A stretch of 64,000 nt of DNA from an uncultured Lachnospiraceae bacterium. Its GTDB lineage: Bacteria; Bacillota; Clostridia; Lachnospirales; Lachnospiraceae. Location: NCBI GenBank assembly GCA_947576945.1, contig CANPTH010000012.1:1-64000 (forward strand), given 5' to 3'. The notes under the pieces are model-generated. The model did not search any database. It worked only from the letters and a program-made list of their open reading frames with translations, and was not told the DNA's origin. A program made the position numbers and the translations under genes. Below, one piece after another: positions 1 through 64,000 of this stretch (its first letter is position 1; every line of letters begins with the position of its first letter).

Positions 1-16
1 TGGATGAGCTTGAGAT

Positions 17-205
17 ATGATTTTCCACATAAACTTTGAATACGCTATACTAGTCGATAATAATCAATTAGAATTGATTTTTGTGTTGGAAGAAATGTGT
101 TTTAAGATTAAACTGCCAGATAGAGAAGAATTTGGTTTGGACGAAAAGTCTATTGTATGTGTAACTGTCCTGCTTTTGCGAGAACTAACTGACGAGGGCT
201 GCTGA
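17..205 (+). CDS. Hypothetical small protein or gene remnant
   Basis: A 62-residue reading frame with no family I recognise. It begins near the window edge with no convincing ribosome site. The following ~50 bases have stops in all useful frames before the next open stretch begins at 253. It could be one piece of a decayed larger gene shared with the next entry. Existence as a real gene is uncertain. Confidence 0.2.
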   Translation: MIFHINFEYAILVDNNQLELIFVLEEMCFKIKLPDREEFGLDEKSIVCVTVLLLRELTDEGC

Positions 206-252
206 TTAAAAAAGGAAGGACTAAAAACCTGCGATACTACGAGAATAAATAG

Positions 253-573
253 TATCAGGATGAAGACGATGAAATCAAAGAAAGGGGTAAACCATTTGAA
301 ACCGATGAGTCGAAGAAAATTTGTTCTCTTGATTTGATAAACGAAGATCGAACATATTCTGGTTTCAGCTGTTTTATGGATGGTTCTCGTCGTACATATA
401 AAATTGGAGATATGGTTTTAGAGGGCAAGAAGATATATCCTGTGGTAGTGGATCAGATTCGAGTGGGATGTACAGAGAAAGACCGACAGAAAAAGCTGCA
501 TCCGTGTGATACGATTATGAGCAAGCCGCACGCTGCCGTGCTTGATCAGGAGTGGATTGAGTGGAAGAAGTAA
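253..573 (+). pseudogene. Remnant of an unidentified gene
   Basis: The frame is open from 253, just after an in-frame TAG, to the stop at 571-573. It has no good start: only a TTG at 334 and no ribosome site. The readable peptide contains FMDGSRRTYKIGD and a conserved-looking C-terminal half, which suggests real coding ancestry. The missing start and the preceding in-frame stop point to a truncated 3' fragment. I do not recognise the family. The downstream GNAT gene starts 18 bases later. Confidence 0.35.
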
Positions 574-590
574 AGTGAGAGGAACGGATA

Positions 591-1097
591 GTGAAAATAC
601 AATATGAAAATCTGATAATCCGTCAAGCCGAGACTGCCGATGCAAAGTCGCTTGCGGCCTGGTGGAATGATGGTGCTGTAATGGCACACGCAGGCTTTCC
701 CAACGGTTTAGGAACGACCGAGGAAGAAGTTATCGAAGGACTTAGCAACGGGCGGATGGTCATTGAGGAAAACGGCCGTCTGATCGGTGAGTGCAATTAC
801 CGTAATGTAGAGGACGGCATTGCAGAAATCGGTATTAAAATCTGTGAAACCGATTGTCAGAACCGTGGTGTCGGAAGAAAGGTTTTGAGTATGCTGATTG
901 GTTGGCTGTTCAGAAACGGCTGTTCCAGAATTATCCTCGACACCAACTTAACAAACACAAGAGCACAGCACGTTTATGAAGCGCTTGGTTTCCGCAAGGT
1001 GCGAACTAACATTGATTCCTGGAAAGATCAGCTTGGTCGGCTTCAGTCATCGGTCGATTATGAGTTGGATGAACCAGATTTTAACAGTTACATTTAG
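591..1097 (+). CDS. GNAT family N-acetyltransferase
   Basis: A 168-residue protein read from a GTG start preceded by GAGAGGAACGG. It follows the GNAT layout: an N-terminal strand (LIIRQAETADAKSLAAWW), a central pair of strands ending in IGIKICE, and the acetyl-CoA loop QNRGVGRKVL at about residues 91-100. The C-terminal part has the usual NxxAxxxYEALGF motif at about 125-137. The family moves an acetyl group from acetyl-CoA to an amine; the substrate cannot be told. It is short of nothing typical for the fold and lies alone, convergent with the histidine kinase gene. Confidence 0.85.
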   Translation: MKIQYENLIIRQAETADAKSLAAWWNDGAVMAHAGFPNGLGTTEEEVIEGLSNGRMVIEENGRLIGECNYRNVEDGIAEIGIKICETDCQNRGVGRKVLSMLIGWLFRNGCSRIILDTNLTNTRAQHVYEALGFRKVRTNIDSWKDQLGRLQSSVDYELDEPDFNSYI

Positions 1098-1239
1098 AAA
1101 TTGTCGAATCTGCATTATCACAAATACGATAATGAGCATATATTCATATTTATTGATTAATTTCTAATTCTGTAGCTTTTGCCGTGCTTGATACAATCAG
1201 CAGCCAGATAGGGATTCATGAAAGGGGATTTTCCGGTTC

Positions 1240-1276
1240 ATCCTGCTGCTATTATGCCGGATCATGGCAGCAGGAT
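1240..1276 (-). terminator. Hairpin at the 3' end of the two-component operon
   Basis: A perfect 10-bp stem, ATCCTGCTGC with GCAGCAGGAT, spans the stop codon of the histidine kinase (minus strand, stop at 1264-1262). It sits where a terminator between the two convergent genes is expected. No clear T-run follows on either strand, so it may only slow exonucleases or be a weak terminator. Confidence 0.35.
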
Positions 1277-2521
1277 GCAGAAATCCGTGTAACTTTTCCC
1301 ATCGCTTTTTACATTGATCTGCCCCTTATGATTCTTAACAATGGATTCTGCGATGGAAAGTCCCAGACCGTAGCCGCCGGACTGCCGGCTCCTGGAACTG
1401 TCGATTCTGTAAAAACGTTCAAAAATATGCTTCAGGTCCTTTTTGTCTATTCCATTTCCGGTATTGTGGACGATAAGCAGCTTTTTATCTGCAGACCGGG
1501 TGAGAGATATGGTTACAACCCCCTTTGTATCTGAATATTTGAACGCATTGTCTAAAAGAATCGTGACAAGCTGTTTTATATTTTCTTTGTTTCCGTATAA
1601 AGACAGACCGCCAGCAATATCCCAGTCATATTTTTTCTTATATTCATAGGCCAGGCTCTCAAAGGAAAGGGCGGTTCTTCTTACGGTTTTGCTTAAGTCA
1701 AAGTTTTGGAAAGCGTTTTTTTCAGTTCCGGAATCCAAACGTGCCAGATCGAGAAGGCTGTTGATCAGTATCTTCATTCGTGTACTCTGTTCGAGGATAT
1801 AATGCAGCCATTTATTATCAGGCAGAGTGCTTTCCAGAACCTCTGCATTAGTTGTAATGATTGTTAGAGGAGTCTTTAATTCATGGGAAGCGTCGGCAAT
1901 AAATTGTTTCTGTCGGTCGAAGGCCAGTTGTACCGGTTTCGCGATCCATCGTGAGAGGAAAATAACCGGTATCAGAATGATCAGCATCCCGGCAAGCCCG
2001 ACCCACAGGCATACTCTCCAAAGCTGCATGGACATTTCCCGTTCCGGTTCATAGTCAAGGAAATAGACAGAGTCGCCTTCTTCGGAAGCAATATACAGAT
2101 AGAGACAGCCGGCAATCTTTCCTTTGCTTTTCTGCTTTTTCAGAATAGTGTCCGCCAGAGACAGCAGGTCGTCTTCCGACAGGTTTGGATTGTTATTTGT
2201 GGAAATTGCTTTGACCTCACCAGCGCTGTCGTAAAGAACCGAAAAAATCCGCATGTCGTTAAACCAGTCATTTGGCCGGCGTCTTGGTTTAAATGCCGCA
2301 GGAACCTTATCAGGAGTGAGGTTTTCTTCTTCTTTGTAGTGCTCTGCAGTACGGGGCCTATCGATGTTTTTATTCCGGACATATTCCGACAACAGGTCAA
2401 AGCCCCGTTTCTGACTGGAGGCTGTCATGGAAATATTCAGTATCAGCAGAATCAAAAGAAAGATAAAACCGATGCATGACATGGTCAGCAGGATGAATCG
2501 GTGCTGTAGTTTCTTAATCAT
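1262..2521 (-). CDS. Sensor histidine kinase
   Basis: A 419-residue membrane sensor kinase. Two transmembrane segments (about residues 9-32 and 168-192) enclose an extracytoplasmic domain of about 135 residues. The HisKA box DASHELKTPL carries the phospho-accepting His near residue 213. It is followed by the N box LLDNAFKYSD, the G1 box NTGNGID, an F box around ERFYRID and the G2 box GYGLGLSIAE. The ribosome site GGAGGGAGA sits just before the ATG. The gene is 12 bases behind its response regulator and divergent from the efflux-type operon, so that operon is its likely target. The signal sensed is unknown. Confidence 0.93.
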   Translation of the reverse strand: MIKKLQHRFILLTMSCIGFIFLLILLILNISMTASSQKRGFDLLSEYVRNKNIDRPRTAEHYKEEENLTPDKVPAAFKPRRRPNDWFNDMRIFSVLYDSAGEVKAISTNNNPNLSEDDLLSLADTILKKQKSKGKIAGCLYLYIASEEGDSVYFLDYEPEREMSMQLWRVCLWVGLAGMLIILIPVIFLSRWIAKPVQLAFDRQKQFIADASHELKTPLTIITTNAEVLESTLPDNKWLHYILEQSTRMKILINSLLDLARLDSGTEKNAFQNFDLSKTVRRTALSFESLAYEYKKKYDWDIAGGLSLYGNKENIKQLVTILLDNAFKYSDTKGVVTISLTRSADKKLLIVHNTGNGIDKKDLKHIFERFYRIDSSRSRQSGGYGLGLSIAESIVKNHKGQINVKSDGKSYTDFCILLP

Positions 2522-2533
2522 TGTCTCCCTCCA

Positions 2534-3211
2534 TTATGCATCCTTTCCCTCTAATTGATATCCTACGCCGCGGATCGTCCTGATTTGTGTCCTGGTTCCC
2601 AGAAAAGTCATTTTCTGTCTGAGAAACGAAATATAAACTTCGATATTATTGTATTCTGCATTGCTGTCAAGTCCCCAGATTTTCTCAATAAGAAGGTCTT
2701 TGGGCATGATCCGTCCCGCATTATTTAAGAGCAGTTCCATGAGCTGAGATTCCTTTAAACCAAGCTTCAGGGAATCGGCGCCGCAGGAAAGTTCCATGGT
2801 ATTTTTGTTAAAAGACAAATCTCCACAGGAGAGGACTTCGTCATTGTAGGATGTGCTGCGCCGGGAAAGGGCGCGGATTCTGGCCAGCAGCTCACCTGTG
2901 GAAAAAGGCTTTGCAAGATAATCGTCGCTTCCTGCATCCAGGCCTGTAATGATGTCGGCTACCTCTGATTTGGCAGTGAGTATGATTACCGGGGTTATAA
3001 TATGTTCTTTGCGGAGGGCTTTCAGGACAGACAGCCCGTCAATGCCGGGAAGCATGATATCCAGAAGAATCAGGTCATAGAGATTGGAGCGTGCATATTC
3101 CAGTCCGTGGTTTCCATGATAAACAGCGTCTACTTGATAATGGTTCTGTCTTAAAATTTCTGTCAGGGCATCTGCCAATGGTTTTTCGTCTTCTACCACC
3201 AGGATTCTCAT
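2534..3211 (-). CDS. OmpR-family response regulator
   Basis: A 225-residue regulator. The receiver domain has acidic residues VVEDE at the N-terminus, the phospho-accepting Asp in LLDIMLPG near residue 51 and the Lys of AKPF near residue 101. The C-terminal winged helix (about 125-220) ends in the usual IRTIRGVGYQL. It is the first gene of the two-component operon. The 187-base intergenic region it shares with the adaptor operon is the natural place for its binding sites. The family controls transcription after phosphorylation by the partner kinase. A GGGGGA ribosome site lies upstream of the ATG. Confidence 0.94.
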   Translation of the reverse strand: MRILVVEDEKPLADALTEILRQNHYQVDAVYHGNHGLEYARSNLYDLILLDIMLPGIDGLSVLKALRKEHIITPVIILTAKSEVADIITGLDAGSDDYLAKPFSTGELLARIRALSRRSTSYNDEVLSCGDLSFNKNTMELSCGADSLKLGLKESQLMELLLNNAGRIMPKDLLIEKIWGLDSNAEYNNIEVYISFLRQKMTFLGTRTQIRTIRGVGYQLEGKDA

Positions 3212-3398
3212 TTTTCGTTATTCCCCCATTCCCTTCCTTCAGCCTGTAGATATATAGTATAGCACAAACCTTGAATGAAAATTGAAAAGACGTGTGGTTT
3301 CACAGTTTCTTCATTTTTTTTCAAGATTATTTTAAGGATAAACTTTTATATTCATGGAGAGTCAACTCAATTCCAAAAAAGGAGAGGGACAGAGATCG

Positions 3399-5117
3399 AT
3401 GAAATTTTTCAGAGCAAAAGAAAAGCCGGCAGAAGGAAAGAAGAAGGACAGGAAGAAAACATTGATTTTCCTGTCAGCTGCAGGCGTATTTATCATGGGA
3501 ACAGGCATCGGGATTTTCTTCTTGATAAAGCCCCGAAATAATGCAGGAAATATGGAAAGGCCTCCCGCCATGGACAATCCTGGGGAAGGGATCATAGCGG
3601 CAGGCGGCCTGACTGCAGTGGGAATGCTGGATGAGACATGGGAACTGGATTTCCTTCAGACAGCGCTGTACGTTGAAGAAAGCTATCTTTCCATGGGAGA
3701 TAAAGTGGAAGAGGGAACCGCTGTTTTTAAGGTTTCTGATAAGACGCTGGAAGAAGCCAGGAAAGAACTGGAAGATGCGGTCACGGAGGCCGAGTTGGCT
3801 TACCGGCAGGGAATCATAGACTATGAAGCAGGAGTCATTGATGCACGGGTGGCGAACGAGAATGCAGCGGTAAATAAGAAATACAGCCAGGCGCAATATG
3901 ACAGTGCGTCAGCCGAGGCAGCGCAGACGGTCAAAGAACTGGAAAAGCAGGCAGAGGAAGCAGGAGAGTTGGTGGATGAGTATACTAAGTCGGTAAATGA
4001 AGATTATTACAGGACTTATTACAAGATAGATGAACTTTACCAGACTTATTATGAGCATTTCAGCCTGCTCATGGAAACCTATGAAAAATGGGATATAGAG
4101 GAGAAAGAGAGTGACTCTGGAAATTCTGCTTCGGGTTTGGGAGGCGCTTCGGGGAGCGATTTTATGGAGAGCGGCTCTCAGACGGAACCATCGGGCAAAG
4201 CTATGGGCGGAGGATACAGTGAAAGCAATACTCTTTTGTCTGTCTACAATCTGCTGGATGAAATGGTGAAGCAGGAAGGTGAGGAATATGAGACAGCGCT
4301 CGATCACTATGACACTGCCAGAAGAACAGCGCAGGCAGGGCTGGAAAAAGCCCGCAGCGACCTGGCTGCTTTGGAAGCGGAGCTTGTGACAGCCCGGACA
4401 GAATACGAAAAGCAGCTGATTGCCTGCAAATCAGAGTATGAAATCACGCTGGCGGAAAGTGATAACGCGCAGGCGGTGTACGAAGCGACTGTGGAAAGCC
4501 TGGAAGAGACCCTTTCGTCGCTGAAGAATGAGAAAGAAGATGCGGAGGAAAATCTTGCCCTTTTTGAGGAAGTGATCGGAGACGGGTATTTTTACACGAA
4601 GAGCGCAGGGACTATCGTGATGAGCGGTGTCGGCAAGGGCAGCTATCTGTCCGGAGAAAATCTGGTGATCGCATACAGTAACCCGGAAAAGGTGTCTGTA
4701 ACGGCAAATGTGGATCAAAGTGATATTGCCGGGATTTCTATAGGGGATAGAGCTTATGCAGTCATCAATGAGTATGGAAACTATCAGGGAAAAGTGACTA
4801 TGATCAATCCTGTCACGCAGGCGCAGAGCCGCTCGTCCGTCACTTATCAGGTTACGGTGGACCTGGAAGGGGATGTAACCGGTCTGGATTCCAATCTGAC
4901 AGCCTATGTGTATTTCGGGATGTCAGATGAGATGATGCAGGAAATACAAAATATGCCGCAGGATGGAGATGGCAGGCCGGGAAGAGATGGCAGAGGTGTC
5001 CCGGAGAAGGGAAATATGCCAGAAAACGGGCCTGAAACGGAAGCGAAGGACAGACCGCAGGAGGAAGAAAATATTTCCAACTGTGCGGTTGAATGCTCCA
5101 AAGAGCATCCAACCTGA
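3399..5117 (+). CDS. Membrane-fusion (HlyD/MacA-like) adaptor 1
   Basis: A 572-residue adaptor for an ABC-type exporter. I start it at 3399 because AAAAAAGGAGAGGG precedes that ATG; an upstream in-frame ATG at 3354 has no ribosome site. A Lys-rich N-terminus leads into one membrane span at about residues 21-43. Next come a lipoyl-like half (about 75-110), a long coiled-coil hairpin rich in Glu and Ala (about 110-400) and the beta-barrel domain. The last 14 or so residues, including NCAVECSKEHP, are encoded by the left end of the inverted-repeat element at 5071-5277, which also supplies the stop codon. The natural C-terminus has therefore probably been replaced. It is the first of three such adaptors in the operon. 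Confidence 0.88.
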   Translation: MKFFRAKEKPAEGKKKDRKKTLIFLSAAGVFIMGTGIGIFFLIKPRNNAGNMERPPAMDNPGEGIIAAGGLTAVGMLDETWELDFLQTALYVEESYLSMGDKVEEGTAVFKVSDKTLEEARKELEDAVTEAELAYRQGIIDYEAGVIDARVANENAAVNKKYSQAQYDSASAEAAQTVKELEKQAEEAGELVDEYTKSVNEDYYRTYYKIDELYQTYYEHFSLLMETYEKWDIEEKESDSGNSASGLGGASGSDFMESGSQTEPSGKAMGGGYSESNTLLSVYNLLDEMVKQEGEEYETALDHYDTARRTAQAGLEKARSDLAALEAELVTARTEYEKQLIACKSEYEITLAESDNAQAVYEATVESLEETLSSLKNEKEDAEENLALFEEVIGDGYFYTKSAGTIVMSGVGKGSYLSGENLVIAYSNPEKVSVTANVDQSDIAGISIGDRAYAVINEYGNYQGKVTMINPVTQAQSRSSVTYQVTVDLEGDVTGLDSNLTAYVYFGMSDEMMQEIQNMPQDGDGRPGRDGRGVPEKGNMPENGPETEAKDRPQEEENISNCAVECSKEHPT

Positions 5118-5277
5118 CTTCCGCATTCGTAAAACCCGTGCTTAAGCACTCCTGCGTCTGCTTACGCATCCGCATTTTACTCATTTGGAAGTGGGTTGCT
5201 AATCCAATTACCTGTCTGTATTACCATAAATGGCATACAGACAGATTATTGGATTGCAACCGCACAGTTGGAAATAT
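5071..5277. mobile_element. Miniature inverted-repeat element, 207 bp
   Basis: Perfect 21-bp terminal inverted repeats lie at 5071-5091 (beginning ATATTTCCAACTGTG) and 5257-5277. Inside are hairpins, for example ATGCTC-CAAA-GAGCAT and TGTCTGTAT paired with ATACAGACA. It codes for no transposase, so it would be moved in trans. Both ends and several internal blocks reappear in a diverged copy at 63477-63778. Its left end lies inside the coding sequence of adaptor 1. No clear target duplication was found. Confidence 0.8.
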
Positions 5278-5345
5278 CTGGACGGAGAATATACCGCAGA
5301 CAGGGGATACTGCGCCGGCGGAAAACGGAAGAAAGGAAGGCGGCA

Positions 5346-7013
5346 ATGAAAGAAAAATGGAGAAAAGATAAAAAATTCCGCAGGAACTGTATTCTTGCCG
5401 GCCTGGCTCTTGTTATTCTGCTGGGAGCCTGCGTGTATACATTGTTCATTCAACCAAACAGGAGCACCGAAACCTATGTTTATAAGGAAGAGACAGTTGC
5501 CAGAGGGAATCTGATTCTCGGAATCATGGAAAGCGGCAGTTTGTCATTAGGGGAAAGCGCCGTCATGTATGAGCTGGATTTAGAACTGGATGATGAAGAG
5601 AGCGAGGAAAACGGGGACGAAGAAAGCGAGGATGAAGACGAGGGTGAGAATACCTCAAAATATCTTGAAATTGAAGAGGTGTATGCCGTCAGCGGACAGC
5701 GTATTCTGAAAGGGGATGTGCTTTTCAAACTGGAGGAAGACAGTGTGAATGCGGTAGAAAGAAAATTGGAGTCTGCCCTTACCGAGGCAAAGATTACGCT
5801 GTCAAATGCCCAGACGGAATATAAAATCTCCATGCTGAGCGCTAAGAGCGCCTATGACAGCAGCGTAAAGGAAGGAAGCCGTGCCGCAGCGGATTATCAG
5901 GCGGCGATTACCGCGGGCGGGGAGAGGATAAAGGGCCTGGAAGGGGAAATCAGTGTGTTGGAACTGGAAATTGCCATGGCGCAGGAAAAGCTTACGGATG
6001 AAGAACTGCTGGACTCCTATGAGGAAGCAAAGACAGCATATACCAGTTCAAAAAATAAATATGAAGAGACAGATTTACATAATCCAGCGGCCTATACCAG
6101 CAATCTCTCGGATTACCAGCAGGCGAAAAGCCAGTTGGAAAGCCTGGAAGAGGAACTGCAGGGATACAGGGACACTATTACGGATAATCAGGTGGAAATC
6201 GAAAAAAAGCGGAAGGAGATAGAAGAAGCGGGGGCGTCGCAGGCATTGGATAACCAGAAAGCGGAAAATGAGTATCAATCCGCATCTCTGTCAGGGAAAC
6301 TGGCCGAGGAGATTTACGATTACTCCGTAGATTCCCTGTCGGATGCGGTGATTAAAGCGCAGAATGAGCTGGATGAGATGCAGATGAAAATGGATGCGTT
6401 TCGGGAATTTGTAGGAGAGGATAATCGTATTTATGCACCGGAAGATGGCCTGGTCACGGGCGTTTCCAGTGAGGCAGGGGATAAGCTGACGGATATAGGG
6501 GCCATGCTTACTTATGCAAAAGAGAATGAATATACGGTGAATATTGATGTGTCGGAGGAGGATGTTGCGGCAATTTCCGTGGGAGAGCATGTGGAACTTT
6601 CCTTCGGCGCTTATCCGGAGCAGACATGGGAAGGGGTAATCACCGGTATTACCACCACATCTACATCGGAATATGCGTCTACTATAAGCTATCCGGTGAC
6701 GATTCTGGTGCAGGGAGACACAACATTGCTGTATGGAGGAATGGCTGCCGACGTTACTTTTGTGACAGATTCGGCGGAGGATGTACTTTATGTCTCGAAA
6801 AAAGCGGTATTTGAGGAAGACGGACTAAGCTATGTGTATAAAAAGGGTGTCGGAGGAAAAGGGGCAGAATCCCGGGTAAAAACTCAGGTAGAAACAGGAT
6901 TTTCCGATACGGCTTCCATTGAGATTATAAGCGGGCTGGAAGAGGGCGATGTCGTATATATTGAAAGTGTCGTTAACATAAAGCCGGAAAAGACGAATAA
7001 AAAAGAAGAGTAG
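5346..7013 (+). CDS. Membrane-fusion (HlyD/MacA-like) adaptor 2
   Basis: A 555-residue adaptor. The ATG at 5346 follows AAGGAAGGCGGCA; reading further upstream would run into the inverted-repeat element. One membrane span (about residues 14-35) is followed by a strongly acidic stretch (about 75-105, mostly Asp and Glu). Then come a lipoyl-like segment, a long coiled-coil hairpin (about 135-345) and a beta-barrel region. It shares the plan of adaptors 1 and 3 but with low identity, so they are old duplicates. Adaptors of this kind link a MacB-type permease to the cell envelope; in Gram-positives, B. subtilis YknX is the known analogue. Confidence 0.88.
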   Translation: MKEKWRKDKKFRRNCILAGLALVILLGACVYTLFIQPNRSTETYVYKEETVARGNLILGIMESGSLSLGESAVMYELDLELDDEESEENGDEESEDEDEGENTSKYLEIEEVYAVSGQRILKGDVLFKLEEDSVNAVERKLESALTEAKITLSNAQTEYKISMLSAKSAYDSSVKEGSRAAADYQAAITAGGERIKGLEGEISVLELEIAMAQEKLTDEELLDSYEEAKTAYTSSKNKYEETDLHNPAAYTSNLSDYQQAKSQLESLEEELQGYRDTITDNQVEIEKKRKEIEEAGASQALDNQKAENEYQSASLSGKLAEEIYDYSVDSLSDAVIKAQNELDEMQMKMDAFREFVGEDNRIYAPEDGLVTGVSSEAGDKLTDIGAMLTYAKENEYTVNIDVSEEDVAAISVGEHVELSFGAYPEQTWEGVITGITTTSTSEYASTISYPVTILVQGDTTLLYGGMAADVTFVTDSAEDVLYVSKKAVFEEDGLSYVYKKGVGGKGAESRVKTQVETGFSDTASIEIISGLEEGDVVYIESVVNIKPEKTNKKEE

Positions 7014-7059
7014 GAACCAGATTACGGAGCAAAAAAATCTGTTTGGAAGGATGAAATAG

Positions 7060-8712
7060 ATGAAGCGTATAGAATTCAAAAATCGAACAGGGCAGATCAT
7101 CATCCTGCTCCTGCTTTCCACCATAATTGGAGCAGCCATTATCATCACCATCGTACTTTCCAGGGAAGATAAAACGCTTTACAGAGAATCTCAGGTGATA
7201 AGAGGAAATCTGGCAAGAGGGGTTACGGAAAACGGGAGTGTGGATGTGGGGACTGTCACACAGGACTTTGATCTGGATATCAGCGAGTTTACCGGCAGCA
7301 GGAGTTTTACTTTTGGCATGGAGAGCCAGGGCGGCGACATGGTGATGGGCATGATGCCGGAGGTGTCAGATTCAGGGAGCGCGTCGGACAGACAGTTGGA
7401 AATTGAGCAGGTATATGTGGAAGCAGGACAGGAGATAGAAGCCGGAACGCCAATCTTAAAGCTGACGCAGGAAAGCGTGGAAGGCATCCGTACCAAGCTT
7501 AATCAGGACGTCACGGATGCGGAGCTTGTCTACCAGCAGGCGCTGACTTCGCAGAAGCAGGCGGAAGCGGATGCAGAGGGGGAATACAGGCTTAATTCCC
7601 TGTATGCAGACTATTCTCAGGCAGAATACGATGAGACGGTTCTGGCTCTTACGGAAGCAGTGGAAGCGGCAGAGGAAACACTTACAAAGACACAGGCGGA
7701 GTCTGCAGACGCACAGGCGGAGCTTGCAGAGAAGGAGGAACTTCTTGCGGAGGAAAAAAAGGTGCTGGAAAATGCCCTTTTCACGGCGGAAGGAACGGAT
7801 AAAGAAAATGCGCTTTACTGGTGGATTATTGCGCAGCAGACTGTCGATGAAGCAAGGGAGCTGGTAGATACTCTGGAGGATGAGATTGCACAGCTTAGGG
7901 TGGATATTGCAGATTATGGCGAGAAAATAACAGAAAATGAAACAGCGCTTGCTTTGGCACGGAAGGAATTGGAAAGCGGAGAGGTTACCGCCAGAGGGGA
8001 ACTGGACAAGAGAAAATATAATGCAGAAAACGCGCAGGAGATCTATGATGTTGCGATAGAGCAAAGCGCTTGTGAAGCGGAAACCGCGAAAGAAGATTAT
8101 GAGCAGGCGGCATGGAAGCTGGAGGAATTTGATACTGTCATTAAAGAGCAGGTTATTTCGGCAGATACCTCCGGCGTGATTACGGAGGTTTATGCGGCGG
8201 CGGGGGATTACCTGACCGGCAATATGGAGCTGATCAGCCTGAATAATTACGATGAAGTGACAATTACGGTATCTGTAGAAGAAGATGATCTGGAGGCGGC
8301 AGCGCCTGGAAATACAGTGAACGTGACACTTGCAGCCTTTGCGGATGAGGTATTTACCGGAACGGTAACCGAAATAGGGGATGCGGAAATAGACAGCAAT
8401 ACCAATAAGACTATGTATTCGGTAACGGTAACCGTGCAAAATACCGGCAGGGTTTTATATCAGGATATGACGGCGGAAGTGACTTTTGTTACGGATGAGG
8501 TATCCGAAGTGCTCTATATTCCGGTCAGGGCGGTAATACAGGAAAATGGCGAAGACTATGTCAAAGTAAGGGAAGAAGACGGGAAGATCGTCAGAAAAGA
8601 GGTAACTACCGGTTTTACGGACGGCATTAATATAGAAATAAAGGAAGGGCTTTCCGAAGGAGAAACCGTATTGACAGAGACGAAGGCCTCAGTACAAAGC
8701 GCTTCGGAATAA
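7060..8712 (+). CDS. Membrane-fusion (HlyD/MacA-like) adaptor 3
   Basis: A 550-residue adaptor starting behind GGAAGGATGAAATAG. One membrane span (about residues 9-29), a short Met/Gly-containing insert, a long Ala/Glu-rich coiled-coil hairpin (about 145-360) and a C-terminal beta-barrel plus membrane-proximal domain are seen. The last four codons and the stop (AGCGCTTCGGAATAA) match the core of the multi-hairpin leader that recurs in this window, so the 3' end of the gene overlaps a leader-like module. It is followed after 76 bases by the permease gene. Confidence 0.88.
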   Translation: MKRIEFKNRTGQIIILLLLSTIIGAAIIITIVLSREDKTLYRESQVIRGNLARGVTENGSVDVGTVTQDFDLDISEFTGSRSFTFGMESQGGDMVMGMMPEVSDSGSASDRQLEIEQVYVEAGQEIEAGTPILKLTQESVEGIRTKLNQDVTDAELVYQQALTSQKQAEADAEGEYRLNSLYADYSQAEYDETVLALTEAVEAAEETLTKTQAESADAQAELAEKEELLAEEKKVLENALFTAEGTDKENALYWWIIAQQTVDEARELVDTLEDEIAQLRVDIADYGEKITENETALALARKELESGEVTARGELDKRKYNAENAQEIYDVAIEQSACEAETAKEDYEQAAWKLEEFDTVIKEQVISADTSGVITEVYAAAGDYLTGNMELISLNNYDEVTITVSVEEDDLEAAAPGNTVNVTLAAFADEVFTGTVTEIGDAEIDSNTNKTMYSVTVTVQNTGRVLYQDMTAEVTFVTDEVSEVLYIPVRAVIQENGEDYVKVREEDGKIVRKEVTTGFTDGINIEIKEGLSEGETVLTETKASVQSASE

Positions 8713-8788
8713 ATTATGTTGATCGCAGAGCAGAATCTGAAATTCTGCTCGCGTCCTCAGCGTAAAACGCTTCGGAATGGAGGAAAAT
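8694..8788 (+). promoter_or_regulatory. Multi-hairpin leader, copy a (before the permease)
   Basis: Hairpin 3 (GAGCAGAAT, loop CTGAA, ATTCTGCTC; 8728-8750) is followed by a terminal module. This has a small stem AGCGT-AAA-ACGCT (8759-8771) and then TTCGGAATGGAGG, whose GGAGG is the ribosome site of the gene at 8789. A second partial module (AGCGCTTCGGAAT) lies at the end of the preceding gene. Hairpins 1 and 2 of the full element are missing here. Confidence 0.7.
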
Positions 8789-10123
8789 ATGAGATTATCT
8801 GAAATAGGCCGTCTGGTGTGGCTGAATCTTGTACAAAATAAGTTTAAGGTGTTTCTTACCTCAACCGGTATCATCGTGGGTTCCGCAACGATCATGCTCG
8901 TCATTGCCATTGGGACAGGGGGAAAACTGGAGGTTGCTGAGCAGTTTAAAAATCTGAATGCCGGTTCCATAGACATTTCTTATGAGTATAACGGAAGCAG
9001 TTTTATGGGAAGGGTACCGGGAAGCGGAATGCAAGGCGGAATGCAAGGCGGCATGCCCGGAGGCAGAGCCGGCAGCGGTATGCCTGGCAGAGATATGGGC
9101 GGCGGTTTTTCTCCTTTTGGCGGTATGGAAAATCAGATGAATACCACCCAAATTACCCTATCACAGAAAGATGCAGATTACCTTAAGGAAAACATTCCGG
9201 GAATAGCAAGCGCCACGATCTCTTATACCACGAAGCAGGAGACGGAAGGCGGAAGCATGGAGGAGAGCGTTTCCTATACGATTGCAGGCGTCAAGGAGAA
9301 TTATGCGGATATCAGCAACCTGGAAATGGCTATCGGCACATTCCTCACGCAGGACAATGATATTTACAAGGAGAGAACCTGCGTCCTCGGCTACAGTGCG
9401 GCAAAGGAAATGTTTGACAGTGTCCTGGAGGCTTATGATTCGTCTGTTTATATCGACAACCGCTCTTATGTGGTAAGCGGTGTACTTATGGAAATGGGAA
9501 CAGTGGCATCTGGCATCAGCCCGGATGAGGCGGTCTTTATTCCTTATGAAACAGGCATTAAGTATCTTACCGGTAAGGAGGTAAACCCTGTTATTACTGT
9601 GGTGGCGGAGGATGTAAATAATGTGGACAGCGTTATGGAACAGACTGCGACTGTACTGGCTGAAACTTATGGGGAAAATGTAGAATTTACCATTTCCGAC
9701 GCGGGAAGTAAAATGGAGGCGGCTTCAAAATCCAATGATACGCTGACACTTCTTCTGCTGGCTATGGCAGCCATTGTATTTATTGTAGGGGGAATCGGAA
9801 TCATGAATGTATTGTTTGTTTCTGTAAAGGAGCGCACCAATGAAATCGGTATTCTGAAAGCGATCGGGTGTGAGCAGAAGGATATTCTCACAGAATTTCT
9901 GCTGGAAGCCAGCTGTATCAGTTTTGTGGGAGCTGTTTTGGGGGTGATTCTGTCTCTGGGCATCACACCAATCATAGAAGGATTTTCCGTGCGGGTAGAG
10001 CTTTCTTTGGGCGGCGGTGTCTTATCCTTACTGTTTGGCGTGCTGACAGGAACTGTTTTCGGGTTTTATCCGGCGTTTAAGGCATCACGTCTGATTCCGG
10101 TAGCAGCGCTTAACCATGAGTGA
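8789..10123 (+). CDS. MacB-like ABC transporter permease
   Basis: A 444-residue permease of the MacB/FtsX type. It has one N-terminal membrane span (about residues 19-43), a large extracytoplasmic domain and three C-terminal spans (about 320-440). FYPAFKASRLIPVAALNHE is the typical cytoplasmic end. The extracytoplasmic domain carries a Gly/Met-rich low-complexity insert (about residues 75-115). The start at 8789 is set by the leader-borne GGAGG. Together with the ATPase it should form the MacB-like core served by the three upstream adaptors. The cargo is unknown; peptide or antibiotic export is typical of the family. Confidence 0.9.
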   Translation: MRLSEIGRLVWLNLVQNKFKVFLTSTGIIVGSATIMLVIAIGTGGKLEVAEQFKNLNAGSIDISYEYNGSSFMGRVPGSGMQGGMQGGMPGGRAGSGMPGRDMGGGFSPFGGMENQMNTTQITLSQKDADYLKENIPGIASATISYTTKQETEGGSMEESVSYTIAGVKENYADISNLEMAIGTFLTQDNDIYKERTCVLGYSAAKEMFDSVLEAYDSSVYIDNRSYVVSGVLMEMGTVASGISPDEAVFIPYETGIKYLTGKEVNPVITVVAEDVNNVDSVMEQTATVLAETYGENVEFTISDAGSKMEAASKSNDTLTLLLLAMAAIVFIVGGIGIMNVLFVSVKERTNEIGILKAIGCEQKDILTEFLLEASCISFVGAVLGVILSLGITPIIEGFSVRVELSLGGGVLSLLFGVLTGTVFGFYPAFKASRLIPVAALNHE

Positions 10124-10133
10124 TGAGGGTCAG

Positions 10134-10167
10134 GGGCGAAGTAAAACGCTTCGGAATAGAGGTAAAA
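10134..10167 (+). promoter_or_regulatory. Leader terminal module, copy b (before the ATPase)
   Basis: Short copy of the recurrent leader end: GCGAAGTAAAACGCTTCGG followed by AATAGAGG, the ribosome site of the gene at 10168. CGAAG and CTTCG can pair. Upstream hairpins are absent. Confidence 0.5.
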
Positions 10168-10842
10168 ATGAGTGAAAGCAGAATTATAGATATGAAACGG
10201 ATCAATAAAGGGTATATGCTTGGGACGGAAAAGGTTCCGGTGCTTAAGAACGTGGATTTTCGAGTGGAGAAAGGGGAATTTGTGGCGATTCTGGGACCGT
10301 CAGGTTCCGGCAAAACTACCCTGATGAATATTATAGGATGCATGGATGTGGCGGACTCGGGAGAATATTATCTGGATGGGCAGCCGATACACAGTATGAC
10401 GGACAGACAGATGGGAATGGTACGCAATAAAGAAATCGGATTTATTTTTCAGAATTATCAGCTGATTCCGACTTATGATATTCTGCAGAATATTATCATG
10501 CCTCTGGTAGTCCGCGGTATGACAACGAAGGAGGCTGAAGAAAAGTGTCTGCCAGTCATTGAAATGCTGGGGATCGGGCACAGGCTTGGGCATAAACCTT
10601 CGGAACTTTCAGGTGGACAGAAGCAGAGGGTATCTATTGCCAGGGCGCTTGTGGGAGAACCGGCGCTGCTCCTTGCGGATGAACCTACCGGGGCATTGGA
10701 TTCTGCCAGCGGTAAGGACGTGCTGGCTCTCTTTGGGCAGCTTCATGAGCTTGGGAATACCATTGTTATGATTACCCATGATTTAAACGTTGCAAAGGCG
10801 GCGGGAAGGATTGTACATATAATTGACGGATGCCTTACGTAA
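10168..10842 (+). CDS. MacB/LolD-type ABC transporter ATP-binding protein
   Basis: A 224-residue ATPase with Walker A GPSGSGKTT (about residues 41-49), a Q-loop in FQNYQLIP, signature LSGGQKQR (about 144-151), Walker B LLADEP with the catalytic Glu, and the H-loop His in MITHDL. The start at 10168 follows AATAGAGGTAAAA; an upstream frame to 10120 overlaps the permease and lacks a ribosome site. It energises the permease encoded 44 bases upstream and closes the operon, which ends at the hairpin 10958-10998. Confidence 0.95.
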   Translation: MSESRIIDMKRINKGYMLGTEKVPVLKNVDFRVEKGEFVAILGPSGSGKTTLMNIIGCMDVADSGEYYLDGQPIHSMTDRQMGMVRNKEIGFIFQNYQLIPTYDILQNIIMPLVVRGMTTKEAEEKCLPVIEMLGIGHRLGHKPSELSGGQKQRVSIARALVGEPALLLADEPTGALDSASGKDVLALFGQLHELGNTIVMITHDLNVAKAAGRIVHIIDGCLT

Positions 10843-10957
10843 AAAGGCAGGCGGATTGATATGTTCAGGCCAAAAGCAGAAAGATGTCAGATGGCAGGGA
10901 AAGCGGGAATTTTATCCTGCAGCATTGCGGATGGTGCAGGACAATAAGAAAGAAAAC

Positions 10958-11004
10958 GACCTCCAAAAGGCAGATTTGACGACTGGCTTTTGGAGGTCAT
11001 TTTA
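10958..11004 (+). terminator. Bidirectional terminator after the exporter operon
   Basis: A perfect 12-bp stem, GACCTCCAAAAG with CTTTTGGAGGTC, is followed by ATTTTATT on the plus strand and by GTTTTCTTTC when read on the minus strand. It can thus stop the exporter operon and also catch leftward transcripts from the promoter at 11136-11164. Confidence 0.85.
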
Positions 11005-11028
11005 TTATGATTCATATATGAAAAAAAT

Positions 11029-11053
11029 TTCGTAGAATTCATTATTCTGCGAA
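11029..11053 (+). repeat. Recombination site, left (inverted pair)
   Basis: A 25-bp sequence made of two 10-bp inverted arms (TTCGTAGAAT and ATTCTGCGAA) around an asymmetric 5-bp centre, TCATT. An identical copy lies in the opposite orientation at 12559-12583. Arms plus a short asymmetric spacer is the plan of tyrosine-recombinase core sites. The left copy also has flanking A and T runs, so it could additionally act as a hairpin terminator. Confidence 0.82.
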
Positions 11054-11135
11054 ATTTTTGATTGAAAAATATTTTGAAAACCATAGGTTCAACGCACGAT
11101 AGACTGCTACTGTATCACTGCAGGTATCGTTTATC

Positions 11136-11164
11136 ATTATACTTTATATATCTTCTACTGTCAA
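11136..11164 (-). promoter_or_regulatory. Perfect sigma-A promoter inside the invertible segment
   Basis: Read on the minus strand: -35 TTGACA (11164-11159), a 17-base spacer and -10 TATAAT (11141-11136). Both hexamers match consensus exactly. It fires leftward, across the left recombination site into the bidirectional terminator, so it serves no gene in the present orientation. Inverting 11029-12583 would place it at about 12448-12476, reading rightward through the right site into the csrA-like and glycan genes. Confidence 0.85.
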
Positions 11165-11236
11165 ATCTTCTATTGCGGGTAATATAGATCAAAATTTCGA
11201 ATAGCAGGAAAACTTCCACAATTTATTTTAAAATTT

Positions 11237-11273
11237 TATATGGTCAGAAATATGGTCATAAATGTGGTCAGGG
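11237..11273 (+). repeat. Three short direct repeats before the integrase
   Basis: TGGTCA occurs three times at 12-13 base steps (within ATATGGTCAGAA, ATATGGTCATAA, ATGTGGTCAGGG) immediately upstream of the integrase ribosome site. An 11-base copy, TATATGGTCAG, recurs at the 3' end of the integrase gene (12396-12406). These could be arm-type binding or autoregulatory sites for the recombinase; this is inference. Confidence 0.4.
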
Positions 11274-11287
11274 AAAGGAGACAGAAT

Positions 11288-12421
11288 ATGCCAAAACATG
11301 GAACGAATATCCGCAAGCGCGCCGACGGGCGATGGGAAGGACGTTATAAGATTCTGCAAAGCGATCATTCCTGCAAGTACAGGTCTGTTTACGGGAGAAC
11401 CTGCAGGGAAGTGAAAGAGAAACTGGAACACAGTACAATGGAAGAGATAACATCTGTTGTTGAAAACAGGAAAGAGGAAGAAAACGTCAGGGAAAGAGCG
11501 GACACTTTCGCCACAGCAGCTGACAGATGGCTGGAAAGTATCAGAGAGACGAGAAAATATTCTACCTATATAAAGTACCGCGGCCTGTATGAAAGGCACA
11601 TCAGGGATGCACTCGGCGGCGTTCCGGTCTGTGCTGTTTCATATGGTCTTGTCAATGAAAAAATATTTCAAAGAGGCAGCCAGGCGCAGTATTCACAAAA
11701 TCTAAAGCACAGTGTGGTTTCGGTTATTAATCAGATCCTGCGGTATGCAGCGGAAAACTGCGGCTGTCCGGAGATACGGCTGACAAATAAATTTGTGCAT
11801 AGTAAAAGCAAAAAGATTGAGATCATCAATCATACAGAACAGGCGTTATTGGTGCGTTATCTGCATCGGGATATGGATGCGTCAAAGGCCGGGATTCTGC
11901 TCTGTATTTTTACGGGCCTGCGGTTAGGGGAAATCTGCTCTCTGCGATGGGAGGATGTTGATTTTGAACAGATGATTATTCATGTACGCAGAACCGTACA
12001 GCGCGTGGCGGTAGACGGCAGCACAAGCAGGACCACACTGATCGTCACGGAGCCGAAGAGTACCTTTTCCGTGCGGGAAATTCCGATCTCTGCGGGCACG
12101 GTACAGGTATTGAATGAGATCAGGCACGAGGAGGAATATGTGATCGGCGGCAGAGCGCCTTTGGATCCGAGGACTTATCAGAATCGTTTCAAACGTTATT
12201 TAAAGGCAAATGCCATCAAAGAATATAATTTTCACGCGCTGCGCCATACCTTCGCGACGAATTGCATCGATCACGATATGGATGTAAAAAGCCTCAGTGA
12301 AATCCTCGGACACGCCAATATACAGATCACGCTCAATAAGTATGTTCATCCGACCATGGATACGAAGCGCAGGCAGCTGGCCGCGCTGGACTCTGTATAT
12401 GGTCAGTTTTGTGGTAATTGA
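11288..12421 (+). CDS. Tyrosine recombinase (predicted DNA invertase)
   Basis: A 377-residue phage-integrase-type recombinase. Residues 1-60 form an arm-binding-like N-domain and about 75-165 a SAM-like core-binding domain. The catalytic domain has Arg in TGLRLGE (about 212), HALRH (about 316-320), the GH of LGHANIQ (about 341) and the nucleophile Tyr in NKYVHP (about 350), so it appears intact. The start at 11288 follows GGAAAGGAGACAGAAT. No excisionase, phage or conjugation gene is nearby. The gene is instead bracketed by two identical inverted 25-bp sites, so its likely job is to invert its own segment rather than to integrate an element. Confidence 0.9.
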   Translation: MPKHGTNIRKRADGRWEGRYKILQSDHSCKYRSVYGRTCREVKEKLEHSTMEEITSVVENRKEEENVRERADTFATAADRWLESIRETRKYSTYIKYRGLYERHIRDALGGVPVCAVSYGLVNEKIFQRGSQAQYSQNLKHSVVSVINQILRYAAENCGCPEIRLTNKFVHSKSKKIEIINHTEQALLVRYLHRDMDASKAGILLCIFTGLRLGEICSLRWEDVDFEQMIIHVRRTVQRVAVDGSTSRTTLIVTEPKSTFSVREIPISAGTVQVLNEIRHEEEYVIGGRAPLDPRTYQNRFKRYLKANAIKEYNFHALRHTFATNCIDHDMDVKSLSEILGHANIQITLNKYVHPTMDTKRRQLAALDSVYGQFCGN

Positions 12422-12558
12422 GATCGTGCCTGATCACAGCCAGGAGTTCCTGTCTAAAATGTCTGCGTAGGATTCGAGCGGATTATCAGACGAAGCGTGT
12501 CTGTGGAGAGGTGCATATGTTGGGAAGCGTGTCTGCTAAGAAGTGATCCGAGCAGCAG

Positions 12559-12583
12559 TTCGCAGAATAATGAATTCTACGAA
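12559..12583 (-). repeat. Recombination site, right (inverted pair)
   Basis: Exact reverse complement of the 25-bp site at 11029-11053: arms TTCGCAGAAT and ATTCTACGAA around AATGA. Identity stops sharply at both edges, which fits a recombination site rather than a shared long repeat. It lies 67 bases before the csrA-like start, so a promoter brought in by inversion would transcribe that gene with a leader of roughly 165 bases. Confidence 0.82.
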
Positions 12584-12649
12584 TAGTATAGCGAAAATCT
12601 GTGAGAAATATACAGTACAGGAGTTCGTTTCAGAATGGGAAGGACAAGT

Positions 12650-12853
12650 ATGTTGGAGTTGACAGTAACTACGGGAATGGAGCTGCAGATCGGGGATGAT
12701 GTAAAGATTGTCTTCAAGGGCAGCAATGCGCCGGGCCGCATGAGGATCGGGGTGGAAGCGCCGAAGGAAAAAAGGATCGAGAGAGTAGAGTCTTTGGTGA
12801 AAAAAGCGAAGCCGAAGATTGTCATCGTGAACCAGTGCGGGCAGAGAAGCTGA
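12650..12853 (+). CDS. CsrA-like RNA-binding regulator (divergent)
   Basis: A 67-residue protein. Residues 1-49 align by eye with CsrA: MLELT at the start, IGDDV at 14-18, RIGVEAPKE at 32-40 and Arg at 45. CsrA dimers bind GGA motifs in mRNA leaders and control translation. Here the usual RNA-contacting pair Arg6-Arg7 reads Val-Thr, and about 18 extra residues follow the core, so RNA recognition may differ. The ATG at 12650 follows GGGAAGGACAAGT. It is the first gene after the invertible segment and so heads the glycan operon, an unusual place: Firmicute csrA is usually near flagellar genes. Confidence 0.65.
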   Translation: MLELTVTTGMELQIGDDVKIVFKGSNAPGRMRIGVEAPKEKRIERVESLVKKAKPKIVIVNQCGQRS

Positions 12854-12925
12854 TTGTTTCTGCACAGATCAGTGGCATCAGGTTAAGCTGTGCAAGAAAG
12901 AACCAGGAAAGGAAATGCTGTCACT

Positions 12926-15460
12926 ATGAGAAAAGCACAGAAGCGTGAGACGCTGGAATGCATTTCCAGTCTGCACCAGGCGCATGAAGAGATCAGAGCT
13001 GCATTGCGGCAGAAAGAATACGAGACGGCACGGAATATGCTCTGCGAATGTCAGGAATTTGCCACGATTCTCGGAGAAAGCATCGAGAAGGCAGAGGGGG
13101 AAGGCCATAGCACGATAGCGCATATGGAGCGTTACTGCGAGACCTTATTTCATGTATTCGAAGAGATCGGCGCAGGGGGAAGCAGTGAACATAAATGGTA
13201 TAAAAACCTGCGAAAACAGCTTCTGGCTGTGGAAAACAGTGTAAAATATGAAATTTCCATCAAAAAAGAAGTTGTGTTTCTTCCATATAAAGTGTCCATG
13301 TGGGACAGTCTGGAAAGTGTCTATCTGGCAGCGAAGGAAGATCCGTCCTGCGACGCATACTGTGTGCCGATTCCTTATTATGACCTGATGGCCGATCACA
13401 GTTTTGGCAGAATGCATTGTGAGACGGCAGGGTATCCTGAAAATGTTGAGATAACTGACTGGCGGGAATATGACGTGGAAGAGAGAAAGCCGGATGTGAT
13501 CTATATCCACAATCCTTATGACGGCGGCAACCTGGTCACCAGCGTACATCCGCGGTTCTATGCGTCGCATTTAAAGAAATTTACGGATCTCCTGGTCTAT
13601 ATTCCCTACTATAGCACAGCGGGCGGGATGTGTGAGGCGCAAAGCCTGTGTCCGGCCTATCTTTATGCGGATTATATTGTGATACAGTCGCCGGCGTTTC
13701 GGGCGTATTTTGACCGGAATCTGTCGGACCGGAAATTCCTGCCCCTGGGTTCGCCAAAGTTTGACAGAGTGATGGAACGGTGCAAGAATCCGCCCGCGCC
13801 GCCGGCAGTGTGGCTTTCGAAGCTGACCGGGAAAGACGGCGGCCGCAGGAGGGTGTTTTTCTATAATACGAGTATTAACGGCATGCTTGCCGATACGGAG
13901 CATTTCCTGCAAAAGATGGAGTATGTATTTACCTGCTTCGAGGGGCGGGAAGATGTCTGCCTTTTGTGGCGCCCCCATCCGTTGCTGGAGACCACGTTTG
14001 CTTCCATGCGGCCGCAGTATGGCCGCATGTATCAGGAGCTGAAAACGCGCTTTTTGGAAAAGGGGATCGGCATTTTGGATACCACGCCCGACATTGCCGC
14101 CTCGATCGCTTTGAGCGATGCGTATATCGGAGACATGGGAACCAGTGTCACGTCGCTGTTCGGGGTGGCGGGGAAGCCGCTGTTTATTCTCGATCAAAAG
14201 ATGCTCCTTCGACCGGGGAAGGACGGCTGGCGGGAAGTGGCAAAGGCCGGCTTTGAATTTCAGGAACAGGACCGGTTTACCATCCTGCAGGGCAATAAAC
14301 TGTATCGTTCCGGGCCGGGACAGTATGATTATCACTATGACTGCGATCTGTCGGACCAGCGGCGCGGCGGGATGTATGCGGTGGTGTTGGAGATAGCGGG
14401 CACGAAATATGCCTGTCCTGCCAGAGCGCAGCATATTCTTGTAATCGGGGACAGGGGTGTGCAAAGGAAAATAGAGTTGCAGCGGGAGAAGCTGGACGGC
14501 AAGGCGTTTACTTATGCATGGAAGTATAAGCAATTTATCGTATTGCAGCCGTTATGTTACCCGGCTGTGGTGCGTTACGATACGGTCACCGGAGCGTGTA
14601 CCTGTTTCCGGGAACAGATTGAGGTGTTTACACAGGAGAGAGACGGGCGCAGGATCACAGGCGGGGGACATATCTTCCGGGGCACGCTTTATCTGGCTTC
14701 TCCTGTGGATAATAAGGTTTGGACATTGGAGATTGAGAGCGGTGCGGTGCAGGTGATTGAGATACCCGTCGAGAGTGGAAGCAGACGAGGCTGTAATGAA
14801 CTCGTTGCCTGCCAGGATGCGTTGTGGATGCTTCCCTATACAGGAGAGGGAATCGTGTGCTGGAAACCGCAGACAGGAGAGGTGAAGGAGTATACGGGAT
14901 TTCCTGCGGACTTGACCTGCACTGATCCGGACAGCGGGAGCAGATGTGAGGAACTGCCGTTTAGCACGATGGCATTTTACGACGACTGTCTGTACCTTGC
15001 GCCGCAGCAGGCTGACCGGTATCTTCGTCTTGTGCTTTCGACAGGGGAGTTTGAGCAGTGGAATCCTCCCGTTGCAGACAGGGCCGGGCGGAATGTCTTT
15101 TTCCCGTGGTGGAAGCCAGAAGAGACCGGCGGATGGCTTAAGATCTACGCCAATGCTGAGCGGCGGTTATACAACGTCAATATGAACACAGACGAATGGG
15201 AAGAGATTGAGATTAAATTTGATAAAGAAGAACTGGAAGCCCATGAAGCGGGATTTGGCGCGTGGTCGGAGACGCTGGGATATGCCTGCATGGAAAGTGT
15301 CATAAACTCTCTGGACAGATTTCTTGACGGCGTGACGGCGGGCAGTCCTTTTGATAAGGAAAAACAGCTTGCCGCATACAGGGAACTGGCTGTCAACAGC
15401 GACGGGAGCTGCGGCCAGAAGATCCATGAATATATTATGGCCCGGGATACCCTCAGTTGA
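12926..15460 (+). CDS. CDP-glycerol glycerophosphotransferase-like protein with C-terminal propeller-like domain
   Basis: An 844-residue protein. I use the ATG at 12926 behind AGGAAAGGA; a GTG at 12890 is in frame but poorly supported. Residues 1-105 look helical. Residues about 113-440 resemble the CDP-glycerol glycerophosphotransferase (TagB/TagF) GT-B fold, with VFLPYKVSMWDSLESV at its start, LPLGSPKFDRV, WRPHP and a late GDMGTSVTS segment. The C-terminal ~400 residues contain repeated strand and Trp/Gly patterns suggesting a beta-propeller. The family transfers glycerol-phosphate or related units from CDP-activated donors to a surface polymer. The real donor is not evident. Confidence 0.75.
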   Translation: MRKAQKRETLECISSLHQAHEEIRAALRQKEYETARNMLCECQEFATILGESIEKAEGEGHSTIAHMERYCETLFHVFEEIGAGGSSEHKWYKNLRKQLLAVENSVKYEISIKKEVVFLPYKVSMWDSLESVYLAAKEDPSCDAYCVPIPYYDLMADHSFGRMHCETAGYPENVEITDWREYDVEERKPDVIYIHNPYDGGNLVTSVHPRFYASHLKKFTDLLVYIPYYSTAGGMCEAQSLCPAYLYADYIVIQSPAFRAYFDRNLSDRKFLPLGSPKFDRVMERCKNPPAPPAVWLSKLTGKDGGRRRVFFYNTSINGMLADTEHFLQKMEYVFTCFEGREDVCLLWRPHPLLETTFASMRPQYGRMYQELKTRFLEKGIGILDTTPDIAASIALSDAYIGDMGTSVTSLFGVAGKPLFILDQKMLLRPGKDGWREVAKAGFEFQEQDRFTILQGNKLYRSGPGQYDYHYDCDLSDQRRGGMYAVVLEIAGTKYACPARAQHILVIGDRGVQRKIELQREKLDGKAFTYAWKYKQFIVLQPLCYPAVVRYDTVTGACTCFREQIEVFTQERDGRRITGGGHIFRGTLYLASPVDNKVWTLEIESGAVQVIEIPVESGSRRGCNELVACQDALWMLPYTGEGIVCWKPQTGEVKEYTGFPADLTCTDPDSGSRCEELPFSTMAFYDDCLYLAPQQADRYLRLVLSTGEFEQWNPPVADRAGRNVFFPWWKPEETGGWLKIYANAERRLYNVNMNTDEWEEIEIKFDKEELEAHEAGFGAWSETLGYACMESVINSLDRFLDGVTAGSPFDKEKQLAAYRELAVNSDGSCGQKIHEYIMARDTLS

Positions 15461-15543
15461 AGGGAAAGCATGAGAAAAACTTTTGCGGCGGGAACGGCGT
15501 AGTAAGGCGTGCCGCAGAGCAGGGAGGAAATGATGGAGACGGT

Positions 15544-16881
15544 ATGGTGAAAGTGATTACATATGGGACTTTTGATCTGTTTCACGAGGGACATTACAGG
15601 CTGCTGCAGCGGGCAAAACAGCTGGGGGATTATCTGATCGTCGGGATCACGACGGAAGAATACGACCAGACGAGGGGCAAACTGAATGTGAAGGATCCGC
15701 TGCTTACCAGAATCGAGAATGTGAAGAAGACGGGATTCGCGGATGAGATCATCGTGGAGGAATCGGAAGGGCAGAAGTTTCAGGATATCAAGAAATATAA
15801 GATCGATATTTTTACGGTGGGTTCAGACTGGATCGGCACGTTTGATTATCTGAAAGAATACTGCCGGGTGGTCTATCTGGACAGGACCAAGAATATTTCC
15901 AGCACGATGCTCAGGGCGAAAGAATTTCCGATCCAGCGGATCGGCATTATCGGCACGGGGCGGATCGCAGAGCGGTTTATGCCGGAAGCGGCGCTGGTCA
16001 GCGGCGTCAATACGCAGTGTGTATACAATCCGCACATGGAGAGCGCCGGAGCATTCGCCCGCAAATGGGGGATCGATGCCTGTGAGGACCTGGAAGCGTT
16101 CTATCGGTCATCGGATATCGTCTACATTGCTTCCCCTCACGGGACCCATTACGCATACATAAAACAGGCGCTGGAACATGGAAAACATGTGTTATGTGAG
16201 AAGCCGATGTGTCTGAAGCGGGAACAGGCGGCGGAGCTGTCTGCCTGCGCGAAAGCGAGAAATCTGATTTTGTTTGAGGGGATCAAGACGGCCTACTGCC
16301 CCGGATTTGCCAAACTCCTCGGCATAGCCTGCAGCGGTATCATAGGGAATATCAGGTGCGTGGAGGCGTGCTTCACGAAACTGGAGAGGCCGGACAGCAG
16401 AGAATTGCAGGATACGAAATACGGCGGCAGCTTTACGGAGCTGGGAAGCTACTGTCTGCTGCCGATCCTGAAACTGTTCGGACACGATTATCAGGAGATT
16501 CGGTTTGAGACCATAGAAGCGGAAAACGGGATCGATCTCTACACCAGGGCATATCTGCGCTATCGCAACGGCCTGGCCACCGCTTCCTGCGGTCTGGGCG
16601 TGAAGTCGGAGGGGAAACTTCTGATCTCCGGCACCACAGGCTATATCGTGGCGGAAGCGCCGTGGTGGAAGACAGGTTATTTCGAAGTACATCATGAAGA
16701 TCCGAATGAGGTGGAGCGGTTTTCCGAACGCTTTCTGGGGGACGGCCTGCGCTACGAAATATGTGACATGCTGTCCCGGATCAATGGGGATACGAGGAAG
16801 GACTTCAAGCTGACCAGAGGGGATTCGGAGACGATGGCGGGGATCATGGAGCAGTTTCTGACAGAGTGCGGGCGGGGCTGA
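15544..16881 (+). CDS. Cytidylyltransferase fused to Gfo/Idh/MocA oxidoreductase
   Basis: A 445-residue fusion. Residues 1-130 form a TagD-type nucleotidyltransferase with GTFDLFHEGH (the HxGH motif) and the later ISSTMLR motif, which make CDP-activated alcohols such as CDP-glycerol. Residues about 137-445 form a Gfo/Idh/MocA dehydrogenase, with the dinucleotide loop IGTGRIA and the EKPMC motif. Such a fusion could make a CDP-activated polyol and oxidise or reduce a sugar precursor in one chain; that pairing is inference. The start at 15544 is the first Met before the catalytic motif. It overlaps nothing and sits in the glycan run. Confidence 0.85.
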   Translation: MVKVITYGTFDLFHEGHYRLLQRAKQLGDYLIVGITTEEYDQTRGKLNVKDPLLTRIENVKKTGFADEIIVEESEGQKFQDIKKYKIDIFTVGSDWIGTFDYLKEYCRVVYLDRTKNISSTMLRAKEFPIQRIGIIGTGRIAERFMPEAALVSGVNTQCVYNPHMESAGAFARKWGIDACEDLEAFYRSSDIVYIASPHGTHYAYIKQALEHGKHVLCEKPMCLKREQAAELSACAKARNLILFEGIKTAYCPGFAKLLGIACSGIIGNIRCVEACFTKLERPDSRELQDTKYGGSFTELGSYCLLPILKLFGHDYQEIRFETIEAENGIDLYTRAYLRYRNGLATASCGLGVKSEGKLLISGTTGYIVAEAPWWKTGYFEVHHEDPNEVERFSERFLGDGLRYEICDMLSRINGDTRKDFKLTRGDSETMAGIMEQFLTECGRG

Positions 16882-16926
16882 TTTATATAGAAACAGTGAA
16901 CCGTTCAGAAGATGGGGATTTGCAGT

Positions 16927-17700
16927 ATGAAGATATGGGCACATCGCGGATGCAGCCAACAGTATCCGGAGAACACAATGACCGCGTTTGCCAAAGCGGC
17001 ACAGCTGGAAGGGCTTACCGGTATCGAGCTGGACATACAGATGACGAGGGACGGGGAGATTGTGGTGATCCATGACGAGCGCGTGGACAGGACTACGGAC
17101 GGCATCGGTTATGTCAGGGACTGCACATATGCAGAGCTGCGGAAACTGTCGATAGAGACGGGGCAGCGCCGGAAAGAGAAGATTCCTTCCATACAGGAAG
17201 TGCTGGATCTTCTGCAGGCGGGGATGGAGGCAGGGCTGTTGCTGAATATCGAATTGAAAAACAGCGTGATTCCCTATCCCGGCATGGAGGAAAAGATCAT
17301 GGAGCTGACTGCCCGCAGGAATCTGCGTGATCAGGTGATCTATTCCAGCTTCTATACCATGTCTCTGCAAAAGATACGAGACATGGATGCAGACGCCTTT
17401 GTCGGGGTATTGGATACGAAGGTTTCCGACTGCTTTTATAAGCAAAGAGGCTGTTTTGGAACGGGCAGTGCACAGCCGGAGAAGCGGGGACAGGAACAGA
17501 TCCTGCGGACGGCGCTGCATCCTTTCTGGAAGGGCATGGATTTCACGAAAGAGCAGCTACAGGGGCAGACGGTGCGCGCCTGGTTTGGCGGGCATTTGTA
17601 TCCGGAGAAGCCTACGGGGACGCGGCTTGCGCTGGGGAAACTGGAAGATCTGGGGATTACGGATGTATTTTTGAATGAACCGGAGCGGTATCTGCCATGA
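16927..17700 (+). CDS. Glycerophosphodiester phosphodiesterase
   Basis: A 257-residue GDPD. It has the family signature HRG at residues 6-8, the Glu and Asp of ELDIQMTRDG, and the His of VIHDE, which bind a divalent metal and hydrolyse glycerophosphodiesters to glycerol-3-phosphate. There is no signal peptide, so it is cytoplasmic. The middle (about residues 165-195) departs from the canonical barrel but the C-terminal FLNEPERYL is typical. Among CDP-glycerol-type genes it may recycle or trim phosphoglycerol. Confidence 0.88.
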   Translation: MKIWAHRGCSQQYPENTMTAFAKAAQLEGLTGIELDIQMTRDGEIVVIHDERVDRTTDGIGYVRDCTYAELRKLSIETGQRRKEKIPSIQEVLDLLQAGMEAGLLLNIELKNSVIPYPGMEEKIMELTARRNLRDQVIYSSFYTMSLQKIRDMDADAFVGVLDTKVSDCFYKQRGCFGTGSAQPEKRGQEQILRTALHPFWKGMDFTKEQLQGQTVRAWFGGHLYPEKPTGTRLALGKLEDLGITDVFLNEPERYLP

Positions 17701-17742
17701 GCGGTACCGGTCTTGTTAGCTGCTTTGAAGACCGCGTGATGA

Positions 17743-18987
17743 ATGAGATGGATGATGAAGAGTAAGGGACAGGTTGAGAACTATATATACCGGAGAAGAA
17801 TCAAAGCATGGCTGGTCAGTCTGCTGTTTTGGGGATGCCGGGTCTTTCCGATGTCTTCACATAAGATCGTTATGTGGACACTGGAAGGAAAAGGGGGATA
17901 TGGCGACAGCCCAAAATATATTGCCCGGGAGCTGCTAAGCAGAAACCGGAAACGGCATAGAAAATACAGGATCGTGTGGCTGACGGATGTGCCGGCCCAG
18001 GAATTCCCGGAGGAGATCAAAGCGGTGAAAAATTCCGTATGGAACCGGGCATATCACCTTTCCACAGCCGGCTTCTGGGTGGGCAATACACGGACCGGTT
18101 ATGGCACGAGGAAGAGAAAAGGAACCGTATACATACAGACCTGGCACGCCCTTGCAGGGATCAAGCCGATAGGCGGCCAGCGGGGAAACAAACTGCCGCG
18201 GATGGCCCGTATCGTGAGCGAGGCGGACTCTAAACTGATCGATTATGTGCTGTGCGGCAATGAATGGAGTTATACAACGTGTCCGGCCGGTCTGCTCTAT
18301 AACGGACCGATCCTGAAAACGGGAACCCCGCGCTGCGATGTCCTGTTTGGGGGAACAGAAGAAATGCGCAGAAAGTACAGGGCGCTGTACAGACTGCCTT
18401 CGGATGCGCGCATTGTACTGTATGCGCCTACGTTCAGAGGGGGAAGCCAGAACGGAAAGCGCAGTGTCAGTGCCGGGATCGGAACGATGGATTTCGGGCA
18501 GCTGATCCGGGCGCTGGAAGGGAAGTTCGGCGGAAGCTGGTATGTATTTCTGCGTTTTCATCCGCAGGTGGCTGGACAGGCGGCGGTATCGGGACATAAC
18601 GGGAAGGGTGGAAGTGACAGGGTCATAGAGGTCAGCAGACATCCGGATATGAATGCATTGATCGCGGCCGGCGATATGCTGATCACTGATTATTCCAGTT
18701 CCATCTTCGAGAGCGCGATTTTGAAGCAGCCGGGGTTTCTTTTTGTGGAGGATGAGGAGGCATATGTGGAGGACCGGGGGCGCCTGATGTTTGCACTGGA
18801 GGCCATGCCCTTTCCAACGGCACGGAATATGAATGAACTGCTCTTTCGGATCGAGCAATTTGATATTGCCGCCTACCGGTGCGCGGTGGAGCAGTTTTTG
18901 AAGGAGCTGGGATTCTTTGAGGATGGAAAAGCCAGCGGCCGGGTGGCCGATCTTATTGAAGGGCTTACGGTTACACACGATGTATGA
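17743..18987 (+). CDS. CDP-glycerol:glycerophosphate glycerophosphotransferase (TagB/TagF-like)
   Basis: A protein of 410-414 residues; three Met codons (17743, 17752, 17755) compete and none has a strong ribosome site. The GT-B layout shows IYIQTWHALAG-type residues (WHALAGIKPIGG), KTGTPRCDVLF, LYAPTFRGG, RFHPQVAG and the terminal ITDYSSSIFE that binds the CDP donor. Length and motifs match single-domain TagB/TagF enzymes that add glycerol-phosphate to a wall or membrane glycan. An amphipathic N-terminal segment may touch the membrane. Confidence 0.9.
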   Translation: MRWMMKSKGQVENYIYRRRIKAWLVSLLFWGCRVFPMSSHKIVMWTLEGKGGYGDSPKYIARELLSRNRKRHRKYRIVWLTDVPAQEFPEEIKAVKNSVWNRAYHLSTAGFWVGNTRTGYGTRKRKGTVYIQTWHALAGIKPIGGQRGNKLPRMARIVSEADSKLIDYVLCGNEWSYTTCPAGLLYNGPILKTGTPRCDVLFGGTEEMRRKYRALYRLPSDARIVLYAPTFRGGSQNGKRSVSAGIGTMDFGQLIRALEGKFGGSWYVFLRFHPQVAGQAAVSGHNGKGGSDRVIEVSRHPDMNALIAAGDMLITDYSSSIFESAILKQPGFLFVEDEEAYVEDRGRLMFALEAMPFPTARNMNELLFRIEQFDIAAYRCAVEQFLKELGFFEDGKASGRVADLIEGLTVTHDV

Positions 18988-19108
18988 AGCCATACCGACG
19001 TTCAGGCGAGAAACACAGGAATACAAAGCGCAGCCATTTACGGCCTGCGTGATACAGGAAGGCGATGAAAGCAGATCATATCAGCGTTGGGGAGCGAGGT
19101 AAAACAAA

Positions 19109-20236
19109 ATGGAACGAAAGAGAATAAAAATCCTGCATTTTCCGATACGCAACAGCAACGGCGGCGTTACCAGGTCGGCATTGAAGTTCTGGAAATACAT
19201 AGATCATGACAGATTCCAGTTCGATTTTGCCACATGCAGCCCCGGATTAGATTTTGAGCAGGACATTGTGGAACAGGGATGCAGGGTACATTACCTTTCC
19301 TGTTATGCCGAGCAGGATGCAGGACGGTTTCGGGAGGAACTGGGGGAAATACTGCGGCAGGGGTATGATGTGCTTCATTTGAATACAAGCTGGTGGAAGA
19401 GTTTCCACGCGGAGAAGGCGGCGAAAGAGGCAGGGATAAAGCAGATCGTTATCCATGCCCACAGCACCTTCGTGGATCTCGTGGATGACCGGCAAAGGGA
19501 GAAGGAATTATCGGCGCACGAAGCATTAAAACAGGAGTTTAGAGCAGATATGGCGACACATTTTTTGACCTGTTCAGAGGAAGCGGCGGATTTTTTGTTC
19601 GGGGCGCAGATCCCGCGGACAGACATAAGGGTGATGCACAATGCGGTTGATATCGGCAGATACAGCTATGATGCGCAGAAAAGAGCTGCGATGCGTGATT
19701 CTCTGCACCTGCAGGACAGGTTTGTGATCGGAAGCATCGGCAGAATGTCCTATGCGAAAAATCAGTTATTTCTGCTGGACTGTTTCCATGAAATTCAGCA
19801 AAAGGCAGAAAACGCGGTGCTGCTTTTTGTTGGCGATGGCGAACTGGAACAGGATATCCGTGATAGGATAGAAGGATATGGAATTGGAGATAAGGTCATA
19901 TTGACAGGGGCAGTGGAAAATGCGGAGGATTATCTGCAGCTGATGGATGTGTTTGCACTGCCGTCAAGATTTGAAGGCCTGCCATGCGTACTGATCGAGG
20001 CGCAGGCAGCAGGTCTACTGTGTATAGCCAGTGACGCCGTTACAAAAGAAGCAAAAATAACAGATAATATTTTATTTGTGAAATTGGAAAAAGAGAAGTG
20101 GGTGCAAACAATTTTAAAGCAGACACAGGGGTATCGACGTGTCAAAGCTGACAGGCAGATACAGGATGCCGGCTATGATATCAGAAGAGAAATAAAAGTA
20201 CTGGAAGAACTCTATTCGGAGGTAAGACAGGGATAA
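19109..20236 (+). CDS. GT4-family glycosyltransferase
   Basis: A 375-residue GT-B enzyme. The N-terminal half starts KILHFPIRNSNGGVTRSALKFW with the Gly loop of the family. The C-terminal half has IGSIGRMSYAKNQ, LLFVGDGELE, VENAEDYLQLMDVFALPSRFEGLPCVLIEA; the last block contains the E-x7-E donor-binding motif. It uses a nucleotide-sugar donor to extend a glycan on the cytoplasmic face of the membrane. The start follows GGGAGCGAGGT. The sugar and linkage cannot be inferred. Confidence 0.92.
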   Translation: MERKRIKILHFPIRNSNGGVTRSALKFWKYIDHDRFQFDFATCSPGLDFEQDIVEQGCRVHYLSCYAEQDAGRFREELGEILRQGYDVLHLNTSWWKSFHAEKAAKEAGIKQIVIHAHSTFVDLVDDRQREKELSAHEALKQEFRADMATHFLTCSEEAADFLFGAQIPRTDIRVMHNAVDIGRYSYDAQKRAAMRDSLHLQDRFVIGSIGRMSYAKNQLFLLDCFHEIQQKAENAVLLFVGDGELEQDIRDRIEGYGIGDKVILTGAVENAEDYLQLMDVFALPSRFEGLPCVLIEAQAAGLLCIASDAVTKEAKITDNILFVKLEKEKWVQTILKQTQGYRRVKADRQIQDAGYDIRREIKVLEELYSEVRQG

Positions 20237-20279
20237 ATCGGCGGATTCGGAGGAAGGAACAGGCTTGTGAGGAAACAGG

Positions 20280-21152
20280 ATGCTATGGGATAGATTTGTA
20301 TTTGACCGCTGGCAGGTTGCCTGTAGAATGCGGGGAGACAGGAAGTTTGGGCTTTTGCCCAATCCGAAGTGGGGATGGGCGGCAGATCCGTTCCCGGTCG
20401 TGTATCAGGGAGAGCTTTATATTTTCGCGGAGATTTTTCTGTATAAGTCAGAGCGGAACGGCGTAATCGCGTACAGCAGACTGGAAGACGGAAGATTTAC
20501 GGATTGGACGGTCAGTATGGACAAACACTGGCATCTTTCTTATCCGAATGTTTTTGTGGCCGGCGGTAAGCTGTATTTATGCCCGGAAAGCTATCAAAAC
20601 GAGGAAATTGCGGTGTATGAGCTGCAGGCATTTCCGGATCAGTGGAAGAAGGTAACAGTGCTGCTTGCCAATGTACAGTGTGTGGATACGACTTTTTTTA
20701 CCTGTGAGGGGAAAACGTATATGTTTACTTTCAAGCGCGAAAAGGGCGGTGTAAAGGGCGAATTGTATCTATACCGGCTGGAGGGGGAAAAAGGGACATT
20801 GCTGCAGACGATCGCAAAGAATGACAGCAGCGCGCGGCCCGGCGGCAGGGTATTGTGTCAGGACGGCAGGCTCATTCGCGTCTCGCAGGATGGTGCAGGT
20901 GGATATGGAAGCGGACTGGTTTTTCGGGAGATTGATGCCGTTGAGCCGGTCTATGCAGAACATGAAGTGAGAAGAATTTCCGCCCGGGATGTGCCGGGGA
21001 ACTGGAAGCGCAGATTTACAGGGATTCATACTTACAACCGGATTGACGAGGTGGAAGTGGTGGATCTGAGATACCGGCAAGTCTCCCTGACGGAATTTGC
21101 AGCGCAAAGACGGGTAAGGAAGGTATTTGTAAATAAGTACAAGGACAGGTAA
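20280..21152 (+). CDS. Beta-propeller protein resembling the N-domain of GINT1-type proteins
   Basis: A 290-residue protein with no glycosyltransferase motif. WAADPFPVVYQGELYIFAE, the HLSYPNVFVAGGKLYL and CPESYQNEEIAVYEL segments, and VDTTFFTCEGKTYMF repeat the strand pattern and Asp/Glu placement of five-bladed propellers related to GH32/43/62. The same pattern is seen in the N-terminal domain of glucosamine inositolphosphorylceramide transferase-like proteins. Here it stands alone. It might bind or trim a sugar, or partner a neighbouring transferase. Family call is from memory of the motif. Confidence 0.6.
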   Translation: MLWDRFVFDRWQVACRMRGDRKFGLLPNPKWGWAADPFPVVYQGELYIFAEIFLYKSERNGVIAYSRLEDGRFTDWTVSMDKHWHLSYPNVFVAGGKLYLCPESYQNEEIAVYELQAFPDQWKKVTVLLANVQCVDTTFFTCEGKTYMFTFKREKGGVKGELYLYRLEGEKGTLLQTIAKNDSSARPGGRVLCQDGRLIRVSQDGAGGYGSGLVFREIDAVEPVYAEHEVRRISARDVPGNWKRRFTGIHTYNRIDEVEVVDLRYRQVSLTEFAAQRRVRKVFVNKYKDR

Positions 21153-21165
21153 ACAAGGAGCAGGA

Positions 21166-22242
21166 ATGGAAAAGGTTATCGTATTTGGACGGGGCAGGTA
21201 TTATCTGAGCAAGAAGGAAGAATTGAAGAAACGGTATGATGTGATCGGTTTTCTGGATAATGCGGTAAAACCAGATGAAGTGCAGGAGTTTGAGGGAAAG
21301 CAGGTGGTTCATCCGGAGAAGTACGGCTGTTTTACAGAAGAAAGTGCTATCCTGCTGATGTCGGCGGCCTTCTTTGAGATGTGGGAGCAGATGCGTCGGA
21401 TCGGAACCGTTCCGGAGAGGGTGAAATTCGCCGTACTGATGCAGCCTTACTATGATGAGATGGAGACTGTTCTGGCAGATACCGTAGAAGAGATGTCGGC
21501 AGCGGATACCGGGATTGCCGTGAAAGAACATTCCGGTGTGCAGATCTTTTCCGCACAGGATGCGTTTAAGGCATATCTGCGCACCCTTTTTTTCAGGAAA
21601 TACGAATCTGTAAAACTGTTTGCCGGCCTGACGGACAGACCGGTAAGCAAAAGATTCGGCCTGGAGAGGGGGACTTCCATCGACCGGGTTTATATCGAGC
21701 GGTTTCTGGGAATGCACAGGGACAAAATAAAGGGGACTGTCATGGAAATTGCAGACGCCGGATATACGCAGATGTTTGGCGCTCAGGTGACCGAAAGCCT
21801 GGTACTTCATGTAAACGGATGGGGTAAGGGCGTGATCAAAGGCAACCTGGAGACCGGGGAAGGGATCCTGGAGAACAGCGTCGACTGCCTGATCTGTACG
21901 CAGACGCTCCAGTTTATCTACGATATCCACAGCGCGGTGCGCAATATACACCGGCTGCTCAGACCGGGCGGCGTGGCGCTTGTGACGGCGCACTGTCTGG
22001 GACAGATCTCTTTATACGATTATTATAATTGGGGAGAATACTGGCGCTTCACGGAGCAGTCCATGCAAAGACTGTTCGCGGAAGTATTTGCAGATGACAA
22101 TATCAGGGTGCAGTCCTGGGGCAATGTAAAGACGGCGGCCGCCTTCCAGTACGGGCTTTGTGCGGAGGATCTGCGGGAGGAAGATTTTGTGTTGCAGGAT
22201 GAGCAGTATCCGGTGGTGGTGACGGCGGCAGTCAGAAAATAG
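21166..22242 (+). CDS. Rossmann module plus SAM-dependent methyltransferase
   Basis: A 358-residue protein. The N-terminal ~110 residues begin VIVFGRGRYYLS and contain IGFLDNAV, the Rossmann-like add-on found in many proteins of this locus. The C-terminal part is a class I methyltransferase: the block around MEIADAGYTQMFG, then DCLICTQTLQFIYD as the post-II acidic strand and LLRPGGVALVT. It would methylate a sugar or polymer end. Stop and start spacing (13 and 35 bases to neighbours) fit one operon. Confidence 0.8.
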   Translation: MEKVIVFGRGRYYLSKKEELKKRYDVIGFLDNAVKPDEVQEFEGKQVVHPEKYGCFTEESAILLMSAAFFEMWEQMRRIGTVPERVKFAVLMQPYYDEMETVLADTVEEMSAADTGIAVKEHSGVQIFSAQDAFKAYLRTLFFRKYESVKLFAGLTDRPVSKRFGLERGTSIDRVYIERFLGMHRDKIKGTVMEIADAGYTQMFGAQVTESLVLHVNGWGKGVIKGNLETGEGILENSVDCLICTQTLQFIYDIHSAVRNIHRLLRPGGVALVTAHCLGQISLYDYYNWGEYWRFTEQSMQRLFAEVFADDNIRVQSWGNVKTAAAFQYGLCAEDLREEDFVLQDEQYPVVVTAAVRK

Positions 22243-22243
22243 C

Positions 22244-22277
22244 GGGCGTTATGTGACGCTTTGGAATGGAGTAGAAG
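22244..22277 (+). promoter_or_regulatory. Leader terminal module, copy c
   Basis: Right after the preceding stop: GCGT and ACGC can pair (22246-22259), followed by TTTGGAATGGAG, which gives the ribosome site of the gene at 22278. This is a degenerate short copy of the recurrent leader end. Confidence 0.4.
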
Positions 22278-23426
22278 ATGGTTAGTGATAATTTGAGTAC
22301 TTATCTGGAATGGATGGACAAAAAAGGGAACTATAAGTATTTCTGCCTGTTTGGAGCAGGCGATGCCGCAGATAAATATTGGTATCAATTTGTAAAGGAT
22401 AGAGGATTCCGGATAGATTTCTTCTGTGATAACGATAAAAGCAAGTGGGGGAAACCGGTAATCAATGACATAACGTGTATTTCTCCGGATGAGCTTTTGA
22501 AATACGGAAAAGACGTTTTGTGCATGGTTTCCACTTCTCCTTTATATACCGAAACGATAGCCGCACAGCTAAAGGGCATGGGGCTGGAAACGGTAGGGCT
22601 GGATCAGCACTGGCTTAATATATCGAGTATCACAGCATATTATCTGAACATCACAATGCCCGGTCATGTGTATCCGGACAGCAGTATGGACGAGTATAAC
22701 AGGGAGGTCGGAGAGCGTGAAAAAATCGCAGTGTATACATGCATTGTGGATGGCTATGATGATTTAAAACAGCCAAAGATCATAGACAGACAGTGTGATT
22801 ATTTCTGTCTGTCGTTCGAACGGCCGGAGGAATTGGGAATCTATAAGTGGATTGATATAACGGACCTGTTTCAGGATAAAATGCTGGATCATGTACGGAT
22901 CAACCGTTTCTGCAAGCTGCATCCGCATTTGTTTTTTCAGGATTACAAATACTCAATCTATTGCGATGGCTCCTTCGAGATCATACGGAGCATAGCAGGA
23001 TCCGTAAAGAAAGTGGGCAGGATTGGCATCGGGTTGTATGAGGCAGGCGGTTATGGGAATCTGGATATCTATGGCGAGGCGGCTATGCTGATGTTGTCGC
23101 AGAGAACAAGCGGGGATTCTTCGGAGACGATATTGAAACAGGTTGCAGGATATGCGGAAGAAGGTTTTCCGAGGAACTTTGGGGAGGCGATCAATAATGT
23201 TATAGTCCGGGAACATAATAATCCTGACTGTATAGCCGTTATGGAGACATGGTGGAATGAGATAAAGAAGGGATCCAGAAGGGATCAGCTGTCTTTCTGG
23301 TATGCGGTATGGAAAAATGGTCATTTGCCGCAGGATGTGGGGCGATTGGGGCAATCATCCAGACTGGGCACAGAGTATAAGATTCATAACCATAAGAAAA
23401 ATATATATAAAGATAATTTTAAGTGA
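22278..23426 (+). CDS. Rossmann module plus DUF616/TOD1-like domain
   Basis: A 382-residue protein. Residues about 15-110 form the locus-typical Rossmann add-on (CLFGAGDAADKYWY, then FFCDNDKSKWG). Residues about 150-380 resemble the DUF616 (TOD1/MUCI70-like) domain, found in putative glycosyltransferases: KIAVYTCIVDGYDDL, DYFCLSFERP and IYCDGSFEI, the last including a DxD-like Asp-Gly. It likely transfers a sugar, but no donor is known for the family in bacteria. Confidence 0.7.
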   Translation: MVSDNLSTYLEWMDKKGNYKYFCLFGAGDAADKYWYQFVKDRGFRIDFFCDNDKSKWGKPVINDITCISPDELLKYGKDVLCMVSTSPLYTETIAAQLKGMGLETVGLDQHWLNISSITAYYLNITMPGHVYPDSSMDEYNREVGEREKIAVYTCIVDGYDDLKQPKIIDRQCDYFCLSFERPEELGIYKWIDITDLFQDKMLDHVRINRFCKLHPHLFFQDYKYSIYCDGSFEIIRSIAGSVKKVGRIGIGLYEAGGYGNLDIYGEAAMLMLSQRTSGDSSETILKQVAGYAEEGFPRNFGEAINNVIVREHNNPDCIAVMETWWNEIKKGSRRDQLSFWYAVWKNGHLPQDVGRLGQSSRLGTEYKIHNHKKNIYKDNFK

Positions 23427-23487
23427 CGGGCTGCATTTTATGAAAAAAGAATCCGGATATGGAGCAGAAGCGAATGGAGCGTAATAC

Positions 23488-23862
23488 ATGAAAGTAAATA
23501 AATTTGAAATGTTGTTTAATCTTGTGGAACGCTGGCTCACACTGCATGAGGAAGGAAAGACGATTCCGCAGATTCTGGCCGGGCGTGGGATTCACACAAT
23601 ATCGATATATGGACTCGGCAAGATCGGGAAGCACATGCTTTGGGAGCTGCGTGACAGAGAAGTGACGGTGTTGTACATGTTGGATAGGGCCAGGACTGGA
23701 ATTTATGATGGAATACCGGTCAAAAAAGCGGAGGAAGAACTGCCGGAAGTCGATGCTGTTATTGTGACGGCAGTTTATGAGTATGACGAGATAGAGAAGA
23801 TGTTAGCGGATCGGGTAAGCTGTCCGGTTATCTCATTGGAAGAAATTTTATATGAGGGGTAG
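23488..23862 (+). CDS. Stand-alone Rossmann-like module
   Basis: A 124-residue protein consisting almost only of the module fused to other proteins in this locus: ISIYGLGKIGKHML (glycine loop, about residues 37-50), YMLDRA in place of the usual acidic FxDND, then a strand VDAVIVTAVYEYDEIEKML and the closing CPVISLEEIL. A helical stretch of 35 residues precedes it. No catalytic residues for a known reaction are visible, so it may bind a nucleotide or act as a docking subunit. It ends 8 bases before the asnB-like start. Confidence 0.7.
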   Translation: MKVNKFEMLFNLVERWLTLHEEGKTIPQILAGRGIHTISIYGLGKIGKHMLWELRDREVTVLYMLDRARTGIYDGIPVKKAEEELPEVDAVIVTAVYEYDEIEKMLADRVSCPVISLEEILYEG

Positions 23863-23870
23863 TGTGCTGT

Positions 23871-25502
23871 ATGTGTGGAATAGCAGGAGGAAATCATCCG
23901 GGCTGGCATTATGAGAAGGCAATCGCAAGTATTCTTCACCGTGGACCTGACGGGAAAAACGTGGAGACGTATCAGGGGACGACATTTGCGTTCTGTCGTC
24001 TTGCAGTGCAGGATCTGTCAGTGCATGCCATGCAGCCCATGAGCAGTCCGGATAACCTGGTACATATCATATATAATGGGGAGATCTATGGTTATCAGAA
24101 ATTGAAGGATGATTTAAAAAACAAATATCAGTTCCGTACGTCGTCGGATACGGAGGTCATTCTTTATGCGTATCTGGAATACGGAAAAGAATTTATCGAT
24201 AAAATAGATGGTATTTTTGCGATGGCAATCTATGACGAGCGCGTGAGGAAAGTATATCTGTTCAGGGATAGAATTGGGGTAAAGCCGCTTTACTATTATT
24301 ATAAAGATGGCAAATTTGCATTTGCATCGGAACTGAAAGCATTGACAGAGATGCTGGACGACAGCGCTTTGGAAATTGACACAATGGCGTTATATGATTA
24401 TCTGTTCTACCAATATGTTCCGGAACCGAAAAGCCTGTATAAACATATCAGAAAATTAAGGCCGGCTGCGCGGCTCATATTTGATACACAGGAAAAAAGG
24501 ATCATAGAAGCGGATAGGTATTGGAACCTTTTCGTGAATGCCAGTGTGGGAAGAAAAAGAAAAAGGGAAGATGTCGCTGAGGAACTAAGAGGGTTAATAA
24601 GACAGACAGTGGAAGAACAGCTGATTGCGGATGTGCCGGTAGGGACATTTTTGAGCGGCGGTGTTGATTCCAGTGTTATTACATATGTGACGAAGAGATT
24701 AAAACCGGAAGTAAATGCTTTTACCATTGGATTTCAGGAAGCACAGTTTGATGAATCAGCGCGCGCAGATGCATTCTGCCGGCAGCAACACATATCTTTG
24801 ACACAGCAGATTTTAAGCAGTAAAGATGTCAGGCAGATCAGGAACGATTTGTCGAAATGGTATGATGAACCTTTTGCAGATGTTTCGGCGTATCCGACTT
24901 ATATGCTGTCGCGGCTTGCAAGAACAAACTGCACGGTAGTGCTGACCGGCGATGGAGGAGATGAACTGTTTGGGGGATATGCTCATTATAAGACGGTGGC
25001 ATCTTTTGGGAATAAACCAGAAAAGGAGAAAGTTTATCAACAGTATGCGAAGCCGGCGTCCTCTGTTGAAGATTACAGAATCAGATGGAATATTCCAAAA
25101 GATTATGATCCATACTGGCATTTTGATCAGTACTATAAGGAAGAACTGCCTGTGTTTACCAGAATGCGTTACATGGATCTGATGACGTACCTTCCGGAAT
25201 CCGTCCTGACCAAAGTAGACAGAGCAAGCATGGCGGTTTCATTGGAGGCAAGAGTGCCGTTTTTGGCCAGGCGGATCGTTGAGTTTGCCTTTTCTTTATC
25301 ACAGGAGGAATATCTGTCGGATAACGAGCTGAAAGGGTGTCTGAAAGATGCCTATAAGGGAAGGATACCGGATGAGATCTTGTACGGGATTAAGATGGGA
25401 TTTTCAGTGCCTGATCACTATTTTTGGCGGGAACGTCATGAGTGTAATATGAATGCAGGGATACTGAAAGCGCAGTGGAGTCATTTGGAAAAGGCACGGT
25501 AA
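23871..25502 (+). CDS. asnB: Asparagine synthase (glutamine-hydrolysing) family protein
   Basis: A 543-residue enzyme. I start it at 23871 because this Met is followed directly by the nucleophile Cys2 of the glutaminase domain (MCGIAGG), with GAGGGG as ribosome site; the longer frame would bury that Cys. The N-terminal domain has RLAVQDL and NGEIYGY; the synthetase domain has the PP-motif SGGVDSS near residue 261. In glycan loci, AsnB-like enzymes often amidate sugar acids or peptides instead of making free asparagine, so the substrate may be a uronic acid of this polymer. Confidence 0.92.
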   Translation: MCGIAGGNHPGWHYEKAIASILHRGPDGKNVETYQGTTFAFCRLAVQDLSVHAMQPMSSPDNLVHIIYNGEIYGYQKLKDDLKNKYQFRTSSDTEVILYAYLEYGKEFIDKIDGIFAMAIYDERVRKVYLFRDRIGVKPLYYYYKDGKFAFASELKALTEMLDDSALEIDTMALYDYLFYQYVPEPKSLYKHIRKLRPAARLIFDTQEKRIIEADRYWNLFVNASVGRKRKREDVAEELRGLIRQTVEEQLIADVPVGTFLSGGVDSSVITYVTKRLKPEVNAFTIGFQEAQFDESARADAFCRQQHISLTQQILSSKDVRQIRNDLSKWYDEPFADVSAYPTYMLSRLARTNCTVVLTGDGGDELFGGYAHYKTVASFGNKPEKEKVYQQYAKPASSVEDYRIRWNIPKDYDPYWHFDQYYKEELPVFTRMRYMDLMTYLPESVLTKVDRASMAVSLEARVPFLARRIVEFAFSLSQEEYLSDNELKGCLKDAYKGRIPDEILYGIKMGFSVPDHYFWRERHECNMNAGILKAQWSHLEKAR

Positions 25503-25537
25503 GATCATGGGAAGCAGTAGAAACAGAGGTGACATTA

Positions 25538-26788
25538 ATGATCAAGATAAGTGTTATTATTCCGGTGTTTAATGTAGACAGATATTTGAGGCAGTGCCTG
25601 GACAGCGTATTTGTACAGACATTGAGGGAAATAGAAGTGATTTGTATTGATGACGGTTCAGAAGATCATTCCTATGATATTTTGCTCGAATATCAGAAAG
25701 AACATGGGAATATGCTCGTTTTCCGTCAGACAAATCAGGGAGCAGGACCCGCGAGAAATTATGGAATCAGGAAAGCAGCGGGAAAGTATCTTTGCTTTAT
25801 GGATCCGGATGATTATTATGCGCAGGATACTGTGTTAGAGAAATTGTACATGACAGCGGAAAATAATCATGTGTCAATATGTGGAGGGAATATACTTCTG
25901 CAGTCAGCATATGGGGAAAGAAAAGAATTCTATGGATGGTTTTCTTCTGAACAGGTAATGGAGTTTAAAGATTTTGGATTTTTCTATAATTTTCAGCGGT
26001 ATATTTTTTTAACGGAATTGATCAGGAGGAATACTGTTATATTCCCGCCGTACAGGAGATTTCAGGATCCCCCGTTCCTGCTGCGGGCTATGGTCTGTGC
26101 GCAGAAATTTTATGCAGTAAATGATGTGGTCTATATTTACAGGACAGACCATAAAAAGGTTAATTATACATTGGAAAAGGCGGTTGATTTGCTGCGTGGC
26201 ATCCGGGATTGCCATGAGATCGCATGCAGCTATGATCTGACCGTTACCTATAGAAAGAGCCTGCAGCATATTTTGATTGAAAATTTGGGCGCGTTTTATC
26301 GATATGCAGTGCAAGATCAAAAGGCAGTATGGGAGTTAATAGACCGGATCTGTAAAATTCGCCGTAACTGGCTGGGGGAAACTGTTGAAGCATTCAGAAA
26401 TGCGGAGAGCCTGGAGGCTTATATTGCGAAGCAGAAAGCAGCAAAGGAGAAGATGCTGTCGGCCTGCCGCGCCGCATCACAGATTGTTATTTATGGAGCT
26501 GGTGTGGCTGGAAGATTTTTCCTGCAGAATTATGGAGAGTTCTGCGGCAATATGATTGGATTTGCAGTCAGCAACAAAAGTGATCAGGACCGTTTTATTG
26601 AAGGGTATGAGGTGAAGGAGATTTCCGAGTACAGTAGAAGCGCTCTCGTGATCGTTGCGGTCAGTGATCAATATGTGGATGAAGTGCTGCATACTCTTGA
26701 AAAGCTGCAGTTTAAGCATGTATGTTATGCAGAGTATGAAGTGTACTCTTTTTTGGAAAGGGAACAACTGTGTGACGCGGGAGGATGA
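25538..26788 (+). CDS. GT2 glycosyltransferase with C-terminal Rossmann module
   Basis: A 416-residue protein. The ATG at 25538 follows AGAGGTGACATTA. Residues 1-220 are a GT-A glycosyltransferase of family 2: SVIIPVFNVDRYLRQCLDS, ICIDDGS and the DxD-type MDPDDYY. The C-terminal ~110 residues form the recurrent add-on, with IVIYGAGVAGRFFLQ and a strand VIVAVSDQYVDEVL. Its stop codon overlaps the next start (ATGA), so translation is probably coupled. Confidence 0.9.
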   Translation: MIKISVIIPVFNVDRYLRQCLDSVFVQTLREIEVICIDDGSEDHSYDILLEYQKEHGNMLVFRQTNQGAGPARNYGIRKAAGKYLCFMDPDDYYAQDTVLEKLYMTAENNHVSICGGNILLQSAYGERKEFYGWFSSEQVMEFKDFGFFYNFQRYIFLTELIRRNTVIFPPYRRFQDPPFLLRAMVCAQKFYAVNDVVYIYRTDHKKVNYTLEKAVDLLRGIRDCHEIACSYDLTVTYRKSLQHILIENLGAFYRYAVQDQKAVWELIDRICKIRRNWLGETVEAFRNAESLEAYIAKQKAAKEKMLSACRAASQIVIYGAGVAGRFFLQNYGEFCGNMIGFAVSNKSDQDRFIEGYEVKEISEYSRSALVIVAVSDQYVDEVLHTLEKLQFKHVCYAEYEVYSFLEREQLCDAGG

Positions 26789-28131
26789 ATGTGGCAAAGA
26801 TATCGATCATAATGCCCTTGTATAATGCGGCAAAGTATCTGCCGGAAGCACTGCAAAGCGTATTGCGTCAGACTTACAGGAATTTTGAAATCATTTGCAT
26901 CAATGACTGTTCGACGGATAATACGGCAGAAATTCTATGGGAGTTTCAGAGAAAAGATGCGAGAATCAGGATTCTGGCAAACAGAGAACGGATGGGAGCC
27001 GGGCCGTCGAGGAATAAAGGGTTAAAGGCAGCTGAAGGTAAATATGTCATATTTTTGGATGGAGATGATCTCTTCGCAGAGGAACTGCTGGAAAAAGCGG
27101 AAGCTGTAATGGAAAGGCATCGGGCAGATGTGGTTTTGTTTGAAGCCCTGCATGTACAGAGTGAAGCAATATACACCAAAAGAGTTGTGAAGCGTTCGGA
27201 AAGTTTTATCAGGCACTACTGTCTGACAGCTTTTGATGCAAATGATCTTGAGGCAGAGGAGTTCCAAAATATATCGAATGCACCCTGGGATAAAATGTTT
27301 TTGAGAAGTTTCCTGGAGGAGAATAGACTGGAATTCCAGAACCTGCCGTCCAGCAATGATGTCTGTTTTGTTAAGATGGCACTGTTTTGTGCCAAAAGAA
27401 TGATATGGTCAGACGACAGGAGGGTTATGGTATATGTGAGAGATCACGCTGCGCCTTCCCGGATTTCCAATGACAGAGATCCAATGTGTGCCTACTGTGC
27501 CATGGAAAAACTGGCGGCAGAGTTAAACGAAAGAAATATGTTTGGCAGGTTTGCAGAACTATATTACTACATATGGGTAACTTATATGCTGTATCTGTTA
27601 AAAAAAGAAAAAAATGAAGAACGTAAAAGAAGATTTTATCGTTTCCTAAAAGAGGAGGGCGTATCACGGTGTATTTACCTCGGAAAGGAACACTACAATG
27701 CAGCGGACAGTTACTGCAGAGCTGTTATGGAGAGGATATTGAACAGTTCCTGCGAGTGTGACGAGGCTGGTATTCAGGAAACGTATTTTCAATATTATTT
27801 AAGAAAAAACGGCCAGGCTGTCCTGACATTTCTCAAGGATGAATTGAAAAGGGGAAGGAAGATAGTCTTGTGGGGGACAGGCGTCAATGGGCGGAGTCTA
27901 TTGGCCTATCTGGAAGAACATGCAGTCAGAATAACGGCGGCAGCGGATGCTGATAGAAAGAAGCAGGGAACTGTTGTCAACGGTTATACTATTTCAAGTC
28001 CGGAGGATATTTGTCAAACGGCTGATCTGATTGTTACAACTTCAAAGCAGATCTTATGGGAGATAAAAGACAGGACTGCTCATTTGAAGATTGAGCAGGT
28101 AAACCTCCTTGCATTGCTGCGGGAGAAATGA
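26785..28131 (+). CDS. GT2 glycosyltransferase with C-terminal Rossmann module
   Basis: A 448-residue protein with IIMPLYNAAKYLPEAL, CINDCSTDNT and FLDGDDLF (the metal/donor Asp cluster) in the N-terminal GT-A domain. The C-terminal add-on has KIVLWGTGVNGRSLL and VTTSKQILWEI. It starts four bases before the preceding stop. The whole protein is closely similar to the next gene, including long shared DNA blocks such as the region coding LPSSNDV, so the two arose by tandem duplication. Confidence 0.92.
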   Translation: MNVAKISIIMPLYNAAKYLPEALQSVLRQTYRNFEIICINDCSTDNTAEILWEFQRKDARIRILANRERMGAGPSRNKGLKAAEGKYVIFLDGDDLFAEELLEKAEAVMERHRADVVLFEALHVQSEAIYTKRVVKRSESFIRHYCLTAFDANDLEAEEFQNISNAPWDKMFLRSFLEENRLEFQNLPSSNDVCFVKMALFCAKRMIWSDDRRVMVYVRDHAAPSRISNDRDPMCAYCAMEKLAAELNERNMFGRFAELYYYIWVTYMLYLLKKEKNEERKRRFYRFLKEEGVSRCIYLGKEHYNAADSYCRAVMERILNSSCECDEAGIQETYFQYYLRKNGQAVLTFLKDELKRGRKIVLWGTGVNGRSLLAYLEEHAVRITAAADADRKKQGTVVNGYTISSPEDICQTADLIVTTSKQILWEIKDRTAHLKIEQVNLLALLREK

Positions 28132-28175
28132 TCAATGTCTGCCTGGAACGGCGCATTACGGATGGAGGATCAGAA

Positions 28176-29528
28176 ATGAAGAAAATATCGATCATCATGC
28201 CGCTTTACAATGCGGAGAAATATCTGCCGGAGGCATTGGAAAGCGTATTAAATCAGACATATAGGGACTTTGAACTGATCTGTGTTGACGATGCTTCTAC
28301 TGACGGGACGGGAAGCATTGTTGAAGCATTTCAGAGAAAAGATGCCAGGATCAGGATCCTGCAAAACGAAGAGCGTTCTGGAGCGGCGCTGTCCAGAAAC
28401 AAAGGACTGAAAGCGGCGCAGGGGGACTACATACTGTTTCTGGACGGCGACGATGTATTCGAGGAAGAACTGCTGGAACAGGCAGGCGGCGCAATGGAAA
28501 GGCACCGGGCGGATCTTGTCTTGTTTGAGTATTGCCATGTGCCGGATGAAGCAATCCATACAAAGCAAATCATAGAACGGCCGTCAGGATTTCAGGAGCG
28601 GTACTGCAGAGCGACGTTCTCCATGGCGGATTTTGCAGTGCGGGAGTTCCCATGGTGGCATTCTTCCCCGTGCAACAGAATGTTTCGAAGAAGTTTTCTT
28701 GAAGAGAACAGACTGGAATTTCAGGATCTGCCGTCCAGCAATGACGTCTATTTTGCGCAGATGTCCCTGTTTTGTGCCCGGAGGATACTCTGTCTGGATG
28801 ACAGGCGCGTTATGGTTTATGCGAGAGATCATGCAGAACCGCAGCGGATCTCCAACCGGAGAAATCCGATTTGTTCCTATGATGCAATGAAAAGACTGTG
28901 CAGTGAGTTGAAAGAACGAAACCTGCTTGCCAGGTATGCGCCTTATCTGTATTTTAAATTATCGGACTGTTTTCTGTACGTGCTGTCGGCAGAAAAAAGA
29001 GAAGAGCACAGGAAGAATTTTTATGATTTCCTGCAGGAAGAGGGGATTCGCAGTTGTGTGGCATATGGAAAAGAATATTATGAACAGATTGATGCTTATG
29101 ACAGATATCTGTTGGAGAGTTTTCAGAATAGAAGTTATGAAAGCCGGTGGTTTGATCAACCGGACACCTATTTCCAATATTATCTGCACAAAAACGGCGC
29201 GGTGATCTGTGAATTTATAAGAGCCGGAATTCTGGAAGATAAAAAAATGATCTTGTGGGGAGCCGGGACCAATGGGAGAATCCTTCTGCGCTATCTGGAG
29301 GCGTATTCTGTCAGGCTGTCCGGAGTTGTTGATCGTGATGAAGCAAAGCAGGGAACGGCGGTTTACGGATATGAAATAGCGGCCCCGGATGCTGCTATGC
29401 AGGAAGTGGATCATATTCTTGTCACCTCGAAGCAGTTAGAGCAGGAAGTGAGCGGCATGGTAAGGCATACGGGGGCTGTTGTTACAGACCTTCTTGCCAT
29501 GCTGCTGGAGAGGAAGAATGAGATATGA
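28176..29528 (+). CDS. GT2 glycosyltransferase, tandem duplicate
   Basis: A 450-residue paralog of the preceding gene. The start at 28176 follows GGAGGATCAGAA; an upstream in-frame ATG at 28128 overlaps the previous gene and gives a non-homologous tail. GT-A motifs: IIMPLYNAEKYLPEAL, CVDDASTDGT, FLDGDDVF. The C-terminal add-on: MILWGAGTNGRILL, VDRDEAKQGT, VTSKQLEQEV. It overlaps the next gene by four bases. Two close copies suggest two similar sugars or linkages in the repeat unit. Confidence 0.92.
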   Translation: MKKISIIMPLYNAEKYLPEALESVLNQTYRDFELICVDDASTDGTGSIVEAFQRKDARIRILQNEERSGAALSRNKGLKAAQGDYILFLDGDDVFEEELLEQAGGAMERHRADLVLFEYCHVPDEAIHTKQIIERPSGFQERYCRATFSMADFAVREFPWWHSSPCNRMFRRSFLEENRLEFQDLPSSNDVYFAQMSLFCARRILCLDDRRVMVYARDHAEPQRISNRRNPICSYDAMKRLCSELKERNLLARYAPYLYFKLSDCFLYVLSAEKREEHRKNFYDFLQEEGIRSCVAYGKEYYEQIDAYDRYLLESFQNRSYESRWFDQPDTYFQYYLHKNGAVICEFIRAGILEDKKMILWGAGTNGRILLRYLEAYSVRLSGVVDRDEAKQGTAVYGYEIAAPDAAMQEVDHILVTSKQLEQEVSGMVRHTGAVVTDLLAMLLERKNEI

Positions 29529-32500
29529 AGATCGTCGTTTCACTCACATCTTATCCGCCCAGGATAAGCAGCGTACATAAGGTAGTCGAGAGCCTGTACC
29601 GGCAGTCTGTGAAAGCGGATGAAATCGTGCTGTATTTAAGTCTGGAGGAGTTTCCGGGAGCAGAAGAGAATCTTCCGTTGTCATTAAAAGCACTGATCGG
29701 GCGTGGCGGGTTTCGGGTTGCGTGGGTGTCTGGCAATCTGAAATCCCATAAGAAATATTATTATGCGCTGCAGGAATATAACGATGCCGTTGTCATTACG
29801 GTGGATGACGACACATTGTATGCAGAGACCATGATCGGCGAACTGGTTGCAGGTCATAAGCGGTTCCCCGGTGCGGTATCGGCAAGAAATGTGAGGATCC
29901 TGTTCAGAAGGGAGGACGGACTGGAACCCTATCGCAGATGGGAAAGGGAAAACTGCCTGGGAGAATATGCGGATATGCCGAGAATGGATCTATGTGCCAT
30001 CGGTAACGGCGGCATCTGCTATCCGGCGGTGTATCATGAGCGCTGGTTTGATCAGGAGACGATCATGAAGACGGCGCGGGATCAGGATGACCTTTGGCTG
30101 AAATACAATCAGATCATGGATGACATTCCAGTTGTTTACACGAAGCCTTCTCAAAAAGATATCACGATAGAAGATTCGCAGCGCAGCAGTCTGGCGGCCG
30201 ACAATCTGCGTGGGACGGGAAATGACCGGTGTATTGCCGCACTGTCAGCGCTGTGCAGGCAGCAGGATGCAGGACGCTGTCAGAAATGGTTCCGGAATCT
30301 GCTGACATGGGAGGCATATACGGCTGCAAAAAAGAGATACTATGCGGGAATCTATGGAGCTGTATTCGACGGGATCGGAAATCTGCCGGTTTATTTTTAT
30401 GGGGCAGGGGAAGTCGCGAGGTATCTTTTAAGGATTCTGGCAGATTTGGGATTGACGGAAAGGCTGGAGGCGGTTCTGGTTACAGACAGGTCGGGGAATC
30501 CTGCCTGCCTGTACGGCCTGCCGGTGCGGGCATTATCGGAACTGGAAGCCGGCCGGGCGTTTGGGGTGATCTTAGGCGTGAGCGAGGCAAATAAAAAGGA
30601 AATCATGGATGGACTGGCAGAGTATCATTACAAAACTGTGGAATTGGATCTGCAGGTGATCAGCCGTTACTATCCGGAGTGTTTTTTTACTGCCAGAGAA
30701 AATATGACATCTGTATATGAGTCAGTGGCAATTTCGGATCTGCCGAATATGGCGTACCATCATTTTATGAGCTGTGAGAATGAAGTATTGTATCTGATGG
30801 AGGAAGGAAAGCTGGCAGGCGTTCTGTCTATTGGGGATCTGGAACGTTTTTATAAGAAACAGGAAGACAGACTTACGATCAATCAAAACTTTACCGCGTT
30901 AAGTACGGTTGATTATGACAAAGCAGCTGCATTCTTTGAACATTCGCTGACCATCAACGAGATACCGGTTGTGACACAGCAGGGAGAGTTTCTGGGCGTT
31001 ATTAAAAAAGAAAAGAAACCGTTTCTCCGAAAGCGGCAGCGGCGGATGCTGAGAGCCGCCAGACTGGGAGAATACAGGTGGCGGCGGGAAGAAGTGAAAC
31101 GTTTTGTAAAGGAAACGAAAGCTGATGTTTTTCTTTATATTTTTTCCCAGGAAAAAGTCATGCAGCAGTTAAGCGGGACGGAGCGGCAGAAGATCATGAG
31201 GCATGCCTCTAAAATGGACGGAAATTCAAAATGGAGTATTCTGTCGGATCAGGAGTGGGAGACCTTTTTAGGATCAGGAGAGAAGAATGGTGTTGCTGTC
31301 CTGAGGAAAGAAAGAGAGTCTTGTCAGCCGGTGGTTACAAACGGCAGAACTGTATTCCCGGACATGGAGGGGGATTACTGCACAATTCGAAACGGGTATC
31401 GCAGTACGCCGAATCTTCCACCCGCAGCGGACAGAAGAATTTTTATGTTTGGACCATGTTTTGTATTTGGCGCATATTGCAGAGATGACCAGACAATAGA
31501 AGCGTATTTGCAGGATTTACTGAACAGGGACGGTCATACGTTCTGGAAGGTTTTAAACAGAGGATTGTGCAGTGGGGAATTGTGCTATGATCAGATGTTT
31601 ATGGAGGAATTATCGAGAGACGATATTGTGATCATCATAGGGACGGAACGGTATATTCCAAAAGAGACGGGAGGTGCAGTGGCTTTTCAGGGTGACTTGT
31701 CAGAGGTTTTTTTGACGATACCGCATTTATCGGATTGTGTGCTGGACAGCATTTTACATTGTAACTATATGGTAAATGAAAAGCTGGCGCAGAGAATTTA
31801 TGCGGATATCTGTTCAACGGGAATCCTGGAAAAGCCAGGAAAGCCTGGCTTACCGGAAAAAATACAGGAGTATTATATTAACTGGTCAATACGGGAATAT
31901 TTTATGGAATATTTTCAACGGTATGGGCTGTGTCAGATGCCAGGTAACAGCAAGACAGGCGCGATCATCATGAACTGCAATCCCTTTACGAAGGGACATA
32001 GATATCTGATAGAACAGGCCGTGAAAATGGTAGATAAATTATATATTTTCGTCGTAGAAGAGGACAGATCCTGTTTTAAGTTTCAGGACAGACTGCGGAT
32101 GGTGGAACAGGGTGTTTCGGATTTGTCGGGGGATATTATGGTCATACCATCGGGCAGATATATGATATCTCTTGAAACTTTTGCACAGTATTTTGATAAG
32201 GAGCAGGTTCAGACGGTAGATTCTATGGATTATGATGTGTATATTTTCGGGGAAATTGTCGCGGCGGAATTAGGGATTGGATATCGTTTCGTAGGAGAAG
32301 AACCTTTTGACGAAGTGACAAGGGCATATAATGAGACGATGAAGAGAATTCTGCCGGATTTTGGTGTTGAAGTGATCGAATTTCCAAGAGCTGCATTTGA
32401 CGAAAAGGAGATGATCAGCGCGACCAGGGTGAGAAAGGCAATACAGGAGGAAGACATGGAGATGCTTGAAAAATTGTGTCCACAGAGTACGATTGCGTAC

Positions 32501-32533
32501 TTAAAAGAGCATTTTATGCAGGTTGTGAAATAA
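29525..32533 (+). CDS. Five-part fusion: glycosyltransferase, Rossmann module, CBS-like, SGNH-like, CitC-like cytidylyltransferase
   Basis: A 1002-residue protein. Residues 1-235: a GT-A-like transferase (SLTSYPPRISSVHKVVESLY, VITVDDDTLY). About 290-380: the recurrent Rossmann add-on (VYFYGAGEVARYLL). About 395-500: a CBS-like pair. About 635-790: a segment like an SGNH hydrolase (FMFGPCFVFGAYC, VLNRGLCSGEL, DIVIIIGTERY). About 810-1002: a nucleotidyltransferase of the citrate-lyase-ligase type with NPFTKGHRYLIEQA and the late ISATRVRKAI. The set suggests activation of a small acid or polyol and its attachment to a glycan on one chain; that is inference. Confidence 0.75.
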   Translation: MKIVVSLTSYPPRISSVHKVVESLYRQSVKADEIVLYLSLEEFPGAEENLPLSLKALIGRGGFRVAWVSGNLKSHKKYYYALQEYNDAVVITVDDDTLYAETMIGELVAGHKRFPGAVSARNVRILFRREDGLEPYRRWERENCLGEYADMPRMDLCAIGNGGICYPAVYHERWFDQETIMKTARDQDDLWLKYNQIMDDIPVVYTKPSQKDITIEDSQRSSLAADNLRGTGNDRCIAALSALCRQQDAGRCQKWFRNLLTWEAYTAAKKRYYAGIYGAVFDGIGNLPVYFYGAGEVARYLLRILADLGLTERLEAVLVTDRSGNPACLYGLPVRALSELEAGRAFGVILGVSEANKKEIMDGLAEYHYKTVELDLQVISRYYPECFFTARENMTSVYESVAISDLPNMAYHHFMSCENEVLYLMEEGKLAGVLSIGDLERFYKKQEDRLTINQNFTALSTVDYDKAAAFFEHSLTINEIPVVTQQGEFLGVIKKEKKPFLRKRQRRMLRAARLGEYRWRREEVKRFVKETKADVFLYIFSQEKVMQQLSGTERQKIMRHASKMDGNSKWSILSDQEWETFLGSGEKNGVAVLRKERESCQPVVTNGRTVFPDMEGDYCTIRNGYRSTPNLPPAADRRIFMFGPCFVFGAYCRDDQTIEAYLQDLLNRDGHTFWKVLNRGLCSGELCYDQMFMEELSRDDIVIIIGTERYIPKETGGAVAFQGDLSEVFLTIPHLSDCVLDSILHCNYMVNEKLAQRIYADICSTGILEKPGKPGLPEKIQEYYINWSIREYFMEYFQRYGLCQMPGNSKTGAIIMNCNPFTKGHRYLIEQAVKMVDKLYIFVVEEDRSCFKFQDRLRMVEQGVSDLSGDIMVIPSGRYMISLETFAQYFDKEQVQTVDSMDYDVYIFGEIVAAELGIGYRFVGEEPFDEVTRAYNETMKRILPDFGVEVIEFPRAAFDEKEMISATRVRKAIQEEDMEMLEKLCPQSTIAYLKEHFMQVVK

Positions 32534-32558
32534 CACGGGCCGGACGAAAAGACGCACC

Positions 32559-32583
32559 TTGACAATTTCATACTTTACATCAG
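32559..32583 (+). repeat. Left inverted repeat of the AAA-ATPase cassette
   Basis: TGACAATTTCATACTTTACA followed by TCAG matches the reverse complement of 34655-34678 with two differences over 24 bases. The pair brackets exactly one gene and its flanks, as in a small mobile cassette. Confidence 0.6.
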
Positions 32584-32643
32584 ATTGGATGTGTGTTACG
32601 CTGTTGATAGAAACACGAAGATTCGTTATGCGGAGAAGAGGAT

Positions 32644-34341
32644 ATGCGCTATAAACCACTGCCCATAGGGGTTGACGATTTTAAGAAACTGATCGAGCAT
32701 GGATATTATTATGTTGATAAGACGGCCTTTATTCGGGATTTGATCGACAGGAAAGGGGAGGTCAATCTTTTCACACGTCCCAGACGCTTTGGTAAGACAT
32801 TGAATATGAGTATGCTGCGGTATTTTCTTGAAGACATGCATACGATAAAAGGCGAACCCATGGATAACAGGGGACTTTTTGAAGGCCTGAACATCATGCA
32901 GGCGGGGGAAAGCTATCTGTCGCATATGGGAGCGTATCCGGTGATCACACTGACGCTGAAAGCAGGCAGGCAGTCTACCTTCGCGAGTGCATACAGACAG
33001 ATCACCATGCAGATCGGCATGGAGTTTGAACGGCACAGCTATGTGCTGGATTCGGATCTGCCGGATGAGATGAAGGAGCGGTATAAGAGTATTCTGAGCG
33101 GCCATGCGGATATGGATATTTTTAAAGGTTCGCTGCAGTTTCTTTCACACTGTCTTTCTTACTATTATGGAAAAAGAGCTGTCCTGCTGATCGACGAATA
33201 TGATGTGCCGTTGGAAAATGCTTTTCTGTGTGGATTTTATGACGAGATGATTGATTTTATCCGGGCGCTTTTTGAGACTGTGCTGAAAACAAATGCCGGT
33301 CTGGAGTTTGCAGTCATTTCAGGCTGTCTCAGGATCAGCAAGGAGAGTATTTTTACCGGGTTGAATAATTTAGAAGTTATTTCGATTTTAAATGACAGCT
33401 ATCATGAATACTTTGGATTTACAGACTGCGAAGTCAGGAAACTGTGTGATGATTTTGCTCTTTCTGAAAAATACGAGACGGTGAAAGCGTGGTACAACGG
33501 ATATCTGTTCGGAAATACAAATGTCTACAATCCGTGGAGTGTGGTCAGATATATTAAGGATTTACAGGCGAACGAAAACTGTTATCCGGTTGCGTACTGG
33601 GCCAACACTTCATCAAACAGTATTGTGCGGGAGCTGATCGAGTTGGCGGATGAAAGCGTAAAGGCGGAGATTGAACAGCTGATCGACGGCGGTGTGATTG
33701 AGAAGCCCGTTCATGAAGATATTACCTATGCTGAGGTGTATGAAAGCATGGATAATCTGTGGAATTTCATGTTCTTCACAGGTTATTTCCGGAAGGTCAG
33801 TGAGCGGATCTGTGAAAATGACATCCGGTATCTGACATTTCGGATTCCTAACAGGGAAGTGCGCTATATTTTCTATACCAAGGTGAGTGCATGGTTTCAG
33901 ACGAAAATAAAGCAGCGTGATATGAGCAGGCTTCACAACGCCTTGCTACAAAAGGATGTGGAAACATTTGAAGCAGAGCTGAATGATATTATGCTGGAGA
34001 CCATCAGTTCCATGGATGAGCATGAGAATTACTATCATGGACTGGTCGCCGGTCTGCTCACCGGGATCAAAGGGTATATCACCAAGTCCAATCGGGAGTC
34101 CGGCAAGGGCAGATGTGATCTTTTCGTGAAACCGGTATCGAGACGGAAGGAGGCTTTTATCATAGAATTTAAAGTGACAAAGAAGCTGGGCGAACTGGAG
34201 GCAAAGGCGGATGAAGCGCTGGAGCAGATCGAGGAGCGGCATTATGAAAAGGAGCTGCTCGATGATAACTACAGTGTGATCAGCCGATACGGTATTGCGT
34301 TTTGTGGCAAGGAATGTATGGTCAGGCTGGCGGCGCAGTAA
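32644..34341 (+). CDS. AAA-ATPase-like / PD-(D/E)XK family protein
   Basis: A 565-residue protein of the AAA-ATPase_like plus PDDEXK_9 type (old name DUF1703). The N-terminus LPIGVDDFKKLIEHGYYYVDKT and the P-loop RPRRFGKT (about residues 43-50) are hallmarks. LLIDEYDVP (about 182-190) is the Walker B, and the C-terminal nuclease-like core has GRCDLF and IIEFKV (E-x-K, near residue 498). The family is greatly expanded in Clostridia and Bacteroidetes with no settled function. Inverted repeats on both sides and its lack of any glycan role suggest it is a passenger inserted in the glycan run. The ribosome site is GAGAAGAGGAT. Confidence 0.92.
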   Translation: MRYKPLPIGVDDFKKLIEHGYYYVDKTAFIRDLIDRKGEVNLFTRPRRFGKTLNMSMLRYFLEDMHTIKGEPMDNRGLFEGLNIMQAGESYLSHMGAYPVITLTLKAGRQSTFASAYRQITMQIGMEFERHSYVLDSDLPDEMKERYKSILSGHADMDIFKGSLQFLSHCLSYYYGKRAVLLIDEYDVPLENAFLCGFYDEMIDFIRALFETVLKTNAGLEFAVISGCLRISKESIFTGLNNLEVISILNDSYHEYFGFTDCEVRKLCDDFALSEKYETVKAWYNGYLFGNTNVYNPWSVVRYIKDLQANENCYPVAYWANTSSNSIVRELIELADESVKAEIEQLIDGGVIEKPVHEDITYAEVYESMDNLWNFMFFTGYFRKVSERICENDIRYLTFRIPNREVRYIFYTKVSAWFQTKIKQRDMSRLHNALLQKDVETFEAELNDIMLETISSMDEHENYYHGLVAGLLTGIKGYITKSNRESGKGRCDLFVKPVSRRKEAFIIEFKVTKKLGELEAKADEALEQIEERHYEKELLDDNYSVISRYGIAFCGKECMVRLAAQ

Positions 34342-34456
34342 AAGACCCAGCAGCAGGCTGACGGGGCATCAAAATTCCAGCGCAGCAGGCTGCGGAGTAT
34401 TTGACCCTTGCGGCAGTCGCTAAATATCCACGCACACCTGCTGTGCAGCATGGATC

Positions 34457-34622
34457 CTAGTACTCCGTACTGAAAACCCTTGTGCAAATATTTCGGTCTA
34501 TTTTCCCGATTGCACAAGCCCAGAATACTCAACGTAGCCCGCTACGCCTCCGTTTCTGAACTTGTACACTCGAAAAAATATCCTCGAAAATTTGCACAGG
34601 AACTTCAAGTACGGAGTACTAG
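34457..34622. mobile_element. Miniature inverted-repeat element, 166 bp
   Basis: The ends are CTAGTACTCCGTACT at 34457-34471 and its complement AGTACGGAGTACTAG at 34608-34622. The similarity continues inward, imperfectly, for about 45 bases (TGTGCAAAT on the left, ATTTGCACA on the right). The centre carries CGTAG-CCCG-CTACG and CAAG/CTTG pairs, so the whole unit can fold as one long hairpin. It has no coding capacity and lies between the AAA gene and the cassette's right repeat. The ~115 bases before it (34342-34456) show only a few short GC-rich repeats. Confidence 0.7.
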
Positions 34623-34650
34623 TGGAAACGAATATGAAATAAACTGCGGA

Positions 34651-34698
34651 AAAACTGGTGTAAAGTATGAAAATGTCACACTTTACATCAGTTTTTTT
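34651..34698 (+). terminator. Terminator overlapping the cassette's right inverted repeat
   Basis: AAAACTGGTGTAAAGTATG pairs with CACACTTTACATCAGTTTT (one wobble, one mismatch, 7-base loop) and is followed by a run of seven T and then GGTTTTTT. Positions 34655-34678 are also the right inverted repeat of the AAA-ATPase cassette. It would end transcription of the AAA gene and could be polar on the next glycan gene. Confidence 0.75.
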
Positions 34699-34753
34699 GG
34701 TTTTTTGGTTACTTATGAATTTTCGTATTTCAGACAGGGGAGACTGGACATTC

Positions 34754-37700
34754 ATGGATATGATACAGGAAGCGATGGCCCATAATAAGCATATTTCAGA
34801 TTATAAGTTTGACGGGGAACAGACATGGGCCGCATTCCGGAACAAGGCGGCCGGAAGAGACGTCTATCTCTATGGACTGGGAAACGTCGCCGGTTACTTT
34901 ATAGAAAAATACGGTGATAAGGTAAAACTCTGTGGTGCGATCGACAGCTATATCGGTCTGCAGGGATTTTGTCTGGGGGACTATCTGCCGGAAGCAGTGG
35001 ATACAGCCTGTGAACGGATTCCGATTTATGATGCCGGTATTCTTCCGTCGCTTGATCCGGAGAAAACGATTATTTTGATCACTGCCGTCAATGCGTATGA
35101 AGAGATTGCCCGGGAAATGGCGTCTTATCGTCTGCAATGTTTTGTCCTGCTTTTGATGGAAGCCGATGCGGGAATCCGTTTTCAAGATGAAGATGTCCGA
35201 GCGTATGACGGAAAGCAGATTGGAAAACACACCGCAAAACATAACGCAAAATGTGCCGGAGAACAGACGGATCTGCAGGAGCAGAGAAACGCATATGCAG
35301 ATAAATGCTGCAGTCTGCCCATTGCGGAAAATAAAATTGTATGCATGATCGGCAGGTATGGCGGCCATGCAAGATATATAACGAAGGAGCTGATCAGGCA
35401 AAGCGCTATCGGAGAAAGGAATGCCAACAAGGCCGGCAGTGGAAAAGCCGGTGACAGGGAATCCGACAGCAACCGGCGAGGCGATCTGGATATCGTCTGG
35501 CTGGTGGAGGATCTTAGGATCAAAGTACCCGAAGGGGTGCGGCCGGTCCGGATCGGGAATTGGAAGAAATATATTTACGAGATGGAAACAGCCGGCATCT
35601 GGGTGTTTGATATTCTTGTGCCGGCATTTATACGGAAGCGGGAAGGACAGATTTATATTCAGACCAAGCACTGGCCGAGTATAACGTTGAAGAAATTCTT
35701 TCTGGACGACCCATCGACAACAGATACGGAATACGCACGGCAACTGGTGCGGCAGAATGGAAAGATCGCGGATTACTTCTTTGTGGGAAGTGATTTCGAC
35801 CTGCAGACATGCAAAAGCGGGTTTGGCTGTGAGGGAGCGTTTGTTTTTGTCGGTTCGCCGAGGACGGACGCTTTATTTGACAAGGGGAATGGTTGCAACA
35901 TTGATAACGAGAACAGCAGAAATAACGAGGGCAGCAGCGGCAGCAAAGACCACAGGGGCAACAGAACCAACTCTGTCAACCGAAATAAGGTTTATGCCAG
36001 ATACCACATTGCGGCAGACACCCACACGCTGTTATATGCGCCGACTTTTCGCTTCGATCAGGAAAAAAAGCAGAAAAGGACAGTGCAGGGATTAGATTTT
36101 ACGAAACTTTTAAAACAGCTGGAGCGGCGTTTTGGCGGTCAATGGAAGATTCTGTTCAGAGGGCATCCCTCTCTTTTGCATCTGCAAAACAGAGAAGTTA
36201 TGGAACATAGCGTCTCGGTGATTGATGTGAGCGGGTACGAGGACAGTCAGGAGCTTGTGGCCGCCTGCGATATGCTTATTTCTGATTATTCGAGTATTCT
36301 GTTTGAGGCGGCGTTTGTGAGGAAAGCGACGCTGCTGTTTGCACCTGACAGGGAAGCATATCTGGAAAAGGAGCGGACGTTTTACATAGACTACGATGCG
36401 TTGCCGTTTCCGGCTGCACAGACGAACGGGGAATTGGCCGCCGCGATCGAGCGGTTTGATGAGGGTGCCTATCGGAAGAAGACAGCTCTTTTTCTGGAGC
36501 AGTACGGTGTGTATGAGGACGGTCACGCCAGCGAAAGGGCGGCGGCGTTTCTGTTGTCCCGGCTGGAGCGCCGGCACAGGATTTCCGTCATCATACCTTT
36601 CTACAACACGGCCGCTTATCTGCCGCGCTGTATCGAAAGCGTTCTAAACCAGAGCTGCAGGGATCTGGAGATCATTCTGGTGGACGATGGCTCTACGGAT
36701 GATTCCCTGCAGATCTGTGAAGCCTATGCGAAGAAAGATCCCCGTATCGTTCTCATCAGTCAGGAAAACCGCGGGAATACTGCGGCGAGGAAAGCCGGGA
36801 TAAAAGCCTGCAGAGGAGAGTATGTCATGTTTGTGGATTCCGATGACTGGATCGGAACCGATCTGGCCGCCCTGCTGTATGAGCAGGCGGAGAAGCATCG
36901 TGCGGATCTGGTCGTTTCCAATGTGTTGAAGATCCGGGCAGGCGGACGGGAGGAAGAGCGGAGAAACCTGATCGCACCGGGGGTTTATACCAACCCCGGA
37001 GATGCGGTGAAGAAGCTGTTTTTTGATTATGAAGACTGCCGGTACGGCATTTTGCCCTATCTGTTTGCCAAATTGTACCGGAGAGAGCTGGCAGTCCGTT
37101 CCATGGAAAAGATTGAAGACAGGATCCAATACGACGAGGATCGGGCGCTGGTGTGGACCTGTCTTATGCAGGACATCACGGCGGTCTTTGTTGACAGCAG
37201 GGCGTATTATTACTGTCAGCGGGCCGAAGGGCTGGTGCGCGCCAGAGACGAACTGTATCTGGCGAAGATCAACTATTTCTACTGCTATATGCGCAGGCTG
37301 TTTGCGCAGGAAGACGGGATCTTGAGAAAGCAGCTGGAACGGTATGTGGCCTGGAACGTGCAGATTGCGTTTCAGTGGAAACTGGGCATGGGGGAAGGCG
37401 CTTTGCCGAAGGAGCAGGGAAGCGACTGGGAGATTAAGCAGGATGACCATAGAAGGTCATCAGATTCCCGAAAGCGGCTGGTATCCGGGAGCGGAGCGGA
37501 TGCCGCCGGCTGCCCGGATCCGGCAGGACAAAATGTCAAAGTGTCGGTGATCATCCCTTCCCTCAATGCCGCCGGCCAGATCAGGGAGTGCCTTGACAGC
37601 GTCAGGAGGCAGACGCTGCCGGAGCTGGAGATTCTCTGTGTGGATGCCGGTTCGACGGACGGGACGGCTGCGATCCTGGAGGAATATGCTGCGCTGGATA

Positions 37701-38887
37701 ACCGGATCCGTTATCTGCAGTCGGAGCGGAAAAGCTACGGTTTCCAGATGAACACAGGGATAGAGGCGGCAGGCGGGGAGTACATAGGCATTGTGGAGCC
37801 GGATGATTACGTCGCGGAGGATATGTTTGAGAAACTGTACGATGCCGCCCACGGCAACCATCTGGATTATGTGAAATCCAATTTCTATAAGTTCGTGGAT
37901 TACCGGGGCCGGCGTCATTACCGGAAGTGGGAGCGAAGCTATTGGGGACAGTCCGGCGATATTTTCGGACGGGTGATCCTGTTAAAAGAAACACCCCGGG
38001 CGCTGGTCTACGGCGACCACGGCAATATCTGGTCGGGCATCTACCGGCGGGAATTTGTGCTGGGGCGAAAGATCCGGTTTCATGAGACGCCCGGGGCTTC
38101 CTATCAGGATACGGGATTTGCCCTGTTGTGTTCGCTGGAAGCGGAGCGGGTGATGTTCGTGGAAGACTGTTTTTACCGCTACAGGCAGGGCGGCACGGGA
38201 GCGTCGGTGCGGTCACAGGACAAGCACAGCGTGATTATTGCCGAATATGCATGGATCTGGGAGCAGATGAAAAGCAGAGGATTTACGGACGAAGTATGCC
38301 GCAGCTTCTATATGGCGATGAAATTCCACTCTTATCTGTGGAATTACAACAGGCTGCGGCCAGAAGGCAGGAGACGGTTTCTGACAGGCCTTGTGCGGGA
38401 TGAGATGCTGGAATTTCGGGAGGAAGTACTGGCGTTTCGGATTCCTGAAAAGGACAGGGTGCTGCGATTATGGCGGGGGAAGCAGACACAGGAAGATATT
38501 TTTAACGAGGCGGAAGAGAGAAGAAGAAACGATACGGAGGCATTCCTGCAGCTGGTGGAAAAGGCGGCACAGATCGTGGTGGTCTGTGCGGGAGCGCGGG
38601 GCAGGGCACTTTTGAAGCTGTGCGGAAAGCTGGGGACAGGAAATATCCATGCCGTCTGTGATAATGCTCCTGTTGTTCAGGGGCAGACCGTGGAGGGCAT
38701 GGAGGTGATGAGCGTGGAACGAGCAGTCAGGCAGTACCCCAAAGCCTGTTATATGATCGCCAATCAATGTCATGCAGAAGAATTGTCTGCGCAGCTTGCC
38801 GGCGCGGGGATCAGCGCAGAGCAGATTTCTGTCTACGGGGAAGGCATCTACGGGGAAGAGGCGGTGATGAAATTTTTATTTTCGTGA
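34754..38887 (+). CDS. Multidomain glycan polymerase: Rossmann module, TagF-like transferase, two GT2 domains, Rossmann module
   Basis: A 1377-residue protein. The start at 34754 is behind AGGGGAGACTGGACATTC; the longer frame enters the terminator hairpin. About residues 30-165: Rossmann add-on (VYLYGLGNVAGYFI). About 170-605: CDP-glycerol-transferase fold (IYIQTKHWPS, GSPRTDALF, LYAPTFRFD, FRGHPSLL, ISDYSSILFEAA). About 609-900: GT2 (SVIIPFYNTAAYLPRC, VDSDDW). About 929-1200: second GT2 (SVIIPSLNAAGQIREC, VEPDDY). About 1270-1377: second add-on (IVVVCAGARGRALL). A single chain that can add both sugars and polyol phosphates resembles bifunctional capsule or teichoic-acid polymerases. Confidence 0.88.
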   Translation: MDMIQEAMAHNKHISDYKFDGEQTWAAFRNKAAGRDVYLYGLGNVAGYFIEKYGDKVKLCGAIDSYIGLQGFCLGDYLPEAVDTACERIPIYDAGILPSLDPEKTIILITAVNAYEEIAREMASYRLQCFVLLLMEADAGIRFQDEDVRAYDGKQIGKHTAKHNAKCAGEQTDLQEQRNAYADKCCSLPIAENKIVCMIGRYGGHARYITKELIRQSAIGERNANKAGSGKAGDRESDSNRRGDLDIVWLVEDLRIKVPEGVRPVRIGNWKKYIYEMETAGIWVFDILVPAFIRKREGQIYIQTKHWPSITLKKFFLDDPSTTDTEYARQLVRQNGKIADYFFVGSDFDLQTCKSGFGCEGAFVFVGSPRTDALFDKGNGCNIDNENSRNNEGSSGSKDHRGNRTNSVNRNKVYARYHIAADTHTLLYAPTFRFDQEKKQKRTVQGLDFTKLLKQLERRFGGQWKILFRGHPSLLHLQNREVMEHSVSVIDVSGYEDSQELVAACDMLISDYSSILFEAAFVRKATLLFAPDREAYLEKERTFYIDYDALPFPAAQTNGELAAAIERFDEGAYRKKTALFLEQYGVYEDGHASERAAAFLLSRLERRHRISVIIPFYNTAAYLPRCIESVLNQSCRDLEIILVDDGSTDDSLQICEAYAKKDPRIVLISQENRGNTAARKAGIKACRGEYVMFVDSDDWIGTDLAALLYEQAEKHRADLVVSNVLKIRAGGREEERRNLIAPGVYTNPGDAVKKLFFDYEDCRYGILPYLFAKLYRRELAVRSMEKIEDRIQYDEDRALVWTCLMQDITAVFVDSRAYYYCQRAEGLVRARDELYLAKINYFYCYMRRLFAQEDGILRKQLERYVAWNVQIAFQWKLGMGEGALPKEQGSDWEIKQDDHRRSSDSRKRLVSGSGADAAGCPDPAGQNVKVSVIIPSLNAAGQIRECLDSVRRQTLPELEILCVDAGSTDGTAAILEEYAALDNRIRYLQSERKSYGFQMNTGIEAAGGEYIGIVEPDDYVAEDMFEKLYDAAHGNHLDYVKSNFYKFVDYRGRRHYRKWERSYWGQSGDIFGRVILLKETPRALVYGDHGNIWSGIYRREFVLGRKIRFHETPGASYQDTGFALLCSLEAERVMFVEDCFYRYRQGGTGASVRSQDKHSVIIAEYAWIWEQMKSRGFTDEVCRSFYMAMKFHSYLWNYNRLRPEGRRRFLTGLVRDEMLEFREEVLAFRIPEKDRVLRLWRGKQTQEDIFNEAEERRRNDTEAFLQLVEKAAQIVVVCAGARGRALLKLCGKLGTGNIHAVCDNAPVVQGQTVEGMEVMSVERAVRQYPKACYMIANQCHAEELSAQLAGAGISAEQISVYGEGIYGEEAVMKFLFS

Positions 38888-38911
38888 GCAGACAGTAGGG
38901 TGCGCGCAGAA

Positions 38912-38975
38912 CGGAAACTTTGGGGGATGTGTTCGGAACACGCTGCCCCAAATATTCCGCATGGAGGTAACAGGG
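38912..38975 (+). promoter_or_regulatory. Hairpin leader ending in the ribosome site (possible leader variant)
   Basis: CGGAA and TTCCG enclose a stem TTTGGGG/CCCCAAA (38919-38952), itself holding GTGTT-CGG-AACAC. The structure ends with CATGGAGG, the ribosome site of the gene at 38976. The layout (stem, then MATGGAGG) resembles the recurrent leader, but hairpin sequences differ, so common origin is uncertain. Confidence 0.45.
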
Positions 38976-40076
38976 ATGAACGCACAACAGGATAAGATGC
39001 AGTGGATCTACGGGCAGTTATGCGATGAAGAATCCAGATATCTATTTGAAAACAGAAGGAAATATGCCGAGAGCGGTGAGTGGAAATACATTGAAAATAT
39101 AGTCAGGAGCATACCGCAGTACGCCGACAATGTTTACTATGGCGGCAAGGAACAGGAGCTGTACCGAAAGCTGAGAGCATGCGGTAAGAAGATCATTCTT
39201 TTCGGTTATGGGTACAGGGCCAAAAAGCTGTACCGGGATCTTTGCGCGGAGCACTTGGAAATGGCGTATATTGTTGATTCCGATGAGAAGAAGCAGGGCA
39301 CTTTTATAGAGAAAACACCGATTGTTTCTCTGCGGTATGTTGTTGAACGGGAGAACACTGACCAGTGCGTGTTTCTGATCACTTCCTCTTATCATGCGGA
39401 AGAGATACGGACGGAACTGTCAAAATGCGGCTGCAGATACATAGAAGACGCAAACCTGTACGGCAAGTGTTTCCGGCAGGATCAGTATTTTGAGCGCAGT
39501 GGTTTTTTGACGTTTGCGGATCAGGAGGTCTTTGTCGATGGGGGATGTTTTGATCTGGAAACGACACGGATCATGATGGAGAGACTGGAAGAAGAGGGGA
39601 AGAAGTGCCGGAGCGTGTATGCCTTTGAGCCGGACCGGAACAACTATTTGACCTGTAAAAAGAAGATAGCACATGGCGGCTGGCACAACATAACGCTGGT
39701 CAATGCCGGATTGTGGCATGAACCGGCGGCGTTAACCTGGGAGAATGCGGGAACGGCCGGAGCACATCTGGCAGAAGCGGCGGGGGAAGGCGGCGGCCGG
39801 TGTCAGGTGAAAGCGGTTTCTCTGGATTCTGTTGTTGAGAAAAGGGAGCAGGTTACGTTTATCAAGCTGGATGTGGAAGGAGCCGAACTGGAGGCTTTGC
39901 AGGGAGCGAAGCGGATCATCACAGAAAACAGGCCGAAACTCGCGGTCTGCCTTTATCATAAGAAGGAAGACTACTGGCGGATTCCTTATTATGTGAAAAG
40001 TCTGGTGCCGGAGTACAGATTATATATCAGACACTACAGCAATTATTCGGCGGAAACGGTACTGTATGCCGTTTGA
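38976..40076 (+). CDS. Rossmann module plus FkbM-type methyltransferase
   Basis: A 366-residue protein whose ATG follows GGAGGTAACAGGG. After a 60-residue helical N-terminus comes the Rossmann add-on (KIILFGYGYRAKKLY, IVDSDEKKQGT; about 70-165). The FkbM methyltransferase domain (about 185-366) has VFVDGGCFDLETTRI as the SAM loop, VYAFEPDRNNY as the acidic strand and FIKLDVEGAELEALQGA, the family's most diagnostic block. It probably O-methylates a sugar of the polymer. It overlaps the next start by 11 bases. Confidence 0.9.
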   Translation: MNAQQDKMQWIYGQLCDEESRYLFENRRKYAESGEWKYIENIVRSIPQYADNVYYGGKEQELYRKLRACGKKIILFGYGYRAKKLYRDLCAEHLEMAYIVDSDEKKQGTFIEKTPIVSLRYVVERENTDQCVFLITSSYHAEEIRTELSKCGCRYIEDANLYGKCFRQDQYFERSGFLTFADQEVFVDGGCFDLETTRIMMERLEEEGKKCRSVYAFEPDRNNYLTCKKKIAHGGWHNITLVNAGLWHEPAALTWENAGTAGAHLAEAAGEGGGRCQVKAVSLDSVVEKREQVTFIKLDVEGAELEALQGAKRIITENRPKLAVCLYHKKEDYWRIPYYVKSLVPEYRLYIRHYSNYSAETVLYAV

Positions 40077-42678
40077 ACATATAGTAAACGACATAACAAC
40101 TTTCTGTTTCCGGCTCTTGCAGAAGCCATATACGGTAGCTCCTGCAAGGCCGAAAACGAAATTTCTAATGTCGTTAACTATACATGCCGGATTCAAAAAT
40201 AGAAATACGAATAGAAATATGAATGGAAATATGAATAGCAATATAAATGGAAATATGAATGGAAATACAGACAGAAATACAAACAAAAATACAGATCACA
40301 ACTTTAAGGAAAGTAAGGGAAGAACATTGCACAGAGCAGAGGAAGAAAAAATAACCCTGCAGGAACTGATCGCGGAACTGCCCAAAGGGCTGGTCAAGTG
40401 GTATCCGTTTAAGACGGATCAGTGTGCGCTTTATATCACCGGGAATACGGAACTTGACCGGGCGGTGGAGGAAGCCCTGCGGGAGAGCGGTATGACGGTG
40501 GATTGTGTGGAAGCGGAAAACCTCCCTTTAAAGCGGTACGACCACATCATAATCACCACGGCGATGGAACAGACTGGAAACAGGGAAGAGGCCGCGGAAA
40601 TTTTGCGAAAAGCAAGGCCGCTGTTAAAGGAACATGGCAGGCTGTTTCTGGGGATGAACAACCGTCTGGGCATCCGGTATTTCTGCGGGGACAAGGATCC
40701 CTATACGGGGCGGAGTTTTGACGGCGTGGAGGGATACGTCAGGGCGGAGGCGTCTGCTTTTGACCGCAGGAAAGGCCGCAGTTACGCTAAGGCGGAAATC
40801 AGGCAGATGCTTCAGGAAGCCGGGTTTTTGCATTACAGGTTTTATTCGGTATTTCCTGTGCTGGAGAGGCCGCAGATCATGTTTGCCGATGATTTTACGC
40901 CGGGGGAACAGCTGGACATCCGGATTTTTCCGCAGTATCATTGTGCGGATACTGTATTTCTGGAGGAAGAACTGCTGTACGGCGCGCTGCTTGACAACGG
41001 GATGTTCCATCCCATGGCTAACGCATTCTTTATAGAGTGCGCGCCTGACGGCGGGCTTTCCGGCGTAAATCAGATCACCATATCCATGGACAGGGGGCGG
41101 GAGAATGCCATGTTCACCATGCTCTGCAGGGATGGTCGTGTGGTAAAAAAGCCCGTCTATAAGGAAGGGATGCATAAGGGAAAGGCGCTTAAGGAGAATG
41201 CGGCCGATCTGGAACGCCATGGTGTGCGGATGGTACCCATGGAACTGGAAAATGACGCATGTGTCATGCCTTATGTAAAGGAACGATCGGCCCTGTCCTT
41301 TCTGCGGGAGCTGTCCACAAAGAACCAGGAGCGGTTCCTGCAGGAGCTGGACCGGTTCTGGCAGATCATCCTGCATTCCTCGGAGCATACAGCCTATGAG
41401 GAGATCGACTGGGAGAATTATGCGCCGGGATGGGAGAAAAAGGCTCCTGACGATCCTTTGAAAGGCCAGTGGAAGAAGCTGGCTTTTGGAACGGCGCAGG
41501 AGCGGGACAGCATCGGTGTGATCCTGAAAAGGGGCTATATCGACCTGATACCGCTGAATGCCTTTTACGACGGGGAGGATTACCTGTTCTATGATCAGGA
41601 GATGTACGTGGAAAACCTGCCGGCGAAGTCGATCCTGCTCAGGACGCTGACCACCCTCTATCTGGGCAACTGGGAGCTGGAGCGCATTCTGCCGGAGGAG
41701 AGGCTGCGGGAACGCTATGGTCTGAACCAATGCAGGCAGTTATTTTCCGCATTTAACAGCCGCTTTTTAAACGAACTGAGAAATGACAGGACTTTGCGGG
41801 AGTACCACAGGGCGGTGCGGAAGAACGCAGGTACGATCCATGCCAACCGCCAGCGCATGAATTATGCGGCACAGGAGTACGACCGGATCTTCCGGGATAT
41901 CTTTAAGGGAACGCGGAACCGCAGGCTCTATCTGTTCGGAACGGGACAGTTCGGGCGGGCTTTTCTGTCGCAGTTTGGACAGGACTGTGAGATTGCCGGA
42001 TTCATAGACAATGATCCGGACAAGTGGAATACCAGGATCGGGGGCATACCGGTTTATCCGCCGGCAGAGCTTACGGCTCTGGAAAAGGGGACTTACAAGG
42101 TGATCATCTGTATCAAGAATCATCGGGCCGTTATGGAGCAGCTGACAGGAATGGGCATCACCAATTTCAGCGTTTATGATGTCAGCCTTGCGTACGTAAG
42201 GCCCGTGCCGGAGCCGGGAGACAGGGAGAAGACCGGGGAGAGCGGGAGGAAAAAGTATCATGTGGGATATGTGGCAGGTGTGTTTGACCTTTTTCATATA
42301 GGGCATCTGAATCTGCTCAGGCGTGCCAAAGAGCAGTGCACCCATCTGATCGTGGGTGTGGTGACGGACGAAGGGGTGATCCGGAACAAGCACACAGCCT
42401 GTATCGTTCCTTTTGCGGAGCGGATCGAGATCGTGCGTGCCTGCAGATATGTGGATGAGGCGGTGGAAATACCGCTGGAGCAGTATGACACAGATGAGGC
42501 GTACAGGAGATATCAGTTTGACGTACAGTTCTCCGGGAGCGACTACGCCGACAGCCCGGCATGGACAGCCAAGAGAGAGTTTCTGCGGCAAAAGGGGGCG
42601 GATCTGGTATTTTTTCCTTATACGGAATCTACCAGTTCCACGAAGCGCAAGGAGTTGATCAGCAGGAAACAGTTGTAG
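40066..42678 (+). CDS. Multidomain glycan enzyme ending in a TagD-like cytidylyltransferase
   Basis: An 870-residue frame; the real start is uncertain. ATG 40066 overlaps the previous stop (re-initiation is possible), and ATG 40168 lies inside a palindrome. Residues ~6-39 are encoded by that 101-bp palindrome, and ~45-76 by eight 12-bp repeats giving N-x-N-x units. From ~90 the protein looks normal: a methyltransferase-like region (LKEHGRLFLGMNNRLGIRYF, near 189), a middle region whose DLIPLNAFYDGEDYLFYDQE recalls kinase-like folds in glycan enzymes (weak), the Rossmann add-on (LYLFGTGQFGRAFL, ~620), and a cytidylyltransferase (GVFDLFHIGHLNLL, ~735; SSTKRK near the end). Confidence 0.75.
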   Translation: MPFEHIVNDITTFCFRLLQKPYTVAPARPKTKFLMSLTIHAGFKNRNTNRNMNGNMNSNINGNMNGNTDRNTNKNTDHNFKESKGRTLHRAEEEKITLQELIAELPKGLVKWYPFKTDQCALYITGNTELDRAVEEALRESGMTVDCVEAENLPLKRYDHIIITTAMEQTGNREEAAEILRKARPLLKEHGRLFLGMNNRLGIRYFCGDKDPYTGRSFDGVEGYVRAEASAFDRRKGRSYAKAEIRQMLQEAGFLHYRFYSVFPVLERPQIMFADDFTPGEQLDIRIFPQYHCADTVFLEEELLYGALLDNGMFHPMANAFFIECAPDGGLSGVNQITISMDRGRENAMFTMLCRDGRVVKKPVYKEGMHKGKALKENAADLERHGVRMVPMELENDACVMPYVKERSALSFLRELSTKNQERFLQELDRFWQIILHSSEHTAYEEIDWENYAPGWEKKAPDDPLKGQWKKLAFGTAQERDSIGVILKRGYIDLIPLNAFYDGEDYLFYDQEMYVENLPAKSILLRTLTTLYLGNWELERILPEERLRERYGLNQCRQLFSAFNSRFLNELRNDRTLREYHRAVRKNAGTIHANRQRMNYAAQEYDRIFRDIFKGTRNRRLYLFGTGQFGRAFLSQFGQDCEIAGFIDNDPDKWNTRIGGIPVYPPAELTALEKGTYKVIICIKNHRAVMEQLTGMGITNFSVYDVSLAYVRPVPEPGDREKTGESGRKKYHVGYVAGVFDLFHIGHLNLLRRAKEQCTHLIVGVVTDEGVIRNKHTACIVPFAERIEIVRACRYVDEAVEIPLEQYDTDEAYRRYQFDVQFSGSDYADSPAWTAKREFLRQKGADLVFFPYTESTSSTKRKELISRKQL
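40081..40181. repeat. 101-bp near-perfect palindrome inside a coding start
   Basis: ATAGTAAACGACAT (40081-40094) pairs with ATGTCGTTAACTAT (40168-40181). Further in, TTCTGTTTCCGGCTCTTGCAG pairs with CTGCAAGGCCGAAAACGAA with small bulges, leaving a short apex. The reading frame stays open through it. It looks like a palindromic mini-element inserted at the gene's 5' end, or a strong translational control hairpin. Confidence 0.7.
40198..40293 (+). repeat. Eight in-frame 12-bp tandem repeats
   Basis: Units such as AATAGAAATACG and AATGGAAATATG repeat eight times without gaps, coding Asn-x-Asn-x. Because the unit is a multiple of three, copy-number change by slippage would keep the frame. It lies directly after the palindrome. 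Confidence 0.85.
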
Positions 42679-42714
42679 CTGTTGTAAAGCCGTACAATGC
42701 CCATTGCGCCTCAT

Positions 42715-42803
42715 TTCACAGTAAACTTACATCATGCTCAGCCTGCCGTCGGGCGGGCCGCATGGCCATCCATGCTGTGAAAGTCGAAGACTTTCATAGT
42801 ATG
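42715..42803. repeat. Structured intergenic repeat, copy 1
   Basis: An outer stem TTTCACAG/CTGTGAAA encloses GCCTGCC-type and GCATGG-CCAT-CCATGC hairpins, followed by GAAAGTC-GAA-GACTTTC. About 50 bases (42753-42803) recur at 63199-63249 with few changes. It fills most of the gap before the gene at 42859. Confidence 0.65.
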
Positions 42804-42858
42804 GATATAGCAGTGGCGCATGGACTGCGGCGGGTTTATGGAGAAGGAGAGCAGGGCG

Positions 42859-44058
42859 ATGCAGGTCAGTTTTACTACAAGAAGTATATACGGTCTTGAC
42901 AGGCTTGGCTCCGATCCGGACAGTGTTCTGGATCGGAATGCTTATGGCATCACACTGGATGCTGAAAGCTATTATTCCCGGAATGCGCTGGAGGGATATG
43001 GGGTAACGGCATTTGACGCAGGTGGTGCAAGGGAGCGGTGCGGAAAACTGCTGCGGGATTGTGCCAGGCACGGTGTGCCGCTTCATGCCATGCGGATGCC
43101 CCGCCTGAGATGGGATACGAAGCGCACGGATTTACAGGAACTGCTCCTGCGAATCGGGACGGAAGGAATTGCCGCCTGTGCGGGGGCAGGTTGTGGTAAT
43201 ATTGTGATCCAGCCGCTTTTCTCAGGGATTCCACGGGCTTTGTTGTGGCAGGAGAATCATCGTTATTATACGGCTTTGGGACAGACGGCGAGACAGGCCG
43301 GGGTGAGGATCCTGTTGGAAAATCAATGCGGCTGTGTGAACGGTCATCTTGTCAGGGGCGTCTGCGCCGATGCCGCTGTGGCTGCGGAATGGATCGATAC
43401 ATTGAATGAAGAACTGGAAGCGGAAGTCTTTGGCTTCTGTCTCGATACGGGAGCCTGCCGCCTGTGCAGGCAGGATATGAGAGAGATGGCGGCTGATCTG
43501 GGAGAAAAGGTCAAAGCCGTGCTGGTCAGGGAGTGCGATGGAGTCCATGAGGCCGGCAGGCTTCCCTTTACGGGCATCAATGCGGCGGGAGCTGATGTGG
43601 ATTGGTCAGGTTTAATCCGGGGATTAAGGAAAACAGCGTTTGACGGGATCCTGATCATGGATGCCTCGGATACCCTGCGGGGATTTTCCCATCTGTTCCG
43701 TCCTCAGGTATATTCGCTGATCCGCTCGGTGGCGGATTATCTGCGGTGGCAGATCGGTATGGAACGGTGTATCCGGGAGTCCGCGGCCAGAGTTCTTTTC
43801 GGAGCAGGCAATATGTGCCGTCGGTATATGGCCTGTTATGGAGAGCTGTATCCGCCGCTCTTTCTCTGCGACAATGATCCGGTGCGCTGGGGGACGAAGG
43901 TATGCGGTGTGGAGGTAAGGCCGCCGGAAGCATTAAGGAATCTGCCGGAGGAGGTTATGGTCATGATCTGCAATACTTTTTATGAAGAGACTGCGGCACA
44001 GCTTAAGGCGCTGGGAGTAAAGAAGATTGCAGCGTTCAGTGATGAGTGTCTGCCGTAA
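42859..44058 (+). CDS. Sugar-phosphate isomerase/epimerase-like TIM barrel with C-terminal Rossmann module
   Basis: A 399-residue protein; the start follows GGAGAAGGAGAGCAGGGCG. Residues 1-270 resemble the xylose-isomerase-like / AP-endonuclease-2 barrel: ITLDAESYYSRNALEGYGVTAFDA, NIVIQPLF, ILLENQCG with a metal-ligand Glu, FCLDTGACRL and a late LIMDAS. Residues about 305-399 are the recurrent add-on (RVLFGAGNMCRRYMA, LCDNDPVRWGT). It probably interconverts a sugar or inositol precursor. It is the last gene of the glycan run. Confidence 0.75.
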   Translation: MQVSFTTRSIYGLDRLGSDPDSVLDRNAYGITLDAESYYSRNALEGYGVTAFDAGGARERCGKLLRDCARHGVPLHAMRMPRLRWDTKRTDLQELLLRIGTEGIAACAGAGCGNIVIQPLFSGIPRALLWQENHRYYTALGQTARQAGVRILLENQCGCVNGHLVRGVCADAAVAAEWIDTLNEELEAEVFGFCLDTGACRLCRQDMREMAADLGEKVKAVLVRECDGVHEAGRLPFTGINAAGADVDWSGLIRGLRKTAFDGILIMDASDTLRGFSHLFRPQVYSLIRSVADYLRWQIGMERCIRESAARVLFGAGNMCRRYMACYGELYPPLFLCDNDPVRWGTKVCGVEVRPPEALRNLPEEVMVMICNTFYEETAAQLKALGVKKIAAFSDECLP

Positions 44059-44148
44059 GAGCGAGGGGGATTCTTTGCGCTGCCGAAGATAGCAGCCGGA
44101 AGGCGCGGACGCACAGGTTTTACCTGTAAGAATCTGGCAGCATGGAAC

Positions 44149-44177
44149 TTGCCTGGATTGTGCTGATAGTGTATTCT
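44149..44177 (+). promoter_or_regulatory. Candidate promoter for the exonuclease gene
   Basis: TTGCCT (44149-44154), 17 bases, TATTCT (44172-44177). Four of six bases match consensus in each hexamer. Just upstream is a small hairpin ACAGGT-TTT-ACCTGT, which could end the glycan operon but lacks a strong T-run. Confidence 0.45.
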
Positions 44178-44259
44178 GTATATAGTAAGTGACAGATTAA
44201 TCTGTTGATTACATGTGGCGATAGAATATTTCTAAAGAAGAGGAGCAGCAGGTTTTATT

Positions 44260-44853
44260 ATGAATACACCGCGAGAGACAAAACAGCCGGGAGCGCGGCA
44301 GTCGAGATTTGCAGTGATCGATACGGAGACAAACTGGCATGATGAGGTGATGTCGATCGGTATTGTGATCGCGGATGCAGAGACGAAGGAGAAGGTGGAT
44401 TCCGTTTATTACATAATCGAGCCGGAATACAGGGTGGGCGGAATGTATTCGGGTGAATTAAGGCTGGACGAAGAGGGCGTTCGTGTGAGGGATCGGGAGA
44501 GCGCTCTGGAAGAGATCAGGCAGTGGCTGGACACTTATCGTGTGCGGGATCTCTTTGCCTATAATGCTTCTTTTGATAAAAGGCATCTGCCGGAATATGC
44601 AGGGTATAAGTGGTATGATATCATGCGTTTGGCGGCATACCGTCAGTATAACAAAGCCATACCGGACTCTGCGGACTGCTGTAAGACCGGAAGACTGAAG
44701 TGGGGATACGGCGTGGAAAGTGTATTGAAAATGCTCAGCGGAAACAGCAGGTACAGTGAATCGCACAATGCTGTTTCGGATGCGGAGGACGAACTGCAGA
44801 TCATGCAGCTGCTGGGACATGAGCTGAGTGTATATGAGGCCGCGCGGGTATAA
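44260..44853 (+). CDS. DEDD-family 3'-5' exonuclease
   Basis: A 197-residue nuclease. The four acidic positions of the family are visible: Asp21 and Glu23 in VIDTET, the Asp of YNASFDKRHL near residue 108, and SHNAVSDAEDEL with the general-base His and last Asp near 168-174. The middle has YDIMRLA. It matches DnaQ/exonuclease-X-like proteins that trim DNA or RNA 3' ends. It appears to be its own transcription unit and unrelated to the glycan genes. Confidence 0.88.
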   Translation: MNTPRETKQPGARQSRFAVIDTETNWHDEVMSIGIVIADAETKEKVDSVYYIIEPEYRVGGMYSGELRLDEEGVRVRDRESALEEIRQWLDTYRVRDLFAYNASFDKRHLPEYAGYKWYDIMRLAAYRQYNKAIPDSADCCKTGRLKWGYGVESVLKMLSGNSRYSESHNAVSDAEDELQIMQLLGHELSVYEAARV

Positions 44854-44951
44854 GCCGTACTCAGAACTGTATCTTTCCGTTGTCTGCAGTGCGCCCTGCT
44901 GCGCCGGCCCGCGCTGCGTTTCGTCCAGACAGAAGGGACGGCAGGGCAGGT

Positions 44952-45836
44952 TCAGGATCGTTTCCGCCTGTACTCGTTGGGACTCATATGGTAATGCTGT
45001 CTGAATTTGCGGCAGAAATATCCTGCGTTTGCAAAACCGGTATCCGCTGCGATGGCGGTCACGGATTTCCTTGTGGTATGAAGCTGTCCGGCGGCCTGTG
45101 TCAGACGGTATTGGATGAGATATGCCACCGGCGGCATCTGGATGAATGTCCTGAAAATATGGAGCGCGCTGCTTTTGCTGACGGAAGCTGCCGCGGCGAT
45201 CTCTTCGAGGGCCAGTTCCTCTCTGTAATGGTCATGGATGTACTGCATCATGGTCTGGAGTTTTGCCTGCTGGTGGTTCAGCTGCCGGGATTTCCCGGAG
45301 TCTGCGGTCAGATCCAGATTCTGAAACAGAATATCCCACATCTGGAGAAGGAGCTGCGTCGTCTGCAGCTCATTTTTCTGATGGATTTCCTGCAGGGCGA
45401 AGATCTGCGCCAGGATCTGCAGGATCCGGTTCTGCCAGGGGATCTGCGGGTCGAAGATCTGACAGGCGGCGGAGGAGTTTATTACGGGAAGAATATATTT
45501 TTCATAGATGAGACTATCCTCCGGCGCCAGCAGAAGAGGGGAAAAGACGATATTGGGAATGGGCGTGCATCCTCTGGCTTCAAAGCGGTGCAGAATGCCG
45601 CTGTTGATGAAAATGCCGCATCCTTTGGGCAGTTCCAGCTGCTCTGCGCCTACAAGGCAGATGGCCGCGCCTTCCGTGACGACCATAAACTCCAGTTCAT
45701 GGTGCCAGTGCCAGTCAATGCGGTGGAAATCAAACTGCCAGATATCTTCCGGATAGTAGGCAAAAGGATATCGGCTGTTTCCGTGCTGTACGGTTTCATA
45801 GAGGGTGTCATCGGTGGTGATCTTATAAACGTTCAT
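44952..45836 (-). CDS. AraC-family transcriptional regulator
   Basis: A 294-residue regulator. The N-terminal ~140 residues form a cupin-type sensor (WHHELEFMVVTEGAAICLVG, GCGIFINSGILHRF). The C-terminal 100 residues hold two helix-turn-helix units (LALEEIAAAASVSKSSALHIF and SVTAIAADTGFANAGYFCRKF) and the family end HMSPNEYRR. I start it at 45836, which leaves a ~70-base leader from the promoter at 45912-45941; a longer frame would run into that promoter. It is divergent from the MFS and DUF1349 genes, its likely targets, and probably senses a sugar. Confidence 0.93.
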   Translation of the reverse strand: MNVYKITTDDTLYETVQHGNSRYPFAYYPEDIWQFDFHRIDWHWHHELEFMVVTEGAAICLVGAEQLELPKGCGIFINSGILHRFEARGCTPIPNIVFSPLLLAPEDSLIYEKYILPVINSSAACQIFDPQIPWQNRILQILAQIFALQEIHQKNELQTTQLLLQMWDILFQNLDLTADSGKSRQLNHQQAKLQTMMQYIHDHYREELALEEIAAAASVSKSSALHIFRTFIQMPPVAYLIQYRLTQAAGQLHTTRKSVTAIAADTGFANAGYFCRKFRQHYHMSPNEYRRKRS

Positions 45837-45911
45837 AGGGATCTCGTCTCGTAGTGGTACAGTCAGATACACGCGCTTACGGCGCGGACTGTGTAACATT
45901 GGATTTGCGAT

Positions 45912-45941
45912 ATTGTACCATAAATATGTGAATATGTGCAA
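45912..45941 (-). promoter_or_regulatory. Promoter of the AraC-family gene
   Basis: Minus strand: -35 TTGCAC (45941-45936), 18 bases, -10 TACAAT (45917-45912). It fits a start site near 45905 and supports the ATG at 45836. Confidence 0.65.
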
Positions 45942-46038
45942 TGATTTCGTCATATAAATGCGATACAATGTAACAACGGCAGCAACAGTGAGGGTATTTG
46001 AATTGCTGCCGGTAATTTGCCGCTAAGGAGATAAGAAG

Positions 46039-46172
46039 GTTGAAAAATCAAACTGATGTGCTGATTTTTCAACTGCGAGTTTGTGCCGGAGCCACAAACT
46101 CGGGATTGCAGAGCCAAATTTGAGATTTGGCTCGCAGCCTTCGCAAAAAACTGCTTCGGCATGGAGGTAAAC
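46039..46172 (+). promoter_or_regulatory. Multi-hairpin leader, full copy d (before the MFS gene)
   Basis: Three hairpins in a row, then the ribosome site. Hairpin 1 (46039-46073): GTTGAAAAATCA / TGATTTTTCAAC around AACTGATGTGC. Hairpin 2 (46076-46102): CGAGTTTGTG / CACAAACTCG. Hairpin 3 (46111-46133): GAGCCAAAT / ATTTGGCTC. The end is CTGCTTCGGCATGGAGG, whose GGAGG serves the ATG at 46173. Compared with the copy at 54706-54843, stem sequences differ on both sides while pairing is kept. Confidence 0.75.
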
Positions 46173-47366
46173 ATGAAGAACAAATACAACACGACCATCG
46201 CTGCCTGCTTTGTGGGATATATCGTGCAGGCCATCGTCAATAATTTTGTGCCGCTGCTTTTTTTGACGTTTCAGAGGACGTACGGGATTCCGCTTTCGCA
46301 GATCACACTGCTGGTGACGTTTAATTTCGGGATACAGCTTCTGGTGGATCTTCTGTCCATCGGATTTGTGGATAAGATCGGTTATCGGGCGTCCATGGTC
46401 ATGGCTCATGTGCTGGCGGCAGCCGGGCTTATTCTGCTGACGATCCTGCCGGAGGCGCTTGGATCCCCCTTTGCGGGCATCCTGATCGCCGTTATGGTCT
46501 ATGCCATCGGCGGCGGGCTGCTGGAGGTGCTGGTCAGTCCGGTGGTGGAAGCCTGTCCGTCGGATAATAAGGAGAAGGCGATGAGCATGCTGCATTCCTT
46601 TTACTGCTGGGGACATGCAGGGGTGGTGCTGGTGTCAACGCTGTTCTTTCATGCGGCAGGTATCGGGAACTGGAAGATCCTGGCCTGCGTGTGGGCGTTA
46701 GTGCCGATCTGCAATGCCGTCGCGTTCATGAAGGCGCCCATCGCTTCCCTGATGGAGGAAGGGGAGACAGGGCTGCGGCTGAAAGAGCTGTTTGGGATCA
46801 AAGTGTTCTGGATCCTGTTGGTGATGATGATCTGTGCAGGGGCCAGTGAACAGGCGGTGAGCCAGTGGGCGTCCACCTTTGCGGAGAAAGGGCTGGGAAT
46901 ATCCAAGACAGCGGGGGATCTGGCAGGACCGCTGGCATTTGCGATCCTGATGGGCGCTTCCAGGGCATTCTATGGAAAATACGGCGACCGGATCCATCTG
47001 GAACGGTTTATGGTCTACAGCAGCTGCCTGTGCATCCTGTCTTATCTGGGGATAACGTTTCTGCCGTCTCCGCAGCTTAGCCTGGCGGCCTGTGCGGTCT
47101 GCGGCCTGTCGGTGGGAATCATGTGGCCCGGCACGTTCAGCAAGGCATCGGCAGCGCTTCCCAGGGGCGGTACGGCAATGTTTGCGCTGCTTGCTCTGGG
47201 CGGGGACGTAGGCTGCTCCGGCGGGCCTACGGTGGTCGGATTTGTGTCAGGCGCTCTGGGAGACAATCTGAAGCTGGGCGTTCTGGCAGGGGTGGTATTT
47301 CCGACGCTGTTATTAATGGGGGTTCTGCTGGTGTCCCGCCTGCAGGTAAAGAAAGGGGCGCTTTGA
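46173..47366 (+). CDS. MFS transporter
   Basis: A 397-residue major-facilitator permease with about twelve hydrophobic segments. It has the FVPLLFLTFQRTYGIPLSQITLL opening seen in sugar and FucP-like members, and a loop FVDKIGYR resembling the family's motif A between spans 2 and 3. The start at 46173 is fixed by GGAGGTAAAC from the leader. It is divergent from an AraC regulator and followed by a DUF1349 protein, so sugar or glycoside uptake is a fair guess. Confidence 0.9.
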   Translation: MKNKYNTTIAACFVGYIVQAIVNNFVPLLFLTFQRTYGIPLSQITLLVTFNFGIQLLVDLLSIGFVDKIGYRASMVMAHVLAAAGLILLTILPEALGSPFAGILIAVMVYAIGGGLLEVLVSPVVEACPSDNKEKAMSMLHSFYCWGHAGVVLVSTLFFHAAGIGNWKILACVWALVPICNAVAFMKAPIASLMEEGETGLRLKELFGIKVFWILLVMMICAGASEQAVSQWASTFAEKGLGISKTAGDLAGPLAFAILMGASRAFYGKYGDRIHLERFMVYSSCLCILSYLGITFLPSPQLSLAACAVCGLSVGIMWPGTFSKASAALPRGGTAMFALLALGGDVGCSGGPTVVGFVSGALGDNLKLGVLAGVVFPTLLLMGVLLVSRLQVKKGAL

Positions 47367-47412
47367 AGCTCGCGTTCTCAGCGCAAAGCGCTTCGGAATG
47401 GAGAAAAGGTTG
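47367..47412 (+). promoter_or_regulatory. Leader terminal module, copy e
   Basis: CGCGTTCTCAGCGCAAAGCG continues into CTTCGGAATGGAG. The small stem is AGCGC-AAA-GCGCT (47380-47392), versus AGCGT-AAA-ACGCT in copies a and g: both partners of the last pair have changed. It starts one base after the MFS stop codon; a second ribosome site (AGAGAGGAAAAGAA) lies nearer the next ATG. Confidence 0.65.
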
Positions 47413-47432
47413 AGAGAAAGAGAGGAAAAGAA

Positions 47433-48041
47433 ATGAACTTTTTGGAGTGCAGTCCGAAATGGACAAGAAGACCGGAAAAGGAAAGAATCGGTGCGGACAG
47501 AGTCGAGATCATTACGGAATCGGGAACAGACTTATGGGCTCGTACCTATTATGGGTTTCAGAATGACAATGCGCCGGTACTGCAGATTGAGACGGAAGAG
47601 AAATTTTTCTCTTTTATCGTTAAGACGGAGTTTGAGAGTGCAAGCCGGTTCGACCAGTGCGGAGTGGCGATGTATCTGGACAGTGACAACTGGTTCAAAG
47701 CATCCATTGAATATGAGAATGAGAACATACAGCGTCTGGGCAGTGTCGTGACAAATCACGGCTACTCTGACTGGGCGACTACGGATATTTCCACGGAGAT
47801 CAAGAGTATGTGGTATCGTTTTTCCCGCAGGGAAAGTGATTATTGTATTGAATGCAGCGAGGATGGTGTTGCCTTTAGGCAGATGCGGATTTTCCATATG
47901 TGGGAAGGTGCGGAGAAGATTACTTATGGTATTTATGCAGCCAGCCCGACGACGGGTTCCTTTAAGGCGTCTTTTTCCAATATGGAGATCACGGAATGCC
48001 GGTGGAAATCGGATGCGGACTGGCGAGAAGATGAGACATGA
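47433..48041 (+). CDS. DUF1349 domain protein
   Basis: A 202-residue single-domain protein of the DUF1349 type (concanavalin-like jelly roll). FIVKTEFESASRFDQCGVAMYLDSDNWFKASIEYEN and later GYSDWATTD, MWYRFSRRESDYCIECSEDG and GIYAASP are the usual family blocks. There is no signal peptide. The family's role is not established; carbohydrate binding is suggested by the fold. It is 66 bases behind the MFS gene and likely co-transcribed. Confidence 0.85.
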   Translation: MNFLECSPKWTRRPEKERIGADRVEIITESGTDLWARTYYGFQNDNAPVLQIETEEKFFSFIVKTEFESASRFDQCGVAMYLDSDNWFKASIEYENENIQRLGSVVTNHGYSDWATTDISTEIKSMWYRFSRRESDYCIECSEDGVAFRQMRIFHMWEGAEKITYGIYAASPTTGSFKASFSNMEITECRWKSDADWREDET

Positions 48042-48176
48042 AGAAACCGGGATTTACTTGTATTATGCGCGCCTTTATGTGAATAAATTCATTGTATTAA
48101 GCTGACCTTGTGGATACCGCTGCCGCAGAATGATCGTACATCCGGCTGTGTATGAAAGGATTGGGAATTCATCTCT

Positions 48177-48908
48177 ATGGGAAAGATCATGAAAAATGTT
48201 ATCTATACTTTTTTACTCCTGCTGCTGGGACTTTCCACGGCGCTTCTGGCATACCTGCACTTTTTTGCGCCGGGGGACAGGGATCTTTCCGGGGAGTGGA
48301 CGACGCAGATTGCTATGACGCAGCAGGCGGCGGTTACGGCGCTTGACTGGCTGCAGGAGATTGAAGGGGTATCTGTTTCGCTGGAAGAAATGGAGTCTTC
48401 CATGCAGGGATTGACCATCGAGGTCAGTCTGACGATGGAGCAGACAGAGCGTATGGCAGGTACGTTTCAATGCGGGATACGGGCGGACAGCTATGAGGCA
48501 TGCAGGCAGGCGGCCTATGAGGCATTTGCCGAAAGCTTCCGGACACTTCTGGGAGAGAGACTGCGCATGGCAGGTTACGCAGGGAGTACGGATCAGGAAG
48601 CGGTGGAGGCTCTTGTGGCAGGGGAATTTGGAGTGTCTGCCGTGTCCTATCTGATGGAGTATGGTCCGGCGCTGCTGCCTTCCCTGGAAGAATTACAGGG
48701 ACTATACGAGGGCAGCGGCGTTTACGAGGTGGATGAGGGGATTCTGCGCAGAAGGTTTGAGGATGGCAGTACGGTCATTACAAAGGAAGAATATTATATC
48801 AGGAAAGATGATGCGCTCATCCTGACGGGAGAGGCGGACTCTGAGGACGGGGAATCTTCCTCCAGCCGGTATCCGGTTGTGTATAGGTTGGAGCCGCCGC
48901 AGCCCTGA
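48177..48908 (+). CDS. Membrane-anchored hypothetical protein
   Basis: A 243-residue protein I do not recognise. One N-terminal membrane span (about residues 6-27) anchors an extracytoplasmic domain of about 210 residues that is acidic and mostly helical, with an internal EEMESSMQGLTIEVSLTMEQTE segment. The C-terminus is Ser/Glu-rich. A second Met at 48189 is an alternative start. It lies directly before the carboxypeptidase gene, so a cell-envelope role is plausible. Confidence 0.65.
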   Translation: MGKIMKNVIYTFLLLLLGLSTALLAYLHFFAPGDRDLSGEWTTQIAMTQQAAVTALDWLQEIEGVSVSLEEMESSMQGLTIEVSLTMEQTERMAGTFQCGIRADSYEACRQAAYEAFAESFRTLLGERLRMAGYAGSTDQEAVEALVAGEFGVSAVSYLMEYGPALLPSLEELQGLYEGSGVYEVDEGILRRRFEDGSTVITKEEYYIRKDDALILTGEADSEDGESSSSRYPVVYRLEPPQP

Positions 48909-48996
48909 TCAAAGCGTAAGAAATGTATCTGCCGGTCCAGGGATCAGGAAGGTGCTGTTATTCTGCGGCAGGACCGGAGTCAGAGTAGGAGATGGG

Positions 48997-50451
48997 ATGA
49001 AAACTATATTACAAAAAAGCAGCCTGTTTATATTGTCCGTCATTCTGGCAGCTTCGATTCTGCCGGCCAGAGTGTGTGCGGGCTTTGAGATCTGCGGAGT
49101 CTGTCAGGTGCAGACGGATACGGGGGCCGCGGGCACCGTTAAATTTCTGGATTATGGCTATGTCAACAATACGTATCTTTCTCTGCGGGATCTGGCCATG
49201 CTTCTTATGGATACGGATAAGGCTTTTTCGGTGGAGATTTCAAACAGCGCCGTTTCGCTGTCGCCGGGAGGCGCCTACACGCCGGTGGGTACGGAAAACG
49301 TTTCCTGGGAAAGCGAGGAGAACCCGGATCTTTCCCTGCGGCGAAATGAGTTCGAGGTGGATGGGCAGAAAGTTTTTTATCATACCATGATCATGAAGAT
49401 GCCTTCCGGGGATTATGACTGTTTTATGATGACCATGGATCTGGCCATGCTCTTTGATATGGATATTGCATCTTCCGGCACGGGTTCCCTGTTGATCAAT
49501 ACGCAGGAGGCCTTCCGGGTTTTTCCTGATGCTTTGGAACAGGCAGGTTATTTCTACGGGGTCAACGGTGTCTTCCTGGGAGATGCTGTCACCGGGGAGG
49601 TTTATTACCAATACCAGGCGGATGTGCCTTATCCGATCGCCAGTACATCCAAGCTGATGACGTGCCTTTTGACTATGGAAGCTGTCGCGTCCGGGCAGAT
49701 CGCGCCGGAGGACTCTGTTACCGTTTCGGATGCGGTGGAGCTGCTGGCCTCTTCCAGTGACGGGGTGATTCCCCTGAAAGCCGGGGATCAGATCACTGTG
49801 CAGGAATTATTGACCGGCCTGCTGCTGCCTTCCAGCAACGAATGCGCACTGTGTCTGGCTGAGACCATCGACGGTTCGGAGGAAGCTTTTGTACGGAGGA
49901 TGAATCGTAGGGCGCAGGAGCTGGGGTTGTCCCAGGCCGTTTTCTTCAACAGCCATGGGCTTCCCTCATATTCAGGGGATTCTATTTCCGCAAAGCGGCA
50001 GAACCGCATGAGCGCCGAGGATATGTTCCGGCTGGCCGCTTATCTTCTGGAAGTCTATCCGCAGGTTACGGACATTACTTCTATGAAAGAGGCTAAACTG
50101 GCGTCGCTTGACCTGGAGGTGCGCAACAGCAATCCGCTGCTGTACAATATGCCTGGCGTCACGGGGCTGAAGACCGGGACCACCAACAGGGCAGGCGCCT
50201 GTCTGGTCACTTCCCTGTCAGCAGACGACGGGACGATGCAGCACGACCTGATCGTTGTTGTTCTGGGGACAGAAGATTCTATGGAACGGGGCCGGGTATC
50301 GGGGCTGCTGGCCAGATATGCACTGCAGGCTTTCTATGGGGCCGGGGAGGCGGACGGGGTCGGAACGGCCGGTCAGGACGGCACTGCGCAGGAACTGCCT
50401 GTACATGCCGAAGCGGCGGTGGGACGCATCATTCGTGGTGTTGTCCGGTAG
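48997..50451 (+). CDS. D-alanyl-D-alanine carboxypeptidase (PBP5-like) with N-terminal copper-amine-oxidase-like domain
   Basis: A 484-residue exported penicillin-binding protein. A signal peptide (residues 1-28, ending near ARVCAG) is followed by a beta-rich domain (about 30-175) resembling the copper-amine-oxidase N-domain (YLSLRDLAMLL). The peptidase part has the SxxK motif STSK near 215, SSN as SxN near 280 and KTGTTNRAG near 393. It trims the terminal D-Ala of peptidoglycan stem peptides outside the cell. The ATG at 48997 follows GTAGGAGATGGG. There is no C-terminal amphipathic anchor that I can see. Confidence 0.9.
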   Translation: MKTILQKSSLFILSVILAASILPARVCAGFEICGVCQVQTDTGAAGTVKFLDYGYVNNTYLSLRDLAMLLMDTDKAFSVEISNSAVSLSPGGAYTPVGTENVSWESEENPDLSLRRNEFEVDGQKVFYHTMIMKMPSGDYDCFMMTMDLAMLFDMDIASSGTGSLLINTQEAFRVFPDALEQAGYFYGVNGVFLGDAVTGEVYYQYQADVPYPIASTSKLMTCLLTMEAVASGQIAPEDSVTVSDAVELLASSSDGVIPLKAGDQITVQELLTGLLLPSSNECALCLAETIDGSEEAFVRRMNRRAQELGLSQAVFFNSHGLPSYSGDSISAKRQNRMSAEDMFRLAAYLLEVYPQVTDITSMKEAKLASLDLEVRNSNPLLYNMPGVTGLKTGTTNRAGACLVTSLSADDGTMQHDLIVVVLGTEDSMERGRVSGLLARYALQAFYGAGEADGVGTAGQDGTAQELPVHAEAAVGRIIRGVVR

Positions 50452-50545
50452 GGAGCATCCTTTCTTGGAGGAACTGTTTGCGCGCGGGAATGACGGAAAG
50501 CCGAAGCAGATAGATATACACGCTGTTTAAGATTGAAATCAGTGT

Positions 50546-50590
50546 CAGAAGAGTTGTGCCGATAAGCGGCAGTCTTCTGGCGCTTTTTTG
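50546..50590 (+). terminator. Terminator after the carboxypeptidase gene
   Basis: CAGAAGA pairs with TCTTCTG around an inner stem TGCCG/CGGCA, followed by GCGCTTTTTTG. It lies within the 306-base gap 50452-50757, which otherwise holds the promoter below. Confidence 0.8.
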
Positions 50591-50660
50591 TTTATGCGCA
50601 TTTCTGAATCGTGAACAGTCATAACAATTACTTTTGTCGATGATTTATTTGCAGGAAAGC

Positions 50661-50690
50661 TTGCATAAATACCTGCTTATAGATTATGCT
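50661..50690 (+). promoter_or_regulatory. Candidate promoter of the Rieske oxidoreductase gene
   Basis: TTGCAT (50661-50666), 18 bases, TATGCT (50685-50690), about 60 bases before the start at 50758, which has AAGGGAGGAAATGG as ribosome site. Confidence 0.5.
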
Positions 50691-50757
50691 ATCTAATAGA
50701 AATGGACGTTTAATCAAATATTTCCATAAGGCGTAAACAGGAAAAGGGAGGAAATGG

Positions 50758-52104
50758 ATGGAATCAATCTGGGCGGAGGAAACGAGAATAAGAAAGCGCA
50801 TACCACTTCCGGGAGATCTGGAGACGGAGGCTGTCGTTATAGGGGCAGGCATGGCAGGGATCCTGACTGCCTACTATCTGCAGCAGGCAGGGGTCGGGAC
50901 GATTGTTCTGGAGGCGGACAGGATCGGCAGCGGGCAGACGAAGAATACGACAGCTAAAATAACGTTCCAGCATGGCTTGATCTATGACCGCCTGATCCGT
51001 ACACTCGGCAGCAGGGCAGCCTTTGCTTATGCTTCTGCAAATGAAGATGCAATTGAGGCGTATGAACATCTGATCCGGGAAGAAGAGATCGACTGTGATT
51101 TTGTCAGATGCCCGGCCTGTCTGTATTCGCAGAAAGGGGAGGCGGCTCTGAGGCGGGAAGTGCAGGCGGCGTCATCGATCGGTATCGACGCCGTGTTTGA
51201 AAAGGAAAGTGAACTGCCGTTTCCGGTAGCGGGAGTGGCGCGGCTTGACAGACAGGCCAGATTTGATCCACTGAAATTCCTGTCTGCCATATCCGGGAAA
51301 GTGACGGTATATGAGCGGACGAAGGCGCTGAAAGTCGAGGGAGATCTGGTTCTGACCGACCGGGGATGCGTGACGGCGCGGCATATCGTATTTGCCTGTC
51401 ATTATCCGTTTATTAATATGCCTGGATATTATTTCGCGAGAATGTATCAGGAGCGCAGTTATGTGGCAGCTTTGGAGGGAACGGAGCGGATAGAGGGCAT
51501 GTATCTTGGAATTGACCGGGATGGGCTGTCTTTTCGCCAGCAGGGAGAAATGCTGCTGCTTGGCGGCGGCAGTCATCGAACCGGTCGAAATGAGAAAGGC
51601 GGACAGTATGCCTGGCTGCTGGATAAGGCGAAGGCATTCTATCCTGAAGGGCAGGTGGTCAGGCAGTGGTCCGCGCAGGATTGCATGACACTGGATGGGA
51701 TTCCATATATCGGCCGCTTTTCGGCCCGCAGGCCGGATTGGTATGTGGCGACAGGATTCGGAAAATGGGGGATGACGTCTTCTATGGCAGCGGCCCGCAT
51801 TCTGACGGCTTTCATTACAGAGCAGAAATGTCCGGTGGCGAGAATCTTTTCTCCGCAAAGAAGACTGACGTCCGGGGCAGTACGGGAGCTGGGCGCTCAT
51901 AGTCTGCATATAATGAGAGGCATGGCAAAACGCATTCTGCCGGCAGAGAACGGGAGGATCGTCCCGAACTGTCCGCATATGGGCTGCAGACTGGAGTGGA
52001 ATCCGGAGGAGGAGACCTATGACTGCCCCTGTCACGGTTCCCGCTTTGACAGGACAGGACATTTGCTTGATGGACCGGCGCAGAATAACTGCCGCAGGAG
52101 GTGA
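50758..52104 (+). CDS. FAD-dependent oxidoreductase with C-terminal Rieske domain
   Basis: A 448-residue protein. Residues about 25-350 form a DAO-type FAD oxidoreductase: VVIGAGMAGILTAYYL near the N-terminus, TAKIT and the late VATGFGKWGMT. Residues about 400-440 hold a Rieske centre: CPHMGC (Cys-x-His) and CPCHGS (Cys-x-x-His) bind a [2Fe-2S] cluster. The family is found in many Firmicutes; its substrate is not settled. The final residues (QNNCRRR) and the stop are encoded by the terminator hairpin, so the usual tail after LLDGPA is missing or replaced. Confidence 0.9.
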   Translation: MESIWAEETRIRKRIPLPGDLETEAVVIGAGMAGILTAYYLQQAGVGTIVLEADRIGSGQTKNTTAKITFQHGLIYDRLIRTLGSRAAFAYASANEDAIEAYEHLIREEEIDCDFVRCPACLYSQKGEAALRREVQAASSIGIDAVFEKESELPFPVAGVARLDRQARFDPLKFLSAISGKVTVYERTKALKVEGDLVLTDRGCVTARHIVFACHYPFINMPGYYFARMYQERSYVAALEGTERIEGMYLGIDRDGLSFRQQGEMLLLGGGSHRTGRNEKGGQYAWLLDKAKAFYPEGQVVRQWSAQDCMTLDGIPYIGRFSARRPDWYVATGFGKWGMTSSMAAARILTAFITEQKCPVARIFSPQRRLTSGAVRELGAHSLHIMRGMAKRILPAENGRIVPNCPHMGCRLEWNPEEETYDCPCHGSRFDRTGHLLDGPAQNNCRRR

Positions 52105-52119
52105 CTTCTGCGGCAGTTT
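52087..52119 (+). terminator. Terminator overlapping the Rieske gene's stop codon
   Basis: AACTGCCGCAG pairs perfectly with CTGCGGCAGTT over 11 bp, followed by TTC. The stop TGA at 52102-52104 lies in the loop. Confidence 0.75.
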
Positions 52120-52202
52120 CACATGCAGTATAAATGCTGAGCAGCTCTGAACTTTCGCATTTGTGGAGCGAATTTTGGGAGCAGTCCGTGTGCGGTATGG
52201 GT

Positions 52203-52895
52203 TCAGATCAAATTGGCGAACAGGGAAGCTCCGATTACGGTCACGAGTCCTGCTACGGCGATGGCCAGACTGCTCATGGCCCCCTCGACTTCGCCTGTCT
52301 CCATGGCTTTGGCTGTGCCGATTGCATGGGAGGCCGTGCCCAGCGCCAGACCTTTTGCGATCGGCTCTTCGATGCGAAACAGTTTGAATACGAATTCTGC
52401 AATGACATTTCCCAGAATTCCGGTGACGATAATGACGGCTACCGTGATCGTGGGAATACCGCCAAGTTCTTCGGAGATGCCCAGGCCTATGGCGGTGGTG
52501 ATGGATTTGGGGAGCAGCGTCACATACTGTTCGTGATTAAGGCCGAACAGCTTTGCCAGCAGGAAAACGCTCACAAGACTGGCCAGGACGCCGGAGGCGA
52601 TGCCGCCTGCTACGGCTTTTATATTATTCTTAAGCAGGGTGAGCTGCCGGTAAAGAGGCACGGCAAGGCATACGGTGGCCGGCGTGAGCAGATAGCTGAT
52701 GCAGTCCGCGCTTTTGCTGTAGTGGCTGTATTCCACATGCAGAAGAGATAACACTGCCATGACGCAGATTGTCCCGATCAACAGCGGATTTAAAACCGCC
52801 AGTTTGAATTTTTTCTTTAAAAGAAGTCCGATTTCGTATGCGGCCAGACTGATCACCGCACCGAAAAATACAGATTCGATTAACATATTTTGCAT
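52203..52895 (-). CDS. lrgB: LrgB/CidB-family membrane protein
   Basis: A 230-residue, mostly hydrophobic protein with about seven membrane spans. LPKSITTAIGLGISEELGG and the LGTASHAIGTAKAMETGEVEGAMSSLA block are the family's hallmark. It pairs with LrgA, encoded 65 bases upstream. In Firmicutes the pair is linked to control of murein hydrolases, and in some species to pyruvate or glycolate transport; which applies here is not shown. Confidence 0.95.
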   Translation of the reverse strand: MQNMLIESVFFGAVISLAAYEIGLLLKKKFKLAVLNPLLIGTICVMAVLSLLHVEYSHYSKSADCISYLLTPATVCLAVPLYRQLTLLKNNIKAVAGGIASGVLASLVSVFLLAKLFGLNHEQYVTLLPKSITTAIGLGISEELGGIPTITVAVIIVTGILGNVIAEFVFKLFRIEEPIAKGLALGTASHAIGTAKAMETGEVEGAMSSLAIAVAGLVTVIGASLFANLI

Positions 52896-52960
52896 ATTAT
52901 GAACTCTGCCTTTCTATAGCTTCTGTGATTTCTCCGGAAAGGATTCCATGGATTGGCTCT

Positions 52961-53353
52961 TTAGGAATCATGTTTGGGATGTGCCGGCGTACTCTGCTCT
53001 TTCTTCCGGGGCTTATGCCGGATCATGCGCTGCGTTATCTGTCCGGTCACAGCCATGACGATCACGGTGGTAATGACAGTGACTGCGATCACAGGCAGAC
53101 AGACGGGTTTCAGGACCGGCCAGGCGTCCAGCAGGCCTACGGCTGCGGGGATGAACATGACCGGCATGATCTCGATCAGGAAGTCGGCGGCGGCGCCTAC
53201 CTGTTCCGGCTTCAGGATTCCCGTACACAGGGCCGTGAGCATAAGGATCAGCCCGTAGACGCTTGCGGGAACGGGAAGCGGTATCAGGCTGTGCAGGATC
53301 TCTCCGAGAAACGAAATAAGCAGGATGATACAGAACTGGCGTAAATATTTCAT
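52961..53353 (-). CDS. lrgA: LrgA/CidA-family holin-like protein
   Basis: A 130-residue protein with four hydrophobic spans. FLGEILHSLIPLPVPASVYGLILML and FFIPAAVG-like residues (MFIPAAVGLL) are typical of LrgA/CidA. The C-terminus is positively charged and cytoplasmic. AGGGAGAAAACCT gives the ribosome site. It is first in the lrgAB operon. Confidence 0.93.
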   Translation of the reverse strand: MKYLRQFCIILLISFLGEILHSLIPLPVPASVYGLILMLTALCTGILKPEQVGAAADFLIEIMPVMFIPAAVGLLDAWPVLKPVCLPVIAVTVITTVIVMAVTGQITQRMIRHKPRKKEQSTPAHPKHDS

Positions 53354-53551
53354 AGGTTTTCTCCCTGTTGTTATTTAAGATACCTATTCTTACTGACGGG
53401 TCTTTTGCCGATCTTAGCCGTGGCAGTATAGAATCCGCTTTCTGAAGATCGTGTGTCAGTACACATCATAGAGCACAGAATATCAGCCGTCAATAGGAAA
53501 AAGAGTTCTATCATTACGTTTCCCATTCTGAAATGAAATCTGAAAAGAAAT

Positions 53552-53600
53552 AGGATAAAATAAGATTTTATTTGATATTTATATGATTTTATTTTATCCT
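53552..53600. repeat. AT-rich inverted repeat between lrgA and the TlpA-like gene
   Basis: AGGATAAAATAA (53552-53563) and TTATTTTATCCT (53589-53600) are perfect complements around a 25-base AT-rich loop. It sits in the 399-base divergent region 53354-53752 and could be an operator for lrgAB or a weak hairpin; no binding protein is evident. Apart from this and the leader remnant at 53679-53752 I see nothing in the gap. Confidence 0.45.
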
Positions 53601-53678
53601 GTTATTTGTAGATGTCAATTCCAGATAAAATATTCCGGGATTTTTATTCCCGTCCCCGAATTTGCAGGTTGGGGAAAG

Positions 53679-53752
53679 TGAATAAATTCTCGGATGAGCA
53701 ATTCAGTTCAACAAACTGAACAGCGTAAAACACTTCAGAATGGAGGATTATT
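53679..53752 (+). promoter_or_regulatory. Multi-hairpin leader, rearranged copy f (before the TlpA-like gene)
   Basis: GTGAATAAATT and the loop CTCGGATGAGC match hairpin 1 of copy g, but the right arm is replaced. A new stem TTCAGTT-CAACA-AACTGAA (53702-53720) follows, then CAGCGTAAAACACTTCAGAATGGAGG in two blocks, giving the ribosome site of the gene at 53753. Confidence 0.6.
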
Positions 53753-54373
53753 ATGATAAAGAAAAAATATTATGCGGGTCTGCTGGTATGCCTGTTGACG
53801 ATGACAACAGGTCTGTTGGGCGGTTGTGGTAAAGAAGGACAGGAAGAAGAGTTGTGGGAGCAGGAAACGGGAGAGGCGGCTGCTGTTGCGGATTCCGGGG
53901 AGGAGGACGAGGAAGCTGTGGATAAAGACGGACAGTCCACAGGAATTACCTTTGAGGCCAGGGATCTGGAAGGCAATACCGTCACGGAAGCAGTCTTTGC
54001 GGAGTCTGACCTGACTATGGTCAATGTATGGGCCACTTACTGTAATCCCTGCCTGAGTGAAATGCCGGAATTGGGTGAACTTGCAGGGGAATACAGGTCG
54101 GATGAGTTTCAGATCATTGGTATTGTCAGTGACGTGCAGGAAGGAGCAGATCTGGAAATGACAGTGTATGCTGCAACTCTGGTGGAACAGACCGGGGCAG
54201 CGTATCCGCATCTGCTGTTGAATGAGTCTCTGTTCCAGTCGATGTTAAGCGGTGTGAGCGCGGTGCCGACAACATTCTTCGTGAATGAAGAGGGTGAGGT
54301 GCTGGACACGGTTGTGGGTGCCATGGATAAGGATTCCTGGAAGGAGAAGATCGATGGGCTTCTTAAAGAGTGA
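53753..54373 (+). CDS. TlpA/ResA-like thioredoxin-fold lipoprotein
   Basis: A 206-residue exported lipoprotein: signal peptide ending in the lipobox LLGGC (Cys near residue 25), an acidic linker (about 28-62), then a thioredoxin fold with the active-site CNPC in WATYCNPCLSEMP near residues 97-100, and the cis-Pro in AVPTTFFV. Such proteins reduce or exchange disulfides outside the membrane. It precedes a CxxC mini-protein and a membrane polyferredoxin, a set that suggests electron flow to this protein. Confidence 0.92.
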   Translation: MIKKKYYAGLLVCLLTMTTGLLGGCGKEGQEEELWEQETGEAAAVADSGEEDEEAVDKDGQSTGITFEARDLEGNTVTEAVFAESDLTMVNVWATYCNPCLSEMPELGELAGEYRSDEFQIIGIVSDVQEGADLEMTVYAATLVEQTGAAYPHLLLNESLFQSMLSGVSAVPTTFFVNEEGEVLDTVVGAMDKDSWKEKIDGLLKE

Positions 54374-54548
54374 TAGGGAAGACAGGCAGATTCCTGACCA
54401 AAGGAACAGCGGATGCAGGAGATACGGCTGGCTGTCCGGTATGCTGCTGGGGATAGTATTCCTTGGAATCGGAGCGGCACAGGGGCAGTTTGGGGTGATC
54501 TGGCGTAAAGCAGTGATGATCTGTCTGGAATGTATCGGCATCGGATAA
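54354..54548 (+). CDS. CD1871A-type CxxC mini-protein
   Basis: A 64-residue membrane protein. The start at 54354, inside the 3' end of the TlpA-like gene, follows GGAAGGAGAAGATCG. One hydrophobic span (about residues 28-46, SGMLLGIVFLGIGAA) leads to the conserved C-terminal ICLECIGIG, a CxxC pair near the membrane. The call matches my memory of the CD1871A family, usually found between TlpA-like and 4Fe-4S membrane proteins as here. It is likely a redox relay; function is not established. Confidence 0.75.
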   Translation: MGFLKSDREDRQIPDQRNSGCRRYGWLSGMLLGIVFLGIGAAQGQFGVIWRKAVMICLECIGIG

Positions 54549-54670
54549 ATACGCGTTGTATAATACACACGTGATACACGGCCGCAATGCCGTCGTGACA
54601 GAAGCGGCGCGGATATGGATTCCGTAACAGGAAGCGGCAGGCTGAACTGCTGCAGACAAAGCCGAAACGC

Positions 54671-54843
54671 GTCCTCAGCGTAAAACGCTTCGGCATGGAG
54701 GAAAGGTTGAATAAATTCTCTGATGAGCAATTTATTCAACCAAGAATTTGTGCAGAAGCGTCACAAATTCTATTGATCGCAGAGCAGAATCTGAAATTCT
54801 GCTCGCGTCCTCAGCGCAAAACTGCTTCGGCATGGAGGAAAAT
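54671..54843 (+). promoter_or_regulatory. Multi-hairpin leader, tandem copy g (before the 25-residue leader gene)
   Basis: A terminal module (AGCGT-AAA-ACGCT at 54677-54689, then CGGCATGGAGG) runs straight into a full element. Hairpin 1 (54706-54740): GTTGAATAAATT / AATTTATTCAAC around CTCTGATGAGC. Hairpin 2 (54743-54771): AGAATTTGTG / CACAAATTCT. Hairpin 3 (54782-54804): GAGCAGAAT / ATTCTGCTC. The end is CTGCTTCGGCATGGAGG, serving the ATG at 54844. The first module's own GGAGG has no start codon nearby except GTTGAA. Confidence 0.75.
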
Positions 54844-54921
54844 ATGAAAAGATTATCTATGGCACCGTACTATTCAAAGAACATTTGTGCCTGGAAAGAT
54901 ATGAGGTGCAGGTATGAATAA
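54844..54921 (+). CDS. 25-residue leader peptide
   Basis: ATG at 54844, with the leader-borne GGAGG six bases before it, opens a 25-codon frame (MKRLSMAPYYSKNICAWKDM and five more residues) whose TAA overlaps the next gene's ATG at 54914. The arrangement is that of translational coupling. It has two Cys but no known family. Confidence 0.5.
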   Translation: MKRLSMAPYYSKNICAWKDMRCRYE

Positions 54922-55774
54922 GATTCGACTGGCCGTACAGCTTGTTTTTACGATCGTGACCAACGGGTATCTGTACGGCTTTATGAATGGAAAAATATAT
55001 CAGGGCAATCTGAAATATGTGTGTGTTCCGGGGCTGAACTGCTATTCCTGTCCCGGGGCGGTGATGTCCTGCCCGATCGGTGCATTGCAGGCGTTATTAA
55101 ATCAGCAGGGATTTACCGTGCCTTTCGGTGTGCTGGGATTCTTCTTTGTGTTCGGAAGCCTGCTCGGCCGGGTGGTCTGCGGCTGGCTGTGCCCTTTCGG
55201 ATTGGTGCAGGATCTGCTGCATAAGATACCGGTTTTCCGGAAACGGAAAAGGCTGCCTTTACACAGGATCCTGAAATATGGGAAGTATGTTACGCTTGTG
55301 CTTCTGGTCGGTGTCGGATCCATGTTTCTTTTCGGTGGATTTGCGAAGATTCCGGCATTCTGTAAGTATCTGTGTCCTTCCGGGACGCTGCTTGGCGCCT
55401 TGCCGCTGCTTGGCAGGAACGAACTGCTGCGCAGCCAGATCGGCGGATTGTTTTACTGGAAACTGGGTGTACTGCTCTTTCTTCTGATCCTTTCGGTCAA
55501 GGTTTACCGGCCCTTCTGCCAGTATCTTTGCCCGCTGGGAGCGATCTACGGCTGGTTCAACCGGTTCAGCCTGGTGCAGATCCGGTGGGAGAAGGAGAAA
55601 TGTACCGCCTGTGGAGCCTGTGAGCGGGCCTGTCCGGTGGCGCTTGATGTGCAGGAGATTTCCGTTTCACCGGAGTGCATCCGCTGTGGTAAGTGTGTGG
55701 GCGCCTGCCCGGCGAAGTGTCTGCAGTTTTCCGGTTTAAAGGCGGGCAGTGCCGTTTCCGGAAAGAAGACTTGA
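54914..55774 (+). CDS. Membrane polyferredoxin (NapH/RnfB-like 4Fe-4S protein)
   Basis: A 286-residue protein with about five membrane spans. Cys-rich loops between them include CYSCPGAVMSCP, CGWLCPFG, CKYLCPSG and CQYLCPLG. The C-terminal soluble part has two 4Fe-4S motifs, CTACGACERACP and CIRCGKCVGACP. Proteins of this type pass electrons across or along the membrane. Its position after the TlpA-like lipoprotein and CxxC mini-protein suggests it feeds reducing power to the outside. It overlaps the leader peptide by eight bases. Confidence 0.9.
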   Translation: MNKIRLAVQLVFTIVTNGYLYGFMNGKIYQGNLKYVCVPGLNCYSCPGAVMSCPIGALQALLNQQGFTVPFGVLGFFFVFGSLLGRVVCGWLCPFGLVQDLLHKIPVFRKRKRLPLHRILKYGKYVTLVLLVGVGSMFLFGGFAKIPAFCKYLCPSGTLLGALPLLGRNELLRSQIGGLFYWKLGVLLFLLILSVKVYRPFCQYLCPLGAIYGWFNRFSLVQIRWEKEKCTACGACERACPVALDVQEISVSPECIRCGKCVGACPAKCLQFSGLKAGSAVSGKKT

Positions 55775-55917
55775 GGTGCAAAACGGCATCGCCGGAGACT
55801 GGCTGGAGGATGGATTCATTCGGTCTGATACGATCATGGAACGCGATCGGATAAAGGAACGGCAGGAGTTGCCTGCTGTGGAGTGTTGGCTTCAATAGGG
55901 GGGAGGGTATTCTTGAT

Positions 55918-57753
55918 ATGAATCATAATGAGACAGGGCAGCAGCCCTATACAAAGGTCTCTTTGGTATTTAAGTTTCTGCACGGGAGCAAGCGGTATTT
56001 TCTGATCAGTATTGCTGCCGCGTTGTGTGTAACGGGGGTGGACATGCTGTCGCCGCAGCTGATCCGGACTACCGTGGATGGTATTCTGGGCGAGAACGCA
56101 CTGCAGCTACCGGGATTTCTGGTGGATCTGGTGGAACGGATCGGCGGTGTGGGTTATCTGCGGGAGCGTCTTTGGCTGATCGGGGGACTGCTCGTTCTTC
56201 TGGCGCTTCTCTCGGTCACTTTCCGCTATCTTTTCATACTCTTTAATTCCAGGGGGGCGGAGAGTCTGGCGGAGACAATGCGGAACTGCCTGTTTTCCCA
56301 TATCCAGAGGCTTCCTTTTGCCTGGCATATGCAGAACCAGACAGGGGATATCATTCAGCGCTGCACTTCGGATGTGGATATGGTGAAGAATTTCATATCG
56401 GAACAGTTGACGTCTGTTTTTCGGATCGTTATCCTGATCATCCTGTCTTTGCTTTTCATGTTTTCCATGAATGCGAAACTGACACTGGTGGCGCTGGCTT
56501 CCATTCCCATCATTATTGCGTATTCTACTTATTTTCATTCCAAAATAAGCAGCCAGTTCATGAAATGTGATGAGAATGAGGGTATCCTGTCTACCATTGC
56601 GCAGGAAAATCTGACCGGTGTGCGGGTGGTGCGCGCATTCGGCCGGGAGAAATACGAGAAGGATCGTTTCGAGAAGCAGAATAATATCTACACAAACCTG
56701 TGGATCAGGCTGTGCCGGTTACTGGCCTTGTTCTGGGGAGCCGGGGATCTGATCTCCGGTCTGCAGGTCATGCTGATCGTTATCTTTGGTTCTATCTTCT
56801 GTGTCAGAGGAAGTATGACTGCCGGAGAATTCATTGCCTTTATCTCTTATAATGCCATGCTGACCTGGCCGGTCCGCTCCCTGGGGCGTATGATCGCCGA
56901 GATGAGCAAAGCCGGTGTTTCCATCGAACGTATCCGCTATATCATGAATTCTCCCGTGGAGCAGGACAAGCCGGATGCCGTAACGCCGGATATGAACGGC
57001 GATATTGCATTTGAGAATGTTACCTTTGCCTATGCGGATACGCCGATTCTATCCGATATCAGTTTTCGGATTCCGCAGGGGACCACGTTTGGCATCCTGG
57101 GCGGCACCGGGTCCGGCAAATCTACGCTGATGCATCTGTTAAACCGCCTTTATGATCTGCCGCCGGAAAACGGACGGATCACCATTGGCGGTGTGGATAT
57201 TACGGACATGAAGGGAAGCTGGGTGCGTTCCCATATCGGCATGGTGCTGCAGGAACCCTTCCTGTTCTCCCGCACGATCGCGGAGAATATCGGCATTACG
57301 CGCCGGAATATGGAGTTGTCCGATATCCGCTGGGCGGCATCCATCGCCTGTGTGGACGATGCCATCACGGAATTTACGAACGGTTACGATACCGTTGTGG
57401 GTGAGCGGGGCGTCACGCTGTCCGGCGGGCAGAAACAGCGTACGGCCATGGCGCGCATGTTGACCCAGCGGACGCCGATCATGATCTTCGACGATTCTCT
57501 GTCGGCGGTTGACGCCGAGACGGATGCAAGGATCCGTCAGGCGCTGAAGAAGAATTTGCGGGGATCCACTGTGATCCTGATTTCCCACCGGGTCACCACG
57601 TTGATGCAGGCGGAATGTATCCTGGTGCTGGATAAGGGGCGGATCGCCGAAATGGGTTCCCACGAGGAATTGATGGAGAAGGGCGGCATCTACCGCCGGA
57701 TTTACGATATGCAGATGACTTTACCGGAGGAGGTGGCAGCACATGGCGTATAA
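55918..57753 (+). CDS. ABC exporter half, degenerate-Walker B subunit
   Basis: A 611-residue fusion of six membrane spans (about residues 20-340) and an ATPase domain. Walker A GGTGSGKST near 395 and signature LSGGQKQR are canonical, but Walker B ends in Asp (IMIFDDSLSA, near 523) where the catalytic Glu belongs. In heterodimeric exporters such as TM287/288 or BmrCD one subunit has just this change. The gene overlaps its partner by 11 bases. Ribosome site GGGGGGAGGG. Substrate unknown; drug, lipid or peptide export is typical. Confidence 0.95.
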   Translation: MNHNETGQQPYTKVSLVFKFLHGSKRYFLISIAAALCVTGVDMLSPQLIRTTVDGILGENALQLPGFLVDLVERIGGVGYLRERLWLIGGLLVLLALLSVTFRYLFILFNSRGAESLAETMRNCLFSHIQRLPFAWHMQNQTGDIIQRCTSDVDMVKNFISEQLTSVFRIVILIILSLLFMFSMNAKLTLVALASIPIIIAYSTYFHSKISSQFMKCDENEGILSTIAQENLTGVRVVRAFGREKYEKDRFEKQNNIYTNLWIRLCRLLALFWGAGDLISGLQVMLIVIFGSIFCVRGSMTAGEFIAFISYNAMLTWPVRSLGRMIAEMSKAGVSIERIRYIMNSPVEQDKPDAVTPDMNGDIAFENVTFAYADTPILSDISFRIPQGTTFGILGGTGSGKSTLMHLLNRLYDLPPENGRITIGGVDITDMKGSWVRSHIGMVLQEPFLFSRTIAENIGITRRNMELSDIRWAASIACVDDAITEFTNGYDTVVGERGVTLSGGQKQRTAMARMLTQRTPIMIFDDSLSAVDAETDARIRQALKKNLRGSTVILISHRVTTLMQAECILVLDKGRIAEMGSHEELMEKGGIYRRIYDMQMTLPEEVAAHGV

Positions 57754-59584
57754 GAAAGACGAGCAAAAGGAATATGTATCGCTTCCCTGGTTTGGGATCA
57801 ACAAGTTGCTGCCGTATTTAAAGCCCTATCGCCGTATCATCATCTGTATGATATTCCTGGGACTGACAGGCGGGCTGGTGGATATCGTACTGCCACTTTT
57901 CCAGCGGTATGCCCTGAATCAGTTTATTGCCGCAGGGACGCTTACTACATTGGGAAGTTTTATCGCAGTTTACATCATGGTGCTGGCTTTTCAGGTGGTG
58001 GCCAACACGAGTTCGGCGTATCAGGCGTGTCAGATTGAAATGTATGTAGGCAGAGATATGAAGCGGGCCAGTTTCGATCATCTGCAGACGCTGGCCTTTT
58101 CCTACTATAATCAGAACAGCGTGGGCTATATTCACGCCCGGGTCATGAGCGACACCAATCGTATCGGCAGCCTTGTTTCCTGGGGTCTGATGGACGGCAT
58201 CTGGAATATGTCCTACATTCTGGGGGCCGTGGTGGTCATGCTGACCATCAACTTTAAGCTGGCGCTGTGGGTACTGGCCATTGTGCCGCTTACCGCGCTG
58301 GCGGCAGCCTTTTTCCAGAAGAAGCTGGTGCTCTTAAACCGCCGTATCCGGGAGATCAATTCCCAGATCACCGGCAACTTCAACGAAGGCATCACCGGAG
58401 CCAAGACAACCAAGACACTGGTGATCGAGGAGAAAATGGAGCAGGATTTTGACGAAACCACTGCCGAGATGAAACGTACTTCCGTACATGCGATGCACTA
58501 TCGGGCTTTGTTTTCTTCGATGATCTCGTTCTCTTCGTCGATGGCGCTGGCTGTGGTGTTGTGGCGGGGCGGGATCATTACCCTGCAGGGGGTGATCGAG
58601 ATCGGCACTCTGTCGGTCTTCATGTCTTATGCACTGGGCCTGATGGAGCCGGTGCAATGGATTGTGCGCGCTGTTTCCGATCTGATCACCGTGCAGGTGA
58701 ATGTGGAGCGTTTTACCAGACTGATGGAGACGGAGTCTGACGTCAGGGATACGCCGGAAGTGGTTGCCAGATACGGAGATTCCTTTGAGCCTTTGCGGGA
58801 GAACTGGGAACCGCTGCATGGGGATATCACCTTTGAGGATGTATCGTTCAAGTACCCGGACGGCGATGAGTATGTGCTGGAGCACTTTGACCTTCATGTG
58901 CCGCAGGGCACCAATGTGGCGATCGTGGGGGAGACCGGAGCCGGCAAATCCACGCTGGTCAATCTGGTCTGCCGTTTCTTTGAACCGACGTCGGGACGGA
59001 TTCTGATTGACGGTAAGGATGCCAGAGAGCGTTCGCAGCTGTGGCTGCACAGCAACATCGGCTATGTATTGCAGACGCCCCATCTGTTTTCCGGCACGGT
59101 GCTGGAAAATCTGCGCTACGGGAATCCGGATGCCACTATGGAACAGATCGAGGCGGCGGTAAAGAGCGTATCCGCCGATGCCGTGATTGCCCGTATGGAT
59201 AAGGGCTATGACAGTGATGTGGGGGAGGGCGGAGACCTGCTTTCCACCGGAGAGAAGCAGCTGCTCTCCTTTGCCAGGGCGATTTTGGCCGATCCGCGCA
59301 TTTTCGTGCTGGATGAGGCGACCTCTTCGATCGATACCGTGACCGAGAAGCTGATTCAGGACGCTATCGAGCATCTGATGAAAGGGCGCACCTCTTTTGT
59401 GATTGCGCATCGACTTTCCACCATTCGTCAGGCGGATGTGATCCTGGTGGTGCATGACGGTAAGATCGTTGAGCAGGGAACCCATCCGGAACTGATCGCA
59501 AAGAAGGGCGCTTACTATAACCTGTATACCAGGCAGTTCCAGGAGGAAGCCGTGGAGGATGCTTTCGAGGGGAAGGAGATGTGA
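57743..59584 (+). CDS. ABC exporter half, canonical-Walker B subunit
   Basis: A 613-residue partner of the preceding subunit: six spans, Walker A GETGAGKST near 396, Walker B IFVLDEATSS with the catalytic Glu and the His of VIAHRLS. Its signature reads LSTGEKQL, not LSGGQ. The poor signature here and the poor Walker B of the partner fall in the same composite site, so the dimer would have one active and one degenerate ATP site, as known for this class. Confidence 0.95.
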   Translation: MAYKKDEQKEYVSLPWFGINKLLPYLKPYRRIIICMIFLGLTGGLVDIVLPLFQRYALNQFIAAGTLTTLGSFIAVYIMVLAFQVVANTSSAYQACQIEMYVGRDMKRASFDHLQTLAFSYYNQNSVGYIHARVMSDTNRIGSLVSWGLMDGIWNMSYILGAVVVMLTINFKLALWVLAIVPLTALAAAFFQKKLVLLNRRIREINSQITGNFNEGITGAKTTKTLVIEEKMEQDFDETTAEMKRTSVHAMHYRALFSSMISFSSSMALAVVLWRGGIITLQGVIEIGTLSVFMSYALGLMEPVQWIVRAVSDLITVQVNVERFTRLMETESDVRDTPEVVARYGDSFEPLRENWEPLHGDITFEDVSFKYPDGDEYVLEHFDLHVPQGTNVAIVGETGAGKSTLVNLVCRFFEPTSGRILIDGKDARERSQLWLHSNIGYVLQTPHLFSGTVLENLRYGNPDATMEQIEAAVKSVSADAVIARMDKGYDSDVGEGGDLLSTGEKQLLSFARAILADPRIFVLDEATSSIDTVTEKLIQDAIEHLMKGRTSFVIAHRLSTIRQADVILVVHDGKIVEQGTHPELIAKKGAYYNLYTRQFQEEAVEDAFEGKEM

Positions 59585-59651
59585 ACCGATACCACGAAAT
59601 GACATAAATCTCAATCTCCTGCGCAAGACAACTGCGTGAGCAATTTGTACA

Positions 59652-59809
59652 GTATGCCCGTAACAGTTCAGCCTTCGGCTTCCCTGTTACGGAATCTGCC
59701 CATTCCAAGTCGCCTTCGGCGAGGGGCAGATTCTTTTGGCCCAATTTACATATTCTCACGGTCTTTTGCAGTAAATGCAAAGACCTGGTCTGAACTGTTA
59801 CGTATGCCC
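59652..59809. mobile_element. IS66-type miniature element with 8-bp target duplication
   Basis: The element proper is 59660-59801, with perfect 12-bp ends GTAACAGTTCAG / CTGAACTGTTAC. It is flanked by GTATGCCC on both sides (59652-59659 and 59802-59809). Inside are stacked hairpins: CGTAACAG..CTGTTACG with AGCC-TTC-GGCT, AATCTGCCC..GGGCAGATT, and GGTCTTTTGCA..TGCAAAGACC. Ends starting GTAA and 8-bp duplications are the known marks of the IS66 family. There is no coding capacity. It fills much of the 390-base gap before the GH3 gene. Confidence 0.78.
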
Positions 59810-59851
59810 GTCTAAAATCGGAAAATATGCTTGCATGGCTGCATATTGTCA

Positions 59852-59919
59852 GATAAAATAGTATCATATAGTGTTTGTGTGTTTGAAAATGACATGGACG
59901 CTATATGATATTTTTTATC
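59852..59919. promoter_or_regulatory. Inverted repeat in the GH3 upstream region
   Basis: GATAAAATAGTATCATATAG (59852-59871) and CTATATGATATTTTTTATC (59901-59919) are imperfect complements with a perfect inner 9 bp. A weak promoter-like pair (TTGAAA, 15 bases, TATGAT) overlaps the right arm. It may be an operator for the glucosidase gene. Confidence 0.4.
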
Positions 59920-59974
59920 CTATGGAAAACAGGCAGTATTTGTTTTTATTACATCAAAAGGAGGGTTATCATCA

Positions 59975-62524
59975 ATGAACAAGATCAGGATCGAATCGCC
60001 GGAGGTGCAGGCTTTTGAGAAGGAACACACCGCGGCGGCGCGCAGGCTTGCACCGGAGTGTATGGTGCTTCTTAAGAATGACGGCACGCTTCCGCTGCAG
60101 GGAACGGGGAAGCTGGCTTTGTACGGCAGCGGCGCCAGGAAGACCATCAAGGGCGGAACGGGCTCCGGCGACGTGAATGTACGGCACTTCGTGACCGTGG
60201 AGGAAGGCTTGAAGAGTGCGGGATTCGAACTTACTACCGGCAGCTGGATGGACGGCTATGATCAGGTGGTGGCGGAGGCCAGGAAAACCTTTTTCGGGGG
60301 AATCCGTAAGGAAGCGGAAGCGGCAGGCGTGACGGGGCCGCAGATGATGATGTTTGCCATGGGAAGAAGCTGCCCGGAACCGGAGTATGAGCTGCCGCTT
60401 GACGGCGAGGGAGATACGGCGGTCTATGTGCTGGCCCGCAATTCGGGTGAAGGTGCGGATCGGAAACCGGCAGCAGGCGATATCAACCTGACGGCGACGG
60501 AGATTCGGGATATTCTGGCATTGCACGCGAAGTATGAGAAGTTTGTGCTTGTATTGAATGTGGGCGGTATGGTGGACTTAAAGCCGGTGGCGGCAGTGGG
60601 AACGATCCTGCTTCTGGGGCAGCTCGGTTCCGCCACGGGAGACGCGCTGGCGGATGTGCTTTTGGGTAAGTCTTATCCTTCCGGCAAGCTGACCATGACC
60701 TGGGCGCCGATCGAGGACTATGCGTCCACGGAAGGTTTCGGCGATCCTAACGATACATATTATAAGGAAGGCGTCTATGTAGGATACCGCTATTTTGATA
60801 CCATCGGCTATGTGCCCACCTATCCTTTCGGTTATGGTATGGGATACACCACATTTACTGTGGAGCCGAAGGAGCTGGCGGCGGATGCGGCGAAGGTATC
60901 CGTTACGGCGACGGTGACCAATACCGGCGCGGCAGCAGGTAAGGAAGTGGTGCAGGTTTACTATTCCGCGCCGGCAGGAAAGCTGGACAAACCTTATCAG
61001 GAGCTGGCGGGTTATGCGAAGACGAAGAAACTGGCTCCGGGGGAGAGCCAGGATGTGACGGTGACTTTTGACACGCAGTCCATGGCATCCTATTGTACAG
61101 AGTGCGCGTCCTATGTGATGGAGGCGGGTACTTACTATATCCGTGTGGGGAACAGTTCCCGTAATACCCATATCGCGGGAGCGGTGGCGCTGGATGAGAC
61201 CAAAGCGGTGGAGAAGGTGAAGAATATCTGCGGCGACAGTGGTTTTGAGGATCTGAAGCCGGAGCGCAATCCCATTACCTATGAAGGGGAAACGGAAGAG
61301 AAGGAAAATGCGAAGACGGTAGAGCTCAAGGCGGCAGACCTGGCGGTGAAGGAGACTGTCTATCAGGAAGCGCCGGCGGAGATTCCGGCAGGCCCGGCGG
61401 TGAGATGGGAAGAAGTGACAGGTGGGGCGAAGACGCTGGATGCGTTTGTGGCCGGCCTGAGCGACGAGCAGCTGGCGTATCTGTGTATCGGCGCCTATAA
61501 GGATGCGGAAGACCTGATGGAAGTGATCGGTAATGCGTCCACGTCGGTGGCGGGTGCCGCCGGGGAGACGACCCATCAGCTGGAGGAGATCGGCACACCC
61601 ACACTGGTGATGGCGGACGGCCCGGCAGGACTGCGTCTGGCGCCTACCTACAAGGTGGTAGACGGCAAAGCGAAGGCAACCTCTTCCAGTCTGCCCAGCG
61701 ATTTCATGGCATTGATGACGCCGGAAGAGCTGCAGGCCATGGCGGCCAATGCACCAAAGCCCAGCGAGGAAGAACTGGCAGCGCCCACCAATTATCAGTA
61801 CTGTGTGGCGATTCCCATCGGCACGGGCATTGCCCAGTCCTGGAATGATGATCTGGCGAAGCAGTTAGGCGATCTGGTAGGGGTTGAGATGGAGATGTTC
61901 GGCACCCATCTGTGGCTGGCGCCGGCTATGAATATTTACCGTTCTCCGCTGTGTGGACGTAACTTTGAGTATTATTCCGAGGATCCGTTCCTTTCCGGCT
62001 GCATCGCTGCGGATATCACGAACGGCGTGCAGGTACATGAGGGCTGTGCGACGACCATCAAGCACTATGCCTGCAACAATCAGGAGACCAACCGTTACTT
62101 CTCCAACAGTAACGTGGGAGAGCGGGCGCTGCGTGAGATCTACCTGAAAGGTTTTGAAATCTGTATCAAGAAATCGCAGCCGCACTTTATCATGACTTCC
62201 TACAACCTGATCAACGGCGAACATGCCTGCAGTACAAAGGATATCCAGACCTTTACGCTGCGCGACGAGTGGGGCTTTGCGGGCGTCGTGATGACCGACT
62301 GGCTGGTGACGGGCGGTATGGGACCAAAGGGTGAGAAGTGGCCGTGTGCATCCTGTGCGGGCAACGTGAAGGCAGGCAACGATATCACTATGCCGGGTAT
62401 CCCGTCCGACAAGGCGGATATCTTAAAGGCACTGGCGGATGAGAGCCATCCATATGCGCTTAGCAGGGCGGAACTGCAGCTGGCGGCGAAGAGAGTGCTG
62501 GGGATGATCCTGAAGCTGGCATAA
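59975..62524 (+). CDS. Glycoside hydrolase family 3 beta-glucosidase with swapped domain order
   Basis: An 849-residue cytoplasmic enzyme without signal peptide. It begins with what is normally the C-terminal alpha/beta sandwich (ECMVLLKNDGTLPL near residue 30; GSGDVNV), continues with a fibronectin-III-like segment (GYTTFTVEPKEL to YYIRVGNSS; about 290-395) and ends with the catalytic barrel (about 470-849). The barrel has RNFEYYSEDPFLSG, KHYACNNQETNR and the nucleophile Asp775 in VMTDW. This inverted order is known from Butyrivibrio and Ruminococcus GH3 enzymes. Ribosome site AAAGGAGGG. It likely cleaves short beta-glucosides. Confidence 0.93.
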   Translation: MNKIRIESPEVQAFEKEHTAAARRLAPECMVLLKNDGTLPLQGTGKLALYGSGARKTIKGGTGSGDVNVRHFVTVEEGLKSAGFELTTGSWMDGYDQVVAEARKTFFGGIRKEAEAAGVTGPQMMMFAMGRSCPEPEYELPLDGEGDTAVYVLARNSGEGADRKPAAGDINLTATEIRDILALHAKYEKFVLVLNVGGMVDLKPVAAVGTILLLGQLGSATGDALADVLLGKSYPSGKLTMTWAPIEDYASTEGFGDPNDTYYKEGVYVGYRYFDTIGYVPTYPFGYGMGYTTFTVEPKELAADAAKVSVTATVTNTGAAAGKEVVQVYYSAPAGKLDKPYQELAGYAKTKKLAPGESQDVTVTFDTQSMASYCTECASYVMEAGTYYIRVGNSSRNTHIAGAVALDETKAVEKVKNICGDSGFEDLKPERNPITYEGETEEKENAKTVELKAADLAVKETVYQEAPAEIPAGPAVRWEEVTGGAKTLDAFVAGLSDEQLAYLCIGAYKDAEDLMEVIGNASTSVAGAAGETTHQLEEIGTPTLVMADGPAGLRLAPTYKVVDGKAKATSSSLPSDFMALMTPEELQAMAANAPKPSEEELAAPTNYQYCVAIPIGTGIAQSWNDDLAKQLGDLVGVEMEMFGTHLWLAPAMNIYRSPLCGRNFEYYSEDPFLSGCIAADITNGVQVHEGCATTIKHYACNNQETNRYFSNSNVGERALREIYLKGFEICIKKSQPHFIMTSYNLINGEHACSTKDIQTFTLRDEWGFAGVVMTDWLVTGGMGPKGEKWPCASCAGNVKAGNDITMPGIPSDKADILKALADESHPYALSRAELQLAAKRVLGMILKLA

Positions 62525-62544
62525 CAGGCAGCGAGAGGTAAGAT

Positions 62545-62580
62545 AAAAGTTCCTATGGGCGGATGTTCATAGGAACTTTT
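62545..62580 (+). terminator. Terminator after the GH3 gene
   Basis: AAAAGTTCCTATG pairs perfectly with CATAGGAACTTTT (13 bp) around a 10-base loop, 20 bases after the stop codon; the stem itself supplies the T-run. Confidence 0.85.
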
Positions 62581-62622
62581 ATGTTTAGGCCAGACGCTGG
62601 ATATTGGCTTAACTATACTATA

Positions 62623-62651
62623 GTGAAATTGGTTACAGGAAAGAGTATAAT
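62623..62651 (+). promoter_or_regulatory. Promoter of the second GNAT gene
   Basis: GTGAAA (62623-62628), 17 bases, TATAAT (62646-62651). The start codon lies 44 bases on with GGGAGGCTT as ribosome site. Confidence 0.65.
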
Positions 62652-62695
62652 GTACACTAACAGAAAGCAGCAAGCAAGAGCGGGATGGGAGGCTT

Positions 62696-63160
62696 ATGGA
62701 TAACATTAGAAAGGCGGTAGTGCAGGATGCTTCAAGACTGGCAGAAATACTGATTTTTACCAAGAGAATAAATTATAGAAGAATCTTTCGTGATGACAGA
62801 GTTTCATTTGGGGAAATGCAGGTCTATCCTTTGGCGCAGGATTATATCACCAATCCTGAAAAGCTGGAAAATATATGGGTATATGACGATGAATTTGTGA
62901 AGGGAATGCTTCACGTAGAAGGCAGGAAGCTTACAGAGTTATATGTGGATTCTTTTTTCCAGAATGAGGGAATCGGAGCAAGGTTGATGGAGTTTGCAAT
63001 TCAAACATTTGATATTCAGAGTCTGTTTGTGTTAGAAAAAAACAGCAGTGCGATCCGCTTTTATAAACGCCATGGCTTTAGCCTGACAAAGGAACGGCGG
63101 TTAGAGGAAGGGACGACACAATATATAGTAAAGATGGAACGAAAAACCGGTATATTATAA
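62696..63160 (+). CDS. GNAT family N-acetyltransferase
   Basis: A 154-residue acetyltransferase. The N-terminus IRKAVVQDASRLAEILI, the strand LTELYVDSFFQNEGIGARLMEFA with the acetyl-CoA loop (about residues 83-95) and the C-terminal SLFVLEKNSSAIRFYKRHGF are all typical. It resembles small stand-alone acetyltransferases of amino groups; the substrate is not evident. It has its own promoter and lies alone, followed by the 724-base repeat-rich gap 63161-63884. Confidence 0.9.
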   Translation: MDNIRKAVVQDASRLAEILIFTKRINYRRIFRDDRVSFGEMQVYPLAQDYITNPEKLENIWVYDDEFVKGMLHVEGRKLTELYVDSFFQNEGIGARLMEFAIQTFDIQSLFVLEKNSSAIRFYKRHGFSLTKERRLEEGTTQYIVKMERKTGIL

Positions 63161-63198
63161 ACTTCCTGCTATGCAGGGAAAGACAAATTTATGATACA

Positions 63199-63249
63199 GC
63201 GGGCCGCATGGCCATCCATGCTGTGAAAACTGAAGACTTTCATGGCATA
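63199..63249. repeat. Structured intergenic repeat, copy 2
   Basis: Second copy of the 50-base block at 42753-42803, with the same GCATGG-CCAT-CCATGC hairpin; the following GAAAGTC-type stem is partly lost. Confidence 0.6.
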
Positions 63250-63476
63250 AGAGATAAGGGCACTATTATAGAGCCAGGAATCTAAGATACAGGTTCCCGG
63301 CTTTATTATTTGGCCTGGCAGCCGCGCAGGTGTTTTTGTGTGAAACTTAAGAATCTGCATCTGATGGACAATCTGTTCAGTCTTGTGATCATGTATGCGG
63401 TGTGCAGGAAGTGCAGAAAAAGAAAATGCAGAAGGCAGTGGAGTATATCGGGGAGCAAAAGGAGAAAACGGAAAAA

Positions 63477-63778
63477 ATTTCCACTCGTACGGTTGGACGC
63501 TCCAAAGAGCATCCAGCGGTCTGTCCGCATTGCCATAAACGGCATACAGACAAATCGTTGGATTGCAACGTAACAGTTCAGCCATCGGCTTCACTGTCAC
63601 GCGTGGTTACCATGTAACCAAAATGCACACAAAATGCATCCAAAAAAGTAAATTCCTTCGGAATTAACTTTGCAATTTTGGCGCTTGCATAACTCGCAAA
63701 ATCGCATACAGAGCGATTCTATTCGCGGAATAGTGCAAGGCTGAAATGTTATATTGCAACCGCACAGGTGAAAAAAAT
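63477..63778. mobile_element. Diverged copy of the 207-bp element, carrying a nested insertion
   Basis: The left end ATTTCCACTCGTACGGTTG and right end CAACCGCACAGGTGAAA match the terminal repeats of the element at 5071-5277. Internal blocks CTCCAAAGAGCATCCA and GGCATACAGACA are shared. It is interrupted at 63570-63752 by the IS66-type miniature element. Its right end lies four bases before the -35 box of the next promoter. Confidence 0.7.
63562..63760. mobile_element. IS66-type miniature element, nested copy with 8-bp target duplication
   Basis: The element is 63570-63752, with ends GTAACAGTTCAGCC and GGCTGAAATGTTAT. It is flanked by ATTGCAAC at 63562-63569 and 63753-63760. The uninterrupted sequence at 5253-5260 has ATTGCAAC once, so it serves as the empty site. 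Inside are GGTTAC-CAT-GTAACC, AATTCC-TTC-GGAATT and AATCG..CGATT hairpins. Confidence 0.78.
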
Positions 63779-63781
63779 ACG

Positions 63782-63818
63782 TTGACAAGATTTGGATGCT
63801 GTATTAAGATAACAGCAT
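63782..63818 (+). promoter_or_regulatory. Promoter with operator-like dyad
   Basis: TTGACA (63782-63787), 17 bases, TAAGAT (63805-63810). The -10 box is bracketed by ATGCTGT (63795-63801) and ACAGCAT (63812-63818), a perfect 7-bp dyad suited to repressor binding. Confidence 0.6.
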
Positions 63819-63884
63819 ACGTCGTGAAACAAACATAAGAATACGGTACGGCACAACAAAATTTTAAGGAAGGAGGTAACCGTT

Positions 63885-63998
63885 ATGTTGAACACCAATA
63901 AGGTTAGAACGTCAGCAGGTGTTGGCGCAGAATTGAATTATGCAGTACGGAAATTACCTCCGCAGACAGAGAAGAAGGAATGTTTACGTAGATTGTGA
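63885..63998 (+). CDS. 37-residue peptide at the window edge
   Basis: ATG at 63885 behind AAGGAAGGAGGTAACC, a near-ideal ribosome site. It encodes MLNTNKVRTSAGVGAELNYA followed by VRKLPPQTEKKECLRRL. Its TGA (63996-63998) overlaps an ATG at 63998, so a second gene probably starts there and continues outside the window. I do not recognise the family. It may be a leader for the downstream gene. Confidence 0.5.
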   Translation: MLNTNKVRTSAGVGAELNYAVRKLPPQTEKKECLRRL

Positions 63999-64000
63999 TG

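Follow-up and report, generated by a model that had tools for sequence, protein, structure and literature searches.

Organisation of the locus

The window considered here, a 64,000-nucleotide stretch of DNA from an uncultured Lachnospiraceae bacterium, contains at 11029-12583 a segment bounded by two sites in inverted orientation, the left one on the plus strand at 11029-11053 and the right one on the minus strand at 12559-12583, both with the centre TCATT. The sites, of 25 nt each with 1505 nt between them, are 100% complementary, and a perfect 25-bp inverted pair is expected about 7e-9 times per 4 kb of random equal-base sequence. When the site pattern was sought with up to 2 mismatches in the 4.37-Mb genome assembly (94% complete), just these two places were found, and the reversed pattern, used as a control, gave 0 matches in the same assembly. 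Within the segment lies a gene for a tyrosine recombinase of 377 aa (11288-12421, plus strand; Pfam Phage_integrase and Phage_int_SAM_3), in which alignment to solved integrases finds R212, K257, H316, R319, H342 and Y352, which we take to be the six expected catalytic residues; the nearest solved chains are 6en0 and 6emy, named Int protein. The original prediction of two identical inverted 25-bp sites flanking a complete tyrosine recombinase is thus borne out by the complementarity and the Pfam domains, as is the site layout that it described, with 10-bp arms around a 5-bp centre and identity ending abruptly at the edges, the arms having one mismatch. Just within the segment, GGTCA repeats with 12-bp spacing (11237-11271, plus strand), returned by a repeat search, are possible arm-type binding sites for the recombinase; a second, GGTCA-like pair from the same search lies where the recombinase gene ends (12396-12418, plus strand, within its 3' part), and there coding alone may account for the repeat.

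Upstream of the recombinase gene is a consensus promoter, TTGACA-17-TATAAT, pointing left (11136-11164, minus strand). As had been predicted, it fits the consensus exactly and in the present orientation has no readable gene ahead of it; nowhere else in the window, on either strand, is there a 12/12 match. Inversion in silico moves it to 12448-12476 on the plus strand, where transcription is estimated to start at 12483 and a csrA-like gene would have a leader of 167 nt, in agreement with the earlier proposal that inversion would turn it toward that gene. The same proposal saw no convincing forward promoter between the integrase and csrA, and our scan gives the same picture: between 12400 and csrA no forward promoter of at least 10/12 was found, the top score being 9/12 at 12433-12460.

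Outside the segment, on the side that the promoter now faces, a terminator-like hairpin at 10958-11004 folds at -27.0 kcal/mol on the minus strand and -25.9 kcal/mol on the plus strand, and by this folding it would halt transcription from the outward promoter now, and from an ABC gene reading from the opposite side. A further hairpin of 16 bp surrounds the left site itself (11023-11059, minus strand; -11.7 kcal/mol) and is followed on that strand by a run of T. It is possibly a second terminator that inversion would dismantle: the junction formed by flipping has a shorter site hairpin and lacks the T run, and the stretch folds at -7.3. A simple terminator scan, which admits only loops of 3-8 and requires 3 G-C pairs, reported neither hairpin; its rule being narrow, terminator activity is here deduced from the folding rather than from the scan. 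Of the bidirectional terminator originally proposed at 10958-11004, then, the strong hairpin on both strands stands, whereas the terminator scan does not list it and its activity is deduced. The scan likewise listed no terminator between the integrase and csrA, so that the OFF state may leak. A search of Rfam at the gathering score gave no match in the window or in three relatives.

The first gene after the right site is the csrA-like one (12650-12853, plus strand; 67 aa), recognised by Pfam with 35.7 bits against a cut-off of 27; against NCBIfam CsrA it scores 26.8 where the cut-off is 73, and it is therefore divergent. It is followed by a large gene (12935-15460, plus strand), the first of the glycan run and used as a marker in relatives, which has no Pfam match, weak matches to Glyphos_transf being found in two relatives. 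The remaining co-directional run (15538-44058, plus strand) includes by Pfam a cytidylyltransferase, a CDP-glycerol transferase, glycosyltransferases, an asparagine synthase and others. This run is interrupted by gaps of 435 bp and 325 bp, and amid it at 32644-34341 lies an AAA-ATPase-like / PDDEXK_9 gene, possibly an insertion, which may interrupt the transcript. Given the gaps and this gene, the run to 44058 may comprise more than one transcript. In the original view inversion would turn the promoter toward the glycan run of about 31 kb; its control may not extend over all 31 kb.

A family of elements with matched site centres

Relatives of the recombinase were found at 39 loci in a scan of genome contigs, in 21 of 77 genomes at the level of the genus (E <= 1e-90) and in 54 of 397 genomes of a family-level sample (E <= 1e-60), the window's own genome being included in both counts. 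Four relatives occur in IMG/VR, with a top identity of 39%, and 1644 in phage records, all below 60% identity, with a maximum of 38% among the best 10 of the 1644; no close relative is thus phage-borne in IMG/VR or the phage records searched. For comparison we tested 86 loci, the window included, from which 12 were removed as copies, judged on the integrase's first 300 nt, leaving 74 non-redundant elements. Left out of the 86 were L051-L062 (remote or partial), L095 (contig edge), loci that duplicate others (such as L058, L063-L065, L069, L070, L074, L075 and L156-L174) and 28 weaker matches among the family-level genomes. The search for sites extended up to 1250 bp to the left and up to 250 bp to the right, some loci having about 1.5 kb of flank only, and at most 3 mismatches in the 16 arm positions were accepted per site. 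Both sites were found in 59 of the 74 elements, one or both being missing within the searched stretch in the other 15. At L029, L030, L041 and L043 the searched stretch around the family recombinase holds no recognisable site, left or right; the L029 recombinase sits between BipA-type and SSB-type genes.

The sites were picked by their arms alone, the centre being ignored so as to avoid bias. Nevertheless, the 5-bp centre is identical inside 58 of the 59 pairs, and the single exception, L038, has a left site mispicked under the arms-only rule, which was set by hand for the counts of orientation, promoter, tree, flank T run and far-side neighbour. This identity within pairs contrasts with the diversity between elements, for there are 46 distinct left centres across the 59, centres agree in only 36 of 3422 comparisons of different elements, and in 10,000 permutations the highest number of matched pairs was 8. 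Matched centres are the outcome to be expected if, in each element, strands are exchanged between its two sites. Since the centres must match, each switch would be largely privately addressed, and genomes with several copies mostly have differing centres: in genome G172 all four differ (L121-L124), and G425 has three different centres among four copies (L106-L109). In the latter genome L108 and L109 are two copies with the same centre, so that recombination between these loci might be possible.

The length of the segment varies. In L033 (3886-6196) and L042 (3914-6204) the sites are about 2.25 kb apart and a second gene, of the Uma2 type in L033, stands between promoter and site. At the other extreme, L190 (5289-5728) is a mini-switch with sites 390 bp apart; judged by eye, it has an outward promoter and, of a recombinase gene, only the two ends, and it may rely on a further copy elsewhere in its genome.

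Conservation of an outward promoter

In 26 of the 59 elements the interval from the left site to the start of the recombinase gene contains an exact TTGACA/TATAAT promoter facing outward, and in 37 one of at least 11/12, against 1 inward match of at least 11/12 and 0 exact inward matches. Shuffled sequences, which preserved base composition and not dinucleotides, gave exact matches in 1 of 5900 and matches of at least 11/12 in 58 of 5900. A distance of 28 to 87 bp separates the best outward match from the site in 53 of the 59; in L033 and L042, because of the extra gene that intervenes, it exceeds 900 bp. The 22 elements with no outward promoter of 11/12 include the csrA loci L045-L047, whose outward scores are 9, 9 and 10 with a spacer of 18.

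This polarity bears on the sense in which the switch is to be read. The integrase and csrA are co-directional, with 228 bp between them and no listed terminator, and one could suppose that the present orientation is the ON state, the integrase transcript continuing into csrA and the glycan genes. We regard this as very improbable, given that exact promoters face outward in 26 of 59 elements and inward in none, that the best inward score in the window element is 8.5, and that on such a reading the perfect outward promoter of the window would still face no gene to read. A second conception, that the element is a mobile integrase cassette whose ends are inverted by accident and which has no regulatory role, would be in keeping with the integrase-like character of the recombinase (6en0, 6emy), with the GGTCA repeats, which look like arm sites, and with the position of some members beside ordinary genes (helicase-type in L039, an FHA domain in L048). 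However, inverted sites lead to inversion, not to excision, and neither the retention of an outward promoter of at least 11/12 in 37 of 59 elements nor the occurrence of the same kinds of marker genes on one side in 32 of 59 is what such a cassette would lead one to expect, so that we give it the same very low credence.

Orientation relative to the putative target operon

The markers sought on both flanks were solely relatives of the csrA, TnpB-like, glycan and flagellin genes. They occur on one side only in 32 of the 59 elements and on both sides in 0, leaving 27 undecided. In 24 of the 32 the orientation is that of the window, with the promoter directed away from the operon (OFF), and in 8 the segment is reversed and its promoter points toward the operon (ON). 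Related genomes had been proposed as the place to look for the other orientation, and both states do occur across species in the family, whereas the csrA-glycan type (the window and L024-L027) is OFF in 5 of 5. The nearest relatives, L024 and L025, have sites, promoter, csrA and glycan genes in the window's order. All 8 ON loci are of the TnpB-like type; in one of them, L182, the recombinase and TnpB-like matches are each split in two, as if frameshifted. In a quickly built tree of the recombinases from the 32 decided loci, where the L182 row is partly out of frame and its branch length untrustworthy, the orientation label needs 8 changes, at least 7 of them forced by the starred branches. Shuffled labels need a mean of 7.3, about equal to the 8 observed, and hence orientation is not inherited in clusters.

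The uniform state of the csrA-glycan loci raises the question of whether the element once flipped and is now a relic locked OFF in this lineage, for which the five identical orientations and the lack of any flipped copy for the species, among one genome per species, could be adduced. Yet the sites are perfect and the enzyme complete, orientation often changes on the tree, and five OFF loci in a row would arise with a chance estimated at about 0.2 at the proportion seen among the remaining decided loci (19 of 27 OFF); a locked relic is accordingly improbable, though less so than the readings weighed above.

On the far side of the switch, the neighbouring gene converges on it in 22 of the 32 decided loci, the window included, and reads away in 10, which argues that the common role is the ON/OFF control of one operon. 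The 10 neighbours that read away could be driven when the operon is OFF, and so would fit a promoter alternating between left and right neighbours, but with convergence in the other 22 and a strong hairpin intervening in the window, such a two-way selector is the least credible of the alternatives. A T run (at least 7 T in the 12 nt past the far site) is present in 8 of 8 csrA loci, that is, the five csrA-glycan loci and L045-L047. As a general rule the idea of the far-side site as a terminator was rejected, the mean number of T being 5.1 against 3.9 on the near side over the 32 loci, a difference short of significance (Wilcoxon p 0.058).

Operons beside the switch and their putative regulators

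Among the 32 decided loci a csrA-like gene is found in 8 and a TnpB-like gene in 24, and the two were never found together beside any of the 32. The csrA-like gene precedes glycan genes in the window and L024-L027 and flagellin in L045 and L046, while L047 has csrA alone as a marker, its contig ending soon after. The csrA-like genes of L045 (6590-7108; 172 aa) and L046 (6457-6966; 169 aa) are placed between a switch of the same kind and the flagellin gene. In L181 a glycan gene precedes the TnpB-like gene.

The TnpB-like proteins appear to be nuclease-dead: in 20 aligned proteins (where the L033 and L178 rows are one gene) none retains a catalytic D/E at any of the three RuvC positions, the reference being three TnpB-type proteins with the first acidic residue in 3/3, the second in 2/3 and the third in 2/3. 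Such genes stand beside the switch and a glycan operon at L033 (6197-7534), L176 (4476-5867, minus strand), L180 (6234-7562) and L184 (7410-8741), and further at L037, L038, L044, L067, L068, L071, L073, L118, L119, L179, L181, L185, L189, L190 and L194. In eight aligned relatives the gene is followed by a conserved stretch (L071, 7200-7356; L176, 4245-4410, minus strand; L067, 8020-8193; and five more alignment rows), whose conservation, by eye, drops sharply at the 3' end, as that of a guide RNA would. In this alignment, 7 of 17 predicted pairs show changes on both sides, which mostly separate two groups of sequences (5 versus 3), and 5 of the 17 are broken in one or two sequences. The combination of a dead TnpB and this 3' stretch resembles TldR and its guide. 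A search of genome G040 with its putative guide, at up to 3 mismatches, returned the guide itself alone, and in G043 the guide and one place with 3 mismatches, about 0.2 such places being expected by chance on our estimate. The guided_TnpB model matches two TnpB-like proteins from the relatives, and nothing in the window genome at E <= 0.001.

By comparison of these sequences the switch belongs to a widespread Lachnospiraceae family, whose operons open with a csrA-like gene or, in the majority of relatives, carry a nuclease-dead TnpB. Many related glycan loci are without such a switch: relatives of the first glycan gene occur in 59 of the 77 genus genomes (E <= 1e-60), against 21 of 77 for the recombinase (E <= 1e-90). 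The window genome contains 12 matches to flagellin and, besides the gene next to the switch, two to csrA; at two other glycan loci of this genome, L186 and L187, neither a recombinase nor a csrA-like or TnpB-like gene nor a site pair was found.

A probable self-encoded promoter switch

With a probability that we put at roughly 0.85, the segment 11029-12583 is an invertible promoter acting as a phase switch with its own tyrosine recombinase, and now OFF. This reading, already that of the original prediction, draws its support from the matched centres, the conserved outward promoter and the occurrence of both orientations across species. In the strain of the window the recombinase would pair the two inverted sites and exchange strands within the 5-bp centre, such that the 1.55-kb segment would flip in place, carrying with it the single outward promoter upstream of the enzyme gene. 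In the OFF state this promoter would fire to the left, its transcript meeting the 16-bp hairpin and T run formed partly by the left site, and then the hairpin at 10958-11004. Once flipped, the promoter would start a transcript about 167 nt upstream of csrA, covering this gene together with at least the first block of glycan genes. Orientation would in this way set the transcription of the target ON or OFF, and we infer a trans action of the csrA-like product on other, alternative surface genes.

A wider proposal, which we advance tentatively and with more doubt than confidence, is that throughout the Lachnospiraceae surface operons are made bistable by such switches, every one privately addressed through a recombinase and a centre of its own, each operon having near its start a silencer acting in trans, either a csrA-like regulator of translation or a dead TnpB with a guide RNA, so that one coat, when ON, would silence the other glycans or flagellins. 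If these readings are right, one compact and recognisable element would explain phase-variable surface glycans, and probably some flagellins, in many gut commensals, the state of the switch could be read straight from sequence, and DNA inversion would be linked to RNA-guided or RNA-binding control. The matched, fast-changing centres suggest how multiple copies in a genome avoid cross-talk, and a regulator that recurs close to the operon's beginning would offer a testable rule for choosing one coat at a time.

Comparison with known systems

Invertible promoters before surface genes are known from the polysaccharide promoters of the Mpi/Tsr systems in Bacteroides and from the RecV system of C. 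difficile, Tsr and RecV being tyrosine recombinases. The recombinases of these systems lie outside the invertible segment and may serve several sites, unlike that of the window, which lies within it. In this respect the closer parallel is the Hin/fljBA system of Salmonella, in which a serine recombinase that uses an enhancer, encoded inside its invertible segment alongside one outward promoter, controls an operon of antigen and regulator. The window likewise has its recombinase gene inside the segment, one outward promoter and an operon with a regulator, and departs from Hin/fljBA in its tyrosine recombinase, its variable 5-bp centre and its glycan genes.

Our literature search found no publication joining an invertible promoter, Lachnospiraceae and a tyrosine recombinase, nor, by title and opening of the abstract among the matches listed, one on TnpB-like genes in glycan operons. 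The arrangement had at the outset seemed new, a claim that has to be narrowed, since the family is widespread and both tyrosine-recombinase invertons of Clostridia (PMC11892184) and csrA-tldR-hin loci (PMC13418256) are in print; judged from the portions of these two papers available to us, what appears new is the self-encoded glycan variant. In the former work, inverton group 139 of the hCom2 community, called from reads and mostly from Clostridia, goes with tyrosine invertase group 35, and it resembles the present family as a Clostridia inverton with a nearby tyrosine-type recombinase (PMC11892184). The two could be one family; the part of the account of group 139 accessible to us makes no mention of matched variable centres or of a csrA-like or dead-TnpB gene (PMC11892184).

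The csrA-tldR flagellin loci, as far as the available portion of that report describes them, have an upstream hin serine invertase, a segment of about 120 bp and a FliA promoter, the TldR guides targeting alternative flagellin genes and CsrA binding the flagellin leader (PMC13418256). Like these loci of gut commensals, the present family places a switch before a csrA-like or nuclease-dead TnpB gene that would govern a surface structure, but it differs from them, on that description, in its self-encoded tyrosine recombinase, its housekeeping-type consensus promoter and its glycan operons (PMC13418256). In the window the csrA-like gene after the switch is present and tldR is absent, as judged by the guided_TnpB model in the window genome, and it is a tyrosine recombinase, not a serine invertase of the hin type, that lies immediately 5' of csrA.
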